Positions 1-64,000 of a DNA stretch of 64,000 nucleotides are shown here, piece by piece (the stretch's first letter is position 1; each line of letters opens with the position of its first letter). The stretch comes from Arthrobacter sp. PAMC25284 (GTDB lineage Bacteria > Actinomycetota > Actinomycetes > Actinomycetales > Micrococcaceae), in the NCBI RefSeq assembly GCF_019443425.1, contig NZ_CP080382.1, positions 62,001-126,000 of the forward strand, written 5' to 3'. The translations under genes were made by a program, and so were the position numbers. Under the pieces are notes generated by a model, which was given only the letters and a program-made list of their open reading frames with translations, made no database searches and was not told the DNA's origin.

Positions 1-380
1 ACCTCATCACCGAGACCGTCGAAGCCCAATGCCGTAAACACCCCGGCCAACGCACCGAACAGGATCCGCGAGTCGGTGCCGACCACGCGACCCGGACCGT
101 CACGGCCAGCAGGCACCGCCGTGCCGGCCGCGGCGAACAAGCCCGACCCTACCGGGGTGACCAGCGCCTTCACCGGCGGTGCCGGAACGACACCAAGATC
201 GAAAACACCCTGGGCCGGGTCCTCCAGCAGCTCACTGGCGCGCTGGAGCAGCACGCCGAGCTCGGCTTCCGAATGCGCCGATCCGATGTGCTCCACGATC
301 CGCTGACGGCCCCGCACGTACTCGGCGATCTGCACCGCCGTCGCTCCCGAGGCCGTCAGCACCCGCCTGATGAACACCAC
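1..380 (-). mobile_element. IS1634-type transposase, 5' part, runs off window
   Basis: Reading leftward from GTG codons at 380 and 377, an open frame continues to the window edge. It contains RQRIVEHIGSAHSEAELG followed by a stretch on ASELLEDPAQGVFDLG, the typical N-terminal segment of IS1634/IS1549-type DDE transposases. An in-frame stop lies at 390-392, so the start is confined to the GTG pair. About 125 residues are visible and the rest is outside the window, so I cannot tell whether the gene is intact. A second, clearly decayed relative begins at 8187 on the opposite strand, so the two face each other across the polysaccharide cluster. Confidence 0.7.
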
Positions 381-480
381 ACGGCGACCCTAGGCCAAAT
401 CCTTAGTGCGTGAAAAGACACAAATCAGAACACATCACCGCAGGTCACAGCCGCAGCCCATCCCCAAGTCACGCCCCGTG

Positions 481-745
481 AGCCAAGTCAGGTTAAGAGA
501 TACAAGCCTTCAAACCCGCCATCAATGCCATGCTGACGGGAGACCTCAGCGCCAAGGAAGCAGCACCATACCGCCCGCAGGGAATTGGCCCGGCTGATCG
601 AGGAGCACGGAGGGGAGGATCCGTCGTATTCCAAGGTGCGTGACTACGTGCGGTTCCGCCGGGCGCAGATCGATGTGAAAGTCGGCCGCCGGGTTGAGGT
701 TTTTGTGCCACAGGGACACGAGCCAGGCGCTGAACTCCCGAACCC
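481..745 (+). pseudogene. IS21-family istA transposase remnant
   Basis: Two adjoining frames give FKPAINAMLTGDLSAK and then ELARLIEEHGGEDPSYSKV, VRDYVRFRRAQIDV and VEVFVPQGHEPGAE. This is the helix-turn-helix to catalytic-domain junction of IS21 IstA proteins. A frame change near 553 and loss of similarity after about 745 show that only a broken internal piece is left. The left border coincides with a 14-base sequence that is also the end of the IS110 element at 18.6 kb (see the entry at 496). Confidence 0.65.
496..509. repeat. relic IS110 end adjoining istA
   Basis: The 14-mer TTAAGAGATACAAG occurs here and at 18556-18569, where it is the outer end of the IS110 element. In both places it is followed by CC and then by coding sequence of a different transposase gene, and at both sites the element joins its target at the same dinucleotide (AG on +, CT on -). 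I infer that a related IS110 element once inserted in istA and that its left-end DNA survives between about 390 and 509. Confidence 0.5.
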
Positions 746-820
746 ACATTCCCCGAATGGCCCTCGACCTGTGCTAAAACCCCCACGATACTCGACATTG
801 TATAATACAACAGAGATTGG

Positions 821-1600
821 TCAACTTAGTATTGAGTTGAGTGTGGAAAACAAGAATCCCGGAAAATACCTGCCTACCTCTGAATGGAGTTCATATTCCT
901 GAACATCCAAAACATGATCTGCGCCCATTTCTTTAAGAAGCTCGACAAAAGGCACTACATGACCTTTATAGTGGTGATCTCCTCTGCCTACGTGCAAATA
1001 AATCTGTGGTATATAAGTTGCTCTCTCTAGTTCAATAGGTAGCAACGTATTTAGAAATTCCCTATCCACGTCGGACAGTCCTCCAGAGATGTATTCTCCT
1101 ACATCTCTATGGTTATTGAAAACAAAGTTCCCCAGTCTAGTTTGAGGAGCCGCGGAAATGACATGGCCAAAACTGTATTTTATGCCAAAATATAGTGCTG
1201 CAAACCCGCCTTTGCTAGATCCCATTGAAATAATATGCTTAGTATCGAATCCGTGTTCTCTACTCAGATCCCTAATAAGCGCGATTACAGATTCTTCCAC
1301 CGCAAAATCTCTATTTCGCCCTAAGTAGTAACTAGCTGACGGACCATACTCGTCCAAAATAAATAGTCTATTACAAGCTACAGGAGAAAGTGTTCTAACA
1401 TAATTATAGACTGGTGAATGTCCGATTTTTGGGATGGCAGAAAATACAACTATCAGATATTTGCTTTCAGTTGTTGATTTCTGAAACAAATAGTGAAGCT
1501 TGAGTTTAGCTTTATCGTAGCTCCTCTCACCAGGAAACCCGGAACCTTTAACTTCTTCAAACTCGATGCTATCTGTTGTCTCGGAATCAAAATTTGTCAT
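821..1600 (-). CDS. Asp2/XcbB-like alpha/beta-hydrolase protein
   Basis: A 259-residue protein without signal peptide. A nucleophile-elbow-like motif GSSKGGFAALYFG lies near residue 130, preceded by the strand KHIISM and followed by a downstream histidine (LHVGRGDHH), an alpha/beta-hydrolase arrangement. The pattern resembles proteins annotated as accessory-secretion Asp2 or XcbB/CpsF capsule proteins; this is a fold-level guess and the substrate is unknown. The gene is much AT-richer than the housekeeping genes downstream, which suggests acquisition by transfer. It is the last gene of the leftward polysaccharide cluster, 321 bases after the heparinase-like gene. No clear ribosome site precedes ATG 1600. 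Confidence 0.55.
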   Translation of the reverse strand: MTNFDSETTDSIEFEEVKGSGFPGERSYDKAKLKLHYLFQKSTTESKYLIVVFSAIPKIGHSPVYNYVRTLSPVACNRLFILDEYGPSASYYLGRNRDFAVEESVIALIRDLSREHGFDTKHIISMGSSKGGFAALYFGIKYSFGHVISAAPQTRLGNFVFNNHRDVGEYISGGLSDVDREFLNTLLPIELERATYIPQIYLHVGRGDHHYKGHVVPFVELLKEMGADHVLDVQEYELHSEVGRYFPGFLFSTLNSILS

Positions 1601-1921
1601 AGCACAACATCGACTACAATAGAACTCGTAATTGGCACTTTTACTTCTTTCACAGATTCTTTATCTTCACACTCTCGAAGTAACTAATTAGTGTAAGGCT
1701 GAATATTCAAACTGCTTTTTTTGCATCTTGAAAATACAAAAGACAATATAATGCTGTCGTATGCATAGATCTATCCAGGTCGGGCAAACAACCCCGCGAT
1801 CAAGGACAAGCGCACCGCGAGAGGAATTCGTCAATTGTGCCACTTACACAGCGAAAATTGTGCCGCCAGAGGACTAAGTCAGCACTGGCAAAATCACTTA
1901 GGTGGCCCCATCGTGTACGAA
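1601..1921. other. AT-rich intergenic stretch in surface cluster
   Basis: A 321-base AT-rich gap between two leftward genes. It contains A/T runs (for example around 1710-1750) that could hold a promoter for the Asp2-like gene, but I see no convincing -35/-10 pair, hairpin or conserved reading frame. Confidence 0.4.
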
Positions 1922-3589
1922 TCAAGTTTTATCGCTGGAAACTGCGGTGGGGACACCGAAATATAGATAACTACGAAGTGTGCCTGGCCCCGGCCACTGA
2001 GACACTAGCCTCGTTGTCGTTTCGTATTCGCCGAAGACTCGTGACGTAACAGCAGTATCCGTAACACCGGTCCCTTTCCCTGCGTATAACGCCGAACCTT
2101 CGACGGAATCCTCGGGACTTATCGATAAGGAGTACCCCTCCGCGTCCTTGAAGAGCGCTTGGCCAGACGGGGTGTCGAAGTTCGCAACTGAGAAATGTGG
2201 TGATAGTAGCCAATTAGTGAGTATCGAACCATGCTGGCTCGCCGACCTGGCTTGGCATTCCACAACCAGCCGGCCTTGAGCAAGCTTCTGAATATTAACA
2301 ACTCGGCGAAGTTTCCAATGTGGAACAGAACTGCTAGTGGCGATTAACCTGAGAGGTTCTGTCTTGATCTGTAGTGGCACGGGTTCGGAATTTGTCCTGT
2401 CCGAACGCTTAGGAGTAGACCCAGCAACTATCAACGTACTGTGTGCATACGAAGACCTTGCGTACAGGCGAACCGGGTCGTTTTCATTGTGGGAGTAGAG
2501 ACCTGCGTCGTCCAAGAGGACTCGGTTGCCCACGATCCAGTGGATGGATAGGTCGTCATCCTGCCGGTGGTAACGAGAAAACTGACCGGACTTCAAGATT
2601 AATTTTCCAAGCTCGTTGGTGCGTGCATCGATGTAGTCGACCATGAGGTAGCCCGACTCTGCGAAGTCGTGGATTCTCATGTGCCCCTCATTTGCTTTTA
2701 GGACAAGGTCATCTTCACCATCGGCTGGCAGGTAATCCGGGTTGACTGGAGTTCCCAACCGTGTGTCACCGATTGCGGGGAGTGTTCTATCGGGCAATGA
2801 GATAGCACCGAGAAAACGTCGAGAGTTCTCAAAGTACCGCCTAGCGAGGCCGCCCAGCTCGGGGTCGCCAAATGTTTCGTAGACCAAAAGCTGTTCTAGC
2901 CGTGACATCATAAATTGATGATAGCCGGGACTGTTTTCTTTGTGGACGCCTTGATTAGTGAAGGCGAAGGTAATCTCGTCTAACAGCCGTAGTCGGGCAA
3001 CTCTTGCGAGGCGTGAGGAGTGCTTCCAATCCGGGAAAACAAGTGCCGTAAAAAGCAAAATATCTGCCTGGTCAAAACCATGATTAGTGCGGACACTGTA
3101 ATTTTCGGGCTTCTCAAGCCATAGGCAGTGTTCTTCGATCTGGACTTCGAGTTCGCGCTGAAGGTCGGATTGGTAGCTGTCAAGAGAGCTAGCTACAACA
3201 TAGAGATCTCGCAACCCACGGAGGCGGAGGGCCGCAGCGTGATCGTGCCAGGTGAGGGGGATGTTCCCCCGGACGTTCGGGGCGTGCCGCGCCCAATTTC
3301 TAAGGACTCGAAGCAAGAAAGTTTGCGCTAACCGATGCTGATTCTCATCAGTTGAGGAGTCGAATCCGTTCACGTACCAGCGATTGACCGGAAGCTGCTG
3401 GATCTGCCACCACCAATTTCGGTTCTCTGACCCATTCACCCAATCGAATGAGTCGAGTTCGATGCTTTCCGACGGAAAGCTGTTGAAAGAAATTGAGCCA
3501 TTCATAGCTCGCTGCAGTCTCGTCTTGTCCTGCGAGCTGCTGCCGTCTATGAGGAGCTTTGCGTAGTCTTGTCGGACATCTCCTAGCAT
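1922..3589 (-). CDS. heparinase II/III-like polysaccharide lyase
   Basis: A 555-residue protein with the architecture of heparinase II/III and alginate-lyase-like proteins: an N-terminal alpha/alpha toroid (about residues 60-320) carrying NHGFDQADILLF and GVHKENSPGYHQFM, then a C-terminal beta-sandwich (about 340-540) with an IHWIVGNRVLLDDAGLY segment. Family members cleave uronic-acid-containing glycans by beta-elimination, and versions inside polysaccharide clusters may edit or release the polymer. I see no signal peptide, so location is uncertain. ATG 3589 overlaps the TAA stop of the upstream glycosyltransferase by one base (TAATG), indicating translational coupling. Moderately AT-rich like its neighbours. 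Confidence 0.75.
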   Translation of the reverse strand: MLGDVRQDYAKLLIDGSSSQDKTRLQRAMNGSISFNSFPSESIELDSFDWVNGSENRNWWWQIQQLPVNRWYVNGFDSSTDENQHRLAQTFLLRVLRNWARHAPNVRGNIPLTWHDHAAALRLRGLRDLYVVASSLDSYQSDLQRELEVQIEEHCLWLEKPENYSVRTNHGFDQADILLFTALVFPDWKHSSRLARVARLRLLDEITFAFTNQGVHKENSPGYHQFMMSRLEQLLVYETFGDPELGGLARRYFENSRRFLGAISLPDRTLPAIGDTRLGTPVNPDYLPADGEDDLVLKANEGHMRIHDFAESGYLMVDYIDARTNELGKLILKSGQFSRYHRQDDDLSIHWIVGNRVLLDDAGLYSHNENDPVRLYARSSYAHSTLIVAGSTPKRSDRTNSEPVPLQIKTEPLRLIATSSSVPHWKLRRVVNIQKLAQGRLVVECQARSASQHGSILTNWLLSPHFSVANFDTPSGQALFKDAEGYSLSISPEDSVEGSALYAGKGTGVTDTAVTSRVFGEYETTTRLVSQWPGPGTLRSYLYFGVPTAVSSDKT

Positions 3590-5784
3590 TACCGTTGACT
3601 CCTTCGCTGGCTGCCGCTTACGCCGATGAGGATCTCCCGCCAGGCCTCTACAACTCTGCTGGCCTCATAGGCCGTGGGGAGAACTACATCATGTCCGGTG
3701 TTACCTTCCAGGATCCGGCGGGCAGCCTCACCGGAGTCACCGACCACGAGGTGAGCACCCCAGATTTCTGTTGCACCCGGCCAGTCCCACACCACGGGGT
3801 TAGTGCCTGCTAGTAACGCTTCACCAACGGCCATGTGGAATGACTCGAAGTCCGATGGGGACAATAGATGGCCAACCATGGTGAACCAGTCATTGACGTC
3901 ATCGCCGGGTGGATCAAAGACTACGCTGTGGGCGAGCAAAGGTGAACTATTTATTCTTGCCAACACGCTGCGATAGAACTGAAGTTCTTCGTGTCGGGAC
4001 GATATCCATCCATACTCCAGAGGATGTTTTCCCTTAACTCTCAATTGATATCGATTATCCGATGCGCGGAGGACTTCAAGCACGTCTAGCGCTCTGTCCA
4101 ATCTCTTCCTCGACGGTACGGCGCCGATCAACCCTAAGGTGTATTTTGCGTCCCCCGTCTTCTTCTTTGGGTAAAACCGTTCAGGATCAAGATAGTTGGA
4201 AATCACAGATGTCCGGTTTTCCGGAAAGCCAAACGCCTCTTGGCCTTGCCGACGAACTATATCGCTCACGTAACTGATGTGGTCGATCCTGTCCCATTTA
4301 GATCTTGCTAGATATGGAAGGGCCCGCTCTTGAAGGTGGAACCGAGCGACGAGGCTCTGGTGCGGCAGTCTCATGTGCGAATACCATTCCAAATTCCCAA
4401 GAGCCCATTCGCAAAACACTATATCGGCACGAGCTAACTTGCGTTTGCTTTGATCGGTATCATGCTTGGCGTGCCCTGACCACTCATCGACCTGGAACTT
4501 GAAGTCTCCGCTGGCCTCGAGACAACGCTGCAGGCCGCGAAAGAACTTGAGATCGTGACCGGCGACCAGGACATTGAGAGGCTGCTCACGGACTGCTGCC
4601 CGGGGAAGAAGCTGCCGTGGGCTCAACTCGAGCCACTTCTTTAAGGTCTCAACTCGATTGCTGAACGTGTGGTCTATAGCAACGGTACACAGGCGGTCAG
4701 CGGAGGCTTGGGCGACCTCGTCTGAGGTAAGTGCCAGTTCAAGCTTGGCCAAAAACTCACTGGCACTGTTGGCGTACAAAGGATAGTCAGTTCCCAGAAG
4801 CGACTCGTGCAATGGATTGCGGTTCACGATGGCAGCGCAACCCGCCGCACCGTATTCGAGCAGTTTGGTCGAAAACTCTAAAGACGAGTCCATCGACTCC
4901 GCACGCCACGAAAGACCGACTCGCGTACGCCGCATTTCCTGCTGCAGTTGCTCACGGGATATGGCGCCTTTCCATTCCAATCCAATAGTCTCACTGAGGG
5001 CGGTCTTCATTTTCCCGACAAAGTCCGGCGAGTCAGCGTTAAACTTATCGCCAAAAACTCGAAAATGGGAGCCGGGGATCCTCTGATGCACTTTTTCCCA
5101 CTGTTCTGCCATCTCCAGTGTGTTCCAGGCCGGCTTGAATTTACCGGCGTACACAGCCGTAATTTCTCGGTTGGCAATCGGTGGGCTATCCGGTGAAAAA
5201 TCGGGTACAAGAGGAGCATAGGAGCACAGCTTGTTAGTGTCGATGTCGGGAACGAGGCGTGTCCAGAGATTGCGGAAATCCTCGGTTTGACACATGATTC
5301 TCGCTGCACCGTGGGCAAGTTGAGTCACTTGTTCACGTTGCTCGGCCGAGTAGTCCTGCAGAACCTGCGGCATGTCCGTTAGGTAGAGCCAGCTTTTCTT
5401 CAGCAACCAGGGGCGCTTAAGCATTTTGACGGCTATGTCGAAGCCCCGCACGACGATGACATCGTAGGATTGGGTTTTGTTAAGTATCCGTGCGGCTTTC
5501 ACTAGACTCGCTGCGTCCCTCAGCCGGGTGCTAAACAAATCCCCCTTAAGTCCAAGAACCTTACTGCCAACAACCAGAGAGATATTGGGTTCATTAACGA
5601 GAGCGCCATAGAGCTCGAACCTTCGCGGTATGCTTCGCGTTAGGAGGTCGACTGTTGCTACACCGGTTCTCGCTAGAAGGAGAGCCAGGGATTGAGCCCA
5701 CACAGAAGAGCCGTCAATGTAGTTCAGATCGGGGTTTGCGCAAATTAGTACGCGTCGATTGTCCAAGCTAGATACTGTTCCCAT
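3589..5784 (-). CDS. two-domain glycosyltransferase (GT4-like)
   Basis: About 731 residues containing two successive GT-B type glycosyltransferase regions. The first (about 10-370) has TRVGLSWRAESM and ends in a typical allocation segment (SLEFSTKLLEYGAAGCAAIV). The second (about 400-725) has LGLIGAVPSRKRLDRAL and SPSDFESFHMAVGEALLAGT, the GT4 acceptor and E-x7-E-like region. A cytosolic role in assembling a surface polysaccharide is likely; the sugar is unknown. ATG 5784 lies one base after the upstream stop; a TTG at 5826 is an alternative start that would overlap the upstream gene by 41 bases. The downstream stop overlaps the heparinase start, so these genes form one leftward operon. Confidence 0.75.
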   Translation of the reverse strand: MGTVSSLDNRRVLICANPDLNYIDGSSVWAQSLALLLARTGVATVDLLTRSIPRRFELYGALVNEPNISLVVGSKVLGLKGDLFSTRLRDAASLVKAARILNKTQSYDVIVVRGFDIAVKMLKRPWLLKKSWLYLTDMPQVLQDYSAEQREQVTQLAHGAARIMCQTEDFRNLWTRLVPDIDTNKLCSYAPLVPDFSPDSPPIANREITAVYAGKFKPAWNTLEMAEQWEKVHQRIPGSHFRVFGDKFNADSPDFVGKMKTALSETIGLEWKGAISREQLQQEMRRTRVGLSWRAESMDSSLEFSTKLLEYGAAGCAAIVNRNPLHESLLGTDYPLYANSASEFLAKLELALTSDEVAQASADRLCTVAIDHTFSNRVETLKKWLELSPRQLLPRAAVREQPLNVLVAGHDLKFFRGLQRCLEASGDFKFQVDEWSGHAKHDTDQSKRKLARADIVFCEWALGNLEWYSHMRLPHQSLVARFHLQERALPYLARSKWDRIDHISYVSDIVRRQGQEAFGFPENRTSVISNYLDPERFYPKKKTGDAKYTLGLIGAVPSRKRLDRALDVLEVLRASDNRYQLRVKGKHPLEYGWISSRHEELQFYRSVLARINSSPLLAHSVVFDPPGDDVNDWFTMVGHLLSPSDFESFHMAVGEALLAGTNPVVWDWPGATEIWGAHLVVGDSGEAARRILEGNTGHDVVLPTAYEASRVVEAWREILIGVSGSQRRSQR

Positions 5785-5785
5785 C

Positions 5786-7903
5786 CTATAAAGCAGTGCC
5801 TGGTGAAAATTCTGAAGAGTCGGCAAAGAAAAGACCGTCGTGTGTCACGAGATGGTCCTCCGAGTGAGCCCAATTTTGGCGAAAGATTTCTGGCCGCCAG
5901 ATTGAACCGCTGAGGTACCCACTTCCATCGTAACTAAAAGCATCTTGTTCTAGTGATTTCCCCCATCCTGCACCTCCAGGTTGATATTGGGATGCGTTCA
6001 CAAGGTCACGCAAGTAGTGACGACCATAATGGTGCCGTGTAGAAACCTGGCCCATGAGACTGAATCCGCTTTCTTCTGCGTCAAGAGCAATAACGTTTGC
6101 GACTCCAGGGGCGACGGGCGAAATTCGTTCACTAAAGTGTTCAGGGGTATAACCGGGACTTACCTCAGCTAAAACCTTAAAGTTACGATATGACTGATTG
6201 TCAGCAAAGGCATTAATTGTCTGAAGATCTGAATCGTCAACAATTTTAGTCTTGAACAGCACTCCGGGACTGGTGTCTGTCTGTTTACCGACTCCACATA
6301 TTCTGAAGATGTCATTTGCGCGATGAGCGTAAGTATGGTGTGCAAAAACTTCACGAATTCCTGCGAGGCTTCTGCGCCGCCACTCTTCATCATCATTAAG
6401 TAGGACATCGAGTGCCTCCCGAGCCTCGCTCGGGGAATCTACTAACCAGACCGCTCCATCGGAAAAGAGTTCCTCTATGCCCAGGGCGTAGGTGCTGATA
6501 ACGGGTGTGCCGGAAGCCATTAGCTCAAAAACGCGCCGTGAGAACATGGTGGGTGAGTTTGTCACTGAATTCACGTTTAGAAAGACTCTATACTTCGCAT
6601 ACTCCCGGCAGAGTTCTAGGTAGGGTAGCCCTCCCTTAACACTTCCGGAGAATTCGGCGGGGAACGGAAATGTGCCAGTTCCATGGTTGCGGTCGAAAAT
6701 GTCGAGTCCACTGCCGAGAGCACTTTCCAGCAGCCATTGCATCGCGCTGCCTCTCTCGGCATGCCGATTGCCGTACCAGCTGCCGGCAAATGCCGCCTTA
6801 GAAATTCTACCGGTAAGTGGTTTTGGCCTATGGAGCGCAGGCTGCGCTGCAAAAGGAAGAGCATGGACGCTGGCCTTACCTGTCTTTTTCTTGTACGAAT
6901 CAATCATGTTGGCGTCGGTTGTGAAGATGTGGTCAGCTGATTTGGCGGCAGCCATAAACTTGTCGTGATGCACCGGATCTTCCTTATTCCAGAAAACGGA
7001 CGGTACACCGTTCTCGCGGCCCCACCGAGTCATTTCGCTCAATTCAGATCCTGGGGTGACACTGTAATTACCGACACGGTACTGCCAGCTACGTCCTTTG
7101 CCTTTCCATGCGCTTTCGACAAATATCAACTTTGGCTTGTACTTTTTCGCTAGCGCGAGCCAGTTGTCCGGGCGTGGTTGAAGTAAATTCAGATCGTGCC
7201 CGAAGCAGCCTTCCGTAAACTCGTCCATGACGGCCATGGTCAGTGGACGTGAATCAATCCTAGGCTCTGGCCATCCTCCGACGCTCAGCGATTCTGCAGG
7301 TGTCAATTCTGCGTCACGTGTAAATGGTTCCAAGGGCACCAGTTCTTCGACAACGCCTCTTATAGGCTCGAGTTTCTTGTCGAGCTCTTTCGCCCATTCC
7401 GCGTGTCGCCAAGAATTGTGTCGGATGGTCGATTGCACTGCTGCCTTTTGTCCGGATATTCGTTCTTCGAGGGCAGTCAAATAGTCCTTGTTCCGCCAAG
7501 AATTGTGTCGGACGGTCGATTGCACTGCTGCCCTCTGCCGGAAAAGTCTTTCGTCAAGGGCAGTTAAATAGTCGCTGCTCCGCCAGGAATTTTCTGTCAT
7601 CAGCGACTCTATGGCGGTGAGATGCTCCGCGAGATGCTGATCAATTGTTTGGGACATTTCGTAGTGCAAACGTTTATGCCGAGCAGTCGCCTGGATTGTC
7701 TTGAGGCGGAAGCTCATGAAGGCACCTAGCCCGAGGCCCACAATGCTGGCTTGTACCGAAAGAAGTGCAAACATTAGCCCTGCACCGGGGTTATCCCGCA
7801 CGAATGTTAGTAGGGCCAGTATTACAAAAATTGCGCTGACCGCGAAGGCTGCCACTGCATAGCGGTGGCGCTTCAGGCTGCGCATGACGTACTGATTCGC
7901 CAC
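5786..7903 (-). CDS. membrane-anchored CgeB-like glycosyltransferase
   Basis: About 705 residues. Two hydrophobic helices (roughly residues 15-60) anchor the protein. A helical stalk follows with three imperfect repeats of about 30 residues that start SWRSSDYLTAL, SWRNKDYLTAL and SWRHAEWAKEL. The catalytic half has the CgeB/DUF3880 pattern: DHIFTTDANMIDSY, AFAGSWYGNRHAERG, and FSRRVFELMASGTPVIST. A C-terminal region of about 130 residues has no assignment. I chose GTG 7903 because AAGGAG ends five bases upstream; an earlier TTG at 7966 lacks such a site. The stop is one base before the next glycosyltransferase start. It is the first gene of the leftward cluster, with possible -10 hexamers near 7945-7955. 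Confidence 0.7.
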   Translation of the reverse strand: MANQYVMRSLKRHRYAVAAFAVSAIFVILALLTFVRDNPGAGLMFALLSVQASIVGLGLGAFMSFRLKTIQATARHKRLHYEMSQTIDQHLAEHLTAIESLMTENSWRSSDYLTALDERLFRQRAAVQSTVRHNSWRNKDYLTALEERISGQKAAVQSTIRHNSWRHAEWAKELDKKLEPIRGVVEELVPLEPFTRDAELTPAESLSVGGWPEPRIDSRPLTMAVMDEFTEGCFGHDLNLLQPRPDNWLALAKKYKPKLIFVESAWKGKGRSWQYRVGNYSVTPGSELSEMTRWGRENGVPSVFWNKEDPVHHDKFMAAAKSADHIFTTDANMIDSYKKKTGKASVHALPFAAQPALHRPKPLTGRISKAAFAGSWYGNRHAERGSAMQWLLESALGSGLDIFDRNHGTGTFPFPAEFSGSVKGGLPYLELCREYAKYRVFLNVNSVTNSPTMFSRRVFELMASGTPVISTYALGIEELFSDGAVWLVDSPSEAREALDVLLNDDEEWRRRSLAGIREVFAHHTYAHRANDIFRICGVGKQTDTSPGVLFKTKIVDDSDLQTINAFADNQSYRNFKVLAEVSPGYTPEHFSERISPVAPGVANVIALDAEESGFSLMGQVSTRHHYGRHYLRDLVNASQYQPGGAGWGKSLEQDAFSYDGSGYLSGSIWRPEIFRQNWAHSEDHLVTHDGLFFADSSEFSPGTAL

Positions 7904-8186
7904 AAAAACTCCTTGTCTCCAGGCGACTGTTTGACGCCCCCGATTCATGTATAATAGTGTACCCAATAATTAGTTGTATGACTGACGCATGGAGCCGCGT
8001 TACGCCATTTGAGAGCACTGCAATGTTCAGTTGCGATGCATGGCGTGCGATCCAACGACCGTCCTACCCGTGACTCGTGCCAGGGTCACGGAAAATTCGG
8101 CGCCATAGGCCTCTGATCTGCGGTTCCTCGTTGCTTGCGAGGCATTTTTGGTTACTAAGAACCTCTGGGAAGGTAGCCATCGGAGG
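7904..8186. other. spacer between surface cluster and IS relic
   Basis: A 283-base spacer between divergent units. The part near 7940-7975 is AT-rich (a TATAAT hexamer on the + strand and TATTAT on the - strand) and probably holds the promoter of the leftward polysaccharide operon. The rest shows no supported gene. Confidence 0.35.
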
Positions 8187-8780
8187 ATGGTTTCGCAGTT
8201 CGTGCGCAAGATTACTACGGCCTCCGGTGCTGTCGCGGTCCATGTCGTAGCGAAGGGCCGGGGCCGGGTTGTTGAGATCGATCATTTGGGATCGGCCCAC
8301 TCCGATGCCGAGCTGGAACTGCTGCTGGAGCTCGCGCGCGAGAGGCTCCACCCGGGCCAGAGGACACTGGATCTGGGCCGGCTGCACTAGGTCCAGGCCC
8401 GCACCGAAGACATAGCGGACTGGACCACGGCCAGGCAGATGCCGATCGCCAGCCCTGGTGGCCTGCCGCGGTTGGCGGCGGGCGCGTGGTCACGACCGCT
8501 TCGCTGCCGCTCTGGAAAGTCCTCGCCGAGGCGTACGCCCGACTGGGATTCGACACAGTCGGAGACGAGGTGTTCGAATCTCTGGTGCTGGCCCGGATCA
8601 TCAAACCCACTTCCAAGCCGATGCCATCCGGGTCCTGGAAGAGATCGGCGCCGACACCCCATCCTTGCGGACAGTCTTTTTGCCTGCAGCGCTGCAACGA
8701 GCAGAACTGCGGCCTTCTGGCCAATGCGTGCCTGGCCCTACTCGTTCCGAACCGCAGGGACAAGACGCGGACAAGAAACC
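8187..8780 (+). pseudogene. decayed IS1634-type transposase
   Basis: ATG 8187 follows GGAGG. The first frame gives HLGSAHSDAELELLLELA, then a stop at 8388. Homology continues in other frames with LAEAYARLGFDTVGDEVFES, LVLARIIKPTSK and ADAIRVLEEIGADTPSLRTV, all parts of the N-terminal half of an IS1634-type transposase. At least two frameshifts and one stop are present and the catalytic DDE core is missing, so it cannot be functional. It is related to the fragment at 1-380 but in opposite orientation. Its end lies close to the start of ugd, so part of the ugd promoter region may derive from it. Confidence 0.7.
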
Positions 8781-8865
8781 GGGCCGTCCGATATATAGTA
8801 GACCCGTTTGGTTGCGCCATCTGCGCCCAAGACAACGAAATTTACTGCAGCTACTGGGGAACCCA

Positions 8866-10213
8866 ATGACACTACGTATGACTGTGATCGGCACCGGATA
8901 TCTCGGCGCCACCCATGCGGCCTGCATGGCAGAGCTCGGCTTCGAGGTACTCGGGGTTGACGTCGACAAGGAAAAGATCGACAGCCTCAGCCGTGGCGAA
9001 CTGCCCATCCACGAGCCCGGCCTGCCGGAACTCCTGCGCAAGCACACGGCCTCTGGCCGGCTGCGCTTCACCACCTCCTTCGAAGAAGCTGGCGCGTTCG
9101 GCGACGTGCACTTCATCGCCGTCGGCACCCCGCAGCGGGCCGGCGAGCACGCTGCCGACATGACCTACGTTGATGCCTCCGTCACAGCCATTGCCCGAGC
9201 CGCCACCAAGAACGCCTTGATCGTGGGTAAGTCCACCGTGCCCGTTGGGTCCGCACGCCGCCTCAAGGGCGTCGTCGCCGAGGAATCCCGCGATGGCGTC
9301 ACGGTGAACTTCGCTTGGAACCCCGAGTTCCTGCGCGAAGGCTTCGCAGTGGAGGACACCCTGCGTCCGGACCGCCTGGTCATCGGCACTGACTCCGAGG
9401 CCGCCGAAAAGACCCTGCGGGAGGTTTACGCTGACGCCCTCAGCCGCAACACCCCGTTCATCTCCACCGACTTCGAGACCGCCGAGCTGGTCAAGGTAGC
9501 CGCGAACGCCTTCCTGGCAACCAAGATCTCCTTCATCAATGCCTTCTCCGAGGTGACCGAGACGGTCGGCGGCAACATCCGGACCCTGGCCGACGCCATC
9601 GGGCTCGACGCCCGCATCGGCCGCCGGTTCCTCAACGCCGGCATCGGCTTCGGCGGCGGCTGCCTCCCCAAGGACATCCGCGCCCTCCAGGGCCCGGGTC
9701 TCCGAGCTGGGGTTGGACAGCACCATGCGCTTCCTCAACGAGGTCGACGAAGTCAACCTGCGCCGCCGGGACCGCGCGGTGTACGTCGCCGAGACCCTGC
9801 TCGGCTCGCTGGAAGGCAAGAAGGTCGCCGTCCTTGGCGTCGCTTTCAAGCCCAACAGCGACGACGTCCGGGACTCCCCGGCCCTGGACGTGGCTGCTCG
9901 GCTCTATAACAGCGGCGCAGACGTCAGCGTCTACGACCCGGCGGCCAACGCCAATGCGTCCAAGCGGTACCCGCGCCTGAACTATGTCGATGCCCTCGCG
10001 ACAGCAGTCGCTGACGCCGACCTCGTGATGCTCCTGACCGAGTGGTCCGAATTCGTGAGCATCGACCCGGCAGAGCTGTCCGCCGTCGTGTCCCACAAGC
10101 GGATCGTCGACGGGCGCAATGTTTTGGACCACGACAAGTGGACCGCGGCAGGCTGGGACATCATTTCCCTCGGCCACAAGAGCGAACTGCTCGAGGTTCC
10201 CGCGGCCCAGTAG
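8866..10213 (+). CDS. ugd: UDP-glucose 6-dehydrogenase (one apparent frameshift)
   Basis: Oxidises UDP-glucose to UDP-glucuronate with NAD+ in the cytoplasm. The N-terminus has the Rossmann motif VIGTGYLGATHA, the middle has FAWNPEFLREGFA and KVAANAFLATKISFINAFSE, and the catalytic cysteine lies in GFGGGCLPKD. The frame breaks right after that motif: GGG at 9690-9692 carries one extra G. With two Gs the reading is ALQARVSELGLDSTMRFL and continues through VAVLGVAFKPNSDDVRDSPA to a stop at 10213, giving the expected length of about 448 residues. The shift fits a consensus error (see findings), though a real lesion cannot be excluded. Start ATG 8866 follows GGGGAA. UDP-glucuronate would feed the nearby polysaccharide genes. 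Confidence 0.85.
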
Positions 10214-10235
10214 GACTATCCGTGCAAAACAGTTC

Positions 10236-10275
10236 AGCCCGGCTCCTCAGCGCGATTGCACCGAGGAGGCGGGCT
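10236..10275 (+). terminator. hairpin after ugd
   Basis: A 13-base stem with one mismatch (AGCCCGGCTCCTC at 10236-10248, GAGGAGGCGGGCT at 10263-10275) and a 14-base loop, 22 bases after the ugd stop. No strong U-tract follows, so it may be an inefficient terminator or a 3' stabiliser. Confidence 0.5.
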
Positions 10276-10329
10276 GATGTGTTTGCTGGCCAATTAGAGC
10301 GAGGCCCAGAGCCTTCCCGTTGAGGTCAG

Positions 10330-11034
10330 GATGCCGCCCTGTGATGCAGGGCGGACGAGCGCATGATCGGATCCGTGGCGGACCGGGTCTTCCAGACAAA
10401 ACGTTCTACGAAGGGCATGGCCCGCATCCCCGCCACAGTCTCCCGAATAATTTCCTCGGTCTCTTTCCTGCCTTACCGTGGCGGAATCGATCTAGTGGCA
10501 GCCCAGTCAGCCACTGCAGGCTCTGTTACCCAGATCGGTTTTCCGTACTTTTCATACAGGGCGGAGACTTTGCCGAGGAAGCTCTCCGCGATAGGCCAGG
10601 CGTAGACGAGCATCGTCATGAAATCCACGCGCCCACCGGTCTGGCCGGCCTTCTTCATGAAATCCTCGATCCAGAGACGCGTCGGGTTGAATGTCGCCAG
10701 GGATCCAAGCCGCAGACCGGTGGCCTCCAGCTGGCGTCAATGCTTGATGGCCTGGTGAACGGACATGTTGGCCTGTGACTTGTGATCCGGCTCGTGGAAG
10801 CCAAGGCGGTACTTGGCGTTCGTTTCGGCCAGTTGGGCCTGCATCTTTCCGATGGCGTCCAGCTCCAGCAGCCGCCGGGCGTCCTTGATGATCGGTATAA
10901 AGGGCGGATTCGAGGAGAGATAATAGGTTGATTCTCACCGGTAGTACCAGCCGACGTTGAGGCTCCGAGAAGGGCGCCCGGCCCGGCCCGGCCATGGCTG
11001 CAAGCAGAACGGCTAGAAATTTCCGGCCATCCAT
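10330..11034 (-). pseudogene. decayed GH128-like gene, copy of neighbour
   Basis: Fragments in several frames align in order with the intact gene at 11182-12075. They include GFHEPDHKSQANMSVHQAIK (intact copy: GFNEPDHRAQANMSVDQAID), LEATGLRLGS, YGKPIWVTEPAVADWAA (intact: YDKPVWITEFAVADWQA) and AMPFVERFVWKTRSATDPIM (intact: EMPFVERFAWKTRAHDDPIM). Frameshifts and internal stops break it repeatedly, and the catalytic-site segment TEFA has become TEPA. It is a tandem duplicate in the same orientation and presumably non-functional. Confidence 0.75.
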
Positions 11035-11181
11035 AAATACCTACCTTTATGCACCGTAATGTGAAACGGGTAAACCATTGGGTCGGACGGGCGCAAGTAA
11101 GAATTAGCACTGGCATGCTGCGGCGATTCGGTTGCTCGGCGGATGCTGCGCCAATCCTGAGTGTGGTGGCGCCGGGCTTCT

Positions 11182-12075
11182 CTAGAGAGACTTGTACAGC
11201 TCGCCGGTAGGGGAGAGCGATCCGTCTTTCATGAAGAGCGCCGATTTCCCCATAATCGGATCGTCATGGGCCCGGGTCTTCCATGCGAAGCGCTCTACAA
11301 AGGGCATTTCGCGAAGGCCAGCCACGGTTTCCTCCATAAAGGTGAGGATCTCGGACTCCGAGAACCGGCTTGGAGACGAGGCCTTGGCCTGCCAGTCGGC
11401 CACGGCAAACTCAGTGATCCATACCGGCTTGTCATAGCGCTCGTGCAGGCTCTGCACCGCCTTCAGCAGGGAGTCCGGGTTCGGGGGCGTATAGGAATGC
11501 ATAGCCACAAAATCAACGCGAAGGTCCTTGGCCGCGGCTTTGTCCATGAACTCCTTGAGCCAATCGCCCAGGGCCTGGACGGGAGCTGGTGAGCCAAGCC
11601 TCAGTCCTGCCGCCTCCAACTGGGGCCACAAGTCGATCGCCTGGTCGACAGACATGTTCGCCTGCGCGCGATGGTCCGGCTCGTTGAATCCAAGGAGCTG
11701 GGTTGCCCTGGAATATTGGATTTCCGACTGTATTCTCTCCACGGCGTTTCTGCGGAGGCTGCCGCTTCCCCAAACCATAGGAACGAATTCAGGGCCCGGC
11801 CGTGCGGCCGGATAGCGCTCGCCCCAATTGTAAAACCAACTCAGATCCAACGAATTAAGCTGCTCAAGCGCAATTCGCCTAGAAAGCGATATGCCGAAGC
11901 CCTTGCGTGCCCCCGGCGGGATAGAGGGGATCGGCCGAATGGAGGGGGTCGGCGAGCCGGTGGGAACCGGCCGGAGTGTTGTGATGGACGGTGGGGGCGC
12001 GTCTGTTGACGTACATGCAGACAGGGCGCCCGCGGCGGCCGCAAGCGGCAGCGCTAGGAACATCCTGCGGTCCAC
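11182..12075 (-). CDS. secreted GH128-like glycosidase lipoprotein
   Basis: 297 residues. The N-terminus is a lipoprotein signal (MDRRMFLALPLAAAAG with lipobox LSAC), then a Pro/Thr/Ser-rich linker to about residue 55. The catalytic domain has SWFYNWGERYP, FVPMVWGSGS, LLGFNEPDHRAQANMSV, GLRLGSPAP, VDFVAMHSYTP and VWITEFAVADW, the order found in GH128/Asl1-type TIM barrels (Glyco_hydro_cc). The two glutamates in NEP and TEF are the likely catalytic pair. Family members act on beta-1,3-glucans; the substrate here is not provable. GTG 12075 is preceded by GGGAGGG at seven bases. A decayed paralogue lies directly downstream. Confidence 0.8.
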   Translation of the reverse strand: MDRRMFLALPLAAAAGALSACTSTDAPPPSITTLRPVPTGSPTPSIRPIPSIPPGARKGFGISLSRRIALEQLNSLDLSWFYNWGERYPAARPGPEFVPMVWGSGSLRRNAVERIQSEIQYSRATQLLGFNEPDHRAQANMSVDQAIDLWPQLEAAGLRLGSPAPVQALGDWLKEFMDKAAAKDLRVDFVAMHSYTPPNPDSLLKAVQSLHERYDKPVWITEFAVADWQAKASSPSRFSESEILTFMEETVAGLREMPFVERFAWKTRAHDDPIMGKSALFMKDGSLSPTGELYKSL

Positions 12076-13009
12076 GTGTTGGTCCCTCCCGTGATATGCC
12101 TTCGGCGACTGCCGTCACAGATGTCAGACCGGAGCCGCGAGAACGAGCGGTCGAACATGGGCCGGCAAATAGCTAGGCATCATTGTCTCACGTAGACGGA
12201 CGTGCGGGGTTTTGTGAGTGCGTTCACAAATACGCACTTGTTAGCTGGGGAATTGGCTTAGTGAGAATGCAGTCAGAAGGATTTGACCGGTTAGATAAGG
12301 AATCCCCATTCCTGAGCCTTGTGGCGGAGGAATTTCAGCTCCGCGGCACGAAGCACGGGGGTGAGCTCGCCCAGTGCTGAAGATCGCCGACGGCCGGTCT
12401 TAACGCGGGGTCATGCTGCTCGAACAGACAAGCCCGGACGGGTACTGCGCCCATGGGGGCCTCCAGACGTCGTCGCGCTCCAGCGTGCCGCGGCTGATTC
12501 CATCCATCTGCGACATCCGCATTGAATCATTGAGGAAACGGTGGAGCCCCTGTTGTGAATCAGACCATCCCTTTTGACTACAACTTCTACAGCTTCCGCG
12601 GCCAGGTGGGGACCCGGCGCCCGGCACCTAACGCCTGAGCAGGTCAGGTAAAGTGGCGGCGCGGGGTTTACGTTATGTGATCCAAATCATAGGGCTGAAG
12701 GCCGGTTCGGCTGCCCTATCAAGGACTTGGTAGTCTAGGGGCGGCTTGCATGTCATATTTCGAGGGGGGCGAACGGGCACACTAAGCTCCGCGTACAATT
12801 GAGCGTTGGCGCGTCGACTGCCAGGGATCGTGGGCCATTTCAGGGGACCTGCCTCAGTTTTGCGGTCTATTCCGTCAAGAGTTTCCACTCCGCGAGTGTG
12901 CGACGTCGAGGCATTAGCTGATGACGCCTCGATAATTGAATTGCTAGTTTTCAGAGAATGAAATTTATTTTTCACGCGGCATACCGTGTGTCAATTTGGA
13001 GGAACGGAA
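12076..13009. other. about 930 bases without a supported gene
   Basis: Between the divergent GH128-like gene and wecC. Short open frames exist but none has a ribosome site plus recognisable protein character. One in-frame stub at about 12554-12637 begins VNQTIPFDYNFYSFRG and could be the broken start of a lost gene. The last 300 bases are AT-rich and probably carry the wecC promoter. I see no strong hairpin or repeat. Confidence 0.4.
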
Positions 13010-14323
13010 ATGTCAACCAAGATTAAAAACGTTGCAGTAGTCGGGTTGGGCTATATCGGTTTGCCCACTGCCGCAATCCTTGCCACTAACGGCCTGCGGG
13101 TTACCGGTGTCGACGTCAATCGCAACAATATTGATGCTATTAATCGCGGCGAGGTACCGTTCGTTGAACCTGATCTGGCAGTTCACGTTGCTGGAGCGGT
13201 GACTCAGGGAAACCTTCGCGCGCAGCTGGAAATGCCCGAGGCCGAGGCCTACATCATCGCAGTACCGACGCCTTTCAATGAAGACAAGACGGCGGACCTT
13301 TCCTATGTCGAGGCCGCTGCCCGGGCTATTGCTCCCAAGCTTCGCGGCGGAGAGCTTGTGGTTCTCGAATCAACCTCACCCCCCGGCGCCACGCAGCACC
13401 TTGCGGACTACCTCGTCGGTCTGCGCCCAGATCTTCGGACGGACGACGCCGCGAGCTCAACTCCCGAGGGACTTCTCCATGTTGCGCACTGCCCAGAGCG
13501 GGTTCTCCCCGGCAGGATCATGATCGAACTGGTCACCAACGACCGCATCGTGGGCGGGATCACTCGACGTGCAGCCGAAATGGCGAAGGGCCTTTACAGC
13601 GTCTTTTGCCAGGGAGCAATCTTCTTGACAGATGCCACCACCGCCGAGATGGCCAAGCTGGTGGAAAACTCATACCGCGACGTAAATATCGCATTCGCGA
13701 ATGAGCTTTCAATCATTTCGGACAAACTGGGAATTGATGTCTGGGAACTGATCTCCCTGGCTAATCACCACCCCCGCGTCAATATCCTCCAGCCCGGTCC
13801 CGGAGTCGGTGGGCACTGCATTGCAGTCGACCCGTGGTTCGTCGTTGCGGCAGCTCCTGAGGAAGCCCGACTTATCCGCCAGGCAAGGATTACCAACGAC
13901 TCGAAGCCTGACTGGGTTGTTCGCAAGGTTGAGGAAGCTGCTTCCACACTTGGTCGTCGGCCGGTCATCGCGGCGCTTGGACTCGCGTTCAAGGCAAACA
14001 TCGATGACCTTCGGGAATCTCCAGCTGTCAGTATCGTCGGCCAACTGGCAGATGCGTTGCCTGAGGCTAAGATTCTCGTAGCGGAACCCCACGTCAGTGA
14101 CTTGCCGGCCGCGCTCGACACCCGCCAGAAAATTCAGCTCATGGATGTGCACTCGGCCATCGACTGCGCGGACATCGTACTTGTATTGGTCGACCATGAT
14201 GAATTCAAGGAGATCTCTAAAGAGCTTCTTGAGGGGAAAGCCGTCGTCGACACCCGCGGCATCTGGAGAGGCCACGCTGAGGTATCAAAGACGGAGAGCG
14301 CACTCTTGGTCGGCGGCCTTTAG
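13010..14323 (+). CDS. wecC: UDP-N-acetyl-D-mannosamine dehydrogenase
   Basis: 437 residues. Converts UDP-ManNAc to UDP-ManNAc-uronate using NAD+ in the cytoplasm. The Rossmann motif VVGLGYIGLPTAAILA is at the N-terminus, followed by YIIAVPTPFNEDKTADLSYV and VLESTSPPGAT, a central helix ENSYRDVNIAFANELS, the catalytic cysteine in GPGVGGHCIAVDPWF, and the C-terminal lobe ALGLAFKANIDDLRESPA. This pattern separates WecC from UDP-glucose dehydrogenases. I chose ATG 13010 because GGAGG ends seven bases upstream; a GTG at 12986 lies inside that leader. WecB, which makes its substrate, is at 21011-22156 across the IS nest, so both genes probably belong to one ManNAcA-containing polymer pathway. Confidence 0.88.
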   Translation: MSTKIKNVAVVGLGYIGLPTAAILATNGLRVTGVDVNRNNIDAINRGEVPFVEPDLAVHVAGAVTQGNLRAQLEMPEAEAYIIAVPTPFNEDKTADLSYVEAAARAIAPKLRGGELVVLESTSPPGATQHLADYLVGLRPDLRTDDAASSTPEGLLHVAHCPERVLPGRIMIELVTNDRIVGGITRRAAEMAKGLYSVFCQGAIFLTDATTAEMAKLVENSYRDVNIAFANELSIISDKLGIDVWELISLANHHPRVNILQPGPGVGGHCIAVDPWFVVAAAPEEARLIRQARITNDSKPDWVVRKVEEAASTLGRRPVIAALGLAFKANIDDLRESPAVSIVGQLADALPEAKILVAEPHVSDLPAALDTRQKIQLMDVHSAIDCADIVLVLVDHDEFKEISKELLEGKAVVDTRGIWRGHAEVSKTESALLVGGL

Positions 14324-14331
14324 ACCGCATT

Positions 14332-14535
14332 TTAAAGGAATTCTTGAGGCGTTAGCGATCGGGCTGTAAATTGGACGGCGAGGAAATTGACATCTTGGAA
14401 ATGCACTAAGGAATTATAGAGGCAGCCATTTTCCAGGACGTCAAATCCAATAGCTTCAATCTGAGCTCCTGAAAGCCTACCGACGAGAGAAGCGGACTCT
14501 CGACGCAGGTGAGCCCGTCGACGGGGAATTTCATG
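14332..14535 (-). pseudogene. 3' remnant of an unidentified gene
   Basis: A leftward frame ending at 14332 encodes about 65 residues with natural-looking composition (SGAQIEAIGFDVLENGCLYN, then NSLVHFQDVNFLAVQFTARS). It is AT-richer than the adjacent IS and converges on wecC. It may be the C-terminal end of a gene cut off by the ISL3-type element that begins to its right. I do not recognise the family. Confidence 0.3.
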
Positions 14536-14540
14536 CCTCG

Positions 14541-14573
14541 GTCCTGGCAGAGCGAGGATCGCTCTGTCAGGAC
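14541..14573. terminator. hairpin near outer end of ancestral ISL3 element
   Basis: GTCCTGGCAGAGCG (14541-14554) pairs with CGCTCTGTCAGGAC (14560-14573), a 14-base stem with one mismatch and a 5-base loop. It lies just outside the 3' end of the oldest ISL3-type transposase. It could be its terminator or part of its terminal repeat; no clear U-tract follows on either strand. Confidence 0.4.
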
Positions 14574-14615
14574 CTCGAAACTGCCGGCAGGAAGCTGGTT
14601 GGTGAACCTTCGCGT

Positions 14616-15153
14616 CTAGGCATGGTTGGTGTGTTTGATTCGGTAGGGGCGGTGGCCGCCGGCTGCGAGTAGGCACCTGAGCCGGTAGTTGGTGAAGTTG
14701 CGGAAGACTCTGGCGATTCGGCGGGTGGTTTCAATGACGCCGTTGATTGCTTCCGAGGGTCCGTTGGAGGCGCCGTTTGTGTCGAAGTAGGCGAGGATGA
14801 TCGCTTTCCATTGTTTGAGTGTGCGGCCCCAGCCGGGAGACTTCCGGGATCGGGCACGTCGGGAATGAATCGATGACTTCGTTGACGAGTTTCCTGCCTC
14901 GTTCCGGTCTGGCGTCGTAGATGTTGCGGAGCTTTTGGTAGCACGGCCAGGCCAGGGTGACTTCGTGGTCCGGGTCCCCAGCGGTGAGTTTCGCATCCAG
15001 CCGGGCGGACTGCTTGTCGGAGAGATGTTCGGCGCCGATCTTCAGGGTCCTGCGGACACGAAAGAGCGGATCTCCCTTGCAACCGCGGTGTCCGAGGGTA
15101 CCTTGCTGCACGGGGCGGCGGACTTCGTCGACCATGGCTGATCCCAGTTTGAC
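14616..15153 (-). pseudogene. ancestral ISL3 transposase, 3' third
   Basis: This is the C-terminal part of the oldest transposase in the nest. Read leftward from 15153 it gives VKLGSAMVDEVRR, CKGDPLFRVRRTLKIGAEHL and RKLVNEVIDSFPTCPIPEV. Near 14840 the frame shifts, then LKQWKAIILAYFDTNGASNG and SEAINGVIETTRRIARVFRN run to a stop at 14616, the typical ISL3 C-terminus. If the element at 15154 is removed, the reading frame joins exactly to the piece at 18580-18724 (FHVVKL + GSAMVDEV), proving that the pieces belong to one gene. Confidence 0.85.
15146..15153. repeat. 8-bp target duplication, left copy (ISL3-A)
   Basis: AGTTTGAC directly precedes the left terminal repeat of ISL3-A. The second copy is at 18572-18579, after the displaced right end. 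Eight bases is the usual duplication length for ISL3 elements. Confidence 0.85.
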
Positions 15154-16598
15154 GGCTCTCCGCGGTTCGTGGTGAATGTTCTGCCGTGATGGGTGTTCAT
15201 GCCGTTGTTCTGGCGGCACTGCGCAACAGGATACGCGTTTTGTAGTTGCGTGCGTTGGTGAATCCCCGGCCTGTCCTTTTGATGTGTTTGATCGCGGTGT
15301 TGTTGGCTTCGACTTTCGCCGTTGTTGCGCCGGTGACTATGAGGACTTCGATCTCCTTCCACCACCGGCAGATCGTGCGCCAGAGCCGGTTCGTTTCCGG
15401 CTGTTCGGCTCGCTCAACCAGACCCTGCAGACGGTCTTTCGCGGCGGCCGCGTCGGCGAGAGAGCCGGTGGCGAGCAGCGTCCGGAGCTGCTCTTTCACC
15501 AGCCACGCAGCTTGCAGTCTTCCCGTGGCGTCATCAGTGGCGAACACGGTGCTGAGCCTGTGTCGTGCCCGGTGCGAGAGTGTGTCGCCGCCGCGCAGGA
15601 GCAGTCGCCGGTTGGCCCAGACCGGGTCGATGGAGCGTCCCCGACGGCCGTGGACCTGCTGGGTGAGGCGTTGCCGGACTTCGGTGAGCATGTGGTTGCC
15701 GAGCTTGACGAGGTGAAACGCGTCGACCGAGACTGCGGTGCGCGGGAGCCACATCCGCAGGGCCTTGCGGAACGCGGCGGAAGGGTCGATCGCGACGACC
15801 TGCACGCCCAGGCGCCATTGAAGTGGGCGGGCGAAGAGCCATTCTCCGACGCCCTCGCTGTCGCGGCCGTCTACGATCCCGAGAACTTGTCCGGTGTCGA
15901 GATCGACGATGGTGGTCATCCAGGGTTCATAGCGTTTCCAGGCCTGGGTGGCCGGGTCGCGGAAGAAACGAACGGAACGGTAGCGGTGTTCGTCGATGCC
16001 GCGCATCCGCGGGGCGAGGGCATCAACATTAGGCAACGTCAGCGCCGCGGAGTCCAGGGCCTTTTGGACCAGCCACCATGAGACGCCGAACGAGGAGGCT
16101 GTCTCCGCGGCTGCTCTTCCGGATCCGATGACGGCGGCTACGAGGGCGTCACGGAGCCGGCGGGTGGACCGTGCCCGGCGCGGGACCTGGGCGGTCTCCT
16201 CGGTGAATGTCCAGCGCGGGCACAGGTACTCATCGCAGAAGAATCTCCGCTTGATCCAGATCACTTCGACTGGGCCGGCGACGGGGATGTCGCGCAGCCG
16301 TTGAGACCGGCGGGAATGAACGCGGGTGCTGATCACGCCGCAGGACGGGCAGCCGGCCTCGGCGGTGGCTTCGACACTGATTCGGCGCTGCCCGAAGGCG
16401 AGGACCTCGGCGTCTGTGACGCGGTAGTCGGGCAGGTTGAAAATGGCGGTAGCAGCGTCCGGACGCTGGGCAGTAGGCTCGATCAAGGCTCGTAGCTCCT
16501 GACGGTTGATGAATGCGTAGAGAACATCCATCACAGCAGGGCTACGAGCCCTTCAGCTTTCAAGACACGGAACCCGTTTCACCATGAACCACGGAGAG
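15154..16598 (-). mobile_element. ISL3-family element A, right end split by IS110
   Basis: The left terminal repeat GGCTCTCCGCGGTTCGTGG begins at 15154. The right repeat (ACCATGAACCACGGAGAG) stops at 16598, where the IS110 element starts; the missing CC reappears at 18570-18571 beyond it. The rejoined right end reads, in reverse, GGCTCTCCGTGGTTCATGG, matching the left end with two differences in 19. Restored length is about 1,447 bp, nearly equal to sister element B. Flanking AGTTTGAC duplications show it inserted into the older ISL3 transposase gene. Confidence 0.88.
15197..16534 (-). CDS. ISL3-family transposase (element A)
   Basis: 445 residues starting at GTG 16534 (or ATG 16531). It has the N-terminal zinc-binding pattern CPSCGVISTRVHSRR...FFCDEYLCPR, an HTH region (RAAAETASSFGVSWWLVQKAL), and the DDE domain with IDEHRYRSVRFF, TTIVDLDTGQVLGIVDGRD, VVAIDPSAAFRKAL and VSVDAFHLVKLGN. 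The C-terminal ANNTAIKHIKRTGRGFTNAR segment is present. I see no stop or shift, so it may be active, although IS110 has broken the right end of its element, which should block its own transposition. It is a close paralogue of the element B protein. Confidence 0.9.
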   Translation of the reverse strand: MMDVLYAFINRQELRALIEPTAQRPDAATAIFNLPDYRVTDAEVLAFGQRRISVEATAEAGCPSCGVISTRVHSRRSQRLRDIPVAGPVEVIWIKRRFFCDEYLCPRWTFTEETAQVPRRARSTRRLRDALVAAVIGSGRAAAETASSFGVSWWLVQKALDSAALTLPNVDALAPRMRGIDEHRYRSVRFFRDPATQAWKRYEPWMTTIVDLDTGQVLGIVDGRDSEGVGEWLFARPLQWRLGVQVVAIDPSAAFRKALRMWLPRTAVSVDAFHLVKLGNHMLTEVRQRLTQQVHGRRGRSIDPVWANRRLLLRGGDTLSHRARHRLSTVFATDDATGRLQAAWLVKEQLRTLLATGSLADAAAAKDRLQGLVERAEQPETNRLWRTICRWWKEIEVLIVTGATTAKVEANNTAIKHIKRTGRGFTNARNYKTRILLRSAARTTA

Positions 16599-16798
16599 AT
16601 TCCCTAACGCTTGTCAAGCCTTTTTTGGCTCTGGACGGCAGGCAGGCTGAATGCACCGTCACCTGTGTTCTGCGGTGGCGGCAGAGCTGTCCGTCCCGGA
16701 AGGGCCCGTTGCCGGCCCGCTGTTGCCCAGGCTGGTGGAGGGGGGCGAAAGCACGGTCTGTGGCTTGGCGTCGTCCGGTATCGGTGGGGTGCTGGTAG

Positions 16799-18157
16799 CT
16801 ACCGCGTCAGGCGTGCCCGTTTCGCTTCGACCGTGTGGGACCGTGACTGGGTGCGCTGTTTTGGCGTGACGGTATAGCGGGAGGCGATGAGCTCTTTCGC
16901 GGCCCGTTTGGTGACCGGTTGCCCCTCGACGTCGCGGAGCTCATACATCTGCCCGGTGGTGAGGGTTTTCCAGGTTCTTTCGGCGAGTTTCCTGGCGACC
17001 GCGATGGTGGCCTGGGTGTGGCAGTGGCCGCGTTCGGTCATCAGCCGGTGATAGAATGCGGCCAGCTGCGGGTCCATGGTCCGGGCGACGCTGCCGGCCT
17101 GGTAGAAAGCCAGGCGCAGGGGCGCCGGTCCTTCCTTGCTGATGGCCCGGCGCGACTGGTTCATCGTCCCGGAGGACCAGTTCGAAGGGGTAATGCCGAC
17201 ATAGTTCGCGGCCTTCTTGGCACTGTCGAACCCGGATCCGTCACCGAAGTAGGCGCGGATGCAAGGACCGATTGCCGGGCCCACGCCAGGCAGGGACAGG
17301 GTCAGCGGGTCATCGCCGTAGAGATGCTCCCACCACTGCCGTGAATGCGACGTGAAGCGATCCACCCTAGCCCGGGATTCCTGCAGGTCAGCGAGGTGCT
17401 CGGTGACATCGACGGCCAGCGCGTCCAGGTCCAGGTGCCCGTCCCAGAAATCCGCCCATCCCCGGGCCGCGGCCTTGATCGCGGTGGCGCGGGAGGGTGT
17501 GTCGGCGACGCCACGGGTGTGCTCGGCGACCACAGCGGTCAGGGTCGCAGCGCGTGCCGATGCCAGGGACCGGAGGTGGGGCCAACGGCCGAGCACGGCC
17601 AGTGCTGTCGGCTCGGATCCGGCGAACGCGGTCCACACATCGGGAAAGGCCCACCGTGCCAGCGACAGAAGTCGCCGCCAGTAGCGGTTGCCGTCAATGA
17701 CGGCGCCGGCCCGGCGGACCACGGCCCGGCGCAGCGCCAGCTGTCCCGGGGATGCCAGGACCAGCGGTGGCGGGTCGAAGATCTCCCCGACGTGGGTGAG
17801 GACCTCGGAGTCGATGACGTCGGATTTATTCTTGCCCATGATGGCTCCGCGCAACCGCGAGGAGTGGCGGGCGCCGATCATTTCCATCTGGCCGCCGGCC
17901 CGTTCGACCGCGAGGGCCAGCGCCAGCCAGGTCATCGATGTCGGTTCCACAACCGCCGTTAGCGGCGCTGGAACTGCGGCCAGCCGCGCCGAGAGCCTCT
18001 CCAACCCGGCCAGTGTCGGGTCGACCGTGAAACGGCTCAGGTGTTCAGTTCCGTCATCGAAAAACTCCCGGACCGCGATATGGTGCCGTGCCGTGATGGC
18101 CGCGTCGATACCCGCTACTGCCCGGATGATCTCCGCGGGTTTATTCTGATTTTGCAT
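16799..18157 (-). CDS. IS110-family DEDD transposase
   Basis: 452 residues. The N-terminal DEDD_Tnp_IS110 domain starts with VAGIDAAITARHHIAVREF (Asp18), then AVVEPTSMTWLALAL (Glu) and GKNKSDVIDSEVL (Asp-Asp), forming the RuvC-like acidic tetrad. The C-terminal transposase_20 domain has LSLPGVGPAIGPCIRAYFGD and GITPSNWSSGTMNQSRR with the conserved serine. Such enzymes act with an element-encoded bridge RNA to choose target and donor DNA. I chose ATG 18157, preceded by GAGGAGGAG, over an in-frame start at 18247. No disruption is seen, so the element may be active. Confidence 0.92.
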   Translation of the reverse strand: MQNQNKPAEIIRAVAGIDAAITARHHIAVREFFDDGTEHLSRFTVDPTLAGLERLSARLAAVPAPLTAVVEPTSMTWLALALAVERAGGQMEMIGARHSSRLRGAIMGKNKSDVIDSEVLTHVGEIFDPPPLVLASPGQLALRRAVVRRAGAVIDGNRYWRRLLSLARWAFPDVWTAFAGSEPTALAVLGRWPHLRSLASARAATLTAVVAEHTRGVADTPSRATAIKAAARGWADFWDGHLDLDALAVDVTEHLADLQESRARVDRFTSHSRQWWEHLYGDDPLTLSLPGVGPAIGPCIRAYFGDGSGFDSAKKAANYVGITPSNWSSGTMNQSRRAISKEGPAPLRLAFYQAGSVARTMDPQLAAFYHRLMTERGHCHTQATIAVARKLAERTWKTLTTGQMYELRDVEGQPVTKRAAKELIASRYTVTPKQRTQSRSHTVEAKRARLTR

Positions 18158-18567
18158 GATGGTTCTCCTCCTCGCATCGAATACGTGCGATGGGACAACC
18201 CGTCGTTGCCGGTCCACCAGCCGAGTCACCAGGCCGGGCTTCCCCATCCTTGGGGAGAACCGTCATGCGCTAACCCGAGCGCCGACGGCGACCTCCCTCA
18301 CACGCCCGCGACTGCTGAGGAAGCGTCGGATACAGTTCCCGCGCTTGTGAGTTATCCGGTGCCTGCCCGGACGAAAGCCGGTGCTGCGCACCGTTCTCTT
18401 CCGGCCACCAATTCCCTCAATCGGGTCTGCTTGGAAGACAGGCCGGGGGTGACGATCTCTTTCACGGGCCATGATGCCCAGCCGAAAACCGGAACCACCC
18501 CGGCCCCTCCCAAGGCCACCGTAAACGACGACCACCCCACGTCAACAGGGGGTACTTAAGAGATACA
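18158..18567 (-). ncRNA. candidate bridge-RNA region of IS110
   Basis: This 410-base non-coding stretch lies between the element's outer end and the transposase ribosome site. In IS110-group elements the bridge RNA is encoded at this 5' end. The stretch is rich in short inverted repeats (for example GGTGCTGCGCACC at 18380-18392) and has no credible protein. By analogy the RNA would begin near the outer end and run leftward. I could not assign target- or donor-binding loops by eye with confidence, so the exact RNA limits are unknown. Confidence 0.5.
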
Positions 18568-18571
18568 AGCC

Positions 18572-18579
18572 AGTTTGAC
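18572..18579. repeat. 8-bp target duplication, right copy (ISL3-A)
   Basis: AGTTTGAC, identical to 15146-15153. It follows the displaced last bases (CC) of ISL3-A at 18570-18571 and resumes the older ISL3 transposase reading frame. Confidence 0.85.
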
Positions 18580-18724
18580 GACGTGGAAAACGTCCAGGAC
18601 CGTGATGGCTTCGGGGGGCTCGTCACGAATTGCGTTGGCGTAGCCGCGGAAAGGATCCAGCGCCGCTGTCTTGATGCCGGCGGTGAACCCGGTGCCGCGG
18701 TCGTTTGAGCCAGTCAGGGTAGGC
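18580..18724 (-). pseudogene. ancestral ISL3 transposase, middle fragment
   Basis: Read leftward from 18724 this gives DWLK, then after a one-base insertion (extra C near 18698) GTGFTAGIKTAALDPFRGYA and EAITVLDVFHVVKL, the central DDE part of an ISL3 transposase. It joins in frame to the 20167-20815 fragment when ISL3-B is removed (GKAY + PDWLK) and to 14616-15153 when ISL3-A is removed. Confidence 0.85.
18717..18724. repeat. 8-bp target duplication, left copy (ISL3-B)
   Basis: GGGTAGGC immediately before the left terminal repeat of ISL3-B; the identical octamer follows the right terminal repeat at 20167-20174. Confidence 0.92.
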
Positions 18725-20166
18725 GGCTCTCCGCGGTTCGTGGTGATTTCCACTGTGCGGTGGATGTTCAGGCCGCCGTTCTGGCGCCGCTTCTGAGCAT
18801 AATGAGAGTGGTGTTGTTGCGGCTATTGACGAATCACCGTCCGGTCCGTTTCAGGTGCTTGATGGCCGTATTGTTCGCCGCTACTTTCGCCGTTGTTGCG
18901 CCGGTGACGATGAGTACTTCGATTTCCTTCCACCAGCGGCAGACCGTGCGCCAGAGCCTGGTCGTCTCGGGCTGGGCTGCGTGTTCGACGAGTTCCTGGG
19001 GCCGGTGCTTCGCGGCCGCGGCGTCGGCGAGTGAGCCGGTGCGCAACATCGCGCGGAGCTGCTCTTTGACGTTCCAGGCCGCCTGCAGCTTGCCGGTCGG
19101 GTCATCGAGGTCGAAGACTTGTTTGAGCCGGTCACTGCCCCGGCCCGAGAGCGTCTCGCCGGCGCGGAGCAGCAGCCGGCGGTTGGCCCAGACCGGGTCC
19201 GGGGTGCATCCTCGTCGGCCCTTGGTTTCCTGGGTCAGTCGCTGCCGGACTTCGGTGAGCATGTTGTTCCCGAGCAGGACCAGGTGGAAGGCGTCGACCG
19301 AGACGGCGGTGCGGGGCAGCCACATCCGCAGGGCTTTCCGGAACGCCGCGGACGTGTCGATGGCGACGACCTGCACGCAGAACCGCCAGTCGAGCGGGCG
19401 GGCGAGGAGCCACTCGCCGACGCCCTGGTGGTCCCGGCCGTCGACCACACCGAGGACCCGGCCCGTGTCCAGGTCAACGATGGTAGTCATCCCGGGTTCG
19501 AATCGCTTCCAGGCATTGGTTTCGGGATCCTTGAAGAACCGGACGGAACGGAACCGGTGCTCATCGATGCCCAGCATCCGGGGACGCAGCTTGTCGACGT
19601 CCGGAAGCCTGGTGGCCGCCATGTTCAGGGCCCGCTGGACCAGCCACCACGAGACCCCATGCGCCGCGGCGGCTTCAGTGGCGGCGCGGCTGGAATCAAT
19701 GACCGCGGAGACGAGCATGTCCCGCAGCCGGCGGGTGGAACGGGCCAGGCGCGGGACCTTGGGGGTGGCTTCGAAGAACGTCTTCCGGGGGCATTCGGAT
19801 TCATCGCAGAAGAACCGTCGCTTGGACCAGATGACCTCCACCGGCCCGGCGACGGGAATGTCACGGACCCGCTGGAGGCGCCGTGAGTGCCGCCGGGTGC
19901 CGATCACACCGCAGTCAGGGCACCCGGATTCGACGATGCTCTCGACCAGGATTCTGCGCTGGCCGAAGCCCAGAATCTCGGTTGAAAGAACAAGGTAGTC
20001 AGGCAGGTTGAACATGGCGGTGGCAGCGTCAGGGCACCGGGAAGTAAGCTCGGTCACGGCTCGTAGTCCTGTCATCGATGAATGCGTCAAGAACATCCAT
20101 CACAACAGGGCTACGGGCCCCTCACGTCTAAAGACACGAACCCGAATGCACCAACCACGGAGAGCC
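18725..20166 (-). mobile_element. ISL3-family element B, complete ends
   Basis: 1,442 bp. The left end GGCTCTCCGCGGTTCGTGG at 18725 and the right end, which in reverse reads GGCTCTCCGTGGTTGGTG from 20166, form imperfect terminal inverted repeats. Perfect GGGTAGGC duplications flank it, so insertion was a single clean event into the ancestral ISL3 transposase gene. It is a close relative of element A with the same orientation. Confidence 0.93.
18834..20096 (-). CDS. ISL3-family transposase (element B), altered ends
   Basis: 420 residues, strongly similar to the element A protein through the zinc-binding pattern CPDCGVIGTRRHSRR, IDEHRFRSVRFF, TTIVDLDTGRVLGVVDGRD and VSVDAFHLVLLGNNM. Two differences suggest impairment. 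At the 3' end a TGA replaces the Gly codon of KRTGRGFTNAR, yet the frame beyond still encodes FVNSRNNTTLIMLRSGARTA, so about 21 residues are lost. At the 5' end a two-base length difference from A (near 20070) changes the first residues, and translation probably starts at ATG 20096. Confidence 0.85.
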   Translation of the reverse strand: MFLTHSSMTGLRAVTELTSRCPDAATAMFNLPDYLVLSTEILGFGQRRILVESIVESGCPDCGVIGTRRHSRRLQRVRDIPVAGPVEVIWSKRRFFCDESECPRKTFFEATPKVPRLARSTRRLRDMLVSAVIDSSRAATEAAAAHGVSWWLVQRALNMAATRLPDVDKLRPRMLGIDEHRFRSVRFFKDPETNAWKRFEPGMTTIVDLDTGRVLGVVDGRDHQGVGEWLLARPLDWRFCVQVVAIDTSAAFRKALRMWLPRTAVSVDAFHLVLLGNNMLTEVRQRLTQETKGRRGCTPDPVWANRRLLLRAGETLSGRGSDRLKQVFDLDDPTGKLQAAWNVKEQLRAMLRTGSLADAAAAKHRPQELVEHAAQPETTRLWRTVCRWWKEIEVLIVTGATTAKVAANNTAIKHLKRTGR

Positions 20167-20174
20167 GGGTAGGC
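20167..20174. repeat. 8-bp target duplication, right copy (ISL3-B)
   Basis: GGGTAGGC, identical to 18717-18724, directly after the right terminal repeat of ISL3-B. Confidence 0.92.
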
Positions 20175-20815
20175 CTTCCCGGACCGGCCCGGAACGAGGT
20201 TCAGCAGCCGGGCGTGGATGACGCCGTGGGCGTCCGGGTGTGGTCAACGATGCCGGTGACCATACCGGTGCCGGGCGGGCCGGTGTGGGACCAGACATGT
20301 TCGTCGACGCCGAGGGCGTTCGCGCCGGCGAGCTGATCGGCGCTCCCGATGCGGCGGGTAGCTTCTGCCTTGGTGGCGTCCCAGGCGGAGTGCTAGGAAA
20401 CGCCAAGCTGGTGTGCCAGGGCCGAGGCCGACGTGTCGAAATGCTGGCGCGCATCGGTCGCCCAGTTCACGGCGCGGGCGGTGAGTTTCGTCCGGGGACC
20501 GGCCAGCGGGTGCTCTTCGCTGAACGTGGTCCTTGGGCAGCCCGGGTCCAGGCACCGCGAGAGACGCTTGGCCCACAGCAATCGCACCGGACGGCCGAAA
20601 CAGGGAATGTCATGGAGCCGCACCTGCCGGCGGCCATGGCCGATAGCGACAACGCCGCAGTCGGGGCAGCCGATGATGTCTTCCCCGGTTTCGGTGCGCC
20701 GAACCAGGCCGGTCCCGGATGTCGTGACGGAGCTGACGTGGATGCCCTCGACACCGAGCAGCACATCCGCGCGCGTGCACCAACGGCCATCGGAACAAGA
20801 CATAGAGTTAGTCAT
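20167..20815 (-). pseudogene. ancestral ISL3 transposase, 5' fragment
   Basis: Starting at about ATG 20815 (MTNSMSCSDGRWCTRADV) it contains the zinc pattern IGCPDCGVVAIGHGRR, RLSRCLDPGCPRTTFSEEHP and the HTH region. After GVS a TAG stands where TGG is expected (SWHSAWDATKAEATRR continues), then GVDEHVWSHTGPPGTGMV and DDE-domain sequence run, with one frame change, to the ISL3-B insertion. It belongs to a different ISL3 lineage from A and B. The three fragments add up to about 1.3 kb, a normal ISL3 transposase length. Confidence 0.85.
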
Positions 20816-21010
20816 GTCAGGGTCTCTTTTGGTATTGGTTTGCTTGGTCGCTACCAATTCAAAGGTAGCCTGGCCTCTTTCCCACCGCACCACGCCGCAC
20901 CGGGAACGGCCTCCGCCACGGCGCCCGTCTCAGAACCCTCCCCTCTAACCACGCTCATCTGCGAAGGGCCCGTAAACCCCGCTGGTGTCGCGGCGGTGGG
21001 AAGCTTGATG

Positions 21011-22156
21011 CTAGACTTCGCCGAACTCCCCGATGCGTGAGCCGGTTCCGAGCAGCTGGGCGATAGCCGCCACTGTCCGCGCTGCTGCCTTGCCATCCCC
21101 ATAGGGGTTAACGGCGTTGGCCATCGAATCGAAATGCGCCTGGTCATGGAGCAGCCGGTCCACTTCCGAGACGATCTTATTCTCGTCGGTGCCGATCAAG
21201 GTAACCGTTCCGGCCTCGACGGCCTCAGGGCGTTCAGTGTTCTCCCGCATGACCAGCACGGGCTTGCCCAGGCTGGGGGCTTCCTCCTGGACGCCGCCCG
21301 AATCCGTCAGGACGATGTGGGCCATCGACAGCATGCGGGTGAATTCCCCGTAGGCCAGCGGTTCGGAAACGAGCACGTTGGCTTTGGTCTCCACAAAGGG
21401 GAGGACCGCGTCCCTCACCACAGGGTTCTTGTGGATCGGCAGAACGATCACTAGATCCGGTTCGGCGTCGGCGATTCGCGCCAGCGCCCGGCCCACACCG
21501 CGCATCGCTTCGCCCTGGTTTTCCCGGCGGTGCGTTGTGACCAGCAGGATCTTCCGTCCCTCAGAGGCGAGAGCTTCAAGCCGCGGATCCTCGAACGGGA
21601 CCTCCTTGCTGACGGTGGTGAGGAGGGCGTCGATCACGGTGTTACCGGTGACCGCGATGTCCGTGGCCGGGACATTCTCGGCAAGCAGGTTCGCCCGGCT
21701 GGTCCGGGTGGGGGCGAGATGCAGGCTGGCAATCTGGCTCGTTATTTTCCGGTTGGCTTCTTCCGGGAACGGCGAAAGCATGTCCCCGCTGCGAAGGCCG
21801 GCTTCCACGTGTACCACCGGGATGCCGTGGTAGAACGCCGCGATGGCGCCGGCCGTGGACGTGGTGGTGTCACCCTGGACGACGACGGCGTCCGGCCTCG
21901 TGTGGGCGAAGAGCTTCTCCAGGCCGTCAATGGTGCGCGTCATGATCGCCGACAGCGACTGTCCCGGCTGCAGGATGTCCAGATCATGGTCCGGCGTGAT
22001 GCCGAAGAGGTCGTTGACCTGGTCAAGCATGGCGCGGTGCTGGCCGGTGACGGTGACAATGCAGTCAAAGAGGGGTGATTCCTGGAGAGCAAGGACGATC
22101 GGCGCCATCTTGATGGCTTCCGGACGCGTCCCGTAGATGGGCATGATGCTTGGCAT
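21011..22156 (-). CDS. wecB: UDP-GlcNAc 2-epimerase (non-hydrolysing)
   Basis: 381 residues. Interconverts UDP-GlcNAc and UDP-ManNAc in the cytoplasm, supplying WecC (13010-14323). Characteristic motifs are PIYGTRPEAIKMAPIVLAL at the N-terminus, VVQGDTTTSTAGAIAAFYH, VHVEAGLRSGDMLSPFPEE, VTTHRRENQGEAMRGV and TDSGGVQEEAPSLGKPVLVM, including the histidine, arginine and glutamates of the active site. ATG 22156 follows GGGGAACC; ATG 22144 (MPIYGTRPE) is an alternative. It is transcribed leftward, opposite to wecC, with the IS nest between them, so the two are not one operon. Confidence 0.92.
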   Translation of the reverse strand: MPSIMPIYGTRPEAIKMAPIVLALQESPLFDCIVTVTGQHRAMLDQVNDLFGITPDHDLDILQPGQSLSAIMTRTIDGLEKLFAHTRPDAVVVQGDTTTSTAGAIAAFYHGIPVVHVEAGLRSGDMLSPFPEEANRKITSQIASLHLAPTRTSRANLLAENVPATDIAVTGNTVIDALLTTVSKEVPFEDPRLEALASEGRKILLVTTHRRENQGEAMRGVGRALARIADAEPDLVIVLPIHKNPVVRDAVLPFVETKANVLVSEPLAYGEFTRMLSMAHIVLTDSGGVQEEAPSLGKPVLVMRENTERPEAVEAGTVTLIGTDENKIVSEVDRLLHDQAHFDSMANAVNPYGDGKAAARTVAAIAQLLGTGSRIGEFGEV

Positions 22157-22269
22157 GGAGGGTTCCCCTGACTAATCGATGGGCTTTTCTCCAGTCAAGG
22201 CTACGCGACGCGGGGCGGAATGCACTGACCGCCGGGTGCAGGCACGGTGCTCAGGCCCAGGGCGCGGCT
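22157..22269. other. short spacer upstream of wecB
   Basis: 113 bases between wecB and the next leftward gene; presumably holds the wecB promoter. No hairpin or motif stood out. Confidence 0.3.
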
Positions 22270-22686
22270 TCAGGCGCTGAGGATGAGCGCCAGGATCAGC
22301 AAGGGAATACTGACAGAAACGAGAATCAGGATTGTCATGGCGACCCGCCGTTTGCGACGGTAGGTCGTCGTGGCGCGCTCAGGCGGGCGGAACTGCACGG
22401 CATTGGCGGGATTTTCGTCTGCTGACGGCGGTGCCACTTCCGGCACCGCTCCCGGCGGCTCTTCGGCCGGCTGTGGTGGCGTTGGTCCTGACTGCGGCGC
22501 CACCGCCGCAACCGGTGCCGCTGGACCGGCCTGCGGCGCCGCTGATCCGGCCTGTGGCGCAGCTGGCAGAACCGGTGCGGCACTTGGAACCAGGAACGTG
22601 TCCGGAATGTCCTCGCGCAGGCGGCGGCGGCGCAGGTGCCGCGGGGCGGCGGGCGGCCGGAACGTGGCGTTGGCAGGTTCTTCCAC
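22270..22686 (-). CDS. small Pro/Ala-rich tail-anchored membrane protein
   Basis: 138 residues from GTG 22686, which is preceded by AGGAGG at seven bases. The first part (about 1-115) is Pro/Ala-rich with short repeats (AAPQAGSAAPQAGPAAP). A basic patch YRRKRRVAM precedes one C-terminal transmembrane helix (TILILVSVSIPLLILALILS). I know no function; it resembles actinobacterial low-complexity membrane proteins. It lies downstream of the YdcF-like gene in the same direction and may be co-transcribed. Confidence 0.65.
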   Translation of the reverse strand: MEEPANATFRPPAAPRHLRRRRLREDIPDTFLVPSAAPVLPAAPQAGSAAPQAGPAAPVAAVAPQSGPTPPQPAEEPPGAVPEVAPPSADENPANAVQFRPPERATTTYRRKRRVAMTILILVSVSIPLLILALILSA

Positions 22687-22772
22687 GGGTGGTCCTCCTG
22701 GCCTCAGCAAATCGTTCCGCCGGTTGACGGCTTCAGCCGGGCGGACTTCAATTCTTACATTCCCGGCCGCTG

Positions 22773-23342
22773 TTAGGGGCATTCGGGGCGAAGGGATACG
22801 TCCAGGAGCCCTCCGGATTCGATGACGAACCGCCGCAGCCATTGCCCCGCGGACAGGTCCGGATGCGAGGCCACCATCTGCACGTCGGCGCCCGTGCACT
22901 GCCGGATCAGCCGCCCGGCCCGCGTGACGTGGTAGCTGGAGGTCACCACCGTGACCGACGTCCAGCCGTTGAGTTCCACGAGCCGGGAAATGGCCCGCGC
23001 TTCGCCCCGCGTATCGAGCTCCGGGGGCCGGAAGCACAGCAGTGACGGATTTGGGAACGTTGCCGTGCCGCACGCGGCGTCGGCAATCCGGTTGCCCAAC
23101 GTATCTGTCTGGGACAGGACCAGGACGGGAATGCCCAGTTTTTCCTGGACCTGCCGGGCCGCGGGGAGCCGCTCCGAGGCGGCACCACCCAGCATGATCA
23201 CGGCCTCCGTCCGGTGCAGGGTCAGCGGATCCGTGTTGACGAAGAGCTGCACGGCGACGATCAGCCACAGCAGGAATGCTCCGACCGTGACGGCAAAGAC
23301 CTTTCGGGCTGCGGAGATCACGGCGGTATAGGGGGGAGGCAC
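22773..23342 (-). CDS. YdcF/DUF218 (SanA-like) membrane protein
   Basis: About 189 residues. One N-terminal helix (VFAVTVGAFLLWLIVAVQLF), then the DUF218 domain with AVIMLGG, RLPAARQVQEKLGIPVLVLS, EARAISRLVE, VTVVTSSYHVTRAGRLIRQC. Members are implicated in envelope processes, but the enzymatic role is not settled. The start is uncertain: the frame is open to 23429 and no candidate has a good ribosome site; I give GTG 23342 because the helix then sits near the N-terminus. Confidence 0.7.
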   Translation of the reverse strand: MPPPYTAVISAARKVFAVTVGAFLLWLIVAVQLFVNTDPLTLHRTEAVIMLGGAASERLPAARQVQEKLGIPVLVLSQTDTLGNRIADAACGTATFPNPSLLCFRPPELDTRGEARAISRLVELNGWTSVTVVTSSYHVTRAGRLIRQCTGADVQMVASHPDLSAGQWLRRFVIESGGLLDVSLRPECP

Positions 23343-23550
23343 GCGGGAAAGTCTTTCACGGGGTATTCCCGGAGGGAAACGGTGCGTTGTTCCTGCGCAA
23401 AAACTGACGGGAAATAAGCGCGTTGACACTGTGAAACAAGTGACAGATGTGCCCGGGGTGGCAAATGCGAATATCCGCTTATGCTATAGGCACCGACGTA
23501 GGTCTCACCAACAGGTCTCCACCTGAGGTCTCACCCTGAAGCGAGCAATT
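23343..23550 (+). promoter_or_regulatory. upstream region of metalloprotease with triple repeat
   Basis: Divergent intergenic region. A TTGACA hexamer occurs at about 23423-23428 and an AT-rich CTATAG near 23484. Immediately before the start codon lie three near-identical copies of GGTCTCACC (about 23501, 23515 with one inserted base, and 23527) in 38 bases, a pattern suited to a repressor or a translational control element. No known regulator motif is recognised. Confidence 0.4.
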
Positions 23551-26508
23551 TTGCGAAAACTGAACCTGGCGGCAGCCGTTCTTGCCGCCGTGATGCTGGC
23601 CGCCGCGCTGCCTCAGGCATCTCCCGCCTCCGCCCAGGCACCCGTCAGCCTCCCGCAGGCCGTGCCTGCCGTCGCTGACCCCGGGTACAACCCCGAAGTC
23701 GACGACTTTGTCCGGCCCGAGCCCGCATCCGGGCGCGCCAGGACAGAGTACACCTACGTCAGCGCCCCGCTGGCCGGCACCATGAAGACCACCCTGGTCA
23801 CCGTGCAACTGGCCGACAAAACACCGTCCGGGACGGACGCCGCGGTGCCGATGAATTCGGTCAAGACCGCGCTCGGGGCCTCCAGCTCCTATTGGGCCAA
23901 CGCGACGGCGAACCGGGTTGACATCTCCCTGGTCAGCGAGAAGAAACTCCACAAATCGGCCGCGAAATCCAGCCAGTCGCCGGCGGAGATCGTGGACATC
24001 GTTGCCAAGGAACTCGGCTGGACGCAAAGCCCGTACACGGCCCTGGTGATGTTTATCCCGGGCGCCTACCTCAACAACGGCGCCGCCGGCATGGCGTACA
24101 GCAACGGCAGCATCGGCGGGCGGATCCTCATGCCGCAAAACAGCCGCCTCACCATTCCCGTCCTCACCCATGAATTCGGGCACACGCTGGGGCTGGACCA
24201 CGCCAACAGCCTGCTGTGCGGCAGCGGCGCGCAGGATGTCGCCTCCGGATCCTTTGCCGGGTTCGCCGACTCCAGCTGTTCCATCAAGACCTACGGCGAC
24301 AACCTGGACCTGATGGGAATCTCCCATTGGGACATCATGCCGGAAATCAGTGCCAGCTTTTGGGAAATGGGACGGTTCGGAACCGGCAAGGAGGTCGCCA
24401 ACCTCGGTACTGTCACCGCTGCCCGCAGCGTGACCCTCAAGCCCTGGGCTGGCACGGGATCGGACCGTGCCGCCAAATTCACGGACCCGAAATCTGGCGA
24501 GGTCTACTTTCTGGAGCTGCGCGCCCCGGTGGGTTACGACGCCGTCATCGCCCGAAACGGAAACCGCGGCGTAAAAATCACCCAGCAGGGCGGCGGGAAC
24601 TCCTCGATCCTGCTCCCGCCAAACACCCGGCCTTCGGCGTTCAATGGCTACTACAGCAACACCCAGACCTGGCAGGCCGGCCAGACGTTCACCACCCACG
24701 CCGGGACCGCCGTGTCCATCAATGCCGTCAGCGATACCTCCGCCTCGGTCACGATCCGGCCCGCCGGAAACCCGGCCAAGGGGTCCTTTGACGGCGCCGA
24801 CGTTTCCGTCACCTCTTCCGGCGCCGTCCTGAAGGTCTCCGGTTGGGCCGTCGACCCGGCGACGAGCTCCGCCTCAACCCAGGCACACATCCACGTCACT
24901 GCCCCCGATGGGACCTCGTCAAAAACCATCCTGTCCGCGGACAAGTCCCGGGGCGACGTCAACACCGCCTTGGGGATCAGCGGTAACCACGGCTTTCAGA
25001 GCTCCATCGCGATCAAACAGGCAGGCACCTACAAGGTGTGCGCCTACGCGATCGCCGCCGCAGGCAACACCGCGCTTGGCTGCCGGACCGCCACCCTGGC
25101 CGGCTCGCCGGCACCGGAGGGGTCCCTTGACTCGGTCACAACGGCGCTGCTGACCGGGGAGCCCCGGATTAAGATCGACGGCTGGGCCGTGGACCGCGGA
25201 ACGCCCGGTGCGTCCATCCCGGTACGGGTGGATGTCACCGCGCCGGACGGCACGTCAACCACCCGGACCTACACCGCCGACAAATCGCGGCCGGACGTTA
25301 ACCAGGCCCTTGGCGTCACCGGTTCGCACGGCTTCGCTATCACCGTGCCGGTGACCGAGAACGGCAGCTACAAAGTATGTGTCGCCGGCATCGCCGTGTC
25401 AGCGCTGGCTGATGCCTCCAGTACCTCGCTGGGCTGCAAGACAATCACCGCGGCCGTGTCCGACTACCCGCGCGGCTTCCTGGATTCAGTGCGGTTCACC
25501 AACGCCGGTTCTTCCGCCGGCCTGCGGGTGGAAGGCTGGTCCTACGACGTCGGCAAGCCCACGGCGTCCCTCGGAATCCACCTGTACGTCAGGTCCCCGG
25601 ACGGCAGGACCAGCATCGTCACCACCACGGCCGACAAGGCCCGGGCCGACGTGAACGCAGCCATGAAGATCACCGGATCCCACGGGTTCGTGAAGACCGT
25701 TCCGGTCACACAGACCGGGACATACCGGGTGTGCGCTTACGGCATCGCCGTCAACGCCCTGACCAAACGCAACGCATTCCTCGGCTGCGCGGACACCGTG
25801 GCGACAGCCGCAGCGCCGCCTATTGGCTACGTGGACAGCATGAGCGTCGATACCCGCAGCCCATCCGCCGTGATCACCGTGGCCGGCTGGAGCCTGGAGC
25901 GGGCCACCCCGTCGGCATCCAACGGCGTCCACATCTACGTCACGGCGCCCAGCGGTACCACCAAGGGCTATGCCTTCACGGCCAACCGGACCCGGGGAGA
26001 CGTCAACGCCGCGCTGGCCGTGTCCGGCCGCCACGGCTTCAAAAACAGCATTCCGATCACCGAGTCCGGACGCTACCGCGTCTGCGCCTACGGGATCGCG
26101 GTCAGTCCGCTCAGTGCCGGCAACTCGCTGCTGGCCTGTCAGGATCTGACCGCGCAGGCCGCGGCTGCCCCCACGGGCTATCTCGACTCGGTGCGGATTA
26201 CCGGTACCGGTGCCACGAAGTCCATCACGGCCACCGGCTGGACGGTGGATCCGAACTTCACGAGCCGGAGCATCCCGGTCAACATCAGCGTCAAGGCCCC
26301 GAACTCGTCATCGACAACCTACAAGTTTACGGCCAACGTCTCCCGCCCGGACGTCAACGCAGCGCTGAATATCGTTGGAAAGCACGGCTACCGTGCTGTT
26401 GTGCCGGCGACCACGCGGGGAACCTACACCGTGTGCGCGTCCAGCCCCGGCATCACAGTGCTCAGCACCGGCGTCTCCCAACTGGGGTGCCTGTCCGTCC
26501 GGTACTGA
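23551..26508 (+). CDS. secreted zinc metalloprotease with five C-terminal repeats
   Basis: 985 residues. A signal peptide (about 1-28, ending ASPASAQA) is followed by a prodomain-like stretch. The zinc motif HEFGHTLGLDHA lies near residue 207, with a downstream MGISHWDIMPEIS Met-turn-like segment, resembling M11/M6 metzincin-type secreted proteases. From about residue 410 there are five repeats of about 115 residues, beginning GSFDGADVSV, GSLDSVTTAL, GFLDSVRFTN, GYVDSMSVDT and GYLDSVRITG. Each has a GWxxD/E motif, a D-V-N-x-A segment and a C-terminal cysteine, suggesting surface or glycan binding. The start is TTG 23551 in a GAAGCGAG context. Confidence 0.8.
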   Translation: MRKLNLAAAVLAAVMLAAALPQASPASAQAPVSLPQAVPAVADPGYNPEVDDFVRPEPASGRARTEYTYVSAPLAGTMKTTLVTVQLADKTPSGTDAAVPMNSVKTALGASSSYWANATANRVDISLVSEKKLHKSAAKSSQSPAEIVDIVAKELGWTQSPYTALVMFIPGAYLNNGAAGMAYSNGSIGGRILMPQNSRLTIPVLTHEFGHTLGLDHANSLLCGSGAQDVASGSFAGFADSSCSIKTYGDNLDLMGISHWDIMPEISASFWEMGRFGTGKEVANLGTVTAARSVTLKPWAGTGSDRAAKFTDPKSGEVYFLELRAPVGYDAVIARNGNRGVKITQQGGGNSSILLPPNTRPSAFNGYYSNTQTWQAGQTFTTHAGTAVSINAVSDTSASVTIRPAGNPAKGSFDGADVSVTSSGAVLKVSGWAVDPATSSASTQAHIHVTAPDGTSSKTILSADKSRGDVNTALGISGNHGFQSSIAIKQAGTYKVCAYAIAAAGNTALGCRTATLAGSPAPEGSLDSVTTALLTGEPRIKIDGWAVDRGTPGASIPVRVDVTAPDGTSTTRTYTADKSRPDVNQALGVTGSHGFAITVPVTENGSYKVCVAGIAVSALADASSTSLGCKTITAAVSDYPRGFLDSVRFTNAGSSAGLRVEGWSYDVGKPTASLGIHLYVRSPDGRTSIVTTTADKARADVNAAMKITGSHGFVKTVPVTQTGTYRVCAYGIAVNALTKRNAFLGCADTVATAAAPPIGYVDSMSVDTRSPSAVITVAGWSLERATPSASNGVHIYVTAPSGTTKGYAFTANRTRGDVNAALAVSGRHGFKNSIPITESGRYRVCAYGIAVSPLSAGNSLLACQDLTAQAAAAPTGYLDSVRITGTGATKSITATGWTVDPNFTSRSIPVNISVKAPNSSSTTYKFTANVSRPDVNAALNIVGKHGYRAVVPATTRGTYTVCASSPGITVLSTGVSQLGCLSVRY

Positions 26509-26558
26509 GTGCCGGAGCCGAGGACTGCGTTGTCGGTCCCGCGCGGTAGCGTGGGGAT

Positions 26559-27609
26559 GTGCGTGAAACTCCAGTGCCCAACCTGACCAATCCGCCGCTG
26601 ACTGTCGCCGGCCTCTCCGAGGCTAAGTTGCTGGAACGCATCTTCCCGCGTCTCAACCGCGGCCCCGAGACCAACGGCTCCCTGCTCCTGGGGCCCGGCG
26701 ACGACGCCGCGATTGTGGCCGCGCCGGACGGACGCGTAGTCCTGAGCATCGACACCCAGGTGGCGGACCAGGACTTCCGGCTCGAATGGAACAACGGGTA
26801 CCGGAGCACCGGATACGACGTCGGCTGGAAGGCCGCCGCGCAGAATCTGAGCGACATCAACGCCATGGGGGGCCCGGGCCACCTCGCTCGTCGTCAGCCT
26901 CACGATGCCGCCGGAGACCCGCGTCGCCTGGGTGGAGGATTTCGCCGACGGGCTCACCGCCGGCATCCGGGAGCTCGGGGCCACGCAATGCTCCGTGGCC
27001 GGCGGCGACCTCGGGCGCGGCAGCGAACTGGCTGTCAGCGTCGCGATCCTGGGAAACCTGGACGGCCGGGCCGCCGTGCTCCGTTCCGGTGCCCGGCCGG
27101 GGGATACCGTGGCCCTGGCCGGCACAGTGGGCCGTGCCGCCGCGGGCCTTGCCCTGCTGGAGTCCGGCCCAAACGTCAGCACCCTGACCCGGGAGCAGCG
27201 CGGCCTGATGGACACCCAATGCCGGCCGCAGCCGCCGCTCGCCGCCGGACCGCTCGCCTGCGAGGCGGGCGCCACAGCCATGATGGATATTTCGGACGGC
27301 CTCGTCCGGGACGGGAACCGGCTCGCGGCAGCCAGCCACGCCGTGCTCAACCTGGACCCCGCAGCCCTGCGGCAACTTGCCGAACCCCTGAAACCGGCGT
27401 CGGTCCTGCTCGGGGCGGATGCGATGGCGTGGGTCCTCGGCGGCGGCGAAGACCATGGGCTGCTCGCCACCTTTGCGGCCGGCCGTCCGTTACCGGCCGG
27501 TTTCACTGCGATAGGCTCGGTGGAGGCTCCGGCGTCAACCGACGGCGCGGGCGTTACGATTGCGGGCAGGCGTGCCGAGTCCGGGGGATGGGATCACTTT
27601 GCAAACTAG
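26559..27609 (+). CDS. thiL: thiamine-monophosphate kinase (one apparent frameshift)
   Basis: Phosphorylates thiamine monophosphate to thiamine diphosphate with ATP. The N-terminal half shows LLLGPGDDAAIVAAPDGRVV, IDTQVADQDFRLEW and GWKAAAQNLSDINAMG. The frame then shifts at the G run 26867-26872, which has six Gs where five give NAMGARATSLVVSLTMP. The rest (VAGGDLGRGSELAVS, MMDISDGLVRDGNRLA, VLGGGEDHGLLATF) runs to a stop at 27609, about 350 residues. All ThiL motifs are intact, so I favour a consensus error. GTG 26559 starts the gene; the next gene overlaps its end, forming a thiL-DhaL-recG-rsmD operon. Confidence 0.87.
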
Positions 27610-28670
27610 GATTACCGCCAACGCGCAAGCGATGAAGCGGTGGCTGGGCAAGGCGGAAACAACGCTCGGTAACCACAGCGACCGTCTCAACGCCATCAAT
27701 ATTTTCCCCGTCGCCGACGGCGACACCGGCACCAACCTCTACCTTACGGTCCGTGCCGCGGCCCATGCCTTCGATCCTGCGGAGACTGCCCCCGCCGCCG
27801 TCGGGGACGGTGTCTTCGTGGCGGCGCCCGATCCGGTCCAGAACGACGTCGGGGCCATCCTGGCCTTGGCCGGCCAGGCCGCGATGGAGCAGGGCCCGCG
27901 GAAATTCCGGAACCCTGTTCGCCGTGTTCCTGGGCGCTGCGGCGGAACCGCTGGCCGGCCACACCCGGTTGAGCGCGCCATTGCTGGCAGCGGCATTTAA
28001 CCGTGCCCAGATCCGGGCGTGGTCCGCGCTGAGCGATCCCGTGCCCGGCACCATGCTCTCCGTCATGGAAGCGGCCGCACACGCAGTGGCGGCAGTTGAT
28101 CAGGCCCACAATGGCGATGACAGCAACCAAACCCTCGGCCTTGCCCTCGACGCCGCCGTCGAGGCAGCCCTGGAAGCGGTGGTGCGCACCGAAGACCAGC
28201 TCGCGGCCCTGCACGCTGCCCATGTCGTTGATGCCGGCGGAGTCGGGATGCTGCTGATCCTGGACTGCCTGCGGTCCGCCGTATTGGGTGAAGGACTCCA
28301 GGACGAACTGCTGGACGGACTGCATGGCTACGACGTGCAGGCTCCGCACATCCACACCGATATGCCCCGCGACGACGGCGTCGAGGTGATGTGCACCATC
28401 GCGCTCTCAGCGCTGGACGCGGCCATGATGCGCCAGCGGCTCGATGAAATGGGCGACTCCGTGATCATGAGCCAGGTCGGCGGCGCCGTGGACGTCGAAG
28501 GACACTACCGCTGGCGGATCCACGTCCACGTGACCGATCCTGAGCCCGCCGTTGCCTTCATCCGGTCCCTCGGTGACCCAACGGACATCACGGTCAGCGA
28601 ACTCGCCGTCCCGCGCGACCCCGATCTCCACGCGGCGGGCGTTTCGGCACGCGACGGACATGAACTCTGA
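27599..28670 (+). CDS. DhaL/DAK2-domain kinase (FakA/YloV-like), one frameshift
   Basis: About 356 residues. The DhaL domain opens with RLNAINIFPVADGDTGTNLY, the Mg-ATP site of dihydroxyacetone-kinase-like and fatty-acid-kinase (FakA) proteins. The motif ARGNSGTLFAVFLGAAAEPL is recovered only if one G is removed from GGG at 27892-27894; with it the protein continues through DAGGVGMLLILDC to 28670. The C-terminal part is shorter than in typical FakA. Position between thiL and recG is common in actinobacteria. TTG 27599 overlaps the thiL stop by 11 bases. The substrate is unproven; phosphorylation of fatty acid presented by a DegV-like partner is the family precedent. Confidence 0.75.
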
Positions 28671-30913
28671 ACTGGAGCTCGGCCTGGAACGCCGGATCGG
28701 CAAACGTTCCGCAGCTGTAATCGACAAACACCTCGGCATCACCACCGTCGGCGGGTTGCTGGACTACTTTCCGCGCCGCTACCTGAGCCGTGGCGAGCTG
28801 ACCCCCATCAGCGAAGTCCCGCTGGACGAGGACGTCACCCTGATCGCACGCGTCGTCTCCAACAGCACCCGCCCCATGCGGGCCCCGCCGGGGATCGCTC
28901 ACCGACGTGGTGATCTCCGACGACGCCGCCACCGCATCATCCCGGACCACCGGTGCCGGCCTGCCCGGCACCTTGAAAGTCAGCTTCTTCAACGGCTTCC
29001 GTGCCCGGGCCGAGCTGCAGCCGGGCCGGCGCGCCATGTTCTCCGGGAAGGTGACACGCTACGGCGGCTCGCTGGGCCTGACTAATCCCGATTTCCTGCT
29101 GCTCGACGAGGATCCGGACACCCCGGGCATGGACCCCGAGCAACTGGCGGCCATGCCTATCCCGGTCTACCCTGCCACCGCGAAACTCACCAGCTGGTCC
29201 ATCCAGAAAGTCATCGCCACGCTGCTGGACACCGTGGACCTGGCGACCCTGGGGGACCCGCTGCCGGCCGGGATCACGGCCCGGGAGCAGTTCCTGTCCG
29301 TCGCCGACGCCTACCGCCTCATCCACGTCCCGCAGGTTCCTGCGGACTGGCAGCGGGCACGGGACCGTTTCCGCTACCAGGAAGCCCTCGTCCTGCAGAC
29401 CGCCCTGGCCCGGCGCCGTGCCCAGCTCGCGGCCGAGGAAGCCACCGCCCGGCGACCGGCGGCGGACGGTTTACTCGCCGCCTTCGACCGCCAGCTGCCG
29501 TTCACCCTGACCGCCGGCCAATCCGCCGTCGGCAAGACGCTGTCCGAAGAACTGGCCCGTGACTCGCCGATGAACCGGCTCCTGCAGGGCGAAGTAGGGT
29601 CCGGCAAAACGATCGTGGCCCTGCGCGCGATGTTGCAGGTGGTCGACGCCGGGGGACAGGCAGCCCTGCTCGCGCCCACCGAGGTACTTGCCGCCCAGCA
29701 CTTCGATTCGATCCGCCGGACCCTGGGCCCGCTGTCCCGGGACGGGCTGCTTGGCGGCCTCGGCCCGGACAGTGTCCAGGTCACGCTCCTCACCGGCTCC
29801 ATGCCCACCGCGGCCCGGAAGCAGGCCATGCTGGACGCGGCCTCCGGAACGGCGGGGATTGTGATCGGCACCCACGCGCTGCTGAGTGAGAACGTCTCCT
29901 TCTACGACCTCGGGCTGATCGTGGTGGATGAACAGCACCGCTTCGGCGTCGAGCAGCGCGATGCGCTCCGGGCCAAGGCCAGCAAACCCCCGCACCTGCT
30001 CGTGATGACCGCCACCCCGATCCCCAGGACCGTCGCCATGACCGTATTCGGCGACCTCGAAACCTCCATCCTGGACGAGCTGCCGGCCGGCCGCGCCCCG
30101 ATTACCACGCATGTCGTCGGGCTCGCCGAGCACCCCGCCTGGGCCACCCGGATCTGGTCCCGGTCCCGGGAAGAAATCGACGCCGGCCACCAGGTCTACG
30201 TCGTCTGCCCCAAGATCGGCACGGACGACGACGGCGACTTTTCACCCGGCGAAGCCGAACCGTCCGCCGCGGACCTCGACGAGGGCAACGGCGCCCGCGA
30301 GCTGGCCTCGGTCACCGGGGTTCTCGAGCACCTGCGGGACGAACCCGCCCTGGCCGGCGTCCCGGTGGCCCCCCTGCACGGACGGCAGGACCCGGTCCTC
30401 AAGTCCGAGACCATGGCCTCCTTCACTGCCAACCAGACCAAAGTGCTGGTCTCCACCACCGTGATCGAAGTCGGCGTGGACGTGCACAACGCCACGCTGA
30501 TGGTAATCCTCGACGCCGACAGGTTCGGTATCTCCCAGCTCCACCAGCTCCGCGGCCGGGTGGGCCGCGGCGGGCTGCCCGGGACCTGTCTGCTCGTCAC
30601 CACGCTGGAGCCCGGCCACCCGAGCCGCCGCCGCCTCGATGCGGTGGCAGCCACCACGGACGGCTTCGAGCTGTCACAGGAAGACCTCAAGCTGCGCCGC
30701 GAGGGTGACATCCTGGGCGCGTCGCAGTCCGGCGGGCGTTCCACGCTCAAACTGCTGCGGGTCCTTGAACATGAGGACATCATTGCCCGGGCCCGGCAGG
30801 ACGCCCAGCGGATCGTGGCGGCGGACCCCGCACTGGCGGACCAGCCTGGCCTGGCCGCCGCCATCGACGAATACCTTAACCCAGAGAAGGAGGCGTTCCT
30901 TGAACGCGGCTAG
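28660..30913 (+). CDS. recG: ATP-dependent DNA helicase RecG (one apparent frameshift)
   Basis: Rescues stalled replication forks by branch migration. ATG 28660 overlaps the previous stop by 11 bases. The N-terminal wedge domain (GLLDYFPRRYLSRGELTPIS) is followed by a shift at the C run 28883-28886: three Cs instead of four restore RPMRARRGSLTDVVISDDA. Helicase motifs are complete: I GEVGSGKTIVALRAML, II VVDEQHRFGVEQRD, III LVMTATPIPRT, V and VI with LHQLRGRVGRGGLPGTCLL. The C-terminal RecG signature lies after the helicase core. Total about 750 residues, normal length. Most likely an intact gene with a sequence error. Confidence 0.9.
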
Positions 30914-30955
30914 GACCAACTGCCACAGGCGCCAAGAGCGCCAGGAGCTTCACCC

Positions 30956-31561
30956 ATGAGCCGGATCATCTCCGGCGCCGCCGGCGGAAGCCCGCTGGTC
31001 AGTGTCCCCGGGACCTTGACCCGGCCCACCACGGACCGGGTCAAGGAGGCGCTGTTCTCGCGGCTGGATGCCTTTGACGTGATCTCCGGTGCCCGGGTGC
31101 TGGATCTCTACGCGGGATCGGGCTCGCTGGGCGTCGAAAGCGCCAGCCGGGGCGCGGCCACTGTGGACCTCGTGGAATTCGATGCCAAGGCCAGCGCCGT
31201 CTGCCAGCGCAACGCCGACCTCGTCAACACGGTGGCCGGCCGCAAGGTCGTCTCCGTGCACCGGTCCAAGGTGGAGTCCTTCCTGGACCGGACGGCGGAC
31301 GCTGCACGGTGGGACCTGGTCTTCCTGGACCCGCCGTACCCGCTGGACGAGCCGGCCCTGGCCGCCGTGCTGGCCAAGCTCGCCCCGCACCTGGCGGCCG
31401 GCGGCGTCGTTGTTGTGGAACGTTCTTCCCGGACCCCCGAGCCGGACTGGCCCGCGGGGATGGAACGGTTCGCTGAGAAGAAATACGGCGAAACCCGGTT
31501 GTGGTATGCCGAACCCGGCATCGAGCCGGACACTGGGGCCGGCGCCGGGCCCGAGGCCTAA
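30956..31561 (+). CDS. rsmD: 16S rRNA m2G966 methyltransferase
   Basis: 201 residues. SAM-dependent class I methyltransferase: starts MSRIISGAAGG, contains RPTTDRVKEALFSRLD, VLDLYAGSGSLGVESASRGA (motif I) and the catalytic LVFLDPPYPLDEP (motif IV DPPY). It methylates G966 of 16S rRNA in 30S subunits. It is 42 bases after recG, completing that operon, and its stop overlaps the end of the convergent methyltransferase-like gene. Confidence 0.92.
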   Translation: MSRIISGAAGGSPLVSVPGTLTRPTTDRVKEALFSRLDAFDVISGARVLDLYAGSGSLGVESASRGAATVDLVEFDAKASAVCQRNADLVNTVAGRKVVSVHRSKVESFLDRTADAARWDLVFLDPPYPLDEPALAAVLAKLAPHLAAGGVVVVERSSRTPEPDWPAGMERFAEKKYGETRLWYAEPGIEPDTGAGAGPEA

Positions 31562-32343
31562 CCCGAGAGCGCGTCCAGTTCGACGCCGGCGAGGACCTTG
31601 GCCGGATGCGGGCCGCGGGCCGTCAACGCGGCGGTCCAGGGCGCGGGCCACGGCTCCTGCGTTCCGGTGAGGATGATGTTCCCCGGATAGCGCCCGGTGA
31701 ACATCCCCGCCTCGGCGAACGCCGCAACATCGGTCATGGCCCGGCGCAGGGCGGCGACCTGGCTCCGGACCAGGGTCAGCCCGGGCTCATCGCCCACATT
31801 TACCACCAGCACGCCCCGTGGGGTCAGCCGCGCCGCGGCCTCACGGTAGAAGTCGGTGCAGGCAATATGCTCCGGCGCCTCGGGTCCGGAGAAGATGTCG
31901 AGGATCACGACGTCGAAGCGCAGTTCCGCCGGCAGTACGGCCAGCGCCTCCCGGGCGTCTCCGATCAGCGGGTGCAGCACGGTCCCGTCGGGCAGCGGCA
32001 GTTCCTGCAGAACGAAATCCAGGAGCTCCCGCTCCAGCTCCACCGCATACTGCACCGAGCCGGGGCGGGTGGCCTGGATATAGCGGGCCAGAGTCAGGGC
32101 GCCGGCGCCGAGGTGCAAAGCACGGACCGGTTCACCCCACGGCGCCGCGAGATCGACCACATGGCCGATCCTGCGCAGATACTCGTAGAAGATGTCCTCC
32201 GGCTCTGCAAGGTTGACGTGGGACTGCTCAGCGCCGCCGATGCTCAGGACGAAGCCGCCGTCGGTGAAGGAATCGGACTCGATCGTGGCATGCTGTCCGG
32301 TGGTCCGCAGGAACCGTGCGGCGCCCTTATGCTGCCCGGTCAT
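31558..32343 (-). CDS. spermidine-synthase-like methyltransferase-fold protein
   Basis: 261 residues with the Rossmann core of spermidine synthases: ALHLGAGALTLARYIQATRP, then YAVELERELLDFV, IGDAREALAVLPAELRFDVV and ILDIFSGPEAP where true synthases have the DxxD-type active site. The N-terminal beta-domain is short. Members annotated 'fused/spermidine-synthase-like' have no proven polyamine activity, so I give a fold assignment only. It is co-directional with and almost touches the aminotransferase gene upstream (two-base gap). Confidence 0.75.
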   Translation of the reverse strand: MTGQHKGAARFLRTTGQHATIESDSFTDGGFVLSIGGAEQSHVNLAEPEDIFYEYLRRIGHVVDLAAPWGEPVRALHLGAGALTLARYIQATRPGSVQYAVELERELLDFVLQELPLPDGTVLHPLIGDAREALAVLPAELRFDVVILDIFSGPEAPEHIACTDFYREAAARLTPRGVLVVNVGDEPGLTLVRSQVAALRRAMTDVAAFAEAGMFTGRYPGNIILTGTQEPWPAPWTAALTARGPHPAKVLAGVELDALSG

Positions 32344-32345
32344 CC

Positions 32346-33581
32346 TCAGAGCCTCTCGCGCAGGGTCGCGAGCCGCTCGGCGGCTTCCTCCAGGACATGG
32401 ACCTTCTTGCAGAACGCGAAGCGCAACAGGCTGCGGGTGCGTTCGGCGCCCTCGGCATGACAGAAGACCGGCACCGGGATCGCCGCGACCCCCACCAGCG
32501 CCGGAAGTTTGCGGGCCAGGTGCACGGCATCGGTGATCCCCAGCGGGGAGGTATCCACGTTGACGAAGTAGGTCCCCTGCGGGGTCAGGACGTCCAGCCC
32601 GGCCGCTCGAAGTCCCGCGCTGAGGATGTCCCGCTTGTAACGCAGGGTGTCGGCGATGCCCGTGTAGAACTCGTCCGGCAGTTCCAGTCCCACCGCGATC
32701 GCGGACTGGAACGGCGTGCCGGAACTATAGCTCAGGAACTGTTTGACGGTCCGGGCAGCAGCCACGAGATGGGCCGGGCCGCTGAGCCAGCCGATCTTCC
32801 AGCCGGTGAATGAGAACGTTTTTCCGGCGGAGGAAATCGTCATGGTGCGCCCGGCCGCGCCCGGCAGGGTGGCCACAGGGACGTGCCGCACGCCGAAAGT
32901 GAGGTGTTCGTAGACCTCGTCGGTGATGATGATGGAACCGAAGCGTTCGGCCAGGTCCACGACGCGCTGCAGGACCTCCGACGGGAAGACCGCGCCCGTC
33001 GGGTTGTGCGGATTATTGACCAGCACTACCTTTGTGCGGTTACTGAACGCCGCCTCAAGGGCATCGAGGTCCGGCTGGAAATCCGGCGCCAGCAGCGGCG
33101 CTGTGACGTGTGTGGCTCCGGCGAGACCAATGATGGCGCCATAGGAGTCATAGAACGGCTCGAAGGTCAGGACCTCGTCGCCGGGGCCGACAAGCGCGAG
33201 CAACGCCGCGGCGATCGCCTCGGTGGCGCCGGTCGTGACGATAATCTCCGTGTCCGGATCCGGGGTCAGTCCGTAAAACCGGGACTGGTGCGCCGAAATG
33301 GCCTCCCGGAGAACAGGGATACCCTTGCCTGGCGCGTATTGGTTGGCGCCCGCGGCGATGGCGGCCTGGGCGGCCTCCCTGATCTCCACCGGGCCGTCCT
33401 CGTCCGGGAAGCCCTGGCCAAGGTTGATGGCACCCGCGGAAAGGGCAAGCGTGGTCATTTCCTCGAAGATGGTCACGCCCAGCGAGCCGTCGCCGGAGAG
33501 CAGGTTTGCTCCCGTCGCGGCGCGTTGCCAGGGGAGCGGGTGGGGGCCGGACACGCCGAAGTCACTCTTCGTTGCTGACAT
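32346..33581 (-). CDS. class I/II PLP aminotransferase (DapC/KAT-like)
   Basis: 411 residues. Fold-type I features in order: INLGQGFPDEDGP, substrate region ANQYAPGKGIPVLREAI, TTGATEAIAAALLALVGPGD, VLVNNPHNPTGAVFPSEVL, and the PLP lysine in SSAGKTFSFTGWKIGWLSGP, ending with RLRFAFCK-type residues (LLRFAFCKK). This subgroup includes N-succinyldiaminopimelate aminotransferase, methionine- and kynurenine-type enzymes; the sequence alone does not decide. Start ATG 33581; coaD begins 49 bases away on the other strand, so their promoters share 33582-33629. Confidence 0.85.
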   Translation of the reverse strand: MSATKSDFGVSGPHPLPWQRAATGANLLSGDGSLGVTIFEEMTTLALSAGAINLGQGFPDEDGPVEIREAAQAAIAAGANQYAPGKGIPVLREAISAHQSRFYGLTPDPDTEIIVTTGATEAIAAALLALVGPGDEVLTFEPFYDSYGAIIGLAGATHVTAPLLAPDFQPDLDALEAAFSNRTKVVLVNNPHNPTGAVFPSEVLQRVVDLAERFGSIIITDEVYEHLTFGVRHVPVATLPGAAGRTMTISSAGKTFSFTGWKIGWLSGPAHLVAAARTVKQFLSYSSGTPFQSAIAVGLELPDEFYTGIADTLRYKRDILSAGLRAAGLDVLTPQGTYFVNVDTSPLGITDAVHLARKLPALVGVAAIPVPVFCHAEGAERTRSLLRFAFCKKVHVLEEAAERLATLRERL

Positions 33582-33629
33582 GCTGTCATGCTATCCCGGT
33601 CCCCGTTCCCGATACGGTAGGTTCGGAGC

Positions 33630-34130
33630 ATGAGACGCGCTGTATGCCCTGGCTCCTTTGACCCGATCCACAACGGACATCTGGAAGTCATCGCCCGGGC
33701 CTCCGGGCTCTTCGATGAGGTCATCGTGGGGATATCGACCAACTACGCCAAGAAGTACCGCTTCAGCCTCGAGCAGCGGATCGACATGGCGACGGAAACG
33801 TTTTCTTCGCTGCGCGGGATCCTGGTGGAACCGGTGGGCGAGGGACTCCTCGTCGACTACTGCCGCCAGCGTGGGGTATCGGCGATCGTCAAGGGCCTGC
33901 GCTCGTCCTCGGATTTCGACTATGAGCTTCCGATGGCGACGATGAACCGCCAGCTCAGCGGCGTCGAAACGGTGTTCCTCCCGGCGGAAAGCCACTATCT
34001 GCATCTTTCCTCGACGCTGATCAAAGAAGTCTTCACGCTCGGCGGCGATGTCTCGGACTTCGTGCCCCGGTCGGTGCTTAAACGCCTGGTCTCGGGCGAG
34101 CCGGTCCGGGACCAGCCGCATAGAGGGTAA
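33630..34130 (+). CDS. coaD: pantetheine-phosphate adenylyltransferase
   Basis: 166 residues. Transfers AMP to 4'-phosphopantetheine in coenzyme A synthesis. The nucleotidyltransferase motif AVCPGSFDPIHNGHLEVIAR carries the T/HxGH signature, followed by VKGLRSSSDFDYELPMATMN and the ATP-binding serine motif YLHLSSTLIKEV (usually SSSLVKE). Length is normal. ATG 33630. Confidence 0.95.
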   Translation: MRRAVCPGSFDPIHNGHLEVIARASGLFDEVIVGISTNYAKKYRFSLEQRIDMATETFSSLRGILVEPVGEGLLVDYCRQRGVSAIVKGLRSSSDFDYELPMATMNRQLSGVETVFLPAESHYLHLSSTLIKEVFTLGGDVSDFVPRSVLKRLVSGEPVRDQPHRG

Positions 34131-34280
34131 GCTTGACCGGTACTCGGCGGCCTGCTGCCGGCTACGCGGCCGAATCGAGGCCTGGCACGGCGCCCTGGCG
34201 TTGTACCGGCACCCGGTTTGAGTCCGTCCGGAAGTTCAGGCTAGGATAGTACGTCGGTCATATGTTCAACAGGAGTTCTC
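34131..34280. other. promoter region of the yceD-rpmF unit
   Basis: 150 bases without a gene between coaD and yceD. Sequence near 34240-34262 (TAGGATAGTAC) offers a possible -10 element. The AGGAG ribosome site of yceD is at 34271-34275. Confidence 0.35.
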
Positions 34281-34802
34281 ATTAAACGAGATGCTAGTTC
34301 GCCCTTGGCGTTCGACGTCAAGGACCTCGGGCGCAGTCCCGGGAGCATGCGGACGCTGACGGAACATGTACCCGCACCAAGTGATCTTGGTGTGGCGCTC
34401 ATCGGCGTGCAGGAAGGCTCGGATGTTGAGCTTGACCTGCGGCTGGAGGCCGTACACGAAGGAATTCTGGTTTCAGGAATTGCGCACGTCCGGGTAACCG
34501 GCGAGTGTGGCCGATGCCTGGATCCCCTCGCGTATGACCAAGAGGTCGATGTGCAAGAACTTTTCTTCTACGAGGACGTCGAGTTCCCGGACGAAGAAGA
34601 CGAAGAAGAGCAACGTCGAGTCGAGCGCGATCTGATCGATCTTGAACCGGTGTTGCGGGACGCAGTTGTTACCATACTGCCGTTCCAGCCGGTGTGCCGG
34701 GAAGACTGCCAGGGCCTTTGCTCCGAATGCGGAGTTCGCCTGGAAGACGAGCCGGGGCATCACCACGAGGTCGTAGATCCTCGCTGGGGCCGCCCTAGCT
34801 GA
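34281..34802 (+). CDS. yceD: YceD/DUF177 protein, probable ATT start
   Basis: About 173 residues. DUF177 family, regularly encoded just before rpmF and linked in other bacteria to 23S rRNA/50S biogenesis. Conserved features are SPLAFDVKDLGRSPGSMRTL at the N-terminus, GECGRCLDPL, an acidic loop EDVEFPDEEDEEEQR and the cysteine pair CREDCQGLCSECG. Homologues start about eight residues before the first conventional codon (TTG 34305). The frame upstream has no ATG, GTG or TTG, but ATT 34281 sits five bases after AGGAG and gives the family-like IKRDASSPLAF, so I propose an ATT start. Otherwise TTG 34305 would give a truncated N-terminus. Confidence 0.85.
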   Translation: MKRDASSPLAFDVKDLGRSPGSMRTLTEHVPAPSDLGVALIGVQEGSDVELDLRLEAVHEGILVSGIAHVRVTGECGRCLDPLAYDQEVDVQELFFYEDVEFPDEEDEEEQRRVERDLIDLEPVLRDAVVTILPFQPVCREDCQGLCSECGVRLEDEPGHHHEVVDPRWGRPS

Positions 34803-34866
34803 CTTGGCTAAGCCTGACCGGCAAAACTGATCTGTAAGTGTTTTTCTAGAGAGAAATGAGTTAGCC

Positions 34867-35070
34867 GTGGCTGTTCCCAAGCGGAAAATGTCTCGCTCGA
34901 ATACCCGCGCCCGCCGCTCCCAGTGGAAGGCGACTGCCCCCCACCTGGTGAAGACCGTAGAGAACGGCCAGGTTGTATACAGCCTGCCGCACCAGGCAAA
35001 GGTCGTTACCGACTCGGCTGGCACTGCGCTGTTCCTTGAGTACAAGGGCCGCAAGGTCGCGGACGTCTAA
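34867..35070 (+). CDS. rpmF: 50S ribosomal protein L32
   Basis: 67 residues from GTG 34867: [19 protein letters not shown] is the L32 N-terminal signature. No CxxC zinc pair is present in the C-terminal half, so this is a zinc-independent form. It is 64 bases after yceD and 21 bases before rnc. Confidence 0.95.
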
Positions 35071-35091
35071 ACTGCCTCAAGGCTGACTAAG

Positions 35092-35871
35092 ATGTCTTCA
35101 ACTGAAGAGCTTCTGAAGCGTCTCGGTGTCACTATTGACGCCGGGACGCTTCGTCTTGCGCTCACACACCGTTCCTACGCCTACGAAAACGGCGGCATCC
35201 CCACGAACGAACGGCTCGAATTCCTGGGCGACTCGATCCTGGGCTTCTCCGTCACCGACGCGCTGTACCGCGATAACCCGACGCTGCCCGAAGGGGACCT
35301 GGCCAAGCGCCGGTCCGCCGTCGTCAGCACCCGGGCATTGGCCGGAATCGGCCGCAGCATCGGGCTGGGCGACTACATCTACCTTGGGCAGGGCGAAAAG
35401 CTCACCGAGGGCAAGAACAAAGCCTCTATCCTGGCGGACACCATGGAAGCGCTGATCGGCGCCACCTACATCTCCAATGACATCGAGACGGCGCGCCAGC
35501 TTGTGATGCGGCTGATCGGGCCGCTCCTGAAGGACGCCGCCGCCCTCGGCGCCGGAACCGACTGGAAGACGAGCATCCAGGAACTTGCCGCCGCCCGGCA
35601 AATGGGAACCATCAACTATGCCGTAGACGGCTCAGGCCCGGACCACGCGCGGACTTTCGAGGCAGTGCTGCGGATCGGCGGAAACGACTACGGCACCGGC
35701 GCCGGCAACTCCAAGAAGGAAGCCGAGCAGGAAGCCGCCGCTGACGCCTGGCGCCGGCTCACCGCTACGGCCGAGCCCGCTGAGGAAGATGCTGCCGAAG
35801 CGGCCACCGGACCGACGGACCCGGCTGCTGCCGAGCTCCCCGCCCCGCCGGCCGCGGCGACCAGCAGCTAG
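35092..35871 (+). CDS. rnc: ribonuclease III
   Basis: 259 residues. Cleaves double-stranded RNA, including rRNA precursors. The catalytic domain has NERLEFLGDSILGFSVTDAL and LADTMEALIGATYI with the acidic metal ligands; the dsRNA-binding domain starts at DWKTSIQELAAARQ and ends with GAGNSKKEAEQEAA. A low-complexity Ala/Pro/Glu tail of about 35 residues follows. It is in line with yceD, rpmF and mutM, a usual actinobacterial order. Confidence 0.95.
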   Translation: MSSTEELLKRLGVTIDAGTLRLALTHRSYAYENGGIPTNERLEFLGDSILGFSVTDALYRDNPTLPEGDLAKRRSAVVSTRALAGIGRSIGLGDYIYLGQGEKLTEGKNKASILADTMEALIGATYISNDIETARQLVMRLIGPLLKDAAALGAGTDWKTSIQELAAARQMGTINYAVDGSGPDHARTFEAVLRIGGNDYGTGAGNSKKEAEQEAAADAWRRLTATAEPAEEDAAEAATGPTDPAAAELPAPPAAATSS

Positions 35872-35880
35872 GCCACGCCA

Positions 35881-36849
35881 TTGCCTGAACTCCCCGAGGT
35901 CGAGGTGGTCCGGCGCGGCCTGGTCAGCTGGGTGCGGGGCCGGACCATCACGCACGTCGAGGTGGTAGACCGGCGCTCGATCCGCCGGCATGTCCTGGGC
36001 CCCGAGGACTTCACCGGCAACCTCGAGGGAGCCAGGGTCCTTGACGTGGTCCGCCGCGGCAAATTCCTGTGGCTGCCGCTGGCGGACACCCCGGCCGGAG
36101 ACACCCCGGCAGCGGACCGCCCTCCCGTCCCCGCCGTGGCCCTGATGGCCCATTTGGGCATGTCCGGGCAGCTCCTGATGCAGGACACTGCGGTACCGGA
36201 TGAAAAACACCTCAAGGTCCGGCTGCGCCTGAGCCCTGCCGGCGGAATGCCTGACCAGCTCCGCTTCGTGGACCAGCGGATCTTCGGTGGCCTCTTCCTG
36301 ACGTCCCTGATCCCCACGGAAGACGGCGGCCCGGGCGGACTCGCCGAACTCCCGCTGCCCCTGATCGCCGAAGAAGCCTCCCACATTGCCCGCGACCCGC
36401 TCGATCCGGACTTTTCCTTTGACGCGTTCTACCGCCGGCTCCGGGCCAGGAAAACCGGCCTCAAGCGCGCGCTCCTGGACCAGGGCCTGGTCTCCGGGAT
36501 CGGGAACATCTACGCGGACGAGGCGCTTTGGAAGGCCAGGCTCCACTATGCCCGGCCCACAGACACGCTTCGGCGCGCCGAAGCCCTGCGGGTCCTCGAG
36601 GCCGCACGGGACGTCATGACCGATGCCCTCGCGGCAGGCGGGACCAGTTTCGATTCGTTGTACGTCAACGTCAACGGGGCGTCCGGATACTTCGACCGCT
36701 CCCTCAACGCCTACGGCCGCGAAGGACAGCACTGCAAGCGGTGCGCCGCCGCCGGTCTCGCCAGCACCATGCGGCGGGACCAGTTCATGAACCGGTCCTC
36801 GTACACGTGCCCGGTCTGTCAGCCCCGGCCCCGCAACGGACGCTGGTAG
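35881..36849 (+). CDS. mutM: formamidopyrimidine-DNA glycosylase
   Basis: 322 residues. Excises oxidised purines. After the initiator (TTG 35881), [13 protein letters not shown] supplies the catalytic Pro1/Glu2; further motifs are [20 protein letters not shown], the helix-two-turn-helix [20 protein letters not shown], and the C-terminal zinc finger CKRC...CPVC. Nine bases after rnc, likely co-transcribed. Confidence 0.95.
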
Positions 36850-36930
36850 CTCCGGCACACGCGCCAGGCCGGAAGGAAGTCCCTGCCGGGAGAATTCCCG
36901 GCCTTGTCATCGAAAGAGAGTCCCAGCACC

Positions 36931-39900
36931 TTGCACCTCAAGAGCCTGACCGTGCGCGGCTTCAAGTCTTTCGCGTCCGCCACGACGTTCGACTTCGAAC
37001 CCGGTATCACCGCTGTGGTGGGACCCAACGGCTCGGGCAAATCCAACGTCGTGGACGCCCTCGCCTGGGTCATGGGTGAGCAGGGCGCCAAGACCCTGCG
37101 GGGCGGAAAGATGGAAGACGTCATCTTCGCCGGCACCGCCGGGCGTCCTCCGCTGGGCCGGGCGCACGTGTCCCTGACCATTGACAACAGCGACGGCGCC
37201 CTGCCGATCGAGTACAGCGAGGTCACCATCTCGCGCACCCTGTTCCGCACGGGCGGCTCGGAATACGCCATCAACGGCGCCGGGTGCAGGCTGCTGGACA
37301 TCCAGGAGCTGCTCTCCGATTCCGGTTTGGGTAAAGAGATGCACGTGATCGTCGGCCAGGGGCAGCTGGATAAGGTCCTGCATGCCACACCGGAGGACCG
37401 GCGCGGATTCATCGAAGAGGCCGCCGGGATCCTCAAGCACCGCCGCCGCAAGGAAAAAACCGTCCGCAAACTTGAAGCGATGCAGGCGAACCTGCAGCGG
37501 CTAAGCGACCTCACCGCAGAAATTCGGCGGCAACTGACACCTCTCGGCAAACAGGCCGCGGTGGCCCGGCGCGCCCAGACCGTCCAGTTCGAGGCCCGGG
37601 ACGCCCGCTCGCGGCTCCTCGCCGATGACCTCGTTCAACTGCAGTCCGCGCTGGCCCGCGACGTCGCGGACGAAACCGCGCTGAAGTCCCGCCGGAACGT
37701 CGTCGAGCAGGAACTCGAGGCGGGACGACAGCGGCAGGCCACGCTGGAACGGCACGCAGCCGCCACCATCCCGGCCCTGACCGCGGCCCGGGACACCTGG
37801 TACCAGCTCACCGCCGGACGCGAACGGCTGCGGTCCCTCGGAACCCTCGCGGAGGACCGCCGCAGGCTGCTTGGCAGCGCCGACGCCGCCCCGGAACCCG
37901 GGCGCGATCCCGACCAGCTGGAGAAGCAGGCGGCCCGCGTCCGCGAGGAACAGTCCGGGCTGGAAAACACGATCCTCACCCGCCACCGGGACCTGGCCAC
38001 TGCCACGGCTGACAAACAGGCAGCCGAGCATGCCGCCGCGGCCGAAGACCACCGGGTCGCCGGACTGCTCCGCGCGGCGGCGGACCGCCGTGAAGGACTG
38101 GCCAGACTTGCCGGACAGGTCGGCGCGGCGCGTTCGGTGGTCGAATCGGCGCAGGCCGAACTGGGCCGGCTGCGGGATTCGCAGCACGCCGGTGAGGAAC
38201 GCCGGCGGCTGGCCGAGGCCGAATTCCGCGCCCTCGAAGCGCAGGCCGCCGGGGCCGAAGACGGCGAGGAATCCCTCGACGCCGAGTACGAGGATGCCAG
38301 CCAGGCGCTGGCGGCCATCCTTGCCGGAATCGACGCATTAAAGTCCGCAGGCCGCGAGGGTGAACGGGAGCGGGCCGCCCTGACCGCCCGCCGCGACGCC
38401 CTCCAGCTTGGCCTGAACCGCAAGGACGGCGCGGAGCACGTGCTAGGCGCCGGACTGTCCGGGGTCCTGGGGTCGCTGGCATCGCTGATCTCGGTTGAGG
38501 CAGGCTGTGAGGCCGCCCTCGCCGCGGCACTCGGCATTTCCGCGGACGCGGTGGTGGTGGACGGCGCCGTTGCCGCCGCGACGTCAGTACGGCTCCTGAA
38601 GGACGCCGACGCCGGCCGTGCCGCGCTGCTGCTGGCCGATGCCCCGTCCGATGCCCCGGCCCGTGCCGGGAGTTCCCGCCCCGCCGGCAGTCTCCCCGCC
38701 GGCAGGCTTCCCGACGGAGCCCGCTGGGCGGTATCGCTGGTCTCCGCGCCGGAACCGGCAGATGCGCCCGGCCCGCCGCCTGCGCGGCTCCCGCTGGACC
38801 GCCTGCTGGCAGGCGTCGCCGTCGTCGAGGGCCTGGACGCCGCGGCTCAGCTTATCGCCGCACACCCGGACCTGACCGCCGTGACCATGGCGGGCGACGT
38901 CTTCACCGCGCTGACGGTGCATGGTGGCTCCGCCACGGCCCCGTCGCTGCTGGAGGTCCAGGCCGCCGTCGACGAGACGGAGGCGAAGCTCGCCACGGTC
39001 ACCTCTGAGCTCGAACGGAACCGTTTTGCGCTGTCCGCCGCGACCGCCCGGCGTGCCGCGGCCCAGGACCGGGCAGACGCAGCCCTGGACAAACTCCATG
39101 ACTCCGATGCGAAGCTCGCCGCGGTGGCCGAACGCCTGGGCCATCTGAACTCCGTGCTGCGCAGTGCCGTCGCCGAAAGCGGACGCCTGACCGCGTCGCT
39201 GGCCAAAGCCGAGGCTAACCTCAGCTCCGGGCAGGAGGCCCTGGAAGCGATGACCGGACGGCTGGCCGCAGCCCAGGACGCCCCGGCGGAGGAGGAACCG
39301 TCCCCGCAGCACCGGGATGCCCTCACGCTTGCCGCCTCGCTGGCCCGGTCCGCCGAAATGGAAGCCCGGCTGGCGTTGCGCAGCGCCGAGGAGCAGCTGA
39401 CCGCGACAAGAAACCGCGCCGCCGCCCTCGACCGTGCCGCCGCCACTGAGCGCCGGGCCCGGGAGGTGGCTGCCGAACGGGCGCTCCGCCGGCGCCTCCA
39501 GGCGCAGCGTGCCGCCGCCGTCGCTGCCGCCGTGGACCAGGTCGCCGGTTTCGTCGACGTTTCCGTGGAGCTGGCCGGCCGGGAGCGGGACAGCGCGGAG
39601 GCGCGCCGGGACCGGACGGACCGCGAACTGACCGACGTGCGCACCTCCAACGACGCCCTGGCCCGCGAACTGGCCGAGCTGACCGACTCGGTGCACCGCG
39701 ATGAACTGGCCCGCGCCCAGCAGCGTCTCCGGATCGAGGCGCTCGAACTGCGGAGCGTCGAGGAGCTCGGCTTGACGGCAGACCAGCTCGTGGCCGACTA
39801 CGGTCCGGACCGGCCGGTGCCGGTGCCGGCCGCAGACTCCGACGTGGGCGGGGACAAGTGGGCTGCCCTGCACGTTCCCGTTGACGCGGAGGGCCACGAC

Positions 39901-40578
39901 ATCATCGAGGGCATCCCGTACGTCCGGGAGGAACAGGAGAAGCGGCTCCGGAAGGCAGAACGCGATCTCACGGCCCTGGGTCGGGTCAACCCGCTGGCGC
40001 TGGAGGAATTCGCCGCTCTGGAGGAACGCCATCAGTTCCTCAGCACCCAGCTGGAGGATCTGAGGGCGAGCCGCAAGGATCTGCTGGACATCATCAGGGA
40101 AGTGGACGAGCGCGTCCAGACGGTCTTCGCGGAAGCCTTCGCCGATACCTCCGCCCAGTTCGTCCGGGTCTTCGCCCGGCTGTTCCCCGGCGGCGAGGGC
40201 CGGCTGGTCCTGACCGACTCGTCCGACATGCTCACCACCGGCATCGAAGTGGAAGCCAGGCCGGCGGGCAAGAAGATCAAACGGCTCTCCCTGCTCTCGG
40301 GCGGGGAACGCTCACTGACCGCGGTGGCGCTGCTAGTCGCGATCTTCAAGGCCAGGCCCTCGCCCTTCTACGTGATGGACGAGGTGGAAGCGGCCCTTGA
40401 CGACACCAACCTGGGCCGGCTCATCACCATCTTCGAGGAGCTGCGCGAATCCAGCCAGCTGATCGTCATCACCCACCAGAAACGCACCATGGAAGTCGCC
40501 GACGCCCTTTACGGTGTCACGATGCGCGGCGACGGCGTCTCGACGGTCATCAGCCAGCGGCTCGGCGCAAACGTTTAA
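36931..40578 (+). CDS. smc: chromosome segregation ATPase SMC
   Basis: 1,215 residues. Walker A is in VVGPNGSGKSNVVDALAW near residue 35; two long coiled coils flank a hinge (about residues 490-660) that contains a Pro/Ala/Gly-rich insertion. The C-terminal head has the signature LLSGGERSLTAVALLVAIFK and Walker B FYVMDEVEAALDD. SMC condenses and segregates the chromosome with ScpAB. I chose TTG 36931, which gives the usual HLKSLTVRGFKSF start; an in-frame TTG at 36904 is possible. It precedes ftsY, a common arrangement. Confidence 0.95.
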   Translation: MHLKSLTVRGFKSFASATTFDFEPGITAVVGPNGSGKSNVVDALAWVMGEQGAKTLRGGKMEDVIFAGTAGRPPLGRAHVSLTIDNSDGALPIEYSEVTISRTLFRTGGSEYAINGAGCRLLDIQELLSDSGLGKEMHVIVGQGQLDKVLHATPEDRRGFIEEAAGILKHRRRKEKTVRKLEAMQANLQRLSDLTAEIRRQLTPLGKQAAVARRAQTVQFEARDARSRLLADDLVQLQSALARDVADETALKSRRNVVEQELEAGRQRQATLERHAAATIPALTAARDTWYQLTAGRERLRSLGTLAEDRRRLLGSADAAPEPGRDPDQLEKQAARVREEQSGLENTILTRHRDLATATADKQAAEHAAAAEDHRVAGLLRAAADRREGLARLAGQVGAARSVVESAQAELGRLRDSQHAGEERRRLAEAEFRALEAQAAGAEDGEESLDAEYEDASQALAAILAGIDALKSAGREGERERAALTARRDALQLGLNRKDGAEHVLGAGLSGVLGSLASLISVEAGCEAALAAALGISADAVVVDGAVAAATSVRLLKDADAGRAALLLADAPSDAPARAGSSRPAGSLPAGRLPDGARWAVSLVSAPEPADAPGPPPARLPLDRLLAGVAVVEGLDAAAQLIAAHPDLTAVTMAGDVFTALTVHGGSATAPSLLEVQAAVDETEAKLATVTSELERNRFALSAATARRAAAQDRADAALDKLHDSDAKLAAVAERLGHLNSVLRSAVAESGRLTASLAKAEANLSSGQEALEAMTGRLAAAQDAPAEEEPSPQHRDALTLAASLARSAEMEARLALRSAEEQLTATRNRAAALDRAAATERRAREVAAERALRRRLQAQRAAAVAAAVDQVAGFVDVSVELAGRERDSAEARRDRTDRELTDVRTSNDALARELAELTDSVHRDELARAQQRLRIEALELRSVEELGLTADQLVADYGPDRPVPVPAADSDVGGDKWAALHVPVDAEGHDIIEGIPYVREEQEKRLRKAERDLTALGRVNPLALEEFAALEERHQFLSTQLEDLRASRKDLLDIIREVDERVQTVFAEAFADTSAQFVRVFARLFPGGEGRLVLTDSSDMLTTGIEVEARPAGKKIKRLSLLSGGERSLTAVALLVAIFKARPSPFYVMDEVEAALDDTNLGRLITIFEELRESSQLIVITHQKRTMEVADALYGVTMRGDGVSTVISQRLGANV

Positions 40579-40619
40579 GCGGGCCAAAGCGCGTTCGGGG
40601 TTTATGAGAAGCTAGGGGA

Positions 40620-41843
40620 GTGAACGACATCCTCCCCATAATTTTGCCCATTCTCGCTGCCCTGGTGGTCCTTGCTGCCCTGATTCCGGTGCTCATGAAG
40701 ACCCGGCGGAACATCAGGGACTACCCGGAAACGCGTGACGCGAACGATCCTGCGGAGTCCGGCCAGGCTCCCGGCGGAACCCTGCTGGAGGACCGCCCGG
40801 GGGCCGCACGGCCGGCAGCGGAACGCGGCACCCTGGAGGCCGCCGACGTCGACGGCACGGACACCGTCGAGGTCCCGGACGATGTTGCGGGGCTGGAAAT
40901 CGTTCCCGTGGAGACCCCGATGCCGGTTGCCGGACGGCTGGCCCGGCTGCGTGAACGGCTCGTCAAGTCCAACACTGTCTTCGGCAAAGGCCTCCTGGCC
41001 CTGCTCTCGGCAGACAAGATCGACGAAAACGTCTGGGACGAGGTGGAGGAGACCCTCCTGCTTGCCGATCTCGGCACCGAACCGACGATGCAGCTCGTGG
41101 ACGCGCTCCGGGAACGCGTCAAGGTCCTCGGCACCCGGACGCCCGAGCAGGTCAAGGCACTCCTGCGCGAGGAACTCCTCAAACTTGTGGACCCGGCGAT
41201 GGACCGCAGCCTGAACGTCACCCGCCAGGGCGACAAGCCCGCCGTCGTGATGGTGGTCGGCGTCAACGGCGTCGGCAAGACCACCACGGTCGGAAAGCTG
41301 GCCCGGGTGCTGGTCGCCGAAGACAAGGACGTCCTTCTGGGCGCCGCCGACACCTTCCGCGCCGCCGCCGCCGAACAGCTGGCCACATGGGGCCAGCGGG
41401 TGGGCGTGCCCACCGTCAAGTCCGACATCGACGGCGCGGATCCGGCGTCGGTGGCCTACGAGGCCGTTAAAGCCGGCATCGACCAGGAGGTCGATGTCGT
41501 GATGATTGACACGGCCGGACGCCTGCAGAACAAAACCGGCCTGATGGACGAGCTCAGCAAGGTCAAACGGGTCATCGAAAAGCTCGCCGCCGTGGACGAG
41601 GTACTCCTGGTCCTGGACGCCACGACCGGCCAGAACGGCCTGAACCAGGCACGGGTCTTCTCCGAGGTCGTCAACATCACCGGCATCGTGCTGACCAAGC
41701 TGGACGGAACCGCCAAGGGTGGCATCGTCGTCGCCATCCAGAAGTCCCTGGGTGTCCCGGTCAAGCTCGTCGGCCTGGGCGAAGGCGCCGATGACCTGGC
41801 CCCCTTCGACGCCGAGAGCTTCGTCGACGCCCTGTTGAACTGA
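40620..41843 (+). CDS. ftsY: signal recognition particle receptor FtsY
   Basis: 407 residues. An N-terminal hydrophobic segment (ILPIILPILAALVVLAALIP) anchors the receptor, then an acidic linker, an N domain and the GTPase G domain: VVGVNGVGKTTTVGKLAR, DTFRAAAAEQLATWG, DTAGRLQNK, TKLDGTAKGG and GLGEGADDLAPFD. It docks SRP-ribosome complexes; the partner Ffh is encoded at 48481. GTG 40620 follows AGGGGA. Confidence 0.96.
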   Translation: MNDILPIILPILAALVVLAALIPVLMKTRRNIRDYPETRDANDPAESGQAPGGTLLEDRPGAARPAAERGTLEAADVDGTDTVEVPDDVAGLEIVPVETPMPVAGRLARLRERLVKSNTVFGKGLLALLSADKIDENVWDEVEETLLLADLGTEPTMQLVDALRERVKVLGTRTPEQVKALLREELLKLVDPAMDRSLNVTRQGDKPAVVMVVGVNGVGKTTTVGKLARVLVAEDKDVLLGAADTFRAAAAEQLATWGQRVGVPTVKSDIDGADPASVAYEAVKAGIDQEVDVVMIDTAGRLQNKTGLMDELSKVKRVIEKLAAVDEVLLVLDATTGQNGLNQARVFSEVVNITGIVLTKLDGTAKGGIVVAIQKSLGVPVKLVGLGEGADDLAPFDAESFVDALLN

Positions 41844-41856
41844 GGCTGAAACGCGG

Positions 41857-41904
41857 CCGGCCCGCAGCGGTGAGCGTTGAAAAACACTCTCTGCTGCGGG
41901 CCGG
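41857..41904. terminator. bidirectional hairpin between ftsY and GH79 gene
   Basis: A perfect 12-base stem CCGGCCCGCAGC (41857-41868) / GCTGCGGGCCGG (41893-41904) with a 24-base loop, lying between convergent genes. It lacks a long U-tract but can serve both transcripts. Confidence 0.6.
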
Positions 41905-41921
41905 TCCGGCTTAAAGCCGGT

Positions 41922-43596
41922 TCAGTACGTGAAGTTCAGGACGGTGACGGTGCCGGCCGTGAGCTTGAACGTCTGCGTCTCGGAACGGTAGGCGAAGCCG
42001 GGCACCGTGGCGCGGTCTGCCAACGGCGTGGGTTCGGACTTGGCGCCGTCGATCACGGTCTCATCCTCGGCCGCATAGCTGGGACCGCTGAGCTGCGTCA
42101 TGGTCCCGGTCACGGCCTTGCCGGGCAGTTTCAGGGTGACGTCGGTCTGGGCGGCCGTCTCCGGGTTGTTCTCGTTGACGAGGACAACGGTTGTGCTGCC
42201 GTCCTCGTGCTGGAGGGCGTAGGTGAAGGCCAGACCGCCGCCGGAGTGCTTCAGTTTCAGGAACTTTCCGTCGTTGAGCTCGGCGACCATGGAGATCCCG
42301 AAGAAGTTGGCCCGGCCGGACATCACTCCGTTGCCCAGCGGGTAGTCCCCGGCGCTGCAGATCGCGGACATGGGCGGGCCGCCCTTGCAGGTGAACGTGG
42401 AGCTGTGAAATCCGATCTTTGTGATCCCCAGCTGCGCGGCGTTCAGGGCGTAGTCGGCAGTCCACAGGGCCGAGGCGTGGGTGCGGGACGTTTCGTTCGA
42501 GCCCGGGCAGGCCGCGATTCCCGTTTCCGGCAGCCAGGTCTCCAGCCCCGCGGCCCTTGCCCGCCGCGAGGGCCGCCTGCTGGTAATCGGCGGCACGGTC
42601 ATGCATGAGCTGGCTCATCAGGTTGGCCATGGTCGGCGATCCCTTGGGGTCGCTGCCGTCGCAGCTGTACAGCGGATAGTTGTGGAAGGAGAGGATCTTC
42701 TTCTGCGGGATCTCCGCGTCGATGAACGGCTGCCACCACTTTTGGTCGTAAGCGCCGGGCCCGGCAATCGGGACGTTCGGAGCGACGGCATGAATGGCCT
42801 GCGCATAGGCCTTCAGCTCCGTGATGTACTGCTCCAGGCTGTAGCCGTTCGTGCGGACGCCGTTGAAGACGTAGCCGTTCGGTTCGTTGCCGACGGTGAT
42901 GCTCAGGAGCCGGTCGCCGAATATTTCCGCAGCCTGCTTGGCCATGTCCGCAGCGCGGTCCGGGTTGTAGTGGCCCAGGTCCACCGTGAGCGCGATCTTG
43001 GCGTCGCCGGCTTCGAGCAGGGTGTTGATCCGGCTCAGGTCCGCTGGCCCGACTGCCCGGGCCGGGTGGGTCTTGTCACCGCTGTACGGGAGCGGCTCGC
43101 CGGTCGAGGTCCAGAAAAACCTCCGGTCCACGGCGTTGCCGCCGAACCGGAGCACCGGCTGGTCAATCTCCTGCAGCAGTTTCACCATGGAGGCGTTCGA
43201 GCTGCTGAGATCGGCGTCGGCCAGATCGGTCGCTTCGAGCGAAATGCCCGCGATGCCCTTGGTCAGGGACGTGCCCACGAGGTCCTTGGAGACGTCGACT
43301 TTCAGGGCTTCGACCTGTTCCAGTGGGGATCCTTCGGGCGGGCCGGGCTGATCGTAGTACGTCACTGGCGGGCCGGCTTCGGCCGACTGGGTGGACACCG
43401 GCGCGGAGGATGCCGGGGAGGAAGGCGCCGGCTCCGGTGCGCCGAGCGTCAGGGGGATCACCACGGCCGCGGCGGCCACGACGGCGGCGATGGCCGCCGC
43501 GACGAGGATCCTCCTGCGCTTCGTGGATCCCGCCGGGGCGGGATCGTTGGGCGGCGGACTATCGGCTTTCCCGGGGGAAGAGTCGAATTCGGCCAT
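41922..43596 (-). CDS. secreted/anchored GH79-like hydrolase (one apparent frameshift)
   Basis: About 558 residues after repair. An N-terminal cytoplasmic Pro-rich tail, then one transmembrane/signal-anchor helix (about 28-55). The TIM barrel has PVLRFGGNAVDRRFFW, ALTVDLGHYNPDRAADM and the acid/base glutamate in ITVGNEPNGYVFNG; the C-terminal beta-domain has TTVVLVNENN. These match GH79 (beta-glucuronidase/heparanase-like). The frame breaks at 42554-42556 (CCC on +, extra base); with CC the protein reads ALAAGKAAGLETWLPETGI, where the nucleophile Glu follows. ATG 43596 has GGAGG nine bases upstream. A substrate containing glucuronate would fit ugd, but that is inference. Confidence 0.75.
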
Positions 43597-43637
43597 GGTG
43601 CAGTACCTCCGGAAGTTTTTGGGAAAGTCGTCCCAGC

Positions 43638-44903
43638 TTAGCCAAGGGCCGGGGGTGCCGGGGACGCGGCGGGCCGACGGAATGTCTCCCGGGCCAGCAG
43701 CCATCCCACCGCCGCGGTAATGAGGACGCCGCCGGTCACCCCGAAGGCCCACGGATAGCCCAACTGGTCAGCGAGGAGCCCGGCGACCACGGGGCCGATG
43801 ATGGCGCCGCTGTCCGCCGTCATCTGGAAGAGGGCGAGTACCCGTCCGCCGGAGCGTTTATTGCCGATCACGTCCGCGATGGCCGCCTGCTGGGCCGGTC
43901 CGAGCAATCCCGAGCCGATTCCGGCGACGGCGGAGGCCAGCAGGAACCAGGTCAAATCGTGCGTGAAGCCGATGGCCGCCGTGGCTGTCCCCGTGACCAG
44001 GAGACCGGCGAGCATCAGGGGTTTACGGCCCAGGGAGTCGGCCAGCCGGCCGGAGAACGTCAGGGCCGCGGCGTTGCCGCCCGCGAAGACGGCCAGCGCC
44101 CAGCCGGCCGACTCCGGCCCGGCGCCGAGGGCTGCAACGGCGAACAGTGGCACGGTGGCCATCCGCACGCCGAAGGTGGCCCAGCCATTGGCGAAGCTGG
44201 AGAACAGTCCGGCCCGGTAGGCGCTGTCCCGCAGGGCCTCGCGCAGTTCCATGGCCGGTGCCGTCGCGCCGGCGTCGCGGGCGGCCGCCGGCACATGGCT
44301 GAGCTGGGTCTGCACCACCAGGGCCGCGACGACCAGCGCCGCCGCGTAGACCAGGAACGGGACGCGGAGGCCGAAGCCGGCGAGCAGCCCGCCGACGATC
44401 GGTCCGCAGACGTTGCCGATCAGGAACGCCGAGGCATAGGCGCCCGAGACCCGGCCACGGCTTTCGGGTGGCGCCAACCGCACCACGAGGGCCATCGAAG
44501 CGACCGTAAACATCACGGAGCCCGCCCCGCCGAGGCCGCGGAAGACCAGCAGCTGCCAGTAGTCCTGGGCGAACGCACTCGCAGCCGCCGAGGCTGCCAC
44601 AATGAGCAGCCCGGCGACATAGACCGGCCGTTCACCGAGCCGCACAATCAGTGCACCGCCGGCCGGGGCGAAGACGAGCCGCATAAAAGCGAAGATACTC
44701 ACGATCACCGCCGCCGCCGTCGCGCCGACGTCAAAGGTGGTGGCGAACTGGGGGAGCACCGGCGCGACAAGGCCGAAGCCGATAGCAATCAGGAACGCAG
44801 CGACCAACATCACCTTGATGTCCCGGGGCAGCCGGGTGCGGCCCGGCGGCCGGTTTGCTGCCACAGGGCGGGCGTCACCGGGAGTACGGGAGGATTTGCT
44901 CAT
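43638..44903 (-). CDS. MFS drug-efflux-type transporter
   Basis: 421 residues, 12 predicted helices, starting with VMLVAAFLIAIGFGLVAPVL and carrying the MFS motif A-like loop GALIVRLGERPVYVAG between helices 2 and 3 and a second such loop SGRLADSLGRKPLMLAG after helix 8. It resembles DHA1-type multidrug exporters; the substrate is unknown. ATG 44903. It shares the intergenic region with amtB on the opposite strand. Confidence 0.82.
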   Translation of the reverse strand: MSKSSRTPGDARPVAANRPPGRTRLPRDIKVMLVAAFLIAIGFGLVAPVLPQFATTFDVGATAAAVIVSIFAFMRLVFAPAGGALIVRLGERPVYVAGLLIVAASAAASAFAQDYWQLLVFRGLGGAGSVMFTVASMALVVRLAPPESRGRVSGAYASAFLIGNVCGPIVGGLLAGFGLRVPFLVYAAALVVAALVVQTQLSHVPAAARDAGATAPAMELREALRDSAYRAGLFSSFANGWATFGVRMATVPLFAVAALGAGPESAGWALAVFAGGNAAALTFSGRLADSLGRKPLMLAGLLVTGTATAAIGFTHDLTWFLLASAVAGIGSGLLGPAQQAAIADVIGNKRSGGRVLALFQMTADSGAIIGPVVAGLLADQLGYPWAFGVTGGVLITAAVGWLLARETFRRPAASPAPPALG

Positions 44904-44975
44904 GCTGCTGTCGTCCTAAGTGGCCGGGCGTGTGCCGGCTGCGGGGGTGGTGCGGCCGGGACAGACGAAACGGGT

Positions 44976-45013
44976 GAAACACAACCGTAACAAGGCTGAG
45001 ACACAGCATTTAC
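44976..45013 (+). promoter_or_regulatory. GlnR-like operator, four phased half-sites
   Basis: Four pentamers follow each other at exact 11-base intervals: GAAAC (44976), GTAAC (44987), GAGAC (44998), TTTAC (45009), each separated by six bases. This is the GTNAC-n6-GAAAC arrangement of actinobacterial GlnR boxes. Another GTAAC-n6-GCAAT lies at 45029-45044. It is about 145 bases before amtB, so nitrogen control of amtB-glnK is likely. Confidence 0.72.
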
Positions 45014-45156
45014 GTCAGGGTGATCCTTGTAACAAGCCAGCAATCTAATTCCTGCAACTGCGAAACACGGCCCGGCGAAACTTTTAACCAAGAACGCAGC
45101 ACTATGCGTTGGACCGGCGGGTAAATCCGCACCTTCAGCAAGAGAGGACGCAGACC

Positions 45157-46521
45157 ATGGAACTCACCGCAGGTCTCGTTTGGCTCCTGGTCGCTTCAGC
45201 ACTCGTGCTGTTCATGACCCCGGGCCTGGCATTCTTCTACGGCGGCATGACACGCGCCAAGTCGGCTTTGAACATGATGATGATGAGCTTCGTCGCCATC
45301 GGAACCGTCGCGATCGTCTGGGTCCTGTGGGGCGCCTCGATGGCGACGAGCAACGAGGACAACTTCTTCCAGATCTTTGCGAACCCGTTCAGCCACTTCG
45401 GGCTGCACAACTTCAGCGAACCGGCAGACCTGCTCTCGGTAGGCTACGCGGCCACGTTCGCCATCATCACCGTGGCGCTGATCTCCGGAGCCGTCGCTGA
45501 CCGCGCCAAGTTCTCCGCCTGGGTGCTGTTCACCCCCATCTGGGTCACCCTGGTCTACGCGCCGATGGCCTTTATGGTCTGGGGCGGCGGGCTCTTCTCC
45601 GAGGACGGCTGGTTTGGCCAGACGTTCGCCCCGGTCATCGACTTTGCCGGCGGCACCGTGGTGCACATCAACGCCGGTGTGGCCGGCCTGATCCTGGTCC
45701 TGATCATCGGCAACCGCAAGGGCTTCGGAAAAGATCCGAACCACCGCCCGCACAACGTTCCGTTCGTGATGCTCGGTGCCGCAATCCTTTGGTTCGGCTG
45801 GTTCGGCTTCAACGCCGGTGCCGCCGGAACCGTCGAGCAGGCGGGCCTGATCTGGATCAACACTCTCGTCGCCCCGGCCGCCGCGATGCTCGGCTGGCTC
45901 GCCGTCGAACGTTTCCGTGACGGTCACCCGACGTCCCTCGGCGCCGCATCCGGCGTGGTCGCCGGTCTGGTCGCCATCACCCCGGCCTGCGCCAACGTCT
46001 CCCCGCTTGGCGCCATCGCCCTCGGAGTCGTCGCCGGTATCGCCTCGGCGCTCGCCGTCGGCCTGAAGTTCAAGTTCGGCTACGACGACTCGCTCGACGT
46101 CGTTGGTGTCCACCTCGTCTCCGGTGTCGTTGGCACCGTGGCGATCGGCTTCCTGGCCACCCCGACGCAGGGCACCGCCGGTCTGTTCTACGGCGGCGGC
46201 AGCACCCAGCTCGTCGCCCAGGTCCTCGCCGCGGTATTCGCCATGGTCTTCACCGCCGTGGTGACCTTCATCATCGCCTACCCGATCCACAAGTTCATGG
46301 GCTTCCGGGTTTCCCAGGAACAGGAAGCGGTGGGTGTGGACCTGAGCCTGCACGCCGAGACCGCCTACGAGTTCGGTGTTGGCGGCCACGGCGGGAGCTT
46401 CCAGCCGCTGCATGACCTCATCACCGGCAAGAAGCAGGGCAGCGACACGGCAACCGGCAGCGACACGGCAACCGGCAGCGAAAAGACGACAGACGCAGGC
46501 AAGGAAAGTGTGGGGGCATGA
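45157..46521 (+). CDS. amtB: ammonium transporter
   Basis: 454 residues with 11 predicted helices. Motifs include FMTPGLAFFYGGMTRAKSAL, DFAGGTVVHINAGVAGLILV (pore His) and HLVSGVVGTVAIGF (second pore His). It passes ammonium through the membrane and is closed by GlnK, encoded next. The C-terminal tail ends with a tandem GSDTATGSDTATGSEKTT. I chose ATG 45157, preceded by AGAGGA; an in-frame GTG-type start at 45109 would add an unusual leader. Overlap ATGA with glnK. Confidence 0.93.
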   Translation: MELTAGLVWLLVASALVLFMTPGLAFFYGGMTRAKSALNMMMMSFVAIGTVAIVWVLWGASMATSNEDNFFQIFANPFSHFGLHNFSEPADLLSVGYAATFAIITVALISGAVADRAKFSAWVLFTPIWVTLVYAPMAFMVWGGGLFSEDGWFGQTFAPVIDFAGGTVVHINAGVAGLILVLIIGNRKGFGKDPNHRPHNVPFVMLGAAILWFGWFGFNAGAAGTVEQAGLIWINTLVAPAAAMLGWLAVERFRDGHPTSLGAASGVVAGLVAITPACANVSPLGAIALGVVAGIASALAVGLKFKFGYDDSLDVVGVHLVSGVVGTVAIGFLATPTQGTAGLFYGGGSTQLVAQVLAAVFAMVFTAVVTFIIAYPIHKFMGFRVSQEQEAVGVDLSLHAETAYEFGVGGHGGSFQPLHDLITGKKQGSDTATGSDTATGSEKTTDAGKESVGA

Positions 46522-46856
46522 AACTGATCACAGCGATCGTCCGTCCGGAAAAGCTCGAGACGATTCGCGAAGGACTCGAAGCCTACGGCGTGCAGGGGCT
46601 CACCGTCAGCGCCGCCAGCGGCTATGGCCGGCAGCGCGGCTACACGGAGGTGTACCGCGGTGCGGAGTACAACGTGGACCTGCTGCCCAAGATCCGGGTG
46701 GAAGTCCTCGCCACTGACGAGCAGGCAAACGACATCCTCGATGTCATCATCGCCAGCTCAAACACCGGCCGGGCCGGTGACGGCAAGGTCTGGACGATGG
46801 ATGTGTTCGAAGCAGTGCGGGTGCGCACCGGGGAACGCGGACCGGCAGCCATCTAG
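46518..46856 (+). CDS. glnK: PII nitrogen regulatory protein
   Basis: 112 residues. MKLITAIVRPEKLETIREGL, then the T-loop GYGRQRGYTEVYRGAEYNVD with the tyrosine modified by (ad/ur)idylylation in the family, and the B-loop NTGRAGDGKVWTMDV. It binds ATP/ADP and 2-oxoglutarate and regulates AmtB. The start overlaps the amtB stop (ATGA), and a terminator follows 37 bases after the stop. Confidence 0.95.
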   Translation: MKLITAIVRPEKLETIREGLEAYGVQGLTVSAASGYGRQRGYTEVYRGAEYNVDLLPKIRVEVLATDEQANDILDVIIASSNTGRAGDGKVWTMDVFEAVRVRTGERGPAAI

Positions 46857-48328
46857 CCGGCAACGGCGTTAACAAGCGAAACAATTGGGGGAGCGGGCCG
46901 GATACCTGGAAGGTATCCGGCCCGCTTTTTCATGCCGGTCAGACCGGCCAGCCCTCCGGGGCCTGACGACCCGGCCGGATACTCCTCCAGCGGGACGTGA
47001 CCGGCGGCCCAGGACTTCAGGACCGGGTCAATGATCCGCCAGCAGTCCTCCGCGGTGTCGGCACGGACGGACAGCAGCGGATCGCCGGTCAGGACTCCTT
47101 CGAGGACTTCACCGTAGGGCAGCAGGGCGGAGGCGCTCAGCTCGGCCTGCAGCGTCGCACGGTCCAGGTTCAGCACGTTGCCGGGGCCGTTCACGTCGAC
47201 GTCGAACTGCAGGGTGTCCGGGCCGAAGCCGATCCGAAGCTGGTTGGGGGCGTCCACGCCCGTGAATCCCCTGGGCAGGTGCGGCACCGGCCGGAAGGTC
47301 ACCACAGCCTCCTTGCGCTTGTTGCCCAGGGCTTTGCCCGAGCGCAGGATGAACGGCACCCCCTGCCAGCGCCAGTTGTTGATCTCGACCCGGACCTCCG
47401 CAAGGGTCTCGGTGTTGCGGGCGGCGTCCACACCGTCTTCCGCAACGTAGTCCGGGACCTTCCGGCCCTCGATGCGGCCGGCCGTGTACCGTGCGCGGCG
47501 GGTGCTCGTGCGGTAGGGGGCCTTGATGCTGCTGGCCCGCAGGACGGTTGCGACGGCGTCGCGGAGGTCCCGTTCGTCAATGGAGGCAGGGGGCTCAAGG
47601 GCCATCAGCGCCAGGATCTCCAGCAGATGGCTCTGGATCATGTCGCGGAGGGCGCCGGCGCCGTCGTAGTAGCGGGCGCGTCCCTCCAGGGCCAGGTCCT
47701 CATCAAAGATGATCTCCACCTGCGCAATGTACTGCCGGTTCCAGACCGGCTCCAGGAAAGTGTTCGCGAAGCGCAGGCCCAGGATGTTCAGGACCGTGGC
47801 CTTGCCCAGGAAATGGTCCACCCGGTGGATATGGTCCTCGGGGACGAGGCCGGCGAGCGTGGCGTTGAGCCGGCGGGCGGATTTTTCATCCGAGCCGAAC
47901 GGCTTTTCCAGGACCAGGCGCGTCCCGGCCGGCACCTGTTCCGGCGCGAGGGCCTCGCAGGCCAACTGACTGACATGCGGCGGCAGCGCAAAGTAGACCG
48001 CCACCGGGCCGTCCAGTTCCGCGATCAGCCCTGCAAGGCGCCCTTCGGCGGTGACATCGAGCCGGTGGTAGCTGCTGGAAGCAGCGACCCGTTTCAGCTC
48101 CCGCTTGCCATAAGCGTCGGCCTGCGAGTTCTCGTCCGCGAAGGACTCCTCAACCCGGTCCCGCCATCGTTCCGGGGGCCAGTCGTCCGAGCCCGCGCCA
48201 ACGAGCGTCAGGCCGTCGGCGCGGCCGCGGGCCACGAGCCGGGCCAGGCCGGGCAGCAGCAGCCTGCCGGTCAGGTCGCCCGAGGCGCCGAGGATGAGCA
48301 GGGTCTTCACCGTTGTTTCGCTGGTCAC
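46853..48328 (-). CDS. zwf: glucose-6-phosphate dehydrogenase, divergent paralogue
   Basis: 491 residues. NADP-binding start LLILGASGDLTGRLLLPGLA, then VLEKPFGSDEKSARRLN, the active-site motif RVDHFLGKATVLNILGLRFA, QSHLLEILALMALEPPAS, and RSGKALGNKRKEAVVTFRP. The usual motif is DHYLGKE; here it is DHFLGKA, so catalytic His and Lys remain but the neighbouring Glu is lost. No opcA, tal, tkt or pgl neighbour is present, unlike the actinobacterial pentose-phosphate operon, so this may be a second, specialised Zwf. Its stop (46853-46855) overlaps that of glnK on the other strand, and its last codons include the glnK terminator. Confidence 0.83.
   Translation of the reverse strand: MTSETTVKTLLILGASGDLTGRLLLPGLARLVARGRADGLTLVGAGSDDWPPERWRDRVEESFADENSQADAYGKRELKRVAASSSYHRLDVTAEGRLAGLIAELDGPVAVYFALPPHVSQLACEALAPEQVPAGTRLVLEKPFGSDEKSARRLNATLAGLVPEDHIHRVDHFLGKATVLNILGLRFANTFLEPVWNRQYIAQVEIIFDEDLALEGRARYYDGAGALRDMIQSHLLEILALMALEPPASIDERDLRDAVATVLRASSIKAPYRTSTRRARYTAGRIEGRKVPDYVAEDGVDAARNTETLAEVRVEINNWRWQGVPFILRSGKALGNKRKEAVVTFRPVPHLPRGFTGVDAPNQLRIGFGPDTLQFDVDVNGPGNVLNLDRATLQAELSASALLPYGEVLEGVLTGDPLLSVRADTAEDCWRIIDPVLKSWAAGHVPLEEYPAGSSGPGGLAGLTGMKKRAGYLPGIRPAPPIVSLVNAVAG
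46893..46930 (+). terminator. intrinsic terminator of amtB-glnK
   Basis: A perfect 14-base stem GCGGGCCGGATACC (46893-46906) / GGTATCCGGCCCGC (46912-46925), loop of 5, followed by TTTTT (46926-46930). It acts on rightward transcripts. It lies inside the last 26 codons of the convergent zwf frame. Confidence 0.9.
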
Positions 48329-48480
48329 CTAAGCCAGCATGCCACCTTGACGGCGCGACTTGGTACCCTAGATAGTCGAGTCCCGTTGTCGAGACGGTTC
48401 GTTCAGGCGAACCCCAGTCGCGACGCTGGCGTGCCGGACCGGCCGCCATCCGTACATCCACTGAAAGAAGTGCACGGCGC
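48329..48480. other. intergenic region between zwf and ffh
   Basis: 152 bases between divergent starts; must hold both promoters. The stretch GTACCCTAGATAGTC (48363-48377) may include a -10. I saw no stable RNA gene or riboswitch. Confidence 0.3.
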
Positions 48481-50061
48481 GTGTTCAATTCACTCTCTGA
48501 CCGGTTGACAGCAACCTTCAAGAACCTCCGTGGCAAGGGCCGCCTGACCGAGGCGGACGTTGACGCCACGGTACGCGAGATCCGGCGTGCCCTCCTGGAC
48601 GCGGACGTGGCCGTTTCGGTGGTCCGGGAATTCACCGGACGCGTGCGCGAGCGTGCCCTCGGTGCCGAGGTCTCCGGTGCGCTGAACCCGAGCCAGCAGA
48701 TCGTGAAGATCGTCAACGAGGAACTCGTGGAGATCCTCGGCGGCGAGACACGCCGGATCCGCCTCGCCAAGACCGGTCCCACCGTCATTATGCTCGCCGG
48801 CCTCCAGGGCGCGGGCAAAACGACCCTGGCCGGCAAGCTGTCCAAATGGCTCAAAGCCCAGGGCCACAGCCCCATGCTCGTCGCTTGCGATCTGCAGCGC
48901 CCCAACGCCGTCACCCAGCTGCAGGTGGTCGGTCAGCGTGCCGGCGTGCCCGTGTTCGCTCCGCACCCCGGTGCGACGTCCGAACTGGAGCACCCGGCCG
49001 GTGATCCGGTCGCCGTCGCCCGCGCCGGCGTCGACGAGGCCCGACGCACCCTGCACGACGTCGTGATCGTCGATACCGCCGGCCGTCTCGGCGTCGACAC
49101 CGAGATGATGGAACAGGCCCGCCAGATCCGCCGGGCCATCGTTCCCAACGAAGTCCTGTTCGTGATTGACTCCATGATCGGCCAGGACGCCGTCAACACG
49201 GCGCTGGCCTTCGATGAGGGTGTTAACTTCACCGGCATTGTGCTGTCCAAACTCGACGGCGACGCCCGCGGCGGTGCCGCACTGTCCGTCGCCTCCGTCA
49301 CCGGCAAACCGGTAATGTTCGCGTCCACCGGCGAAGGCCTGGACGACTTCGAACTCTTCCACCCGGACCGGATGGCCTCGCGCATTCTCGACATGGGCGA
49401 CGTCCTGACCCTGATCGAGCAGGCCGAGAAGTCCTGGGACAAGGACGAGGCAGCCCGGATGGCGAAGAAATTCGCCGACCAGGAAGACTTCACCCTCGAC
49501 GATTTCCTGGCCCAGATGCAGCAGATCCGCAACATGGGCTCCATGAAGAAGATGCTGATGATGATGCCGGGCGCGCAGAACATCCGGCAGCAGCTGGAGC
49601 AGTTCGACGAACGCGAGATCGACCGGGTTGAGGCGATTGTCCGGTCGATGACGCCGCACGAGCGCGTCGCACCGAAAATCATCAACGGTTCCCGCCGCGC
49701 CCGCATCGCCCGCGGTTCCGGCGTGCACGTTTCCGAAGTCAATGGCCTCCTGGAGCGGTTTGCGCAGGCCCAGAAGATGATGAAGAAGATGGCCGCCGGC
49801 GGCGGGATGCCCGGCATGCCGGGGATGCCGGGCGCCGGGGGAGCGGCCCGCAAGGGTGCCAAGAACGCGCCGAAGAAGAAGGCGCGCTCCGGCAACCCCG
49901 CCAAGGCCGCCCAGGAACTTCGCGACGCGGAGGCCCGGCGCGCGGCAGGGGCCAAGGCCTTGCCGACCGGAGCTTCCTTCGGCCAGCAGGGCGGGGATTT
50001 TGATCCCTCCCAGCTGAACCTGCCCAAGGGCTTCGATAAATTCCTCGGCGGAGACAAGTAA
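48481..50061 (+). CDS. ffh: signal recognition particle protein Ffh (SRP54)
   Basis: 526 residues. N domain, G domain with MLAGLQGAGKTTLAGKLSKW, DTAGRLGVDTEMM, LSKLDGDARGGAALS, and a methionine-rich M domain (MGSMKKMLMMMPGAQ, MMKKMAAGGGMPGMPGMPG) that binds signal peptides and 4.5S RNA. It delivers ribosomes to FtsY (40620). The start is GTG 48481 (VFNSLSDRLTATF). A basic, Gly-rich C-terminal tail of about 70 residues follows the M domain. Confidence 0.96.
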   Translation: MFNSLSDRLTATFKNLRGKGRLTEADVDATVREIRRALLDADVAVSVVREFTGRVRERALGAEVSGALNPSQQIVKIVNEELVEILGGETRRIRLAKTGPTVIMLAGLQGAGKTTLAGKLSKWLKAQGHSPMLVACDLQRPNAVTQLQVVGQRAGVPVFAPHPGATSELEHPAGDPVAVARAGVDEARRTLHDVVIVDTAGRLGVDTEMMEQARQIRRAIVPNEVLFVIDSMIGQDAVNTALAFDEGVNFTGIVLSKLDGDARGGAALSVASVTGKPVMFASTGEGLDDFELFHPDRMASRILDMGDVLTLIEQAEKSWDKDEAARMAKKFADQEDFTLDDFLAQMQQIRNMGSMKKMLMMMPGAQNIRQQLEQFDEREIDRVEAIVRSMTPHERVAPKIINGSRRARIARGSGVHVSEVNGLLERFAQAQKMMKKMAAGGGMPGMPGMPGAGGAARKGAKNAPKKKARSGNPAKAAQELRDAEARRAAGAKALPTGASFGQQGGDFDPSQLNLPKGFDKFLGGDK

Positions 50062-50121
50062 CCCGCCAACCGCTGCTATGTCGCCCGCCGGATTGACGGG
50101 TCGGTGCCCTAGGGTTAGAGA

Positions 50122-50856
50122 ATGTTCAAGCAGCGCGTAGTTTTTGTCCACGGGGCAGGCAGCTTCGGGGCTGCCGCGTGGCCGAAGCAGCACGGATTGG
50201 CGCTCTCCTACGATGCCCTTTTCCTCCGGCGTCACGGGTTTGAACCAGACGCTGAACCACTTGAAACGGACTTCGCCGCGGACACCGCCATAGTCCTGGC
50301 ATCGCTGGCCGATGACGGCCGCGGTGAGGCCGGCGGCCACGTCGTGGCCCACTCGCAGGGAGCCATCGCGGCGATGATGGCCGCCGTCCAGCGGCCCGAT
50401 CTTGTCCAGTCCCTCACCCTGGTGGAACCGGCCTGCCTGTCGCTGACGGCTGAACTGCCGGCGTCGGCGGCGCACCGGGCCTTGATGCAGCCCCTGTATG
50501 ACGTCCGCCATCAGCTCAGCGACGAAGACTTTCAGCGCGAGTACCTTCGGCGGGCGTTCTCCGCAGACGCCCCCGGGGCGACAACGCCGGAGGCCGTCCG
50601 CGCTGCCCGGCGGCTGCGGTTGCAGGCGCCGCCCTGGGAGGCGCCGCTGCAGATCGTCCCCGGCGTGCCCACCCTGGTCCTGACCGGCGGCTGGGAACCG
50701 CTCTACGAGGAAATCGCCGGCTATTTGCGGGAGACCGGCGCCCTGCACCACGTCGCCGCGGGCGGGCACCGGCCCCAGGATTCGGCGGAAGGCCGCCGGA
50801 TCATCCGTTCATTCATTGCCGAAGTCAGCCGGTCCCAGCACGCCCAGGCGTGCTGA
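50122..50856 (+). CDS. alpha/beta-hydrolase fold protein
   Basis: 244 residues. Begins VVFVHGAGSFGAAAWPKQ (oxyanion His-Gly), nucleophile elbow VVAHSQGAIAAMMAA (Ser in HSQG), acid region VPTLVLTGGWEPLYEE, and the catalytic His in VAAGGHRPQDS. A complete hydrolase triad is thus visible; the substrate is unknown. ATG 50122 after AGGGTTAGAG. Confidence 0.8.
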   Translation: MFKQRVVFVHGAGSFGAAAWPKQHGLALSYDALFLRRHGFEPDAEPLETDFAADTAIVLASLADDGRGEAGGHVVAHSQGAIAAMMAAVQRPDLVQSLTLVEPACLSLTAELPASAAHRALMQPLYDVRHQLSDEDFQREYLRRAFSADAPGATTPEAVRAARRLRLQAPPWEAPLQIVPGVPTLVLTGGWEPLYEEIAGYLRETGALHHVAAGGHRPQDSAEGRRIIRSFIAEVSRSQHAQAC

Positions 50857-50896
50857 TCGGGACCGTCCGCGGATCCTCCGGCAACCGTCCGGCCGG

Positions 50897-52876
<1,980 letters not shown>

Positions 52877-52890
52877 CTACGCTTGGAGTC

Positions 52891-54003
52891 ATGAACAGGA
52901 TCATCGAGTTCAGCGGCCCGGTGCTGACCGCCCCGGACCGGGAAGAGCATGGACTGTGGTCGGTCGACGGCGTCCTGACCTTCCGGCGGCCTGCCGTCAG
53001 ACCGGACCGGGTCCTCGCCGGCTGGGTGATCCCGGGCCTCGTGGACGCCCACTGCCACATCGGACTCGGACCCGGTGGGGATGTCCCGGACCATACCGCC
53101 GAGGAACAGGCGCTCACGGACCGGAACGCCGGCACCCTGCTGGTGCGCGACGCCGGGGCTGTCCACGACACCCGCTGGCTGCAGCAGCGGGCCGACCTGC
53201 CGCGCATCATCCGGGCCGGACGGCATATCGCCCGGACCCGGCGGTACCTGCGGGGTTTCGCCGTCGAGGTTGAACCGGAAGGCCTCGTAGAGGCTGTGCG
53301 GAAACAGGCCAAGGCCGGGGACGGCTGGGTCAAACTCGTCGGGGACTGGATCGACCGTGACGCCGGGGACCTTGCCCCGAGCTTCCCGGCCCGAGTACTT
53401 AAGGACGCCGTCGAGGCGGCCCACGACGAAGGCGCGCGGGTGACGGCGCATTGTTTCGCTGAGGACACGCTCGATGACATGCTCGACGCCGGGATCGACT
53501 GCATCGAGCACGCCACCGGGCTCCTTCCCCGGCACCTTCCGCGTTTCGTGGAGCAGGGCGTCCCGATCGTCCCTACCCTGATCAACATCGCCACGTTCCC
53601 GGACATTGCCGCCCAGGCCGAGGCGAGGTTTCCGCGCTACGCCGCGCACATGCGCTCGCTCTGGCAGCGCCGCAGCGAGCGGATCCTCGAGGCCTTCGAG
53701 GCCGGGGTTCCGATTTACACCGGCACTGATGCCGGGAGCGTAATCCGGCACGGGCGCATTGTGGACGAAATCCAGGCATTGCACGCCGCAGGCCTGCCGG
53801 CCAGGGCGGCCCTCGACGCCGGGACCTGGTCCGCACGGGACTGGCTCGGCGCCGACGGGATCAGCGAGGGGGCCAGCGCCGACGTCCTGGTCTGCGCCGA
53901 GGATCCCCGGACCAATCTGGGCACCCTGCAGGAACTCAAGCACATTGTCCTTCGCGGCGAACCGGTCGCTCCGGCAGCAACCGGCCCATTAGGAATAAAT
54001 TGA
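52891..54003 (+). CDS. amidohydrolase-family protein
   Basis: 370 residues. TIM-barrel amidohydrolase: metal ligands in IPGLVDAHCHIGLG, KLVGDWIDRD with the bridging-lysine region, VTAHCFAEDTLDDML, GIDCIEHATGLL and the last Asp in IYTGTDAGSVIRHG. It resembles imidazolonepropionase/prolidase-like enzymes; the substrate is unknown. ATG 52891 lies 85 bases from the riboswitch start on the other strand, so their promoters are back to back. Confidence 0.8.
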   Translation: MNRIIEFSGPVLTAPDREEHGLWSVDGVLTFRRPAVRPDRVLAGWVIPGLVDAHCHIGLGPGGDVPDHTAEEQALTDRNAGTLLVRDAGAVHDTRWLQQRADLPRIIRAGRHIARTRRYLRGFAVEVEPEGLVEAVRKQAKAGDGWVKLVGDWIDRDAGDLAPSFPARVLKDAVEAAHDEGARVTAHCFAEDTLDDMLDAGIDCIEHATGLLPRHLPRFVEQGVPIVPTLINIATFPDIAAQAEARFPRYAAHMRSLWQRRSERILEAFEAGVPIYTGTDAGSVIRHGRIVDEIQALHAAGLPARAALDAGTWSARDWLGADGISEGASADVLVCAEDPRTNLGTLQELKHIVLRGEPVAPAATGPLGIN

Positions 54004-54071
54004 AGCTTCAAGTAATTTAGCCTTATGTAGGGTCATCGAGGGTCGGTGGCCGCAGGAACACCGGAGCGCCC

Positions 54072-54947
54072 ATGACCGCAGAAACCAGCACCCAGGATCT
54101 TCTTCCCGCCGAACTCGCCATGGGCACCGTGATGCTCAAGGTGGGGGACATGAAACTCATGTCGGACTACTATCAGCGTGCCCTCGGCCTGGACATTGTG
54201 GCGGAGCAGGACGGCGGGCTCTACCTCGGCCGCCGACGTAAACCCCTTGTGCACCTCGCCCCGGCCCCCGGACTGAGGATCCCCTCCCGCGGCGAGGCCG
54301 GACTCTTCCACACGGCGCTGCTGTTCGAGGACCAGCCTGCGCTGGCCGCCACGGTCGCCAGCGCTGCGCAGTACGCGCCGCAGTCCTTCACTGGAAGCGC
54401 GGACCACCTCGTCAGCGAGGCCTTCTATTTCACCGATCCCGAGGGTAACGGGATTGAGCTGTACTGGGACCGGCCCCGCGATGCCTGGTCCTGGGACGGC
54501 ATGAATGTGGTCATGGACAGCCTGGCCCTCCCGCCGCAGCGATTCCTCGAACAATTCCTGACCGAGGAATCGGTGACCGGGCAGCGCGGGACCGCGGCCG
54601 GCGTCGGACACGTCCACCTCCAGGTCGGCGACGTGCAGTCCGCCCATGACTTCTACGTCGGAACGCTTGGCTTCGAAAAGACCGCCGGCTGGCACGGCCA
54701 GGCCCTCTTCGTCTCCGCCGGCGGCTATCACCATCACATGGCCATGAACGTCTGGAACAGCCGCGGCGCCGGACCCCGGCATGACACGCTGGGGCTCGGT
54801 GAGGTGCTGATTGAACTGCCCTCGGCAGACGACGTCGGGGCGCTCGCCGACCGGCTTAGGGTCGCCGGTATGGAATCGCACCACACCGGAGCCGAACTGC
54901 GCTTCGAGGATCCATGGCGCAACCGCATCCGTGTCGCGGTGCGCTGA
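54072..54947 (+). CDS. VOC-family protein (CatE-type, two domains)
   Basis: 291 residues with two vicinal-oxygen-chelate modules. The first has MGTVMLKVGDMKLMSDYYQR and FYFTDPEGNGIELYWDRP; the second has AGVGHVHLQVGDVQSAHDFY and ends with RFEDPWRNRIRV. The His/Glu ligands fit extradiol-dioxygenase-like or glyoxalase-like members (catechol 2,3-dioxygenase CatE type). Substrate not assignable. ATG 54072. Confidence 0.8.
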   Translation: MTAETSTQDLLPAELAMGTVMLKVGDMKLMSDYYQRALGLDIVAEQDGGLYLGRRRKPLVHLAPAPGLRIPSRGEAGLFHTALLFEDQPALAATVASAAQYAPQSFTGSADHLVSEAFYFTDPEGNGIELYWDRPRDAWSWDGMNVVMDSLALPPQRFLEQFLTEESVTGQRGTAAGVGHVHLQVGDVQSAHDFYVGTLGFEKTAGWHGQALFVSAGGYHHHMAMNVWNSRGAGPRHDTLGLGEVLIELPSADDVGALADRLRVAGMESHHTGAELRFEDPWRNRIRVAVR

Positions 54948-55035
54948 CGCCAACTGCGCTGACTGCCAACTGCGCTGGCCGCTGGACATGCCCAGCGCAG
55001 ACTCCCAGCGATGGGCATAGTGGCTATATGTCCAG
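54942..55035. repeat. direct repeat and nested inverted repeats
   Basis: Directly after the VOC gene GCGCTGACGCCAACT and GCGCTGACTGCCAACT follow in tandem. Then CTGGACAT (54982-54989) pairs with ATGTCCAG (55028-55035), and within it ATGCCCA (54988-54994) pairs with TGGGCAT (55012-55018). The two stems are partly alternative. It may act as a 3' terminator-like structure or be a small dispersed repeat. Confidence 0.5.
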
Positions 55036-55155
55036 TGGTCGCGGTCAAGGGAGGGCATGCCCAGTCCAGCCCCGACGATGCCGCCCCCAAGCGGCTAGGC
55101 TGAAGCAAATGCCAAGATGCGGCCCAGCGCTGCCAGAAAACTAAGGACCAGCTTC

Positions 55156-55593
55156 ATGGGCTTCACCGAAATCTTTGTGTCCACCCACGACGAAGCCCTC
55201 CGGCGCGCCGCGGCCCTTGAAAGTGGCGGGGCCGCCGCGCCGGGGGCACTGCGGATCGCGGACATCAGCGACTTCGAAATTGAACGGCTCGGCGACCTGG
55301 CCGGGGCCGCCGTGCACGCCGCGGGATCAAACTATGAGCTGGCCATGGTCGACGTGTCCAGTGACGCGCTCCTCGGCGTCCCGGACGCCATGGTCCGGGT
55401 CCTCGCTGACCTGCTCAGCTACGAAACCGAAGGCGAAGGCAACGTCCTTGAGGACGTGGCCGAGGGCTGGGCGGCAGAGGAGGACATGCCCTTCGGCGCG
55501 GACCAGGCGCTGGGCCATGTCCGCCGCCTGGCCGAACTGGCCGCCGGCGTTGATCCGACCAGCAGGGCGGGGCTTTACGTCTGGACGGCCTGA
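55156..55593 (+). CDS. uncharacterised small acidic protein
   Basis: 145 residues from ATG 55156 (MGFTEIFVSTHDEALRRAA). Alternating helices with acidic residues, no signal peptide, no membrane segment. NYELAMVDVSSDALLGVPDA and EEDMPFGADQALGHVRRLA are candidate conserved blocks. I do not recognise a family with certainty; similar proteins are annotated as hypothetical in Arthrobacter-like genomes. Codon use is typical of the window. Confidence 0.6.
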   Translation: MGFTEIFVSTHDEALRRAAALESGGAAAPGALRIADISDFEIERLGDLAGAAVHAAGSNYELAMVDVSSDALLGVPDAMVRVLADLLSYETEGEGNVLEDVAEGWAAEEDMPFGADQALGHVRRLAELAAGVDPTSRAGLYVWTA

Positions 55594-55606
55594 CCTCCCC
55601 GGCGGC

Positions 55607-55733
55607 ACTGGCCGGTAGACCAGGCCAGCAGACCTGGCCGGTAGACCAGGCCGGCGACCTGGCCGGTAGACCTGGCCGGGAGACCAGGCCGGCGACCTGG
55701 CCGGTAGACCTGGCCGGCGGCGCTGGCCGGTAC
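55607..55733. repeat. GC-rich tandem repeat array
   Basis: About ten copies of a 12-13 base unit close to CTGGCCGGTAGAC alternate with AGGCCGGCGAC spacers. CTGGCC and GGCCAG are mutually complementary, so the array can fold. It lies between two same-direction genes and has no open frame with protein character. Confidence 0.85.
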
Positions 55734-55865
55734 ATCCGTGCGGGGCATGAGGCCGGACCCTGGTGCCCTTGGCCCACACGGCGCCCCCGATGGTCCCGGG
55801 TTCGTTGAGACCGTGGGCTATCCTCGGCTCATTGGTAACAAGGAAAATTTTTTGGGGGAGTAACG

Positions 55866-58211
55866 ATGGGGGAACCGCTGGCGGCCGGGGTGCGGTGGCC
55901 TGGCCGGCTGCGCCGACGGGTCCGGGCGATGTCCGGTCCGGCCGTGGCGATGTGGCTCGTGGTGGCCGGGTACCTCGTGGCCCTGGCGATGCACGGCAAC
56001 GGCTACAGCCTTTGGATTGACGGCTGGCTGGGCCCGGTTGCCATATGGATGCCGGCGCTGGTCTGCTGGGCCGCTGTGGTCAGGCGGCGGCTCTGGAGCA
56101 TACCCAGCGTTGCGGTCAGCCTGGCCGTGACGTGCTTCGCGCTGGGGGACCAGTACTACATCCTTGCCTCGGATGACGGAGCGGGAATTCCCGACATCTC
56201 ACTGGCGGACGCGGGCTATCTGGCGGTTTATCCACTCATGTTCATTGCCCTCGCAGCCACGGTCCGGCGGCGGGCCCCGCAGTGGGCACAGTCGGTGCTG
56301 CTGGACGCGGCAGTCGGGGCCCTCGGAGCCGCCGCCGTGCTGGCGGTTGTCCTCGACCCGGTTCTTAGCCCGGAAACGGAGGACCCGTTGTCGGCGGCGG
56401 CGGTAGTGTCTGCGGCCTATCCGTTGATGGACCTGGTCCTGATCTCGGCAGCCGTGGGAATGGCGGCGGCCCCGAAGCTTCAGCTCGGACGTTCGGGTGT
56501 CCCGCTGATCGCAGGCCTGTTCGTCTTCGCCTTTTCTGATGCGGCGTATGCGCTCCTGACGGCTGAAGACGCCTACGTCATAGGAACACTTCTGGACGCC
56601 GGCTGGGTGCTGGGACTCGCTCTGATGGCAGTGTGGGTGGAGCACCCGCCCGCGGAGGTGGCTCCAGGCCCGGCCCCCGGGCAGCCCCATGCGCTGGCTG
56701 TATCGACGACCGCTACGCTGGCCGGGCTGAGCATCCTGACGATGGGCGCCTTTACCTTGGTCCCGGGGCGTGCGGTCCTGCTTTCCTGCTTGACGTTGGT
56801 ACTGGCCGCACTCCGTGCCCAGGTGGCCTTTCGGGACCTGGCAAAGATGGCGGATCTGAGGGTGCTTTCGCGGACGGATGATCTGACCGGGTTGCCCAAC
56901 CGGCGGGCCTTCCACGCGGACGTACCGGACGTTCTTGCCGCCGAAAAGCGCGGCGCGCTGCTGATTATGGACCTGGACAAGTTCAAGGAAGTCAACGACG
57001 GGCTGGGGCACGAATACGGCGACATGCTCCTGGCTGAAGTGGGGCAGCGGCTGGCCGGTCACGTCCGCACCGTTGATGTGCTTGCCCGGATCGGCGGCGA
57101 CGAATTCGCGGTGCTCCTGCCCGCAGCCGGACGCACCCATGCCGCGGCCCGGGCGGCCGAACTCCGGGCCGCCGTCGGCGCCCCGGTCACATTGGACGGC
57201 ATTACCCTCCGGCCGGATGTCAGCATCGGAATTGCGCTGTGGCCGGACGAGGGAAACGATCTCAGTGGCCTCCTGCGCAAAGCCGACGTTGCCATGTACC
57301 GCGCCAAAACCTCCCGCAGCGGCCACCATGTCTACAGCGCGGCTGATGACACCCGCGGTGCAGAGCGGCTCCGCGACCTGGAAGAACTCCGGATCGCCCT
57401 GACCTGCGGTCACCTGACGCTCTACTATCAGCCCAAGCTCGACGTCGCATCGGGCCTGATCGACGGAGTGGAAGTCCTGATCCGGTGGGATCACGGCAAC
57501 CGGGGGATGCTCAAGCCCGGCGAATTTCTGCCCCTGCTCGAAGAAGCCGGTCTCATGCCCCGGATGACCGACTGGGTTCTTGAACAAGCCCTGGACCAGG
57601 CCCGTTCGTGGCAGTCGGGAGGGCGCAGCCTCACGGTCGCGGTGAACATCTCAGCCGCTTCGCTGGCCGATGACACATTGCCGGACCGGGTCGCGGCCAT
57701 GATCGCGGCCCGACGCCTGCCGCCCGCCGCGCTGACCCTGGAGATTACCGAAGATTTCCTCGTGGCGGATCCGGCCCGGGCCCGGCTCATTCTCCTGCGG
57801 CTGCGCCAAACCGGGATCCGGATATCCATCGATGATTTTGGCACCGGCTACAGCTCCCTGGCGTACCTGCGCGACCTTCCGCTCGATGAGCTCAAGCTCG
57901 ACCAGTCCTTCGTGGCGAGCCTGGGCGCTGACCCGCGGGCGACCACCCTGGTGCAGACCACCGTCACCCTCGCCCACGGGCTCGGACTGCGCATGGTGGC
58001 CGAGGGCGTGGAAAACCGCGAGGCATTCGAGGAACTGCAACGGCTCGGGTGCGATGAGGTGCAGGGCTACCTGATCGCCAGACCGATGCCGGCGGCAGAC
58101 CTCACCGGGTGGCTGGCGGCCCGCAGCGGCGCCGGGAACACGGACCCGGGACCGGGAAGCCGCCCTCCCGCAGACCCTGCACGGGGTGTCAAGTCGATAT
58201 CCCCGGGATGA
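55866..58211 (+). CDS. membrane GGDEF-EAL cyclic-di-GMP protein
   Basis: 781 residues. About nine N-terminal helices (20-320) form a sensor-like membrane domain. The GGDEF domain (about 330-490) has DDLTGLPNRRAFH and the intact active site ARIGGDEFAVLLP. The EAL domain (about 510-755) has the motif as GVEVLIRW (EVL), then NISAASLADD, TEDFLVAD, IDDFGTGYSSLAYLRD and KLDQSFV, and AEGVEN. Synthesis and hydrolysis sites both look usable. ATG 55866 follows GGGGGAG. Confidence 0.92.
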   Translation: MGEPLAAGVRWPGRLRRRVRAMSGPAVAMWLVVAGYLVALAMHGNGYSLWIDGWLGPVAIWMPALVCWAAVVRRRLWSIPSVAVSLAVTCFALGDQYYILASDDGAGIPDISLADAGYLAVYPLMFIALAATVRRRAPQWAQSVLLDAAVGALGAAAVLAVVLDPVLSPETEDPLSAAAVVSAAYPLMDLVLISAAVGMAAAPKLQLGRSGVPLIAGLFVFAFSDAAYALLTAEDAYVIGTLLDAGWVLGLALMAVWVEHPPAEVAPGPAPGQPHALAVSTTATLAGLSILTMGAFTLVPGRAVLLSCLTLVLAALRAQVAFRDLAKMADLRVLSRTDDLTGLPNRRAFHADVPDVLAAEKRGALLIMDLDKFKEVNDGLGHEYGDMLLAEVGQRLAGHVRTVDVLARIGGDEFAVLLPAAGRTHAAARAAELRAAVGAPVTLDGITLRPDVSIGIALWPDEGNDLSGLLRKADVAMYRAKTSRSGHHVYSAADDTRGAERLRDLEELRIALTCGHLTLYYQPKLDVASGLIDGVEVLIRWDHGNRGMLKPGEFLPLLEEAGLMPRMTDWVLEQALDQARSWQSGGRSLTVAVNISAASLADDTLPDRVAAMIAARRLPPAALTLEITEDFLVADPARARLILLRLRQTGIRISIDDFGTGYSSLAYLRDLPLDELKLDQSFVASLGADPRATTLVQTTVTLAHGLGLRMVAEGVENREAFEELQRLGCDEVQGYLIARPMPAADLTGWLAARSGAGNTDPGPGSRPPADPARGVKSISPG

Positions 58212-58357
58212 TCTGGCACAATGAACAGGTACTTGATCTGCGTGGCCCCTCTCTCCGCGTCCGGATCTTGTCCTATTAGAACCCCCTAGTATGGCCCGCC
58301 CCACGGGTGCAGAACGCCGGGCTCGACCCCGTTTCAGAAACAGGAGTGACCACAAAA

Positions 58358-58780
58358 GTGGCCGTAAAGATTCGCCTTAAGCGCTTCGGTAAGATGCGCG
58401 CACCGTACTACCGCATCGTCGTCATGGACGCACGCTCCAAGCGTGATGGCCGTGCCATCGAAGAGATCGGCAAGTACCACCCGACCGAAGAGCCCTCATA
58501 CATCGAGGTCGACACGGATCGTGCCCAGTACTGGCTCGGCGTCGGCGCACAGCCGTCCGAGCAGGTTGCCGCGATCCTCAAGATCACCGGCGACTGGCAG
58601 AAGTACAAGGGTCTCCCGGGCCAGGAGGGCACCTTGAAGACGAAGGCTCCCAAGGCTGCCTTCGTTGCCCCGGAAAAGGGTTCCGTGATCATCCCGGAAG
58701 CCATCACCAAGAAGGCCAAGAAGGACGACGCAGCAGAGGCCCCGGCCGAAGCGGCAGCAGAGACCACCGAGGCTGAGTAA
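58358..58780 (+). CDS. rpsP: 30S ribosomal protein S16
   Basis: 140 residues from GTG 58358 ([20 protein letters not shown]), the S16 signature, with AGGAG 11 bases upstream. The C-terminal 50 residues are an Ala/Lys/Glu-rich extension usual in actinobacteria. First gene of the rpsP-khpA unit. Confidence 0.96.
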
Positions 58781-58781
58781 A

Positions 58782-59024
58782 TTGCTGGCAGAAGCGCTCG
58801 AACACCTGGTCCGCGGGATTGTTGACAGTCCCGAGGACGTCAAGGTCGGTGCGAAGAACAACCGCCGCGGGGATACCCTCGAAGTGCGCGTTCATCAGGA
58901 CGACCTAGGACGGGTGATCGGCCGCCAGGGCCGCACCGCACGTGCCCTGCGCACTGTGGTTGCCGCGCTGGCGGATGGCGAACCGGTCAGGGTCGACGTC
59001 GTCGACACCGACCGGCGCCGGTAA
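58782..59024 (+). CDS. khpA: KH-domain RNA-binding protein KhpA
   Basis: 80 residues starting at TTG 58782, one base after the rpsP stop. Single KH domain with the RNA-binding GxxG loop in GRVIGRQGRTARALRTVV. KhpA family proteins bind RNA with KhpB. The location between rpsP and rimM is conserved. Confidence 0.92.
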   Translation: MLAEALEHLVRGIVDSPEDVKVGAKNNRRGDTLEVRVHQDDLGRVIGRQGRTARALRTVVAALADGEPVRVDVVDTDRRR

Positions 59025-59050
59025 CGCTTTCAGCTTTACTTGTCTTGAGT

Positions 59051-59085
59051 CCGGCCCCTTCACCAGATACTGGTGAAGGGGCCGG
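59051..59085 (+). terminator. hairpin between khpA and rimM
   Basis: A perfect 15-base stem CCGGCCCCTTCACCA (59051-59065) / TGGTGAAGGGGCCGG (59071-59085) with loop GATAC. Only CTGCTTTGTG follows, so termination may be partial; it could set rpsP-khpA output above rimM-trmD. Confidence 0.75.
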
Positions 59086-59174
59086 ACTGCTTTGTGCCGC
59101 AGGCCCCTGTCAGGGGCAGCACGAACAACCGGCACCATGAAATCCAGCAGTACGAATCCGGAACAGAGGAACAG

Positions 59175-59753
59175 ATGAAGCTCCAGGTGGCACGAATCGG
59201 CAAACCCCACGGCATCCGCGGCGAAGTCACAGTTCAGGTATTGACGGACGCGCCCGGTGACCGGTTCGTTCCGGGGACGGAGTTCATCGTGGAGCCAGCC
59301 ACCGCCGGTCCGCTGACGGTGCTGAGCGCCCGCTGGAACAAGGACATCCTGCTGCTCGCGTTCGAGGAACTCGAGACCCGCAATGAGGCCGAGACCGTCC
59401 GGGGCGCCAAACTCTTTATTGAAACCGAGGAAATCGACGAGGACGACGATGAAGGCTGGTACGAGCACGAGCTCGAAGGCCTGGACGTCCGGGTCGGCGA
59501 CGCCGTGGTTGGCAAGGTCACCGGCCTGCGCACGCTGCCCGTCCAGGACCTGCTGGTTGTCACCACAACGGACGGCACGGAAATCCTCATCCCCTTCGTC
59601 GAACAGATCGTCCCCGAGGTCAACGTCGGCGAGAAATTCATCCTCGTGACCCCGCCTCCCGGACTCTTCGAAGTCAACGCCGAGGAATCCAGCGGAGCTG
59701 CCAGCAGCGCGAAAGACGCCGAAGGCGACGCCGGAACCGGAGAGCGCGCCTAA
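59175..59753 (+). CDS. rimM: ribosome maturation factor RimM
   Basis: 192 residues. QVARIGKPHGIRGEVTVQV opens the N-terminal beta-barrel; the PRC-barrel domain has EGLDVRVGDAVVGKVTGL, LLVVTTTDGTEILIPFV and FILVTPPPGL. It assists 30S head assembly and binds S19. ATG 59175 has AGAGGA upstream. Its stop abuts the trmD start. Confidence 0.94.
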   Translation: MKLQVARIGKPHGIRGEVTVQVLTDAPGDRFVPGTEFIVEPATAGPLTVLSARWNKDILLLAFEELETRNEAETVRGAKLFIETEEIDEDDDEGWYEHELEGLDVRVGDAVVGKVTGLRTLPVQDLLVVTTTDGTEILIPFVEQIVPEVNVGEKFILVTPPPGLFEVNAEESSGAASSAKDAEGDAGTGERA

Positions 59754-60543
59754 ATGAGGATCGACGTCGTCAGCATCTTCCCGGACTATCTGGCACCGCT
59801 GGAACTGTCCCTGATCGGCAAAGCCCGTCAGGACGGCCTGCTGGACTTGCGGGTCCACGACCTGCGGGACTTCACCACGGACCGGCACCGCACAGTGGAC
59901 GACACCCCGTACGGCGGCGGCGCCGGAATGGTGATGAAATCCGAGCCATGGGCGCAGGCCCCTGGCCTCCGTGGCCGCCGGAAATACCGAAGCGGCAACC
60001 AAACCGGTACTGATCGTGCCCTCACCGGCCGGGGAACGGTTCACTCAGGCGGCTGCCCATGAACTCGCTGCAGAGGAACAACTGGTTTTCGCTTGCGGCC
60101 GCTATGAAGGAATCGACGAGCGGGTGATGGAGTGGGCGGCTGAGTATTTCACCGTGCGGCCCATGAGCCTGGGGGACTACGTCCTCAACGGCGGTGAGGT
60201 AGCTGTGCTGGCCATGGTCGAGGCCATCGGACGCCTGCTGCCCGGCGTGGTCGGAAACCCCGAATCCCTCGTGGAGGAATCCCACTCGGACGGGCTGCTG
60301 GAATACCCCGTGTACACCAAACCCTCCAGCTGGCGGGACCGGGAGGTGCCCGCTGTGCTGCTCAGCGGCAACCACGGCAAGATCGCCCAATGGCGCCGCC
60401 ATGAGCAGTACCGGCGCACTGCGGAGCGCCGTCCGGACCTGCTGGCGGAGTTCGATGCGGCCAAGCTGCCGCGCGCCGACCGGACCGCTTTCGCGGACCT
60501 CGGCTTCGACGTCGTCGACGGGCGCCTTCGGCGCCGGGATTAG
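59754..60543 (+). CDS. trmD: tRNA m1G37 methyltransferase (one apparent frameshift)
   Basis: Methylates G37 of tRNAs to prevent frameshifting; usually essential. The N-terminal half is [20 protein letters not shown] and [18 protein letters not shown]. The frame breaks at the C run 59959-59962 (four Cs; three give [12 protein letters not shown]). The knot region [35 protein letters not shown] and the C-terminal [14 protein letters not shown] are complete. Repaired length is about 262 residues, slightly long for TrmD. Since loss is normally lethal or very sick, a sequence error is most likely. ATG 59754 directly follows the rimM stop. Confidence 0.92.
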
Positions 60544-60762
60544 CGGGAACGCCCGGCATATGGCAAAATAGGGCATTGTGCCTGCTGGGTCGCGAGCCTG
60601 CCACAGGGGGAACGCTACCAACAGCCCGGCACCCCGGCCCAGTCAATTCCTGACGGAGCCGGAACAACAAACTTTCGACGGTAATTTCCGGGCGCCACGC
60701 GCCCGAACCTGGCCGCCGTAACCCAAAGTGAATGACCTGTGGCGTTTACCAGGAGTGAATCA
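60544..60762. other. intergenic region before rplS
   Basis: 219 bases. Holds a possible promoter (CATATGGCAAAATAGG near 60556-60572 contains an AT-rich -10-like stretch) and the leader of rplS. AGGAG at 60751-60755 is the rplS ribosome site. No clear autoregulatory structure was identified. Confidence 0.35.
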
Positions 60763-61122
60763 ATGCATATTCTCGATTCCGTAGATGCAGCCTCGCTGCG
60801 CACCGATGTTCCCGTCTTCCGTGCCGGTGACACCATCAAGGTGCACGTGAACATCATCGAAGGCAAGAACTCCCGCGTCCAGGTCTTCCAGGGCTTCGTC
60901 CTGGGCCGCCACGGCGATGGCGTCCGCGAAACCTTCACCGTCCGCAAGGTCTCCTTCGGCGTCGGCGTGGAGCGTACCTTCCCGGTACACTCCCCGATCA
61001 TCGACAAGATCGAGCTCGTCTCCAAGGGTGACGTGCGCCGCGCCAAGCTTTACTACATGCGTGCACTGCGCGGTAAAGCCGCGAAGATCAAGGAAAAGCG
61101 CGACTTCCAGACCGCCAAGTAA
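60763..61122 (+). CDS. rplS: 50S ribosomal protein L19
   Basis: 119 residues. [20 protein letters not shown], then [20 protein letters not shown] and [20 protein letters not shown] are diagnostic. ATG 60763 has AGGAG at seven bases; an in-frame GTG 60739 lacks one. Follows trmD as in most bacteria. Confidence 0.96.
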
Positions 61123-61226
61123 GTCCTTCCGGACTTTCACCGCGGTCCACGGACCGTATCCGGCCGGCGCCGGAGCATTCCGTAACAGCGCTTATGACCT
61201 CGGAACAGCGCTAAAGGATACGGACC

Positions 61227-61910
61227 ATGGAACAGACAAAACGCCAGCCCAGGAAACCGGGCTGGCGTTTTGCGTTCCTCGCGCTGGTACTGGCCATGGT
61301 CATCAGCGCTGTGGTGCGCTCTTTGTGGCTGGACGTGTACTTCATACCCTCCGCCTCGATGGAACCTCTCTTCCGCTCGGGTGACAGGATCCTGGTGTCC
61401 CGAACAGACTTTGCCGCAGAGCCGGTGCGGCGCGGCGACGTCGTTGTCTTCGACGGCCGCGGGTCCTTCGCTCCGCTGGCCAGCGGCAACGGTCCCGCGC
61501 TGGACGTCCTCTCCGAAGCCGGGCGCTGGCTCGGCATCGCCGGGAACGACACCACTTACGTTAAGCGAGTGATCGGGATCGCCGGCGATCGGGTGGTGTG
61601 CTGCGACGCCGGCGGCGCCCTCACAGTCAACGGCCAGCCGGTTGCGGAATCCTATCTCTATCCGGGGGACGTTCCGAGCGAACTGGTGTTTGACGTGATC
61701 GTCCCGGCTGGACGGCTGTGGCTAATGGGGGATCACCGGTCGAAGTCCGCCGATTCGCGAAGCCTCCTGGGTGCACCAGGGGGCGGGATGGTGCCGCTGA
61801 ACCGGGTCATCGGCAGACCGGTACAGATTCTCTGGCCGCTTGATAGATTTGCAGCAGTAGCGCGGCCCACCGAGGCCGCTGCCGTCACCACCACGAAGAA
61901 CGGACAATAG
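61227..61910 (+). CDS. lepB: signal peptidase I (first copy)
   Basis: 227 residues. One N-terminal helix (FAFLALVLAMVISAVVRSLW), catalytic Ser in IPSASMEPLFRSGDRILV, catalytic Lys in DTTYVKRVIGIAGD, and box E MGDHRSKSADSRS. It removes signal peptides outside the membrane. ATG 61227 has AAAGGA upstream. Codons 4-16 coincide with a strong terminator-like hairpin. The stop is directly followed by a second lepB. Confidence 0.93.
   Translation: MEQTKRQPRKPGWRFAFLALVLAMVISAVVRSLWLDVYFIPSASMEPLFRSGDRILVSRTDFAAEPVRRGDVVVFDGRGSFAPLASGNGPALDVLSEAGRWLGIAGNDTTYVKRVIGIAGDRVVCCDAGGALTVNGQPVAESYLYPGDVPSELVFDVIVPAGRLWLMGDHRSKSADSRSLLGAPGGGMVPLNRVIGRPVQILWPLDRFAAVARPTEAAAVTTTKNGQ
61237..61272 (+). terminator. 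hairpin overlapping 5' coding region of lepB
   Basis: A perfect 14-base stem CAAAACGCCAGCCC (61237-61250) / GGGCTGGCGTTTTG (61259-61272) with 8-base loop and a TTTT at the 3' side. It looks like the rplS terminator yet lies within the lepB reading frame, so it may attenuate lepB transcription or reduce its translation. Confidence 0.75.
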
Positions 61911-62810
61911 ATGCCCGAGAGCGAACCCCGGATTCCTGATCCCAGGAATCCTGAGGCGCGGATCCCTGATCCGCGGGGGACGGACCAGTCCGGGGCGACC
62001 CCAGCCGCGGCTCCCGCCGCCGGGAACGGTCATCAAGGCGCCGACGGGCCCGCCGACGGGCCGGACGACGAGCTCAGCGCCGAAGGCCCAGACGCCGGGG
62101 ACACGTCGCGGCGCGCGCTCAGGGCCCGGGCTACGCACAGTACGGCGTTCCTCTGGCTGAAGGAGATCGCCACGATCGTCGTTGTGGCGATCGTGCTGTC
62201 CTTCCTGATCAAAACCTTCTTCTTCCGGGCGTTCTATATTCCATCCGAATCGATGGTCAACACCCTGGACATCAACGATCGCATCTTCGTAAATCTCATG
62301 GTCCCTGCGCCATTCGCCCTTGAACACGGTGACGTGGTGGTGTTCAAAGACACCAAAGAATGGCTGGCGGTCGCCGCCGAGGCACCGAAGGGGCCATTCA
62401 CTTGGGTTCAGGACGGGCTGACCTTCGTCGGCCTCCTTCCGGACAACTCCGAACAGCATCTGGTCAAGCGCGTCATCGGGCTCCCGGGCGATCACGTGAT
62501 CTGCTGCGACGGCGGCGGACGGCTCACCCTCAACGGCGCCGCACTGGACGAAAAGTACATCAACCCCGCGGAGGTGCCTGAGGTCCGGGAATTCGACGTC
62601 GTGGTCCCGGCCGGTAAAATTTGGGTCATGGGAGACAACCGCAACCATTCCGCGGACTCCCGGGCGCACCTGGAGATCAGCGGTGGCTTCGTGGACATCG
62701 CCGATATCGAAGGTAAGGCCGGCGTGATCGCGTGGCCGCTGAACAGGATCTCCGCCATCGACAACTACCCTGACGTCTTCCGCAACGTGCCCGCAGCCAC
62801 GGCGAAATAG
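61911..62810 (+). CDS. lepB: signal peptidase I (second copy)
   Basis: 299 residues. A Pro/Gly/Asp-rich cytoplasmic tail of about 80 residues precedes the helix [20 protein letters not shown]. Catalytic Ser in [18 protein letters not shown], Lys in [14 protein letters not shown], box [16 protein letters not shown] 61911 follows the first lepB stop without a gap, so the two peptidases are translationally linked tandem paralogues. Confidence 0.94.
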
Positions 62811-62820
62811 GCCCGACTCC

Positions 62821-63486
62821 ATGTCCGCAGCACCCACCCTGGATTATGAACGCCGGTTCCGGAGTTCCGGAGCGCGCCTGCTCGCCGGCATCGACGAGGT
62901 GGGCCGGGGCGCCCTTGCCGGGCCCGTCAGCGTGGGAATCACCGTCGTTGATCTACAGGACCAGACGCTGCTCGCCGACGTGCGGGACAGCAAACTGCTC
63001 AAGGTCGCGGACCGCGAACGGCTCGTCCCGCTGGTCCGGGACTGGGCCGTAGCCGCCGCCGTAGGGCACGCAACTGCCCCGGAAATTGACGCCCTCGGCA
63101 TCATCGGGGCGCTCAGGCTTGCCGGGACACGGGCGTGGCTGACTGTGCTCGCCGCCGGCGTCACACCCGACGTCGTACTGTTGGACGGCAGCCACAACTG
63201 GCTCTCACCGGAGGCCCAGGCGTCGTTGTTTGACGAGGAGCCCGACGGGCAGGGCTGCGAGGCGCCCGTCCACACCCTGGTCAAAGCTGACATGCAGTGC
63301 CTGAGCGTCGCCGCGGCCAGCATCCTGGCCAAAGTGGAACGGGACACCATGATGCGTGAACTCCATACGGAGTACCCGGCGTTCGGCTGGGACGTCAACA
63401 AAGGCTATGGCACGGCGGTGCATAAGGACGCCCTGCGCGCCGCCGGACCCACACCGCACCACCGGATCAGCTGGCAGCTCCTCTAG
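62821..63486 (+). CDS. rnhB: ribonuclease HII
   Basis: 221 residues. Removes ribonucleotides from DNA. Active-site motif [18 protein letters not shown] (Asp-Glu), third Asp in [12 protein letters not shown] and [20 protein letters not shown] with the fourth acidic residue. ATG 62821, ten bases after lepB. Confidence 0.95.
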
Positions 63487-63582
63487 GGCCCTGCCGGGGC
63501 AATCCGGACGGTAAGAGCCGGCCGCGGCACCGCAGGGGCCTCCGTGGCGCACGGCCGGCGCGGGATGGTGCAAGATGGAACC

Positions 63583-63909
63583 ATGAGTGCCGAGGACCTT
63601 GAAAACTATGAAACCGACATGGAGCTGCAGCTCTATCGCGAATATCGCGACGTGGTCGGGCTGTTCAGCTACGTTGTCGAGACCGAACGGCGCTTCTACC
63701 TGGCCAATCACGTCGACCTGCAGGCCCGCAGCGCCGACGGCGAGGTGTACTTCGACCTGACGCTCCAGGACGCCTGGGTCTGGGACGTCTACCGCTCCGC
63801 CCGGTTCGTCAAGAGTGTCCGTGTTATTACCTTCAAAGACGTCAATGTCGAAGAGTTGCCGCGCAGCGAGGAGCTCGCCCTGCCGAAGGTCGAGGACCTG
63901 GGCAACTAG
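63583..63909 (+). CDS. DUF2469 family protein
   Basis: 108 residues from ATG 63583: MSAEDLENYETDMELQLYRE, VETERRFYLANHVDL, VWDVYRSARFVKSVRVITFK. This acidic cytoplasmic family is highly conserved in actinobacteria and always near rnhB and lepB; its function is unknown. Confidence 0.9.
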   Translation: MSAEDLENYETDMELQLYREYRDVVGLFSYVVETERRFYLANHVDLQARSADGEVYFDLTLQDAWVWDVYRSARFVKSVRVITFKDVNVEELPRSEELALPKVEDLGN

Positions 63910-64000
63910 GCCGGGCTCCGGCCTTTACGGTTCCTGGGCCGTGGCTGCGCCCGCGCGCTGACCGCTGCAGCCACCGCTCTGCCACCGCAGCCGGCCACCG
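63910..64000. other. window end, no feature seen
   Basis: 91 GC-rich bases after the DUF2469 gene with no supported gene or hairpin. Confidence 0.3.

Follow-up and report, generated by a model that had tools for sequence, protein, structure and literature searches.

An IS110 element nested in the end of an ISL3 element

The window is the whole 64,000-nt stretch of Arthrobacter sp. PAMC25284 DNA that was analysed (contig NZ_CP080382.1), and positions are counted from its first base. It contains a nest of insertion sequences with the following features:

15146..15153, no strand: 8-bp target duplication of ISL3-A, AGTTTGAC, left copy
15154..16598, minus strand: ISL3-A, the target element, with its terminal CC at 18570-18571 (terminal inverted repeats, target duplication, Pfam DDE_Tnp_ISL3)
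16599..18569, minus strand: IS110-group insertion sequence, 1971 bp with one CT counted (interrupted ISL3 repeat, relatives with the same ends)
16599..16798, minus strand: right non-coding end (RE), 200 nt, terminating in GTTAGGGAAT (left donor)
16799..18157, minus strand: IS110 transposase/recombinase, 452 aa (Pfam PF01548 and PF02371; alignment to IS621, PDB 8wt6, and ISCro4, PDB 9t56)
18158..18569, minus strand: left non-coding end (LE), 412 nt, core CT first, then TGTATC (right donor)
18572..18579, no strand: 8-bp target duplication of ISL3-A, AGTTTGAC, right copy
18580..18724, minus strand: ISL3-C, the older host ISL3 transposase gene, middle fragment (Pfam DDE_Tnp_ISL3, flank joins)

The IS110 element interrupts the terminal inverted repeat (TIR) of ISL3-A 2 bp from its outer edge, and ISL3-A itself sits in a third, older ISL3 gene, ISL3-C. 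Without the insert, ISL3-A measures 1447 bp, and of their first 23 bases its two TIRs share 21. Outside its duplications, the flanks fuse to a single ISL3 transposase reading (...FHVVKLGSAMVDEVRR...), the remaining parts of ISL3-C lying before 15146 and beyond 20174. The TIR and duplication of ISL3-A and the rejoined reading of ISL3-C thus support the IS110 borders at two levels. The original prediction that the interrupted ISL3 repeat fixes these borders was correct, and its limits of 16597-18569 were off by no more than 2 bases. On the plus strand, the flanks are ...CCACGGAGAG (to 16598) and CC AGTTTGAC... (from 18570), and the transposase strand reads GTCAAACTGG-CT-element-CT-CTCCGTGG. The insertion junction is GG-CT-CTCC, with CT at both element ends, which bears out the proposal of a CT core like that of IS621. 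These two nucleotides are the sole ambiguity in the border alignment, and only CT occurs at the borders, without a longer target duplication. The donor junction of the element is GTTAGGGAAT-CT-TGTATCTC and its target GG-CT-CTTCACGG. A whole-genome search found the element as a single copy in its own genome, and its relatives have the same ends.

The recombinase

The 452-aa protein scored over the cut-off for both Pfam DEDD_Tnp_IS110 and Transposase_20, and it has the RuvC-like DEDD domain and the serine-bearing Transposase_20 domain of the IS110 family. Residues D18, E71, D113, D116 and S329 align to the catalytic residues of IS621, the bridge-RNA element of Escherichia coli, in keeping with the original remark that the DEDD and serine motifs look intact; these residues also align with ISCro4 and are invariant in 16 relatives. 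The alignment to IS621 is clear over a C-terminal stretch (50.4 bits) and weak over an N-terminal one (11.6 bits), and the IS621 chain has 328 residues compared to the 452 here. ISCro4, the other solved relative, was compared at the level of protein sequence and matched slightly better than IS621 (64.4 vs 63.8 bits).

Relatives and target choice

Close relatives of the element are ~82-95% identical in DNA, and more distant ones, 57-69% identical, are represented by their proteins. Copies with identical flanks or corresponding positions were judged to be one locus and entered the counts a single time, merging L029 with L010, L021 with L011, L031 and L038 with L013, L033 with L017, L034 with L018, L022 and L023 with L025, L035 and L039 with L026, L024 with L015, and L032 with L016. 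L015, L016 and L019 were excluded from alignment A3 and from the counts for broken ends or a missing tip, and L036, whose left end is that of L028 (0 differences), was counted for targets only. A search of the phylum gave matches in 3 of 396 genomes, its own included, and among them the distant relatives L045 and L046. Both retain the left donor TTAGGGAAT, L045 also has a donor-guide-like GGTTGAGGGAAGTGG, and the target loops of both were unreadable by eye.

Of the 13 copies that have a right end, 10 carry an ISL3 gene or remnant next to the RE, no further than ~300 bp away, namely the element described here, L011, L013, L018, L025, L026, L028, L030/L037, L036 and L040; the remnant at L028 is below the Pfam cut-off and that at L018 was detected by tblastn only. 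In an 11th copy, L027, the flanking sequence is similar to the ISL3 TIR of G1042, and L010 and L012 have no ISL3 at the target. In the PAMC25284 genome, GGCTCTYCRYGGTT occurs exactly six times; five occurrences mark the end of an ISL3 element or fragment, and the remaining one (contig 879790) is inside a 29-bp match to an ISL3 TIR with no nearby gene. The high DNA identity among close relatives would be expected if this association were the legacy of one ancestral insertion with no repeated targeting. That explanation is extremely improbable, however, given that the seven nucleotides preceding the core vary among all 14 copies compared, that the ISL3 neighbours differ, and that both sides of ISL3 genes are used (5′ in the present element, L013, L025 and L030; 3′ in L018, L026, L036 and L040). 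ISL3 ends have been used repeatedly.

The non-coding ends

The left end is longer than the right (412 vs 200 nt), as in the IS110 group, and far better conserved, with 182 of 242 columns invariant compared to 69 of 246 in an alignment of nine elements. An element of the IS1111 type, which has subterminal inverted repeats and a guide RNA at its 3′ side, would find room for an RNA in the 200-nt non-coding right end. This is very unlikely in view of the poor conservation of that end, which also has no guide matches comparable to those of the left end. In addition, a search for exact matches detected no IS1111-type subterminal inverted repeats (7-17 bp) in the element ends, and exact inverted matches between the terminal 60 bases do not exceed 5 bp, with no ordinary TIR either, as in the IS110 family. 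An RNA on the 3′ side, which the original prediction had named as evidence against itself, was thus not indicated, and assignment to the IS110 type is supported by the poorly conserved right end without comparable matches.

The same prediction placed a bridge RNA in the unusually long 5′ end. A long (410-nt) left end alone is no evidence of an RNA, and no family of Rfam release 15 matches the left end or the rest of the IS110 element. The placement itself is supported by the conservation of the left end and by guide matches over the relatives. The right end also contains TTGACA at 16612-16617, which at a circle junction would form a promoter candidate (TTGACA, 17 nt, TATCTC) with a weak -10 box.

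A predicted bridge RNA and its guides

Conservation and pair counts outline a putative bridge RNA with these parts:

18338..18553, minus strand: predicted bridge RNA with 5′ hairpin, target-binding loop and donor-binding loop; approximate limits
18480..18488, minus strand: candidate left target guide UUUUCGGCU; consistent pairing by GGCU only
18457..18464, minus strand: candidate right target guide UGAAAGAG, one A bulged; pairs CT-CTTC(A)
18455..18456, minus strand: candidate target-loop handshake guide AU; pairs the element's final AT
18410..18417, minus strand: candidate left donor guide AGGGAAUU; pairs AGGGAAT-C
18344..18348, minus strand: candidate right donor guide ACAAG; pairs CT-TGT
18343, minus strand: candidate donor-loop handshake C, directly after the right donor guide; pairs target G

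Guides were scanned over 205 positions in 11 elements (leaving out L014 and L017, which have no right end, L011, which has a damaged left tip, and L036), and significance was judged against column-permuted queries. For all five queries, the best of the 205 sites was the proposed guide, and the guides follow the IS621 order. Permuted queries did as well in 0 of 300 cases for the RE-core-target junction with a bulge allowed, 0 of 500 for the left donor, 25 of 500 for the right donor, 12 of 500 for the junction of left target, core and right donor, and 126 of 500 for GG-CT. Without the bulge, the RE-target junction was not significant (183/500). A query of the target only placed its best site elsewhere without a bulge, and with one it put the proposed guide barely ahead (6.71 vs 6.52; 14/300).

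Guide pairing was also counted, with wobbles included. It was found at 13, 14, 14 and 14 of 14 for the positions of GG-CT, at 13, 13, 13, 13, 11 and 13 of 13 for those of CT-CTTC, in 12-13 of 13 for left donor positions 1-8 and in 14 of 14 for the right donor, while the handshakes paired in 12/13 and 11/13 (target loop) and 14/14 (donor loop). Left target positions 1-5 paired in only 9, 6, 3, 5 and 5 of 14, so that 4 of 9 positions of this guide pair consistently; the guide itself is nevertheless shared by 12 of 14 rows in alignment A3. Position 12 of the element's own target is a mismatch. For the fold, pair counts favour the drawn two-loop structure, but RNAalifold gave other pairings for the donor half and the 5′ hairpin and joined part of the left target guide to part of the right one, and the element's own left end folded no better than shuffled sequences (z -1.29; 22/200 as good).

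Several other candidates were rejected. A bulge-free right target guide ranked fifth of 205 for its first six bases, and a contiguous ten-base right target match had its best site elsewhere (25/500 permuted as good). The nine-base left target guide ranked third of 205. GGAAGAG (A3 column 188), considered as another right target guide, is unconserved, ranked fourth of 205 over six bases and follows the left donor guide in position. Separately, the right target guide has a possible 5′ extension to 18467 that competes with the apical stem.

The expectation that the loops match the target and donor halves around CT was borne out over the pooled relatives, where the left end matches target and donor in bridge-RNA order, with one bulge needed for the right target and only GG-CT matched on the left. 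It did not hold for single sequences: none of the guide matches reached p < 0.05 in the 11 elements taken singly (lowest p 0.060). For the present element alone, the right donor gave 13/500, yet at the target loop instead of the donor guide, and all other counts were at least 56/500 or at least 137/1000. The guide match is clear only when homologous elements are pooled and is not clear in the element's own sequence alone.

The non-significant single-sequence matches and the largely unmatched left guide would both be expected if ISL3 ends were found by protein-DNA contact or a loose GGCTCTTC preference, the conservation of the left end then reflecting a regulatory leader of the transposase. The relatives are also few and all have one target kind, so they offer no contrast for target-guide covariation. 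We nevertheless consider this explanation unlikely, since matches to donor and target, together with handshake bases, occur in order over 11 elements and since the sister copies L027 and L040 combine a donor G-to-A change with a guide C-to-U change (one event, and one reading of the left junction, as CC/TATATC). The recombinase is, moreover, homologous to that of IS621, for which the bridge RNA is required in vitro according to PMC11208160.

Comparison with known elements and interpretation

The element shares with IS621 the DEDD residues, the serine, the CT core, the long left end, the order of the guides and a left donor guide spanning 8 positions. As far as PMC11208158 indicates, it also shares a right donor starting CT-TGTAT (deduced from contacts) and the target-loop handshake AU (IS621 A81 and U82), whereas the donor-loop handshake is C here, pairing with target G, and G166 with target C7 in IS621. 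The present element differs from IS621 in having an ISL3 TIR as target, one predicted bulge in the right target guide and a left target guide consistent at 4 of 9 positions. By the titles of the respective papers, IS4321/IS5075 target the TIRs of Tn21-family transposons and IS1383 inserts into the inverted repeats of a second insertion sequence, IS1384; both have other targets than the present element, and IS4321/IS5075 belong to the IS1111 group with subterminal repeats. A literature search on IS110 and ISL3 ends (including Arthrobacter), covering titles and abstract openings with subscription journals mostly outside its coverage, returned no report, and the word ISL3 is absent from the main texts of PMC11208160 and PMC11187229.

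Judging from sequence comparison, we favour an autonomous bridge-RNA IS110 element whose DEDD/serine recombinase is directed to the tips of ISL3 TIRs, with a probability of roughly 0.87. We infer that the element would form a circle (RE-CT-LE) expressing the bridge RNA from the left end, and that the 452-aa recombinase, bound to this RNA, would recombine the donor AGGGAAT-CT-TGT with GG-CT-CTTC, the target sequence at the extreme tips of ISL3-family TIRs, by IS621-type strand exchange. The ISL3-specific sequence would be read by the right target guide with one A flipped out, and the left target guide would add little beyond GG-CT because the left target otherwise consists of the DNA that happens to adjoin the ISL3 copy. 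Each insertion separates the terminal GG from the rest of the ISL3 TIR, which probably leaves that end nonfunctional.

The mechanism itself is already known; what is new here is the orthologue and the class of target, not the principle. The locus provides a precisely bordered natural donor/target pair for an actinobacterial IS110 element, with candidate guides and target readable from sequence alone. It also offers an asymmetry in target recognition that can be tested, with the target supplying GG alone on its left side, and it suggests a way in which an insertion sequence can make another its landing site. It is about an even question whether this is an IS110 lineage with its bridge RNA fixed on ISL3 tips, in which the right guide, with a flipped-out nucleotide, carries the targeting and the left guide has almost no role, since the target lies at the outermost edge of a different transposon. 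Every insertion, with the IS110 in constant orientation, would then disarm the ISL3 copy. If so, one insertion sequence would be an RNA-guided hyperparasite of another.

Insertion of the IS110 element into an ISL3 element

The IS110 element is a single insertion of 1971 bp in the tip of an ISL3 element, and the features of the region are as follows.

15154-16598: ISL3-A, the target element, with its final CC displaced to 18570-18571
16599-18569, minus strand: IS110 element
18725-20166: ISL3-B, a second ISL3 element, 1442 bp, with 8-bp duplication GGGTAGGC

Read on the minus strand, the flanks of the IS110 element are GTCAAACTGG on the left and CTCCGTGG on the right, the latter being the terminal inverted repeat (TIR) of ISL3-A, and the CT core of the original prediction is present at both junctions. 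The borders had been fixed from the interrupted ISL3 repeat, and this holds, as removal of the insert restores an ISL3-A of 1447 bp with TIRs agreeing at 21/23 of their first positions and with an 8-bp duplication, AGTTTGAC, on both sides. ISL3-B lies about 150 bp from ISL3-A, and both are inserted in an older, broken ISL3 gene, ISL3-C; with the two insertions removed, the fragments of this gene give one continuous reading (...RPTLTGSNDRG...FHVVKLGSAMVDEVRR...). This nesting gives the order of insertion as ISL3-C, then ISL3-A (and ISL3-B), with the IS110 element arriving after ISL3-A. A whole-genome search found this one IS110 copy of its kind. Elsewhere in the genome (contig 52619-53124), a fragment of ~506 bp has 100% reported identity to ISL3-A, which may reflect recent movement or copying of that element. 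The Pfam match to the ISL3-B transposase reads through one stop near the C-terminus. Farther along the window lies a TPP riboswitch (52707-52814, minus strand; Rfam RF00059, 63.1 bits).

Recombinase and relatives

The 452-aa recombinase scores above the cut-off for both IS110 Pfam domains, and in a search among solved structures a profile of 16 relatives matched IS621 and ISCro4. In the alignment to IS621, the DEDD motif corresponds to D18, E71, D113, and D116, in a weak stretch (11.6 bits), and the serine to S329 (50.4 bits); all five residues are invariant in 16/16 relatives. The roles of the IS621 residues (D11, E60, D102, D105, and S241) are those given in PMC11208158.

Close relatives are rare, with 10 loci found by single-sequence patterns among 84,980 species genomes. 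At E up to 1e-60, relatives were present in 3/395 genomes of the family, 2/394 of the class, and 10/206 of the genus, each count including the window's own genome, and in 3/72,556 plasmids. At E up to 1e-50, they were present in 2/351 genomes of another family and, by a profile search of the phylum, in 3/396 genomes, again including the window's own. Duplicate removal left 13 copies with a right end, the window copy among them. At its right end, a distant actinobacterial IS110 element, L045, keeps the left donor TTAGGGAAT but apparently has a CA core.

ISL3 tips as the likely target

The right flank reads CTCTTC in 11/13 copies, CTCTCC in the window copy, and CTCTAC in copy L010, and 10/13 copies, that of the window included, have an ISL3 gene or remnant next to the IS110 right end; among these, the remnant at L028 falls under the Pfam cut-off and that at L018 comes only from tblastn with the ISL3-A protein. 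No ISL3 gene was found on the 69-kb record of copy L027, whose flank is nearly the TIR of an ISL3 element in another genome, G1042. The exceptions to the association are L010 and L012, and a search of the L012 genome for ISL3 gave no match. IS110 copies occur on either flank of ISL3 genes. No two of the 14 copies compared share the seven bases left of the core, and the last two of these bases are GG, the TIR tip, in 12/14 (AG in L010, CG in L017). Our reading is that the element has inserted into ISL3 tips repeatedly, each time with the IS110 right end toward the ISL3 interior.

The motif GGCTCTYCRYGGTT has six zero-mismatch occurrences in the window's own genome; five coincide with termini of ISL3 elements or fragments, the sixth (contig 879790) with a 29-bp TIR match that has no gene nearby, indicating that unoccupied targets remain. 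The ISL3-B TIRs (GGCTCTCC...) are targets, both unoccupied.

Nesting is reversed in two copies (L013:2558-3883 and L015:2366-3583), where an ISL3 transposase gene lies inside the IS110 left-end/5′ region, so ISL3 also seems to insert into IS110. At L028:1072-1108, the IS110 left-end tip (GGCTTGTATCCCTTAAGT) occurs twice in tandem next to sequence resembling an ISL3 TIR, an arrangement that repeated recombination at the core may have left behind.

Candidate guides in the left end

Among nine elements compared at both ends, 182/242 columns are invariant in the left non-coding end (LE) vs 69/246 in the right (RE). In a scan of 205 left-end positions, the target and donor of each element served as its queries and the scores of 11 elements were pooled; these elements are related and so are not independent witnesses. 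A loop match to the target, the check named with the original prediction, was supported in the pooled scan, where the best sites fell at candidate guides in the same order as in IS621, but not in single sequences, none of which gave a significant match. With one bulge allowed, the RE-CT-target junction placed the proposed right target guide and handshake bases first (8.12; next 6.06), with 0/300 permuted queries as good. The left donor query peaked at the proposed left donor guide (0/500), and the right donor and left target-CT-right donor (LT-CT-RD) queries at the proposed right donor guide (25/500 and 12/500). GG-CT, a query too short to judge (126/500), peaked at the proposed left target guide. 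The junction without a bulge was not significant (183/500); the ten target bases alone favored the guide narrowly with a bulge (6.71 vs 6.52; 14/300) and another site without one, and a nine-base left target query ranked the proposed guide third. Against an RNA on the 3′ side, as in the IS1111 type, 141 right-end positions scanned for junction, left donor, and right donor gave nothing comparable. By the sequence features tested, as distinct from the fold, the element fits the IS110 group and not the IS1111 group.

Pair counts, which include wobbles, follow.

Pairing of candidate guides
Left target guide, target positions 6-9: 13, 14, 14, 14 of 14
Left target guide, positions 1-5: only 9, 6, 3, 5, 5 of 14
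Right target guide, positions 8-13: 13, 13, 13, 13, 11, 13 of 13 (two guide bases skipped in L027 and L040 for fit, here and in the next line)
Right target guide, positions 14-17: 8, 7, 8, 9 of 13
Left donor guide, positions 1-8: 12-13 of 13; position 9: 0/13
Right donor guide, positions 8-12: 14/14
Target-loop handshake AU with the element's last AT: 12/13 and 11/13
Donor-loop handshake with target base 7: 14/14

The left donor guide spans eight bases, as does that of IS621. In the left target guide (18480-18488), the five leading bases are the same in 12/14 rows of the alignment, despite their rare match to the target. L027 and L040, sister copies that count as one event, have donor CTTAT (vs CTTGT) and guide GUAAG (vs ACAAG), so the donor change would be accompanied by a guide change only if the left junction is read as CC followed by TATATC. 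In both copies, the left junction is apparently CC and the right CT, and in G1042 an adjacent identical ISL3 copy has GGCCCTTCC at the end matching that left junction, which suggests that a CC target core recombined with a CT donor core.

Predicted fold of the left end

One way to draw the left end places two stems, each interrupted by an internal loop, after a 5′ hairpin; the first stem is long (UUUUCGGCU, apical hairpin, UGAAAGAG-AU), and the second holds AGGGAAUU ... ACAAG-C in its loop. This is the same plan as that of the IS621 bridge RNA described in PMC11208160. Across 14 sequences, 90.9% of cells are paired vs 46-55% when slid by 1-3 columns, counts biased in favor of a structure derived from the sequence of this element itself. 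Cells changed on both sides number 13 vs 3.3 in shuffles (0/500 as high) and pairs with both-side changes 6 vs 3.1 (30/500); further pair types showed no rise over shuffles (461/500). RNAalifold broadly agrees on the target stem (inner part off by one) and apical hairpin, places the 5′ hairpin in another register, pairs the donor half otherwise, and joins portions of the left and right target guides to each other. The single-sequence fold of the window copy's left end was no better than shuffles.

Proposed mechanism and target choice

In an excised circle, RE and LE would meet at CT, bringing TTGACA ahead of TATCTC; in the joined sequence the two lie 17 nt apart, a weak promoter candidate. The recombinase would be bound by the bridge RNA, with AGGGAAT-C / CT-TGT held by the donor loop and GG-CT / CT-CTTC by the target loop; the top strands would then be cut after CT and exchanged, and the handshake bases would take up the strands of the new partner. 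Apart from the junction sequence, we infer these steps from IS621. Since the ISL3 edge supplies just GG on the left, the right guide should be the main source of target specificity.

IS4321/IS5075 and IS1383 are reported to insert into TIRs of other mobile elements; ISL3 as an insertion target was not found in the literature searched. The element is of a known type, and its target is unusually readable.
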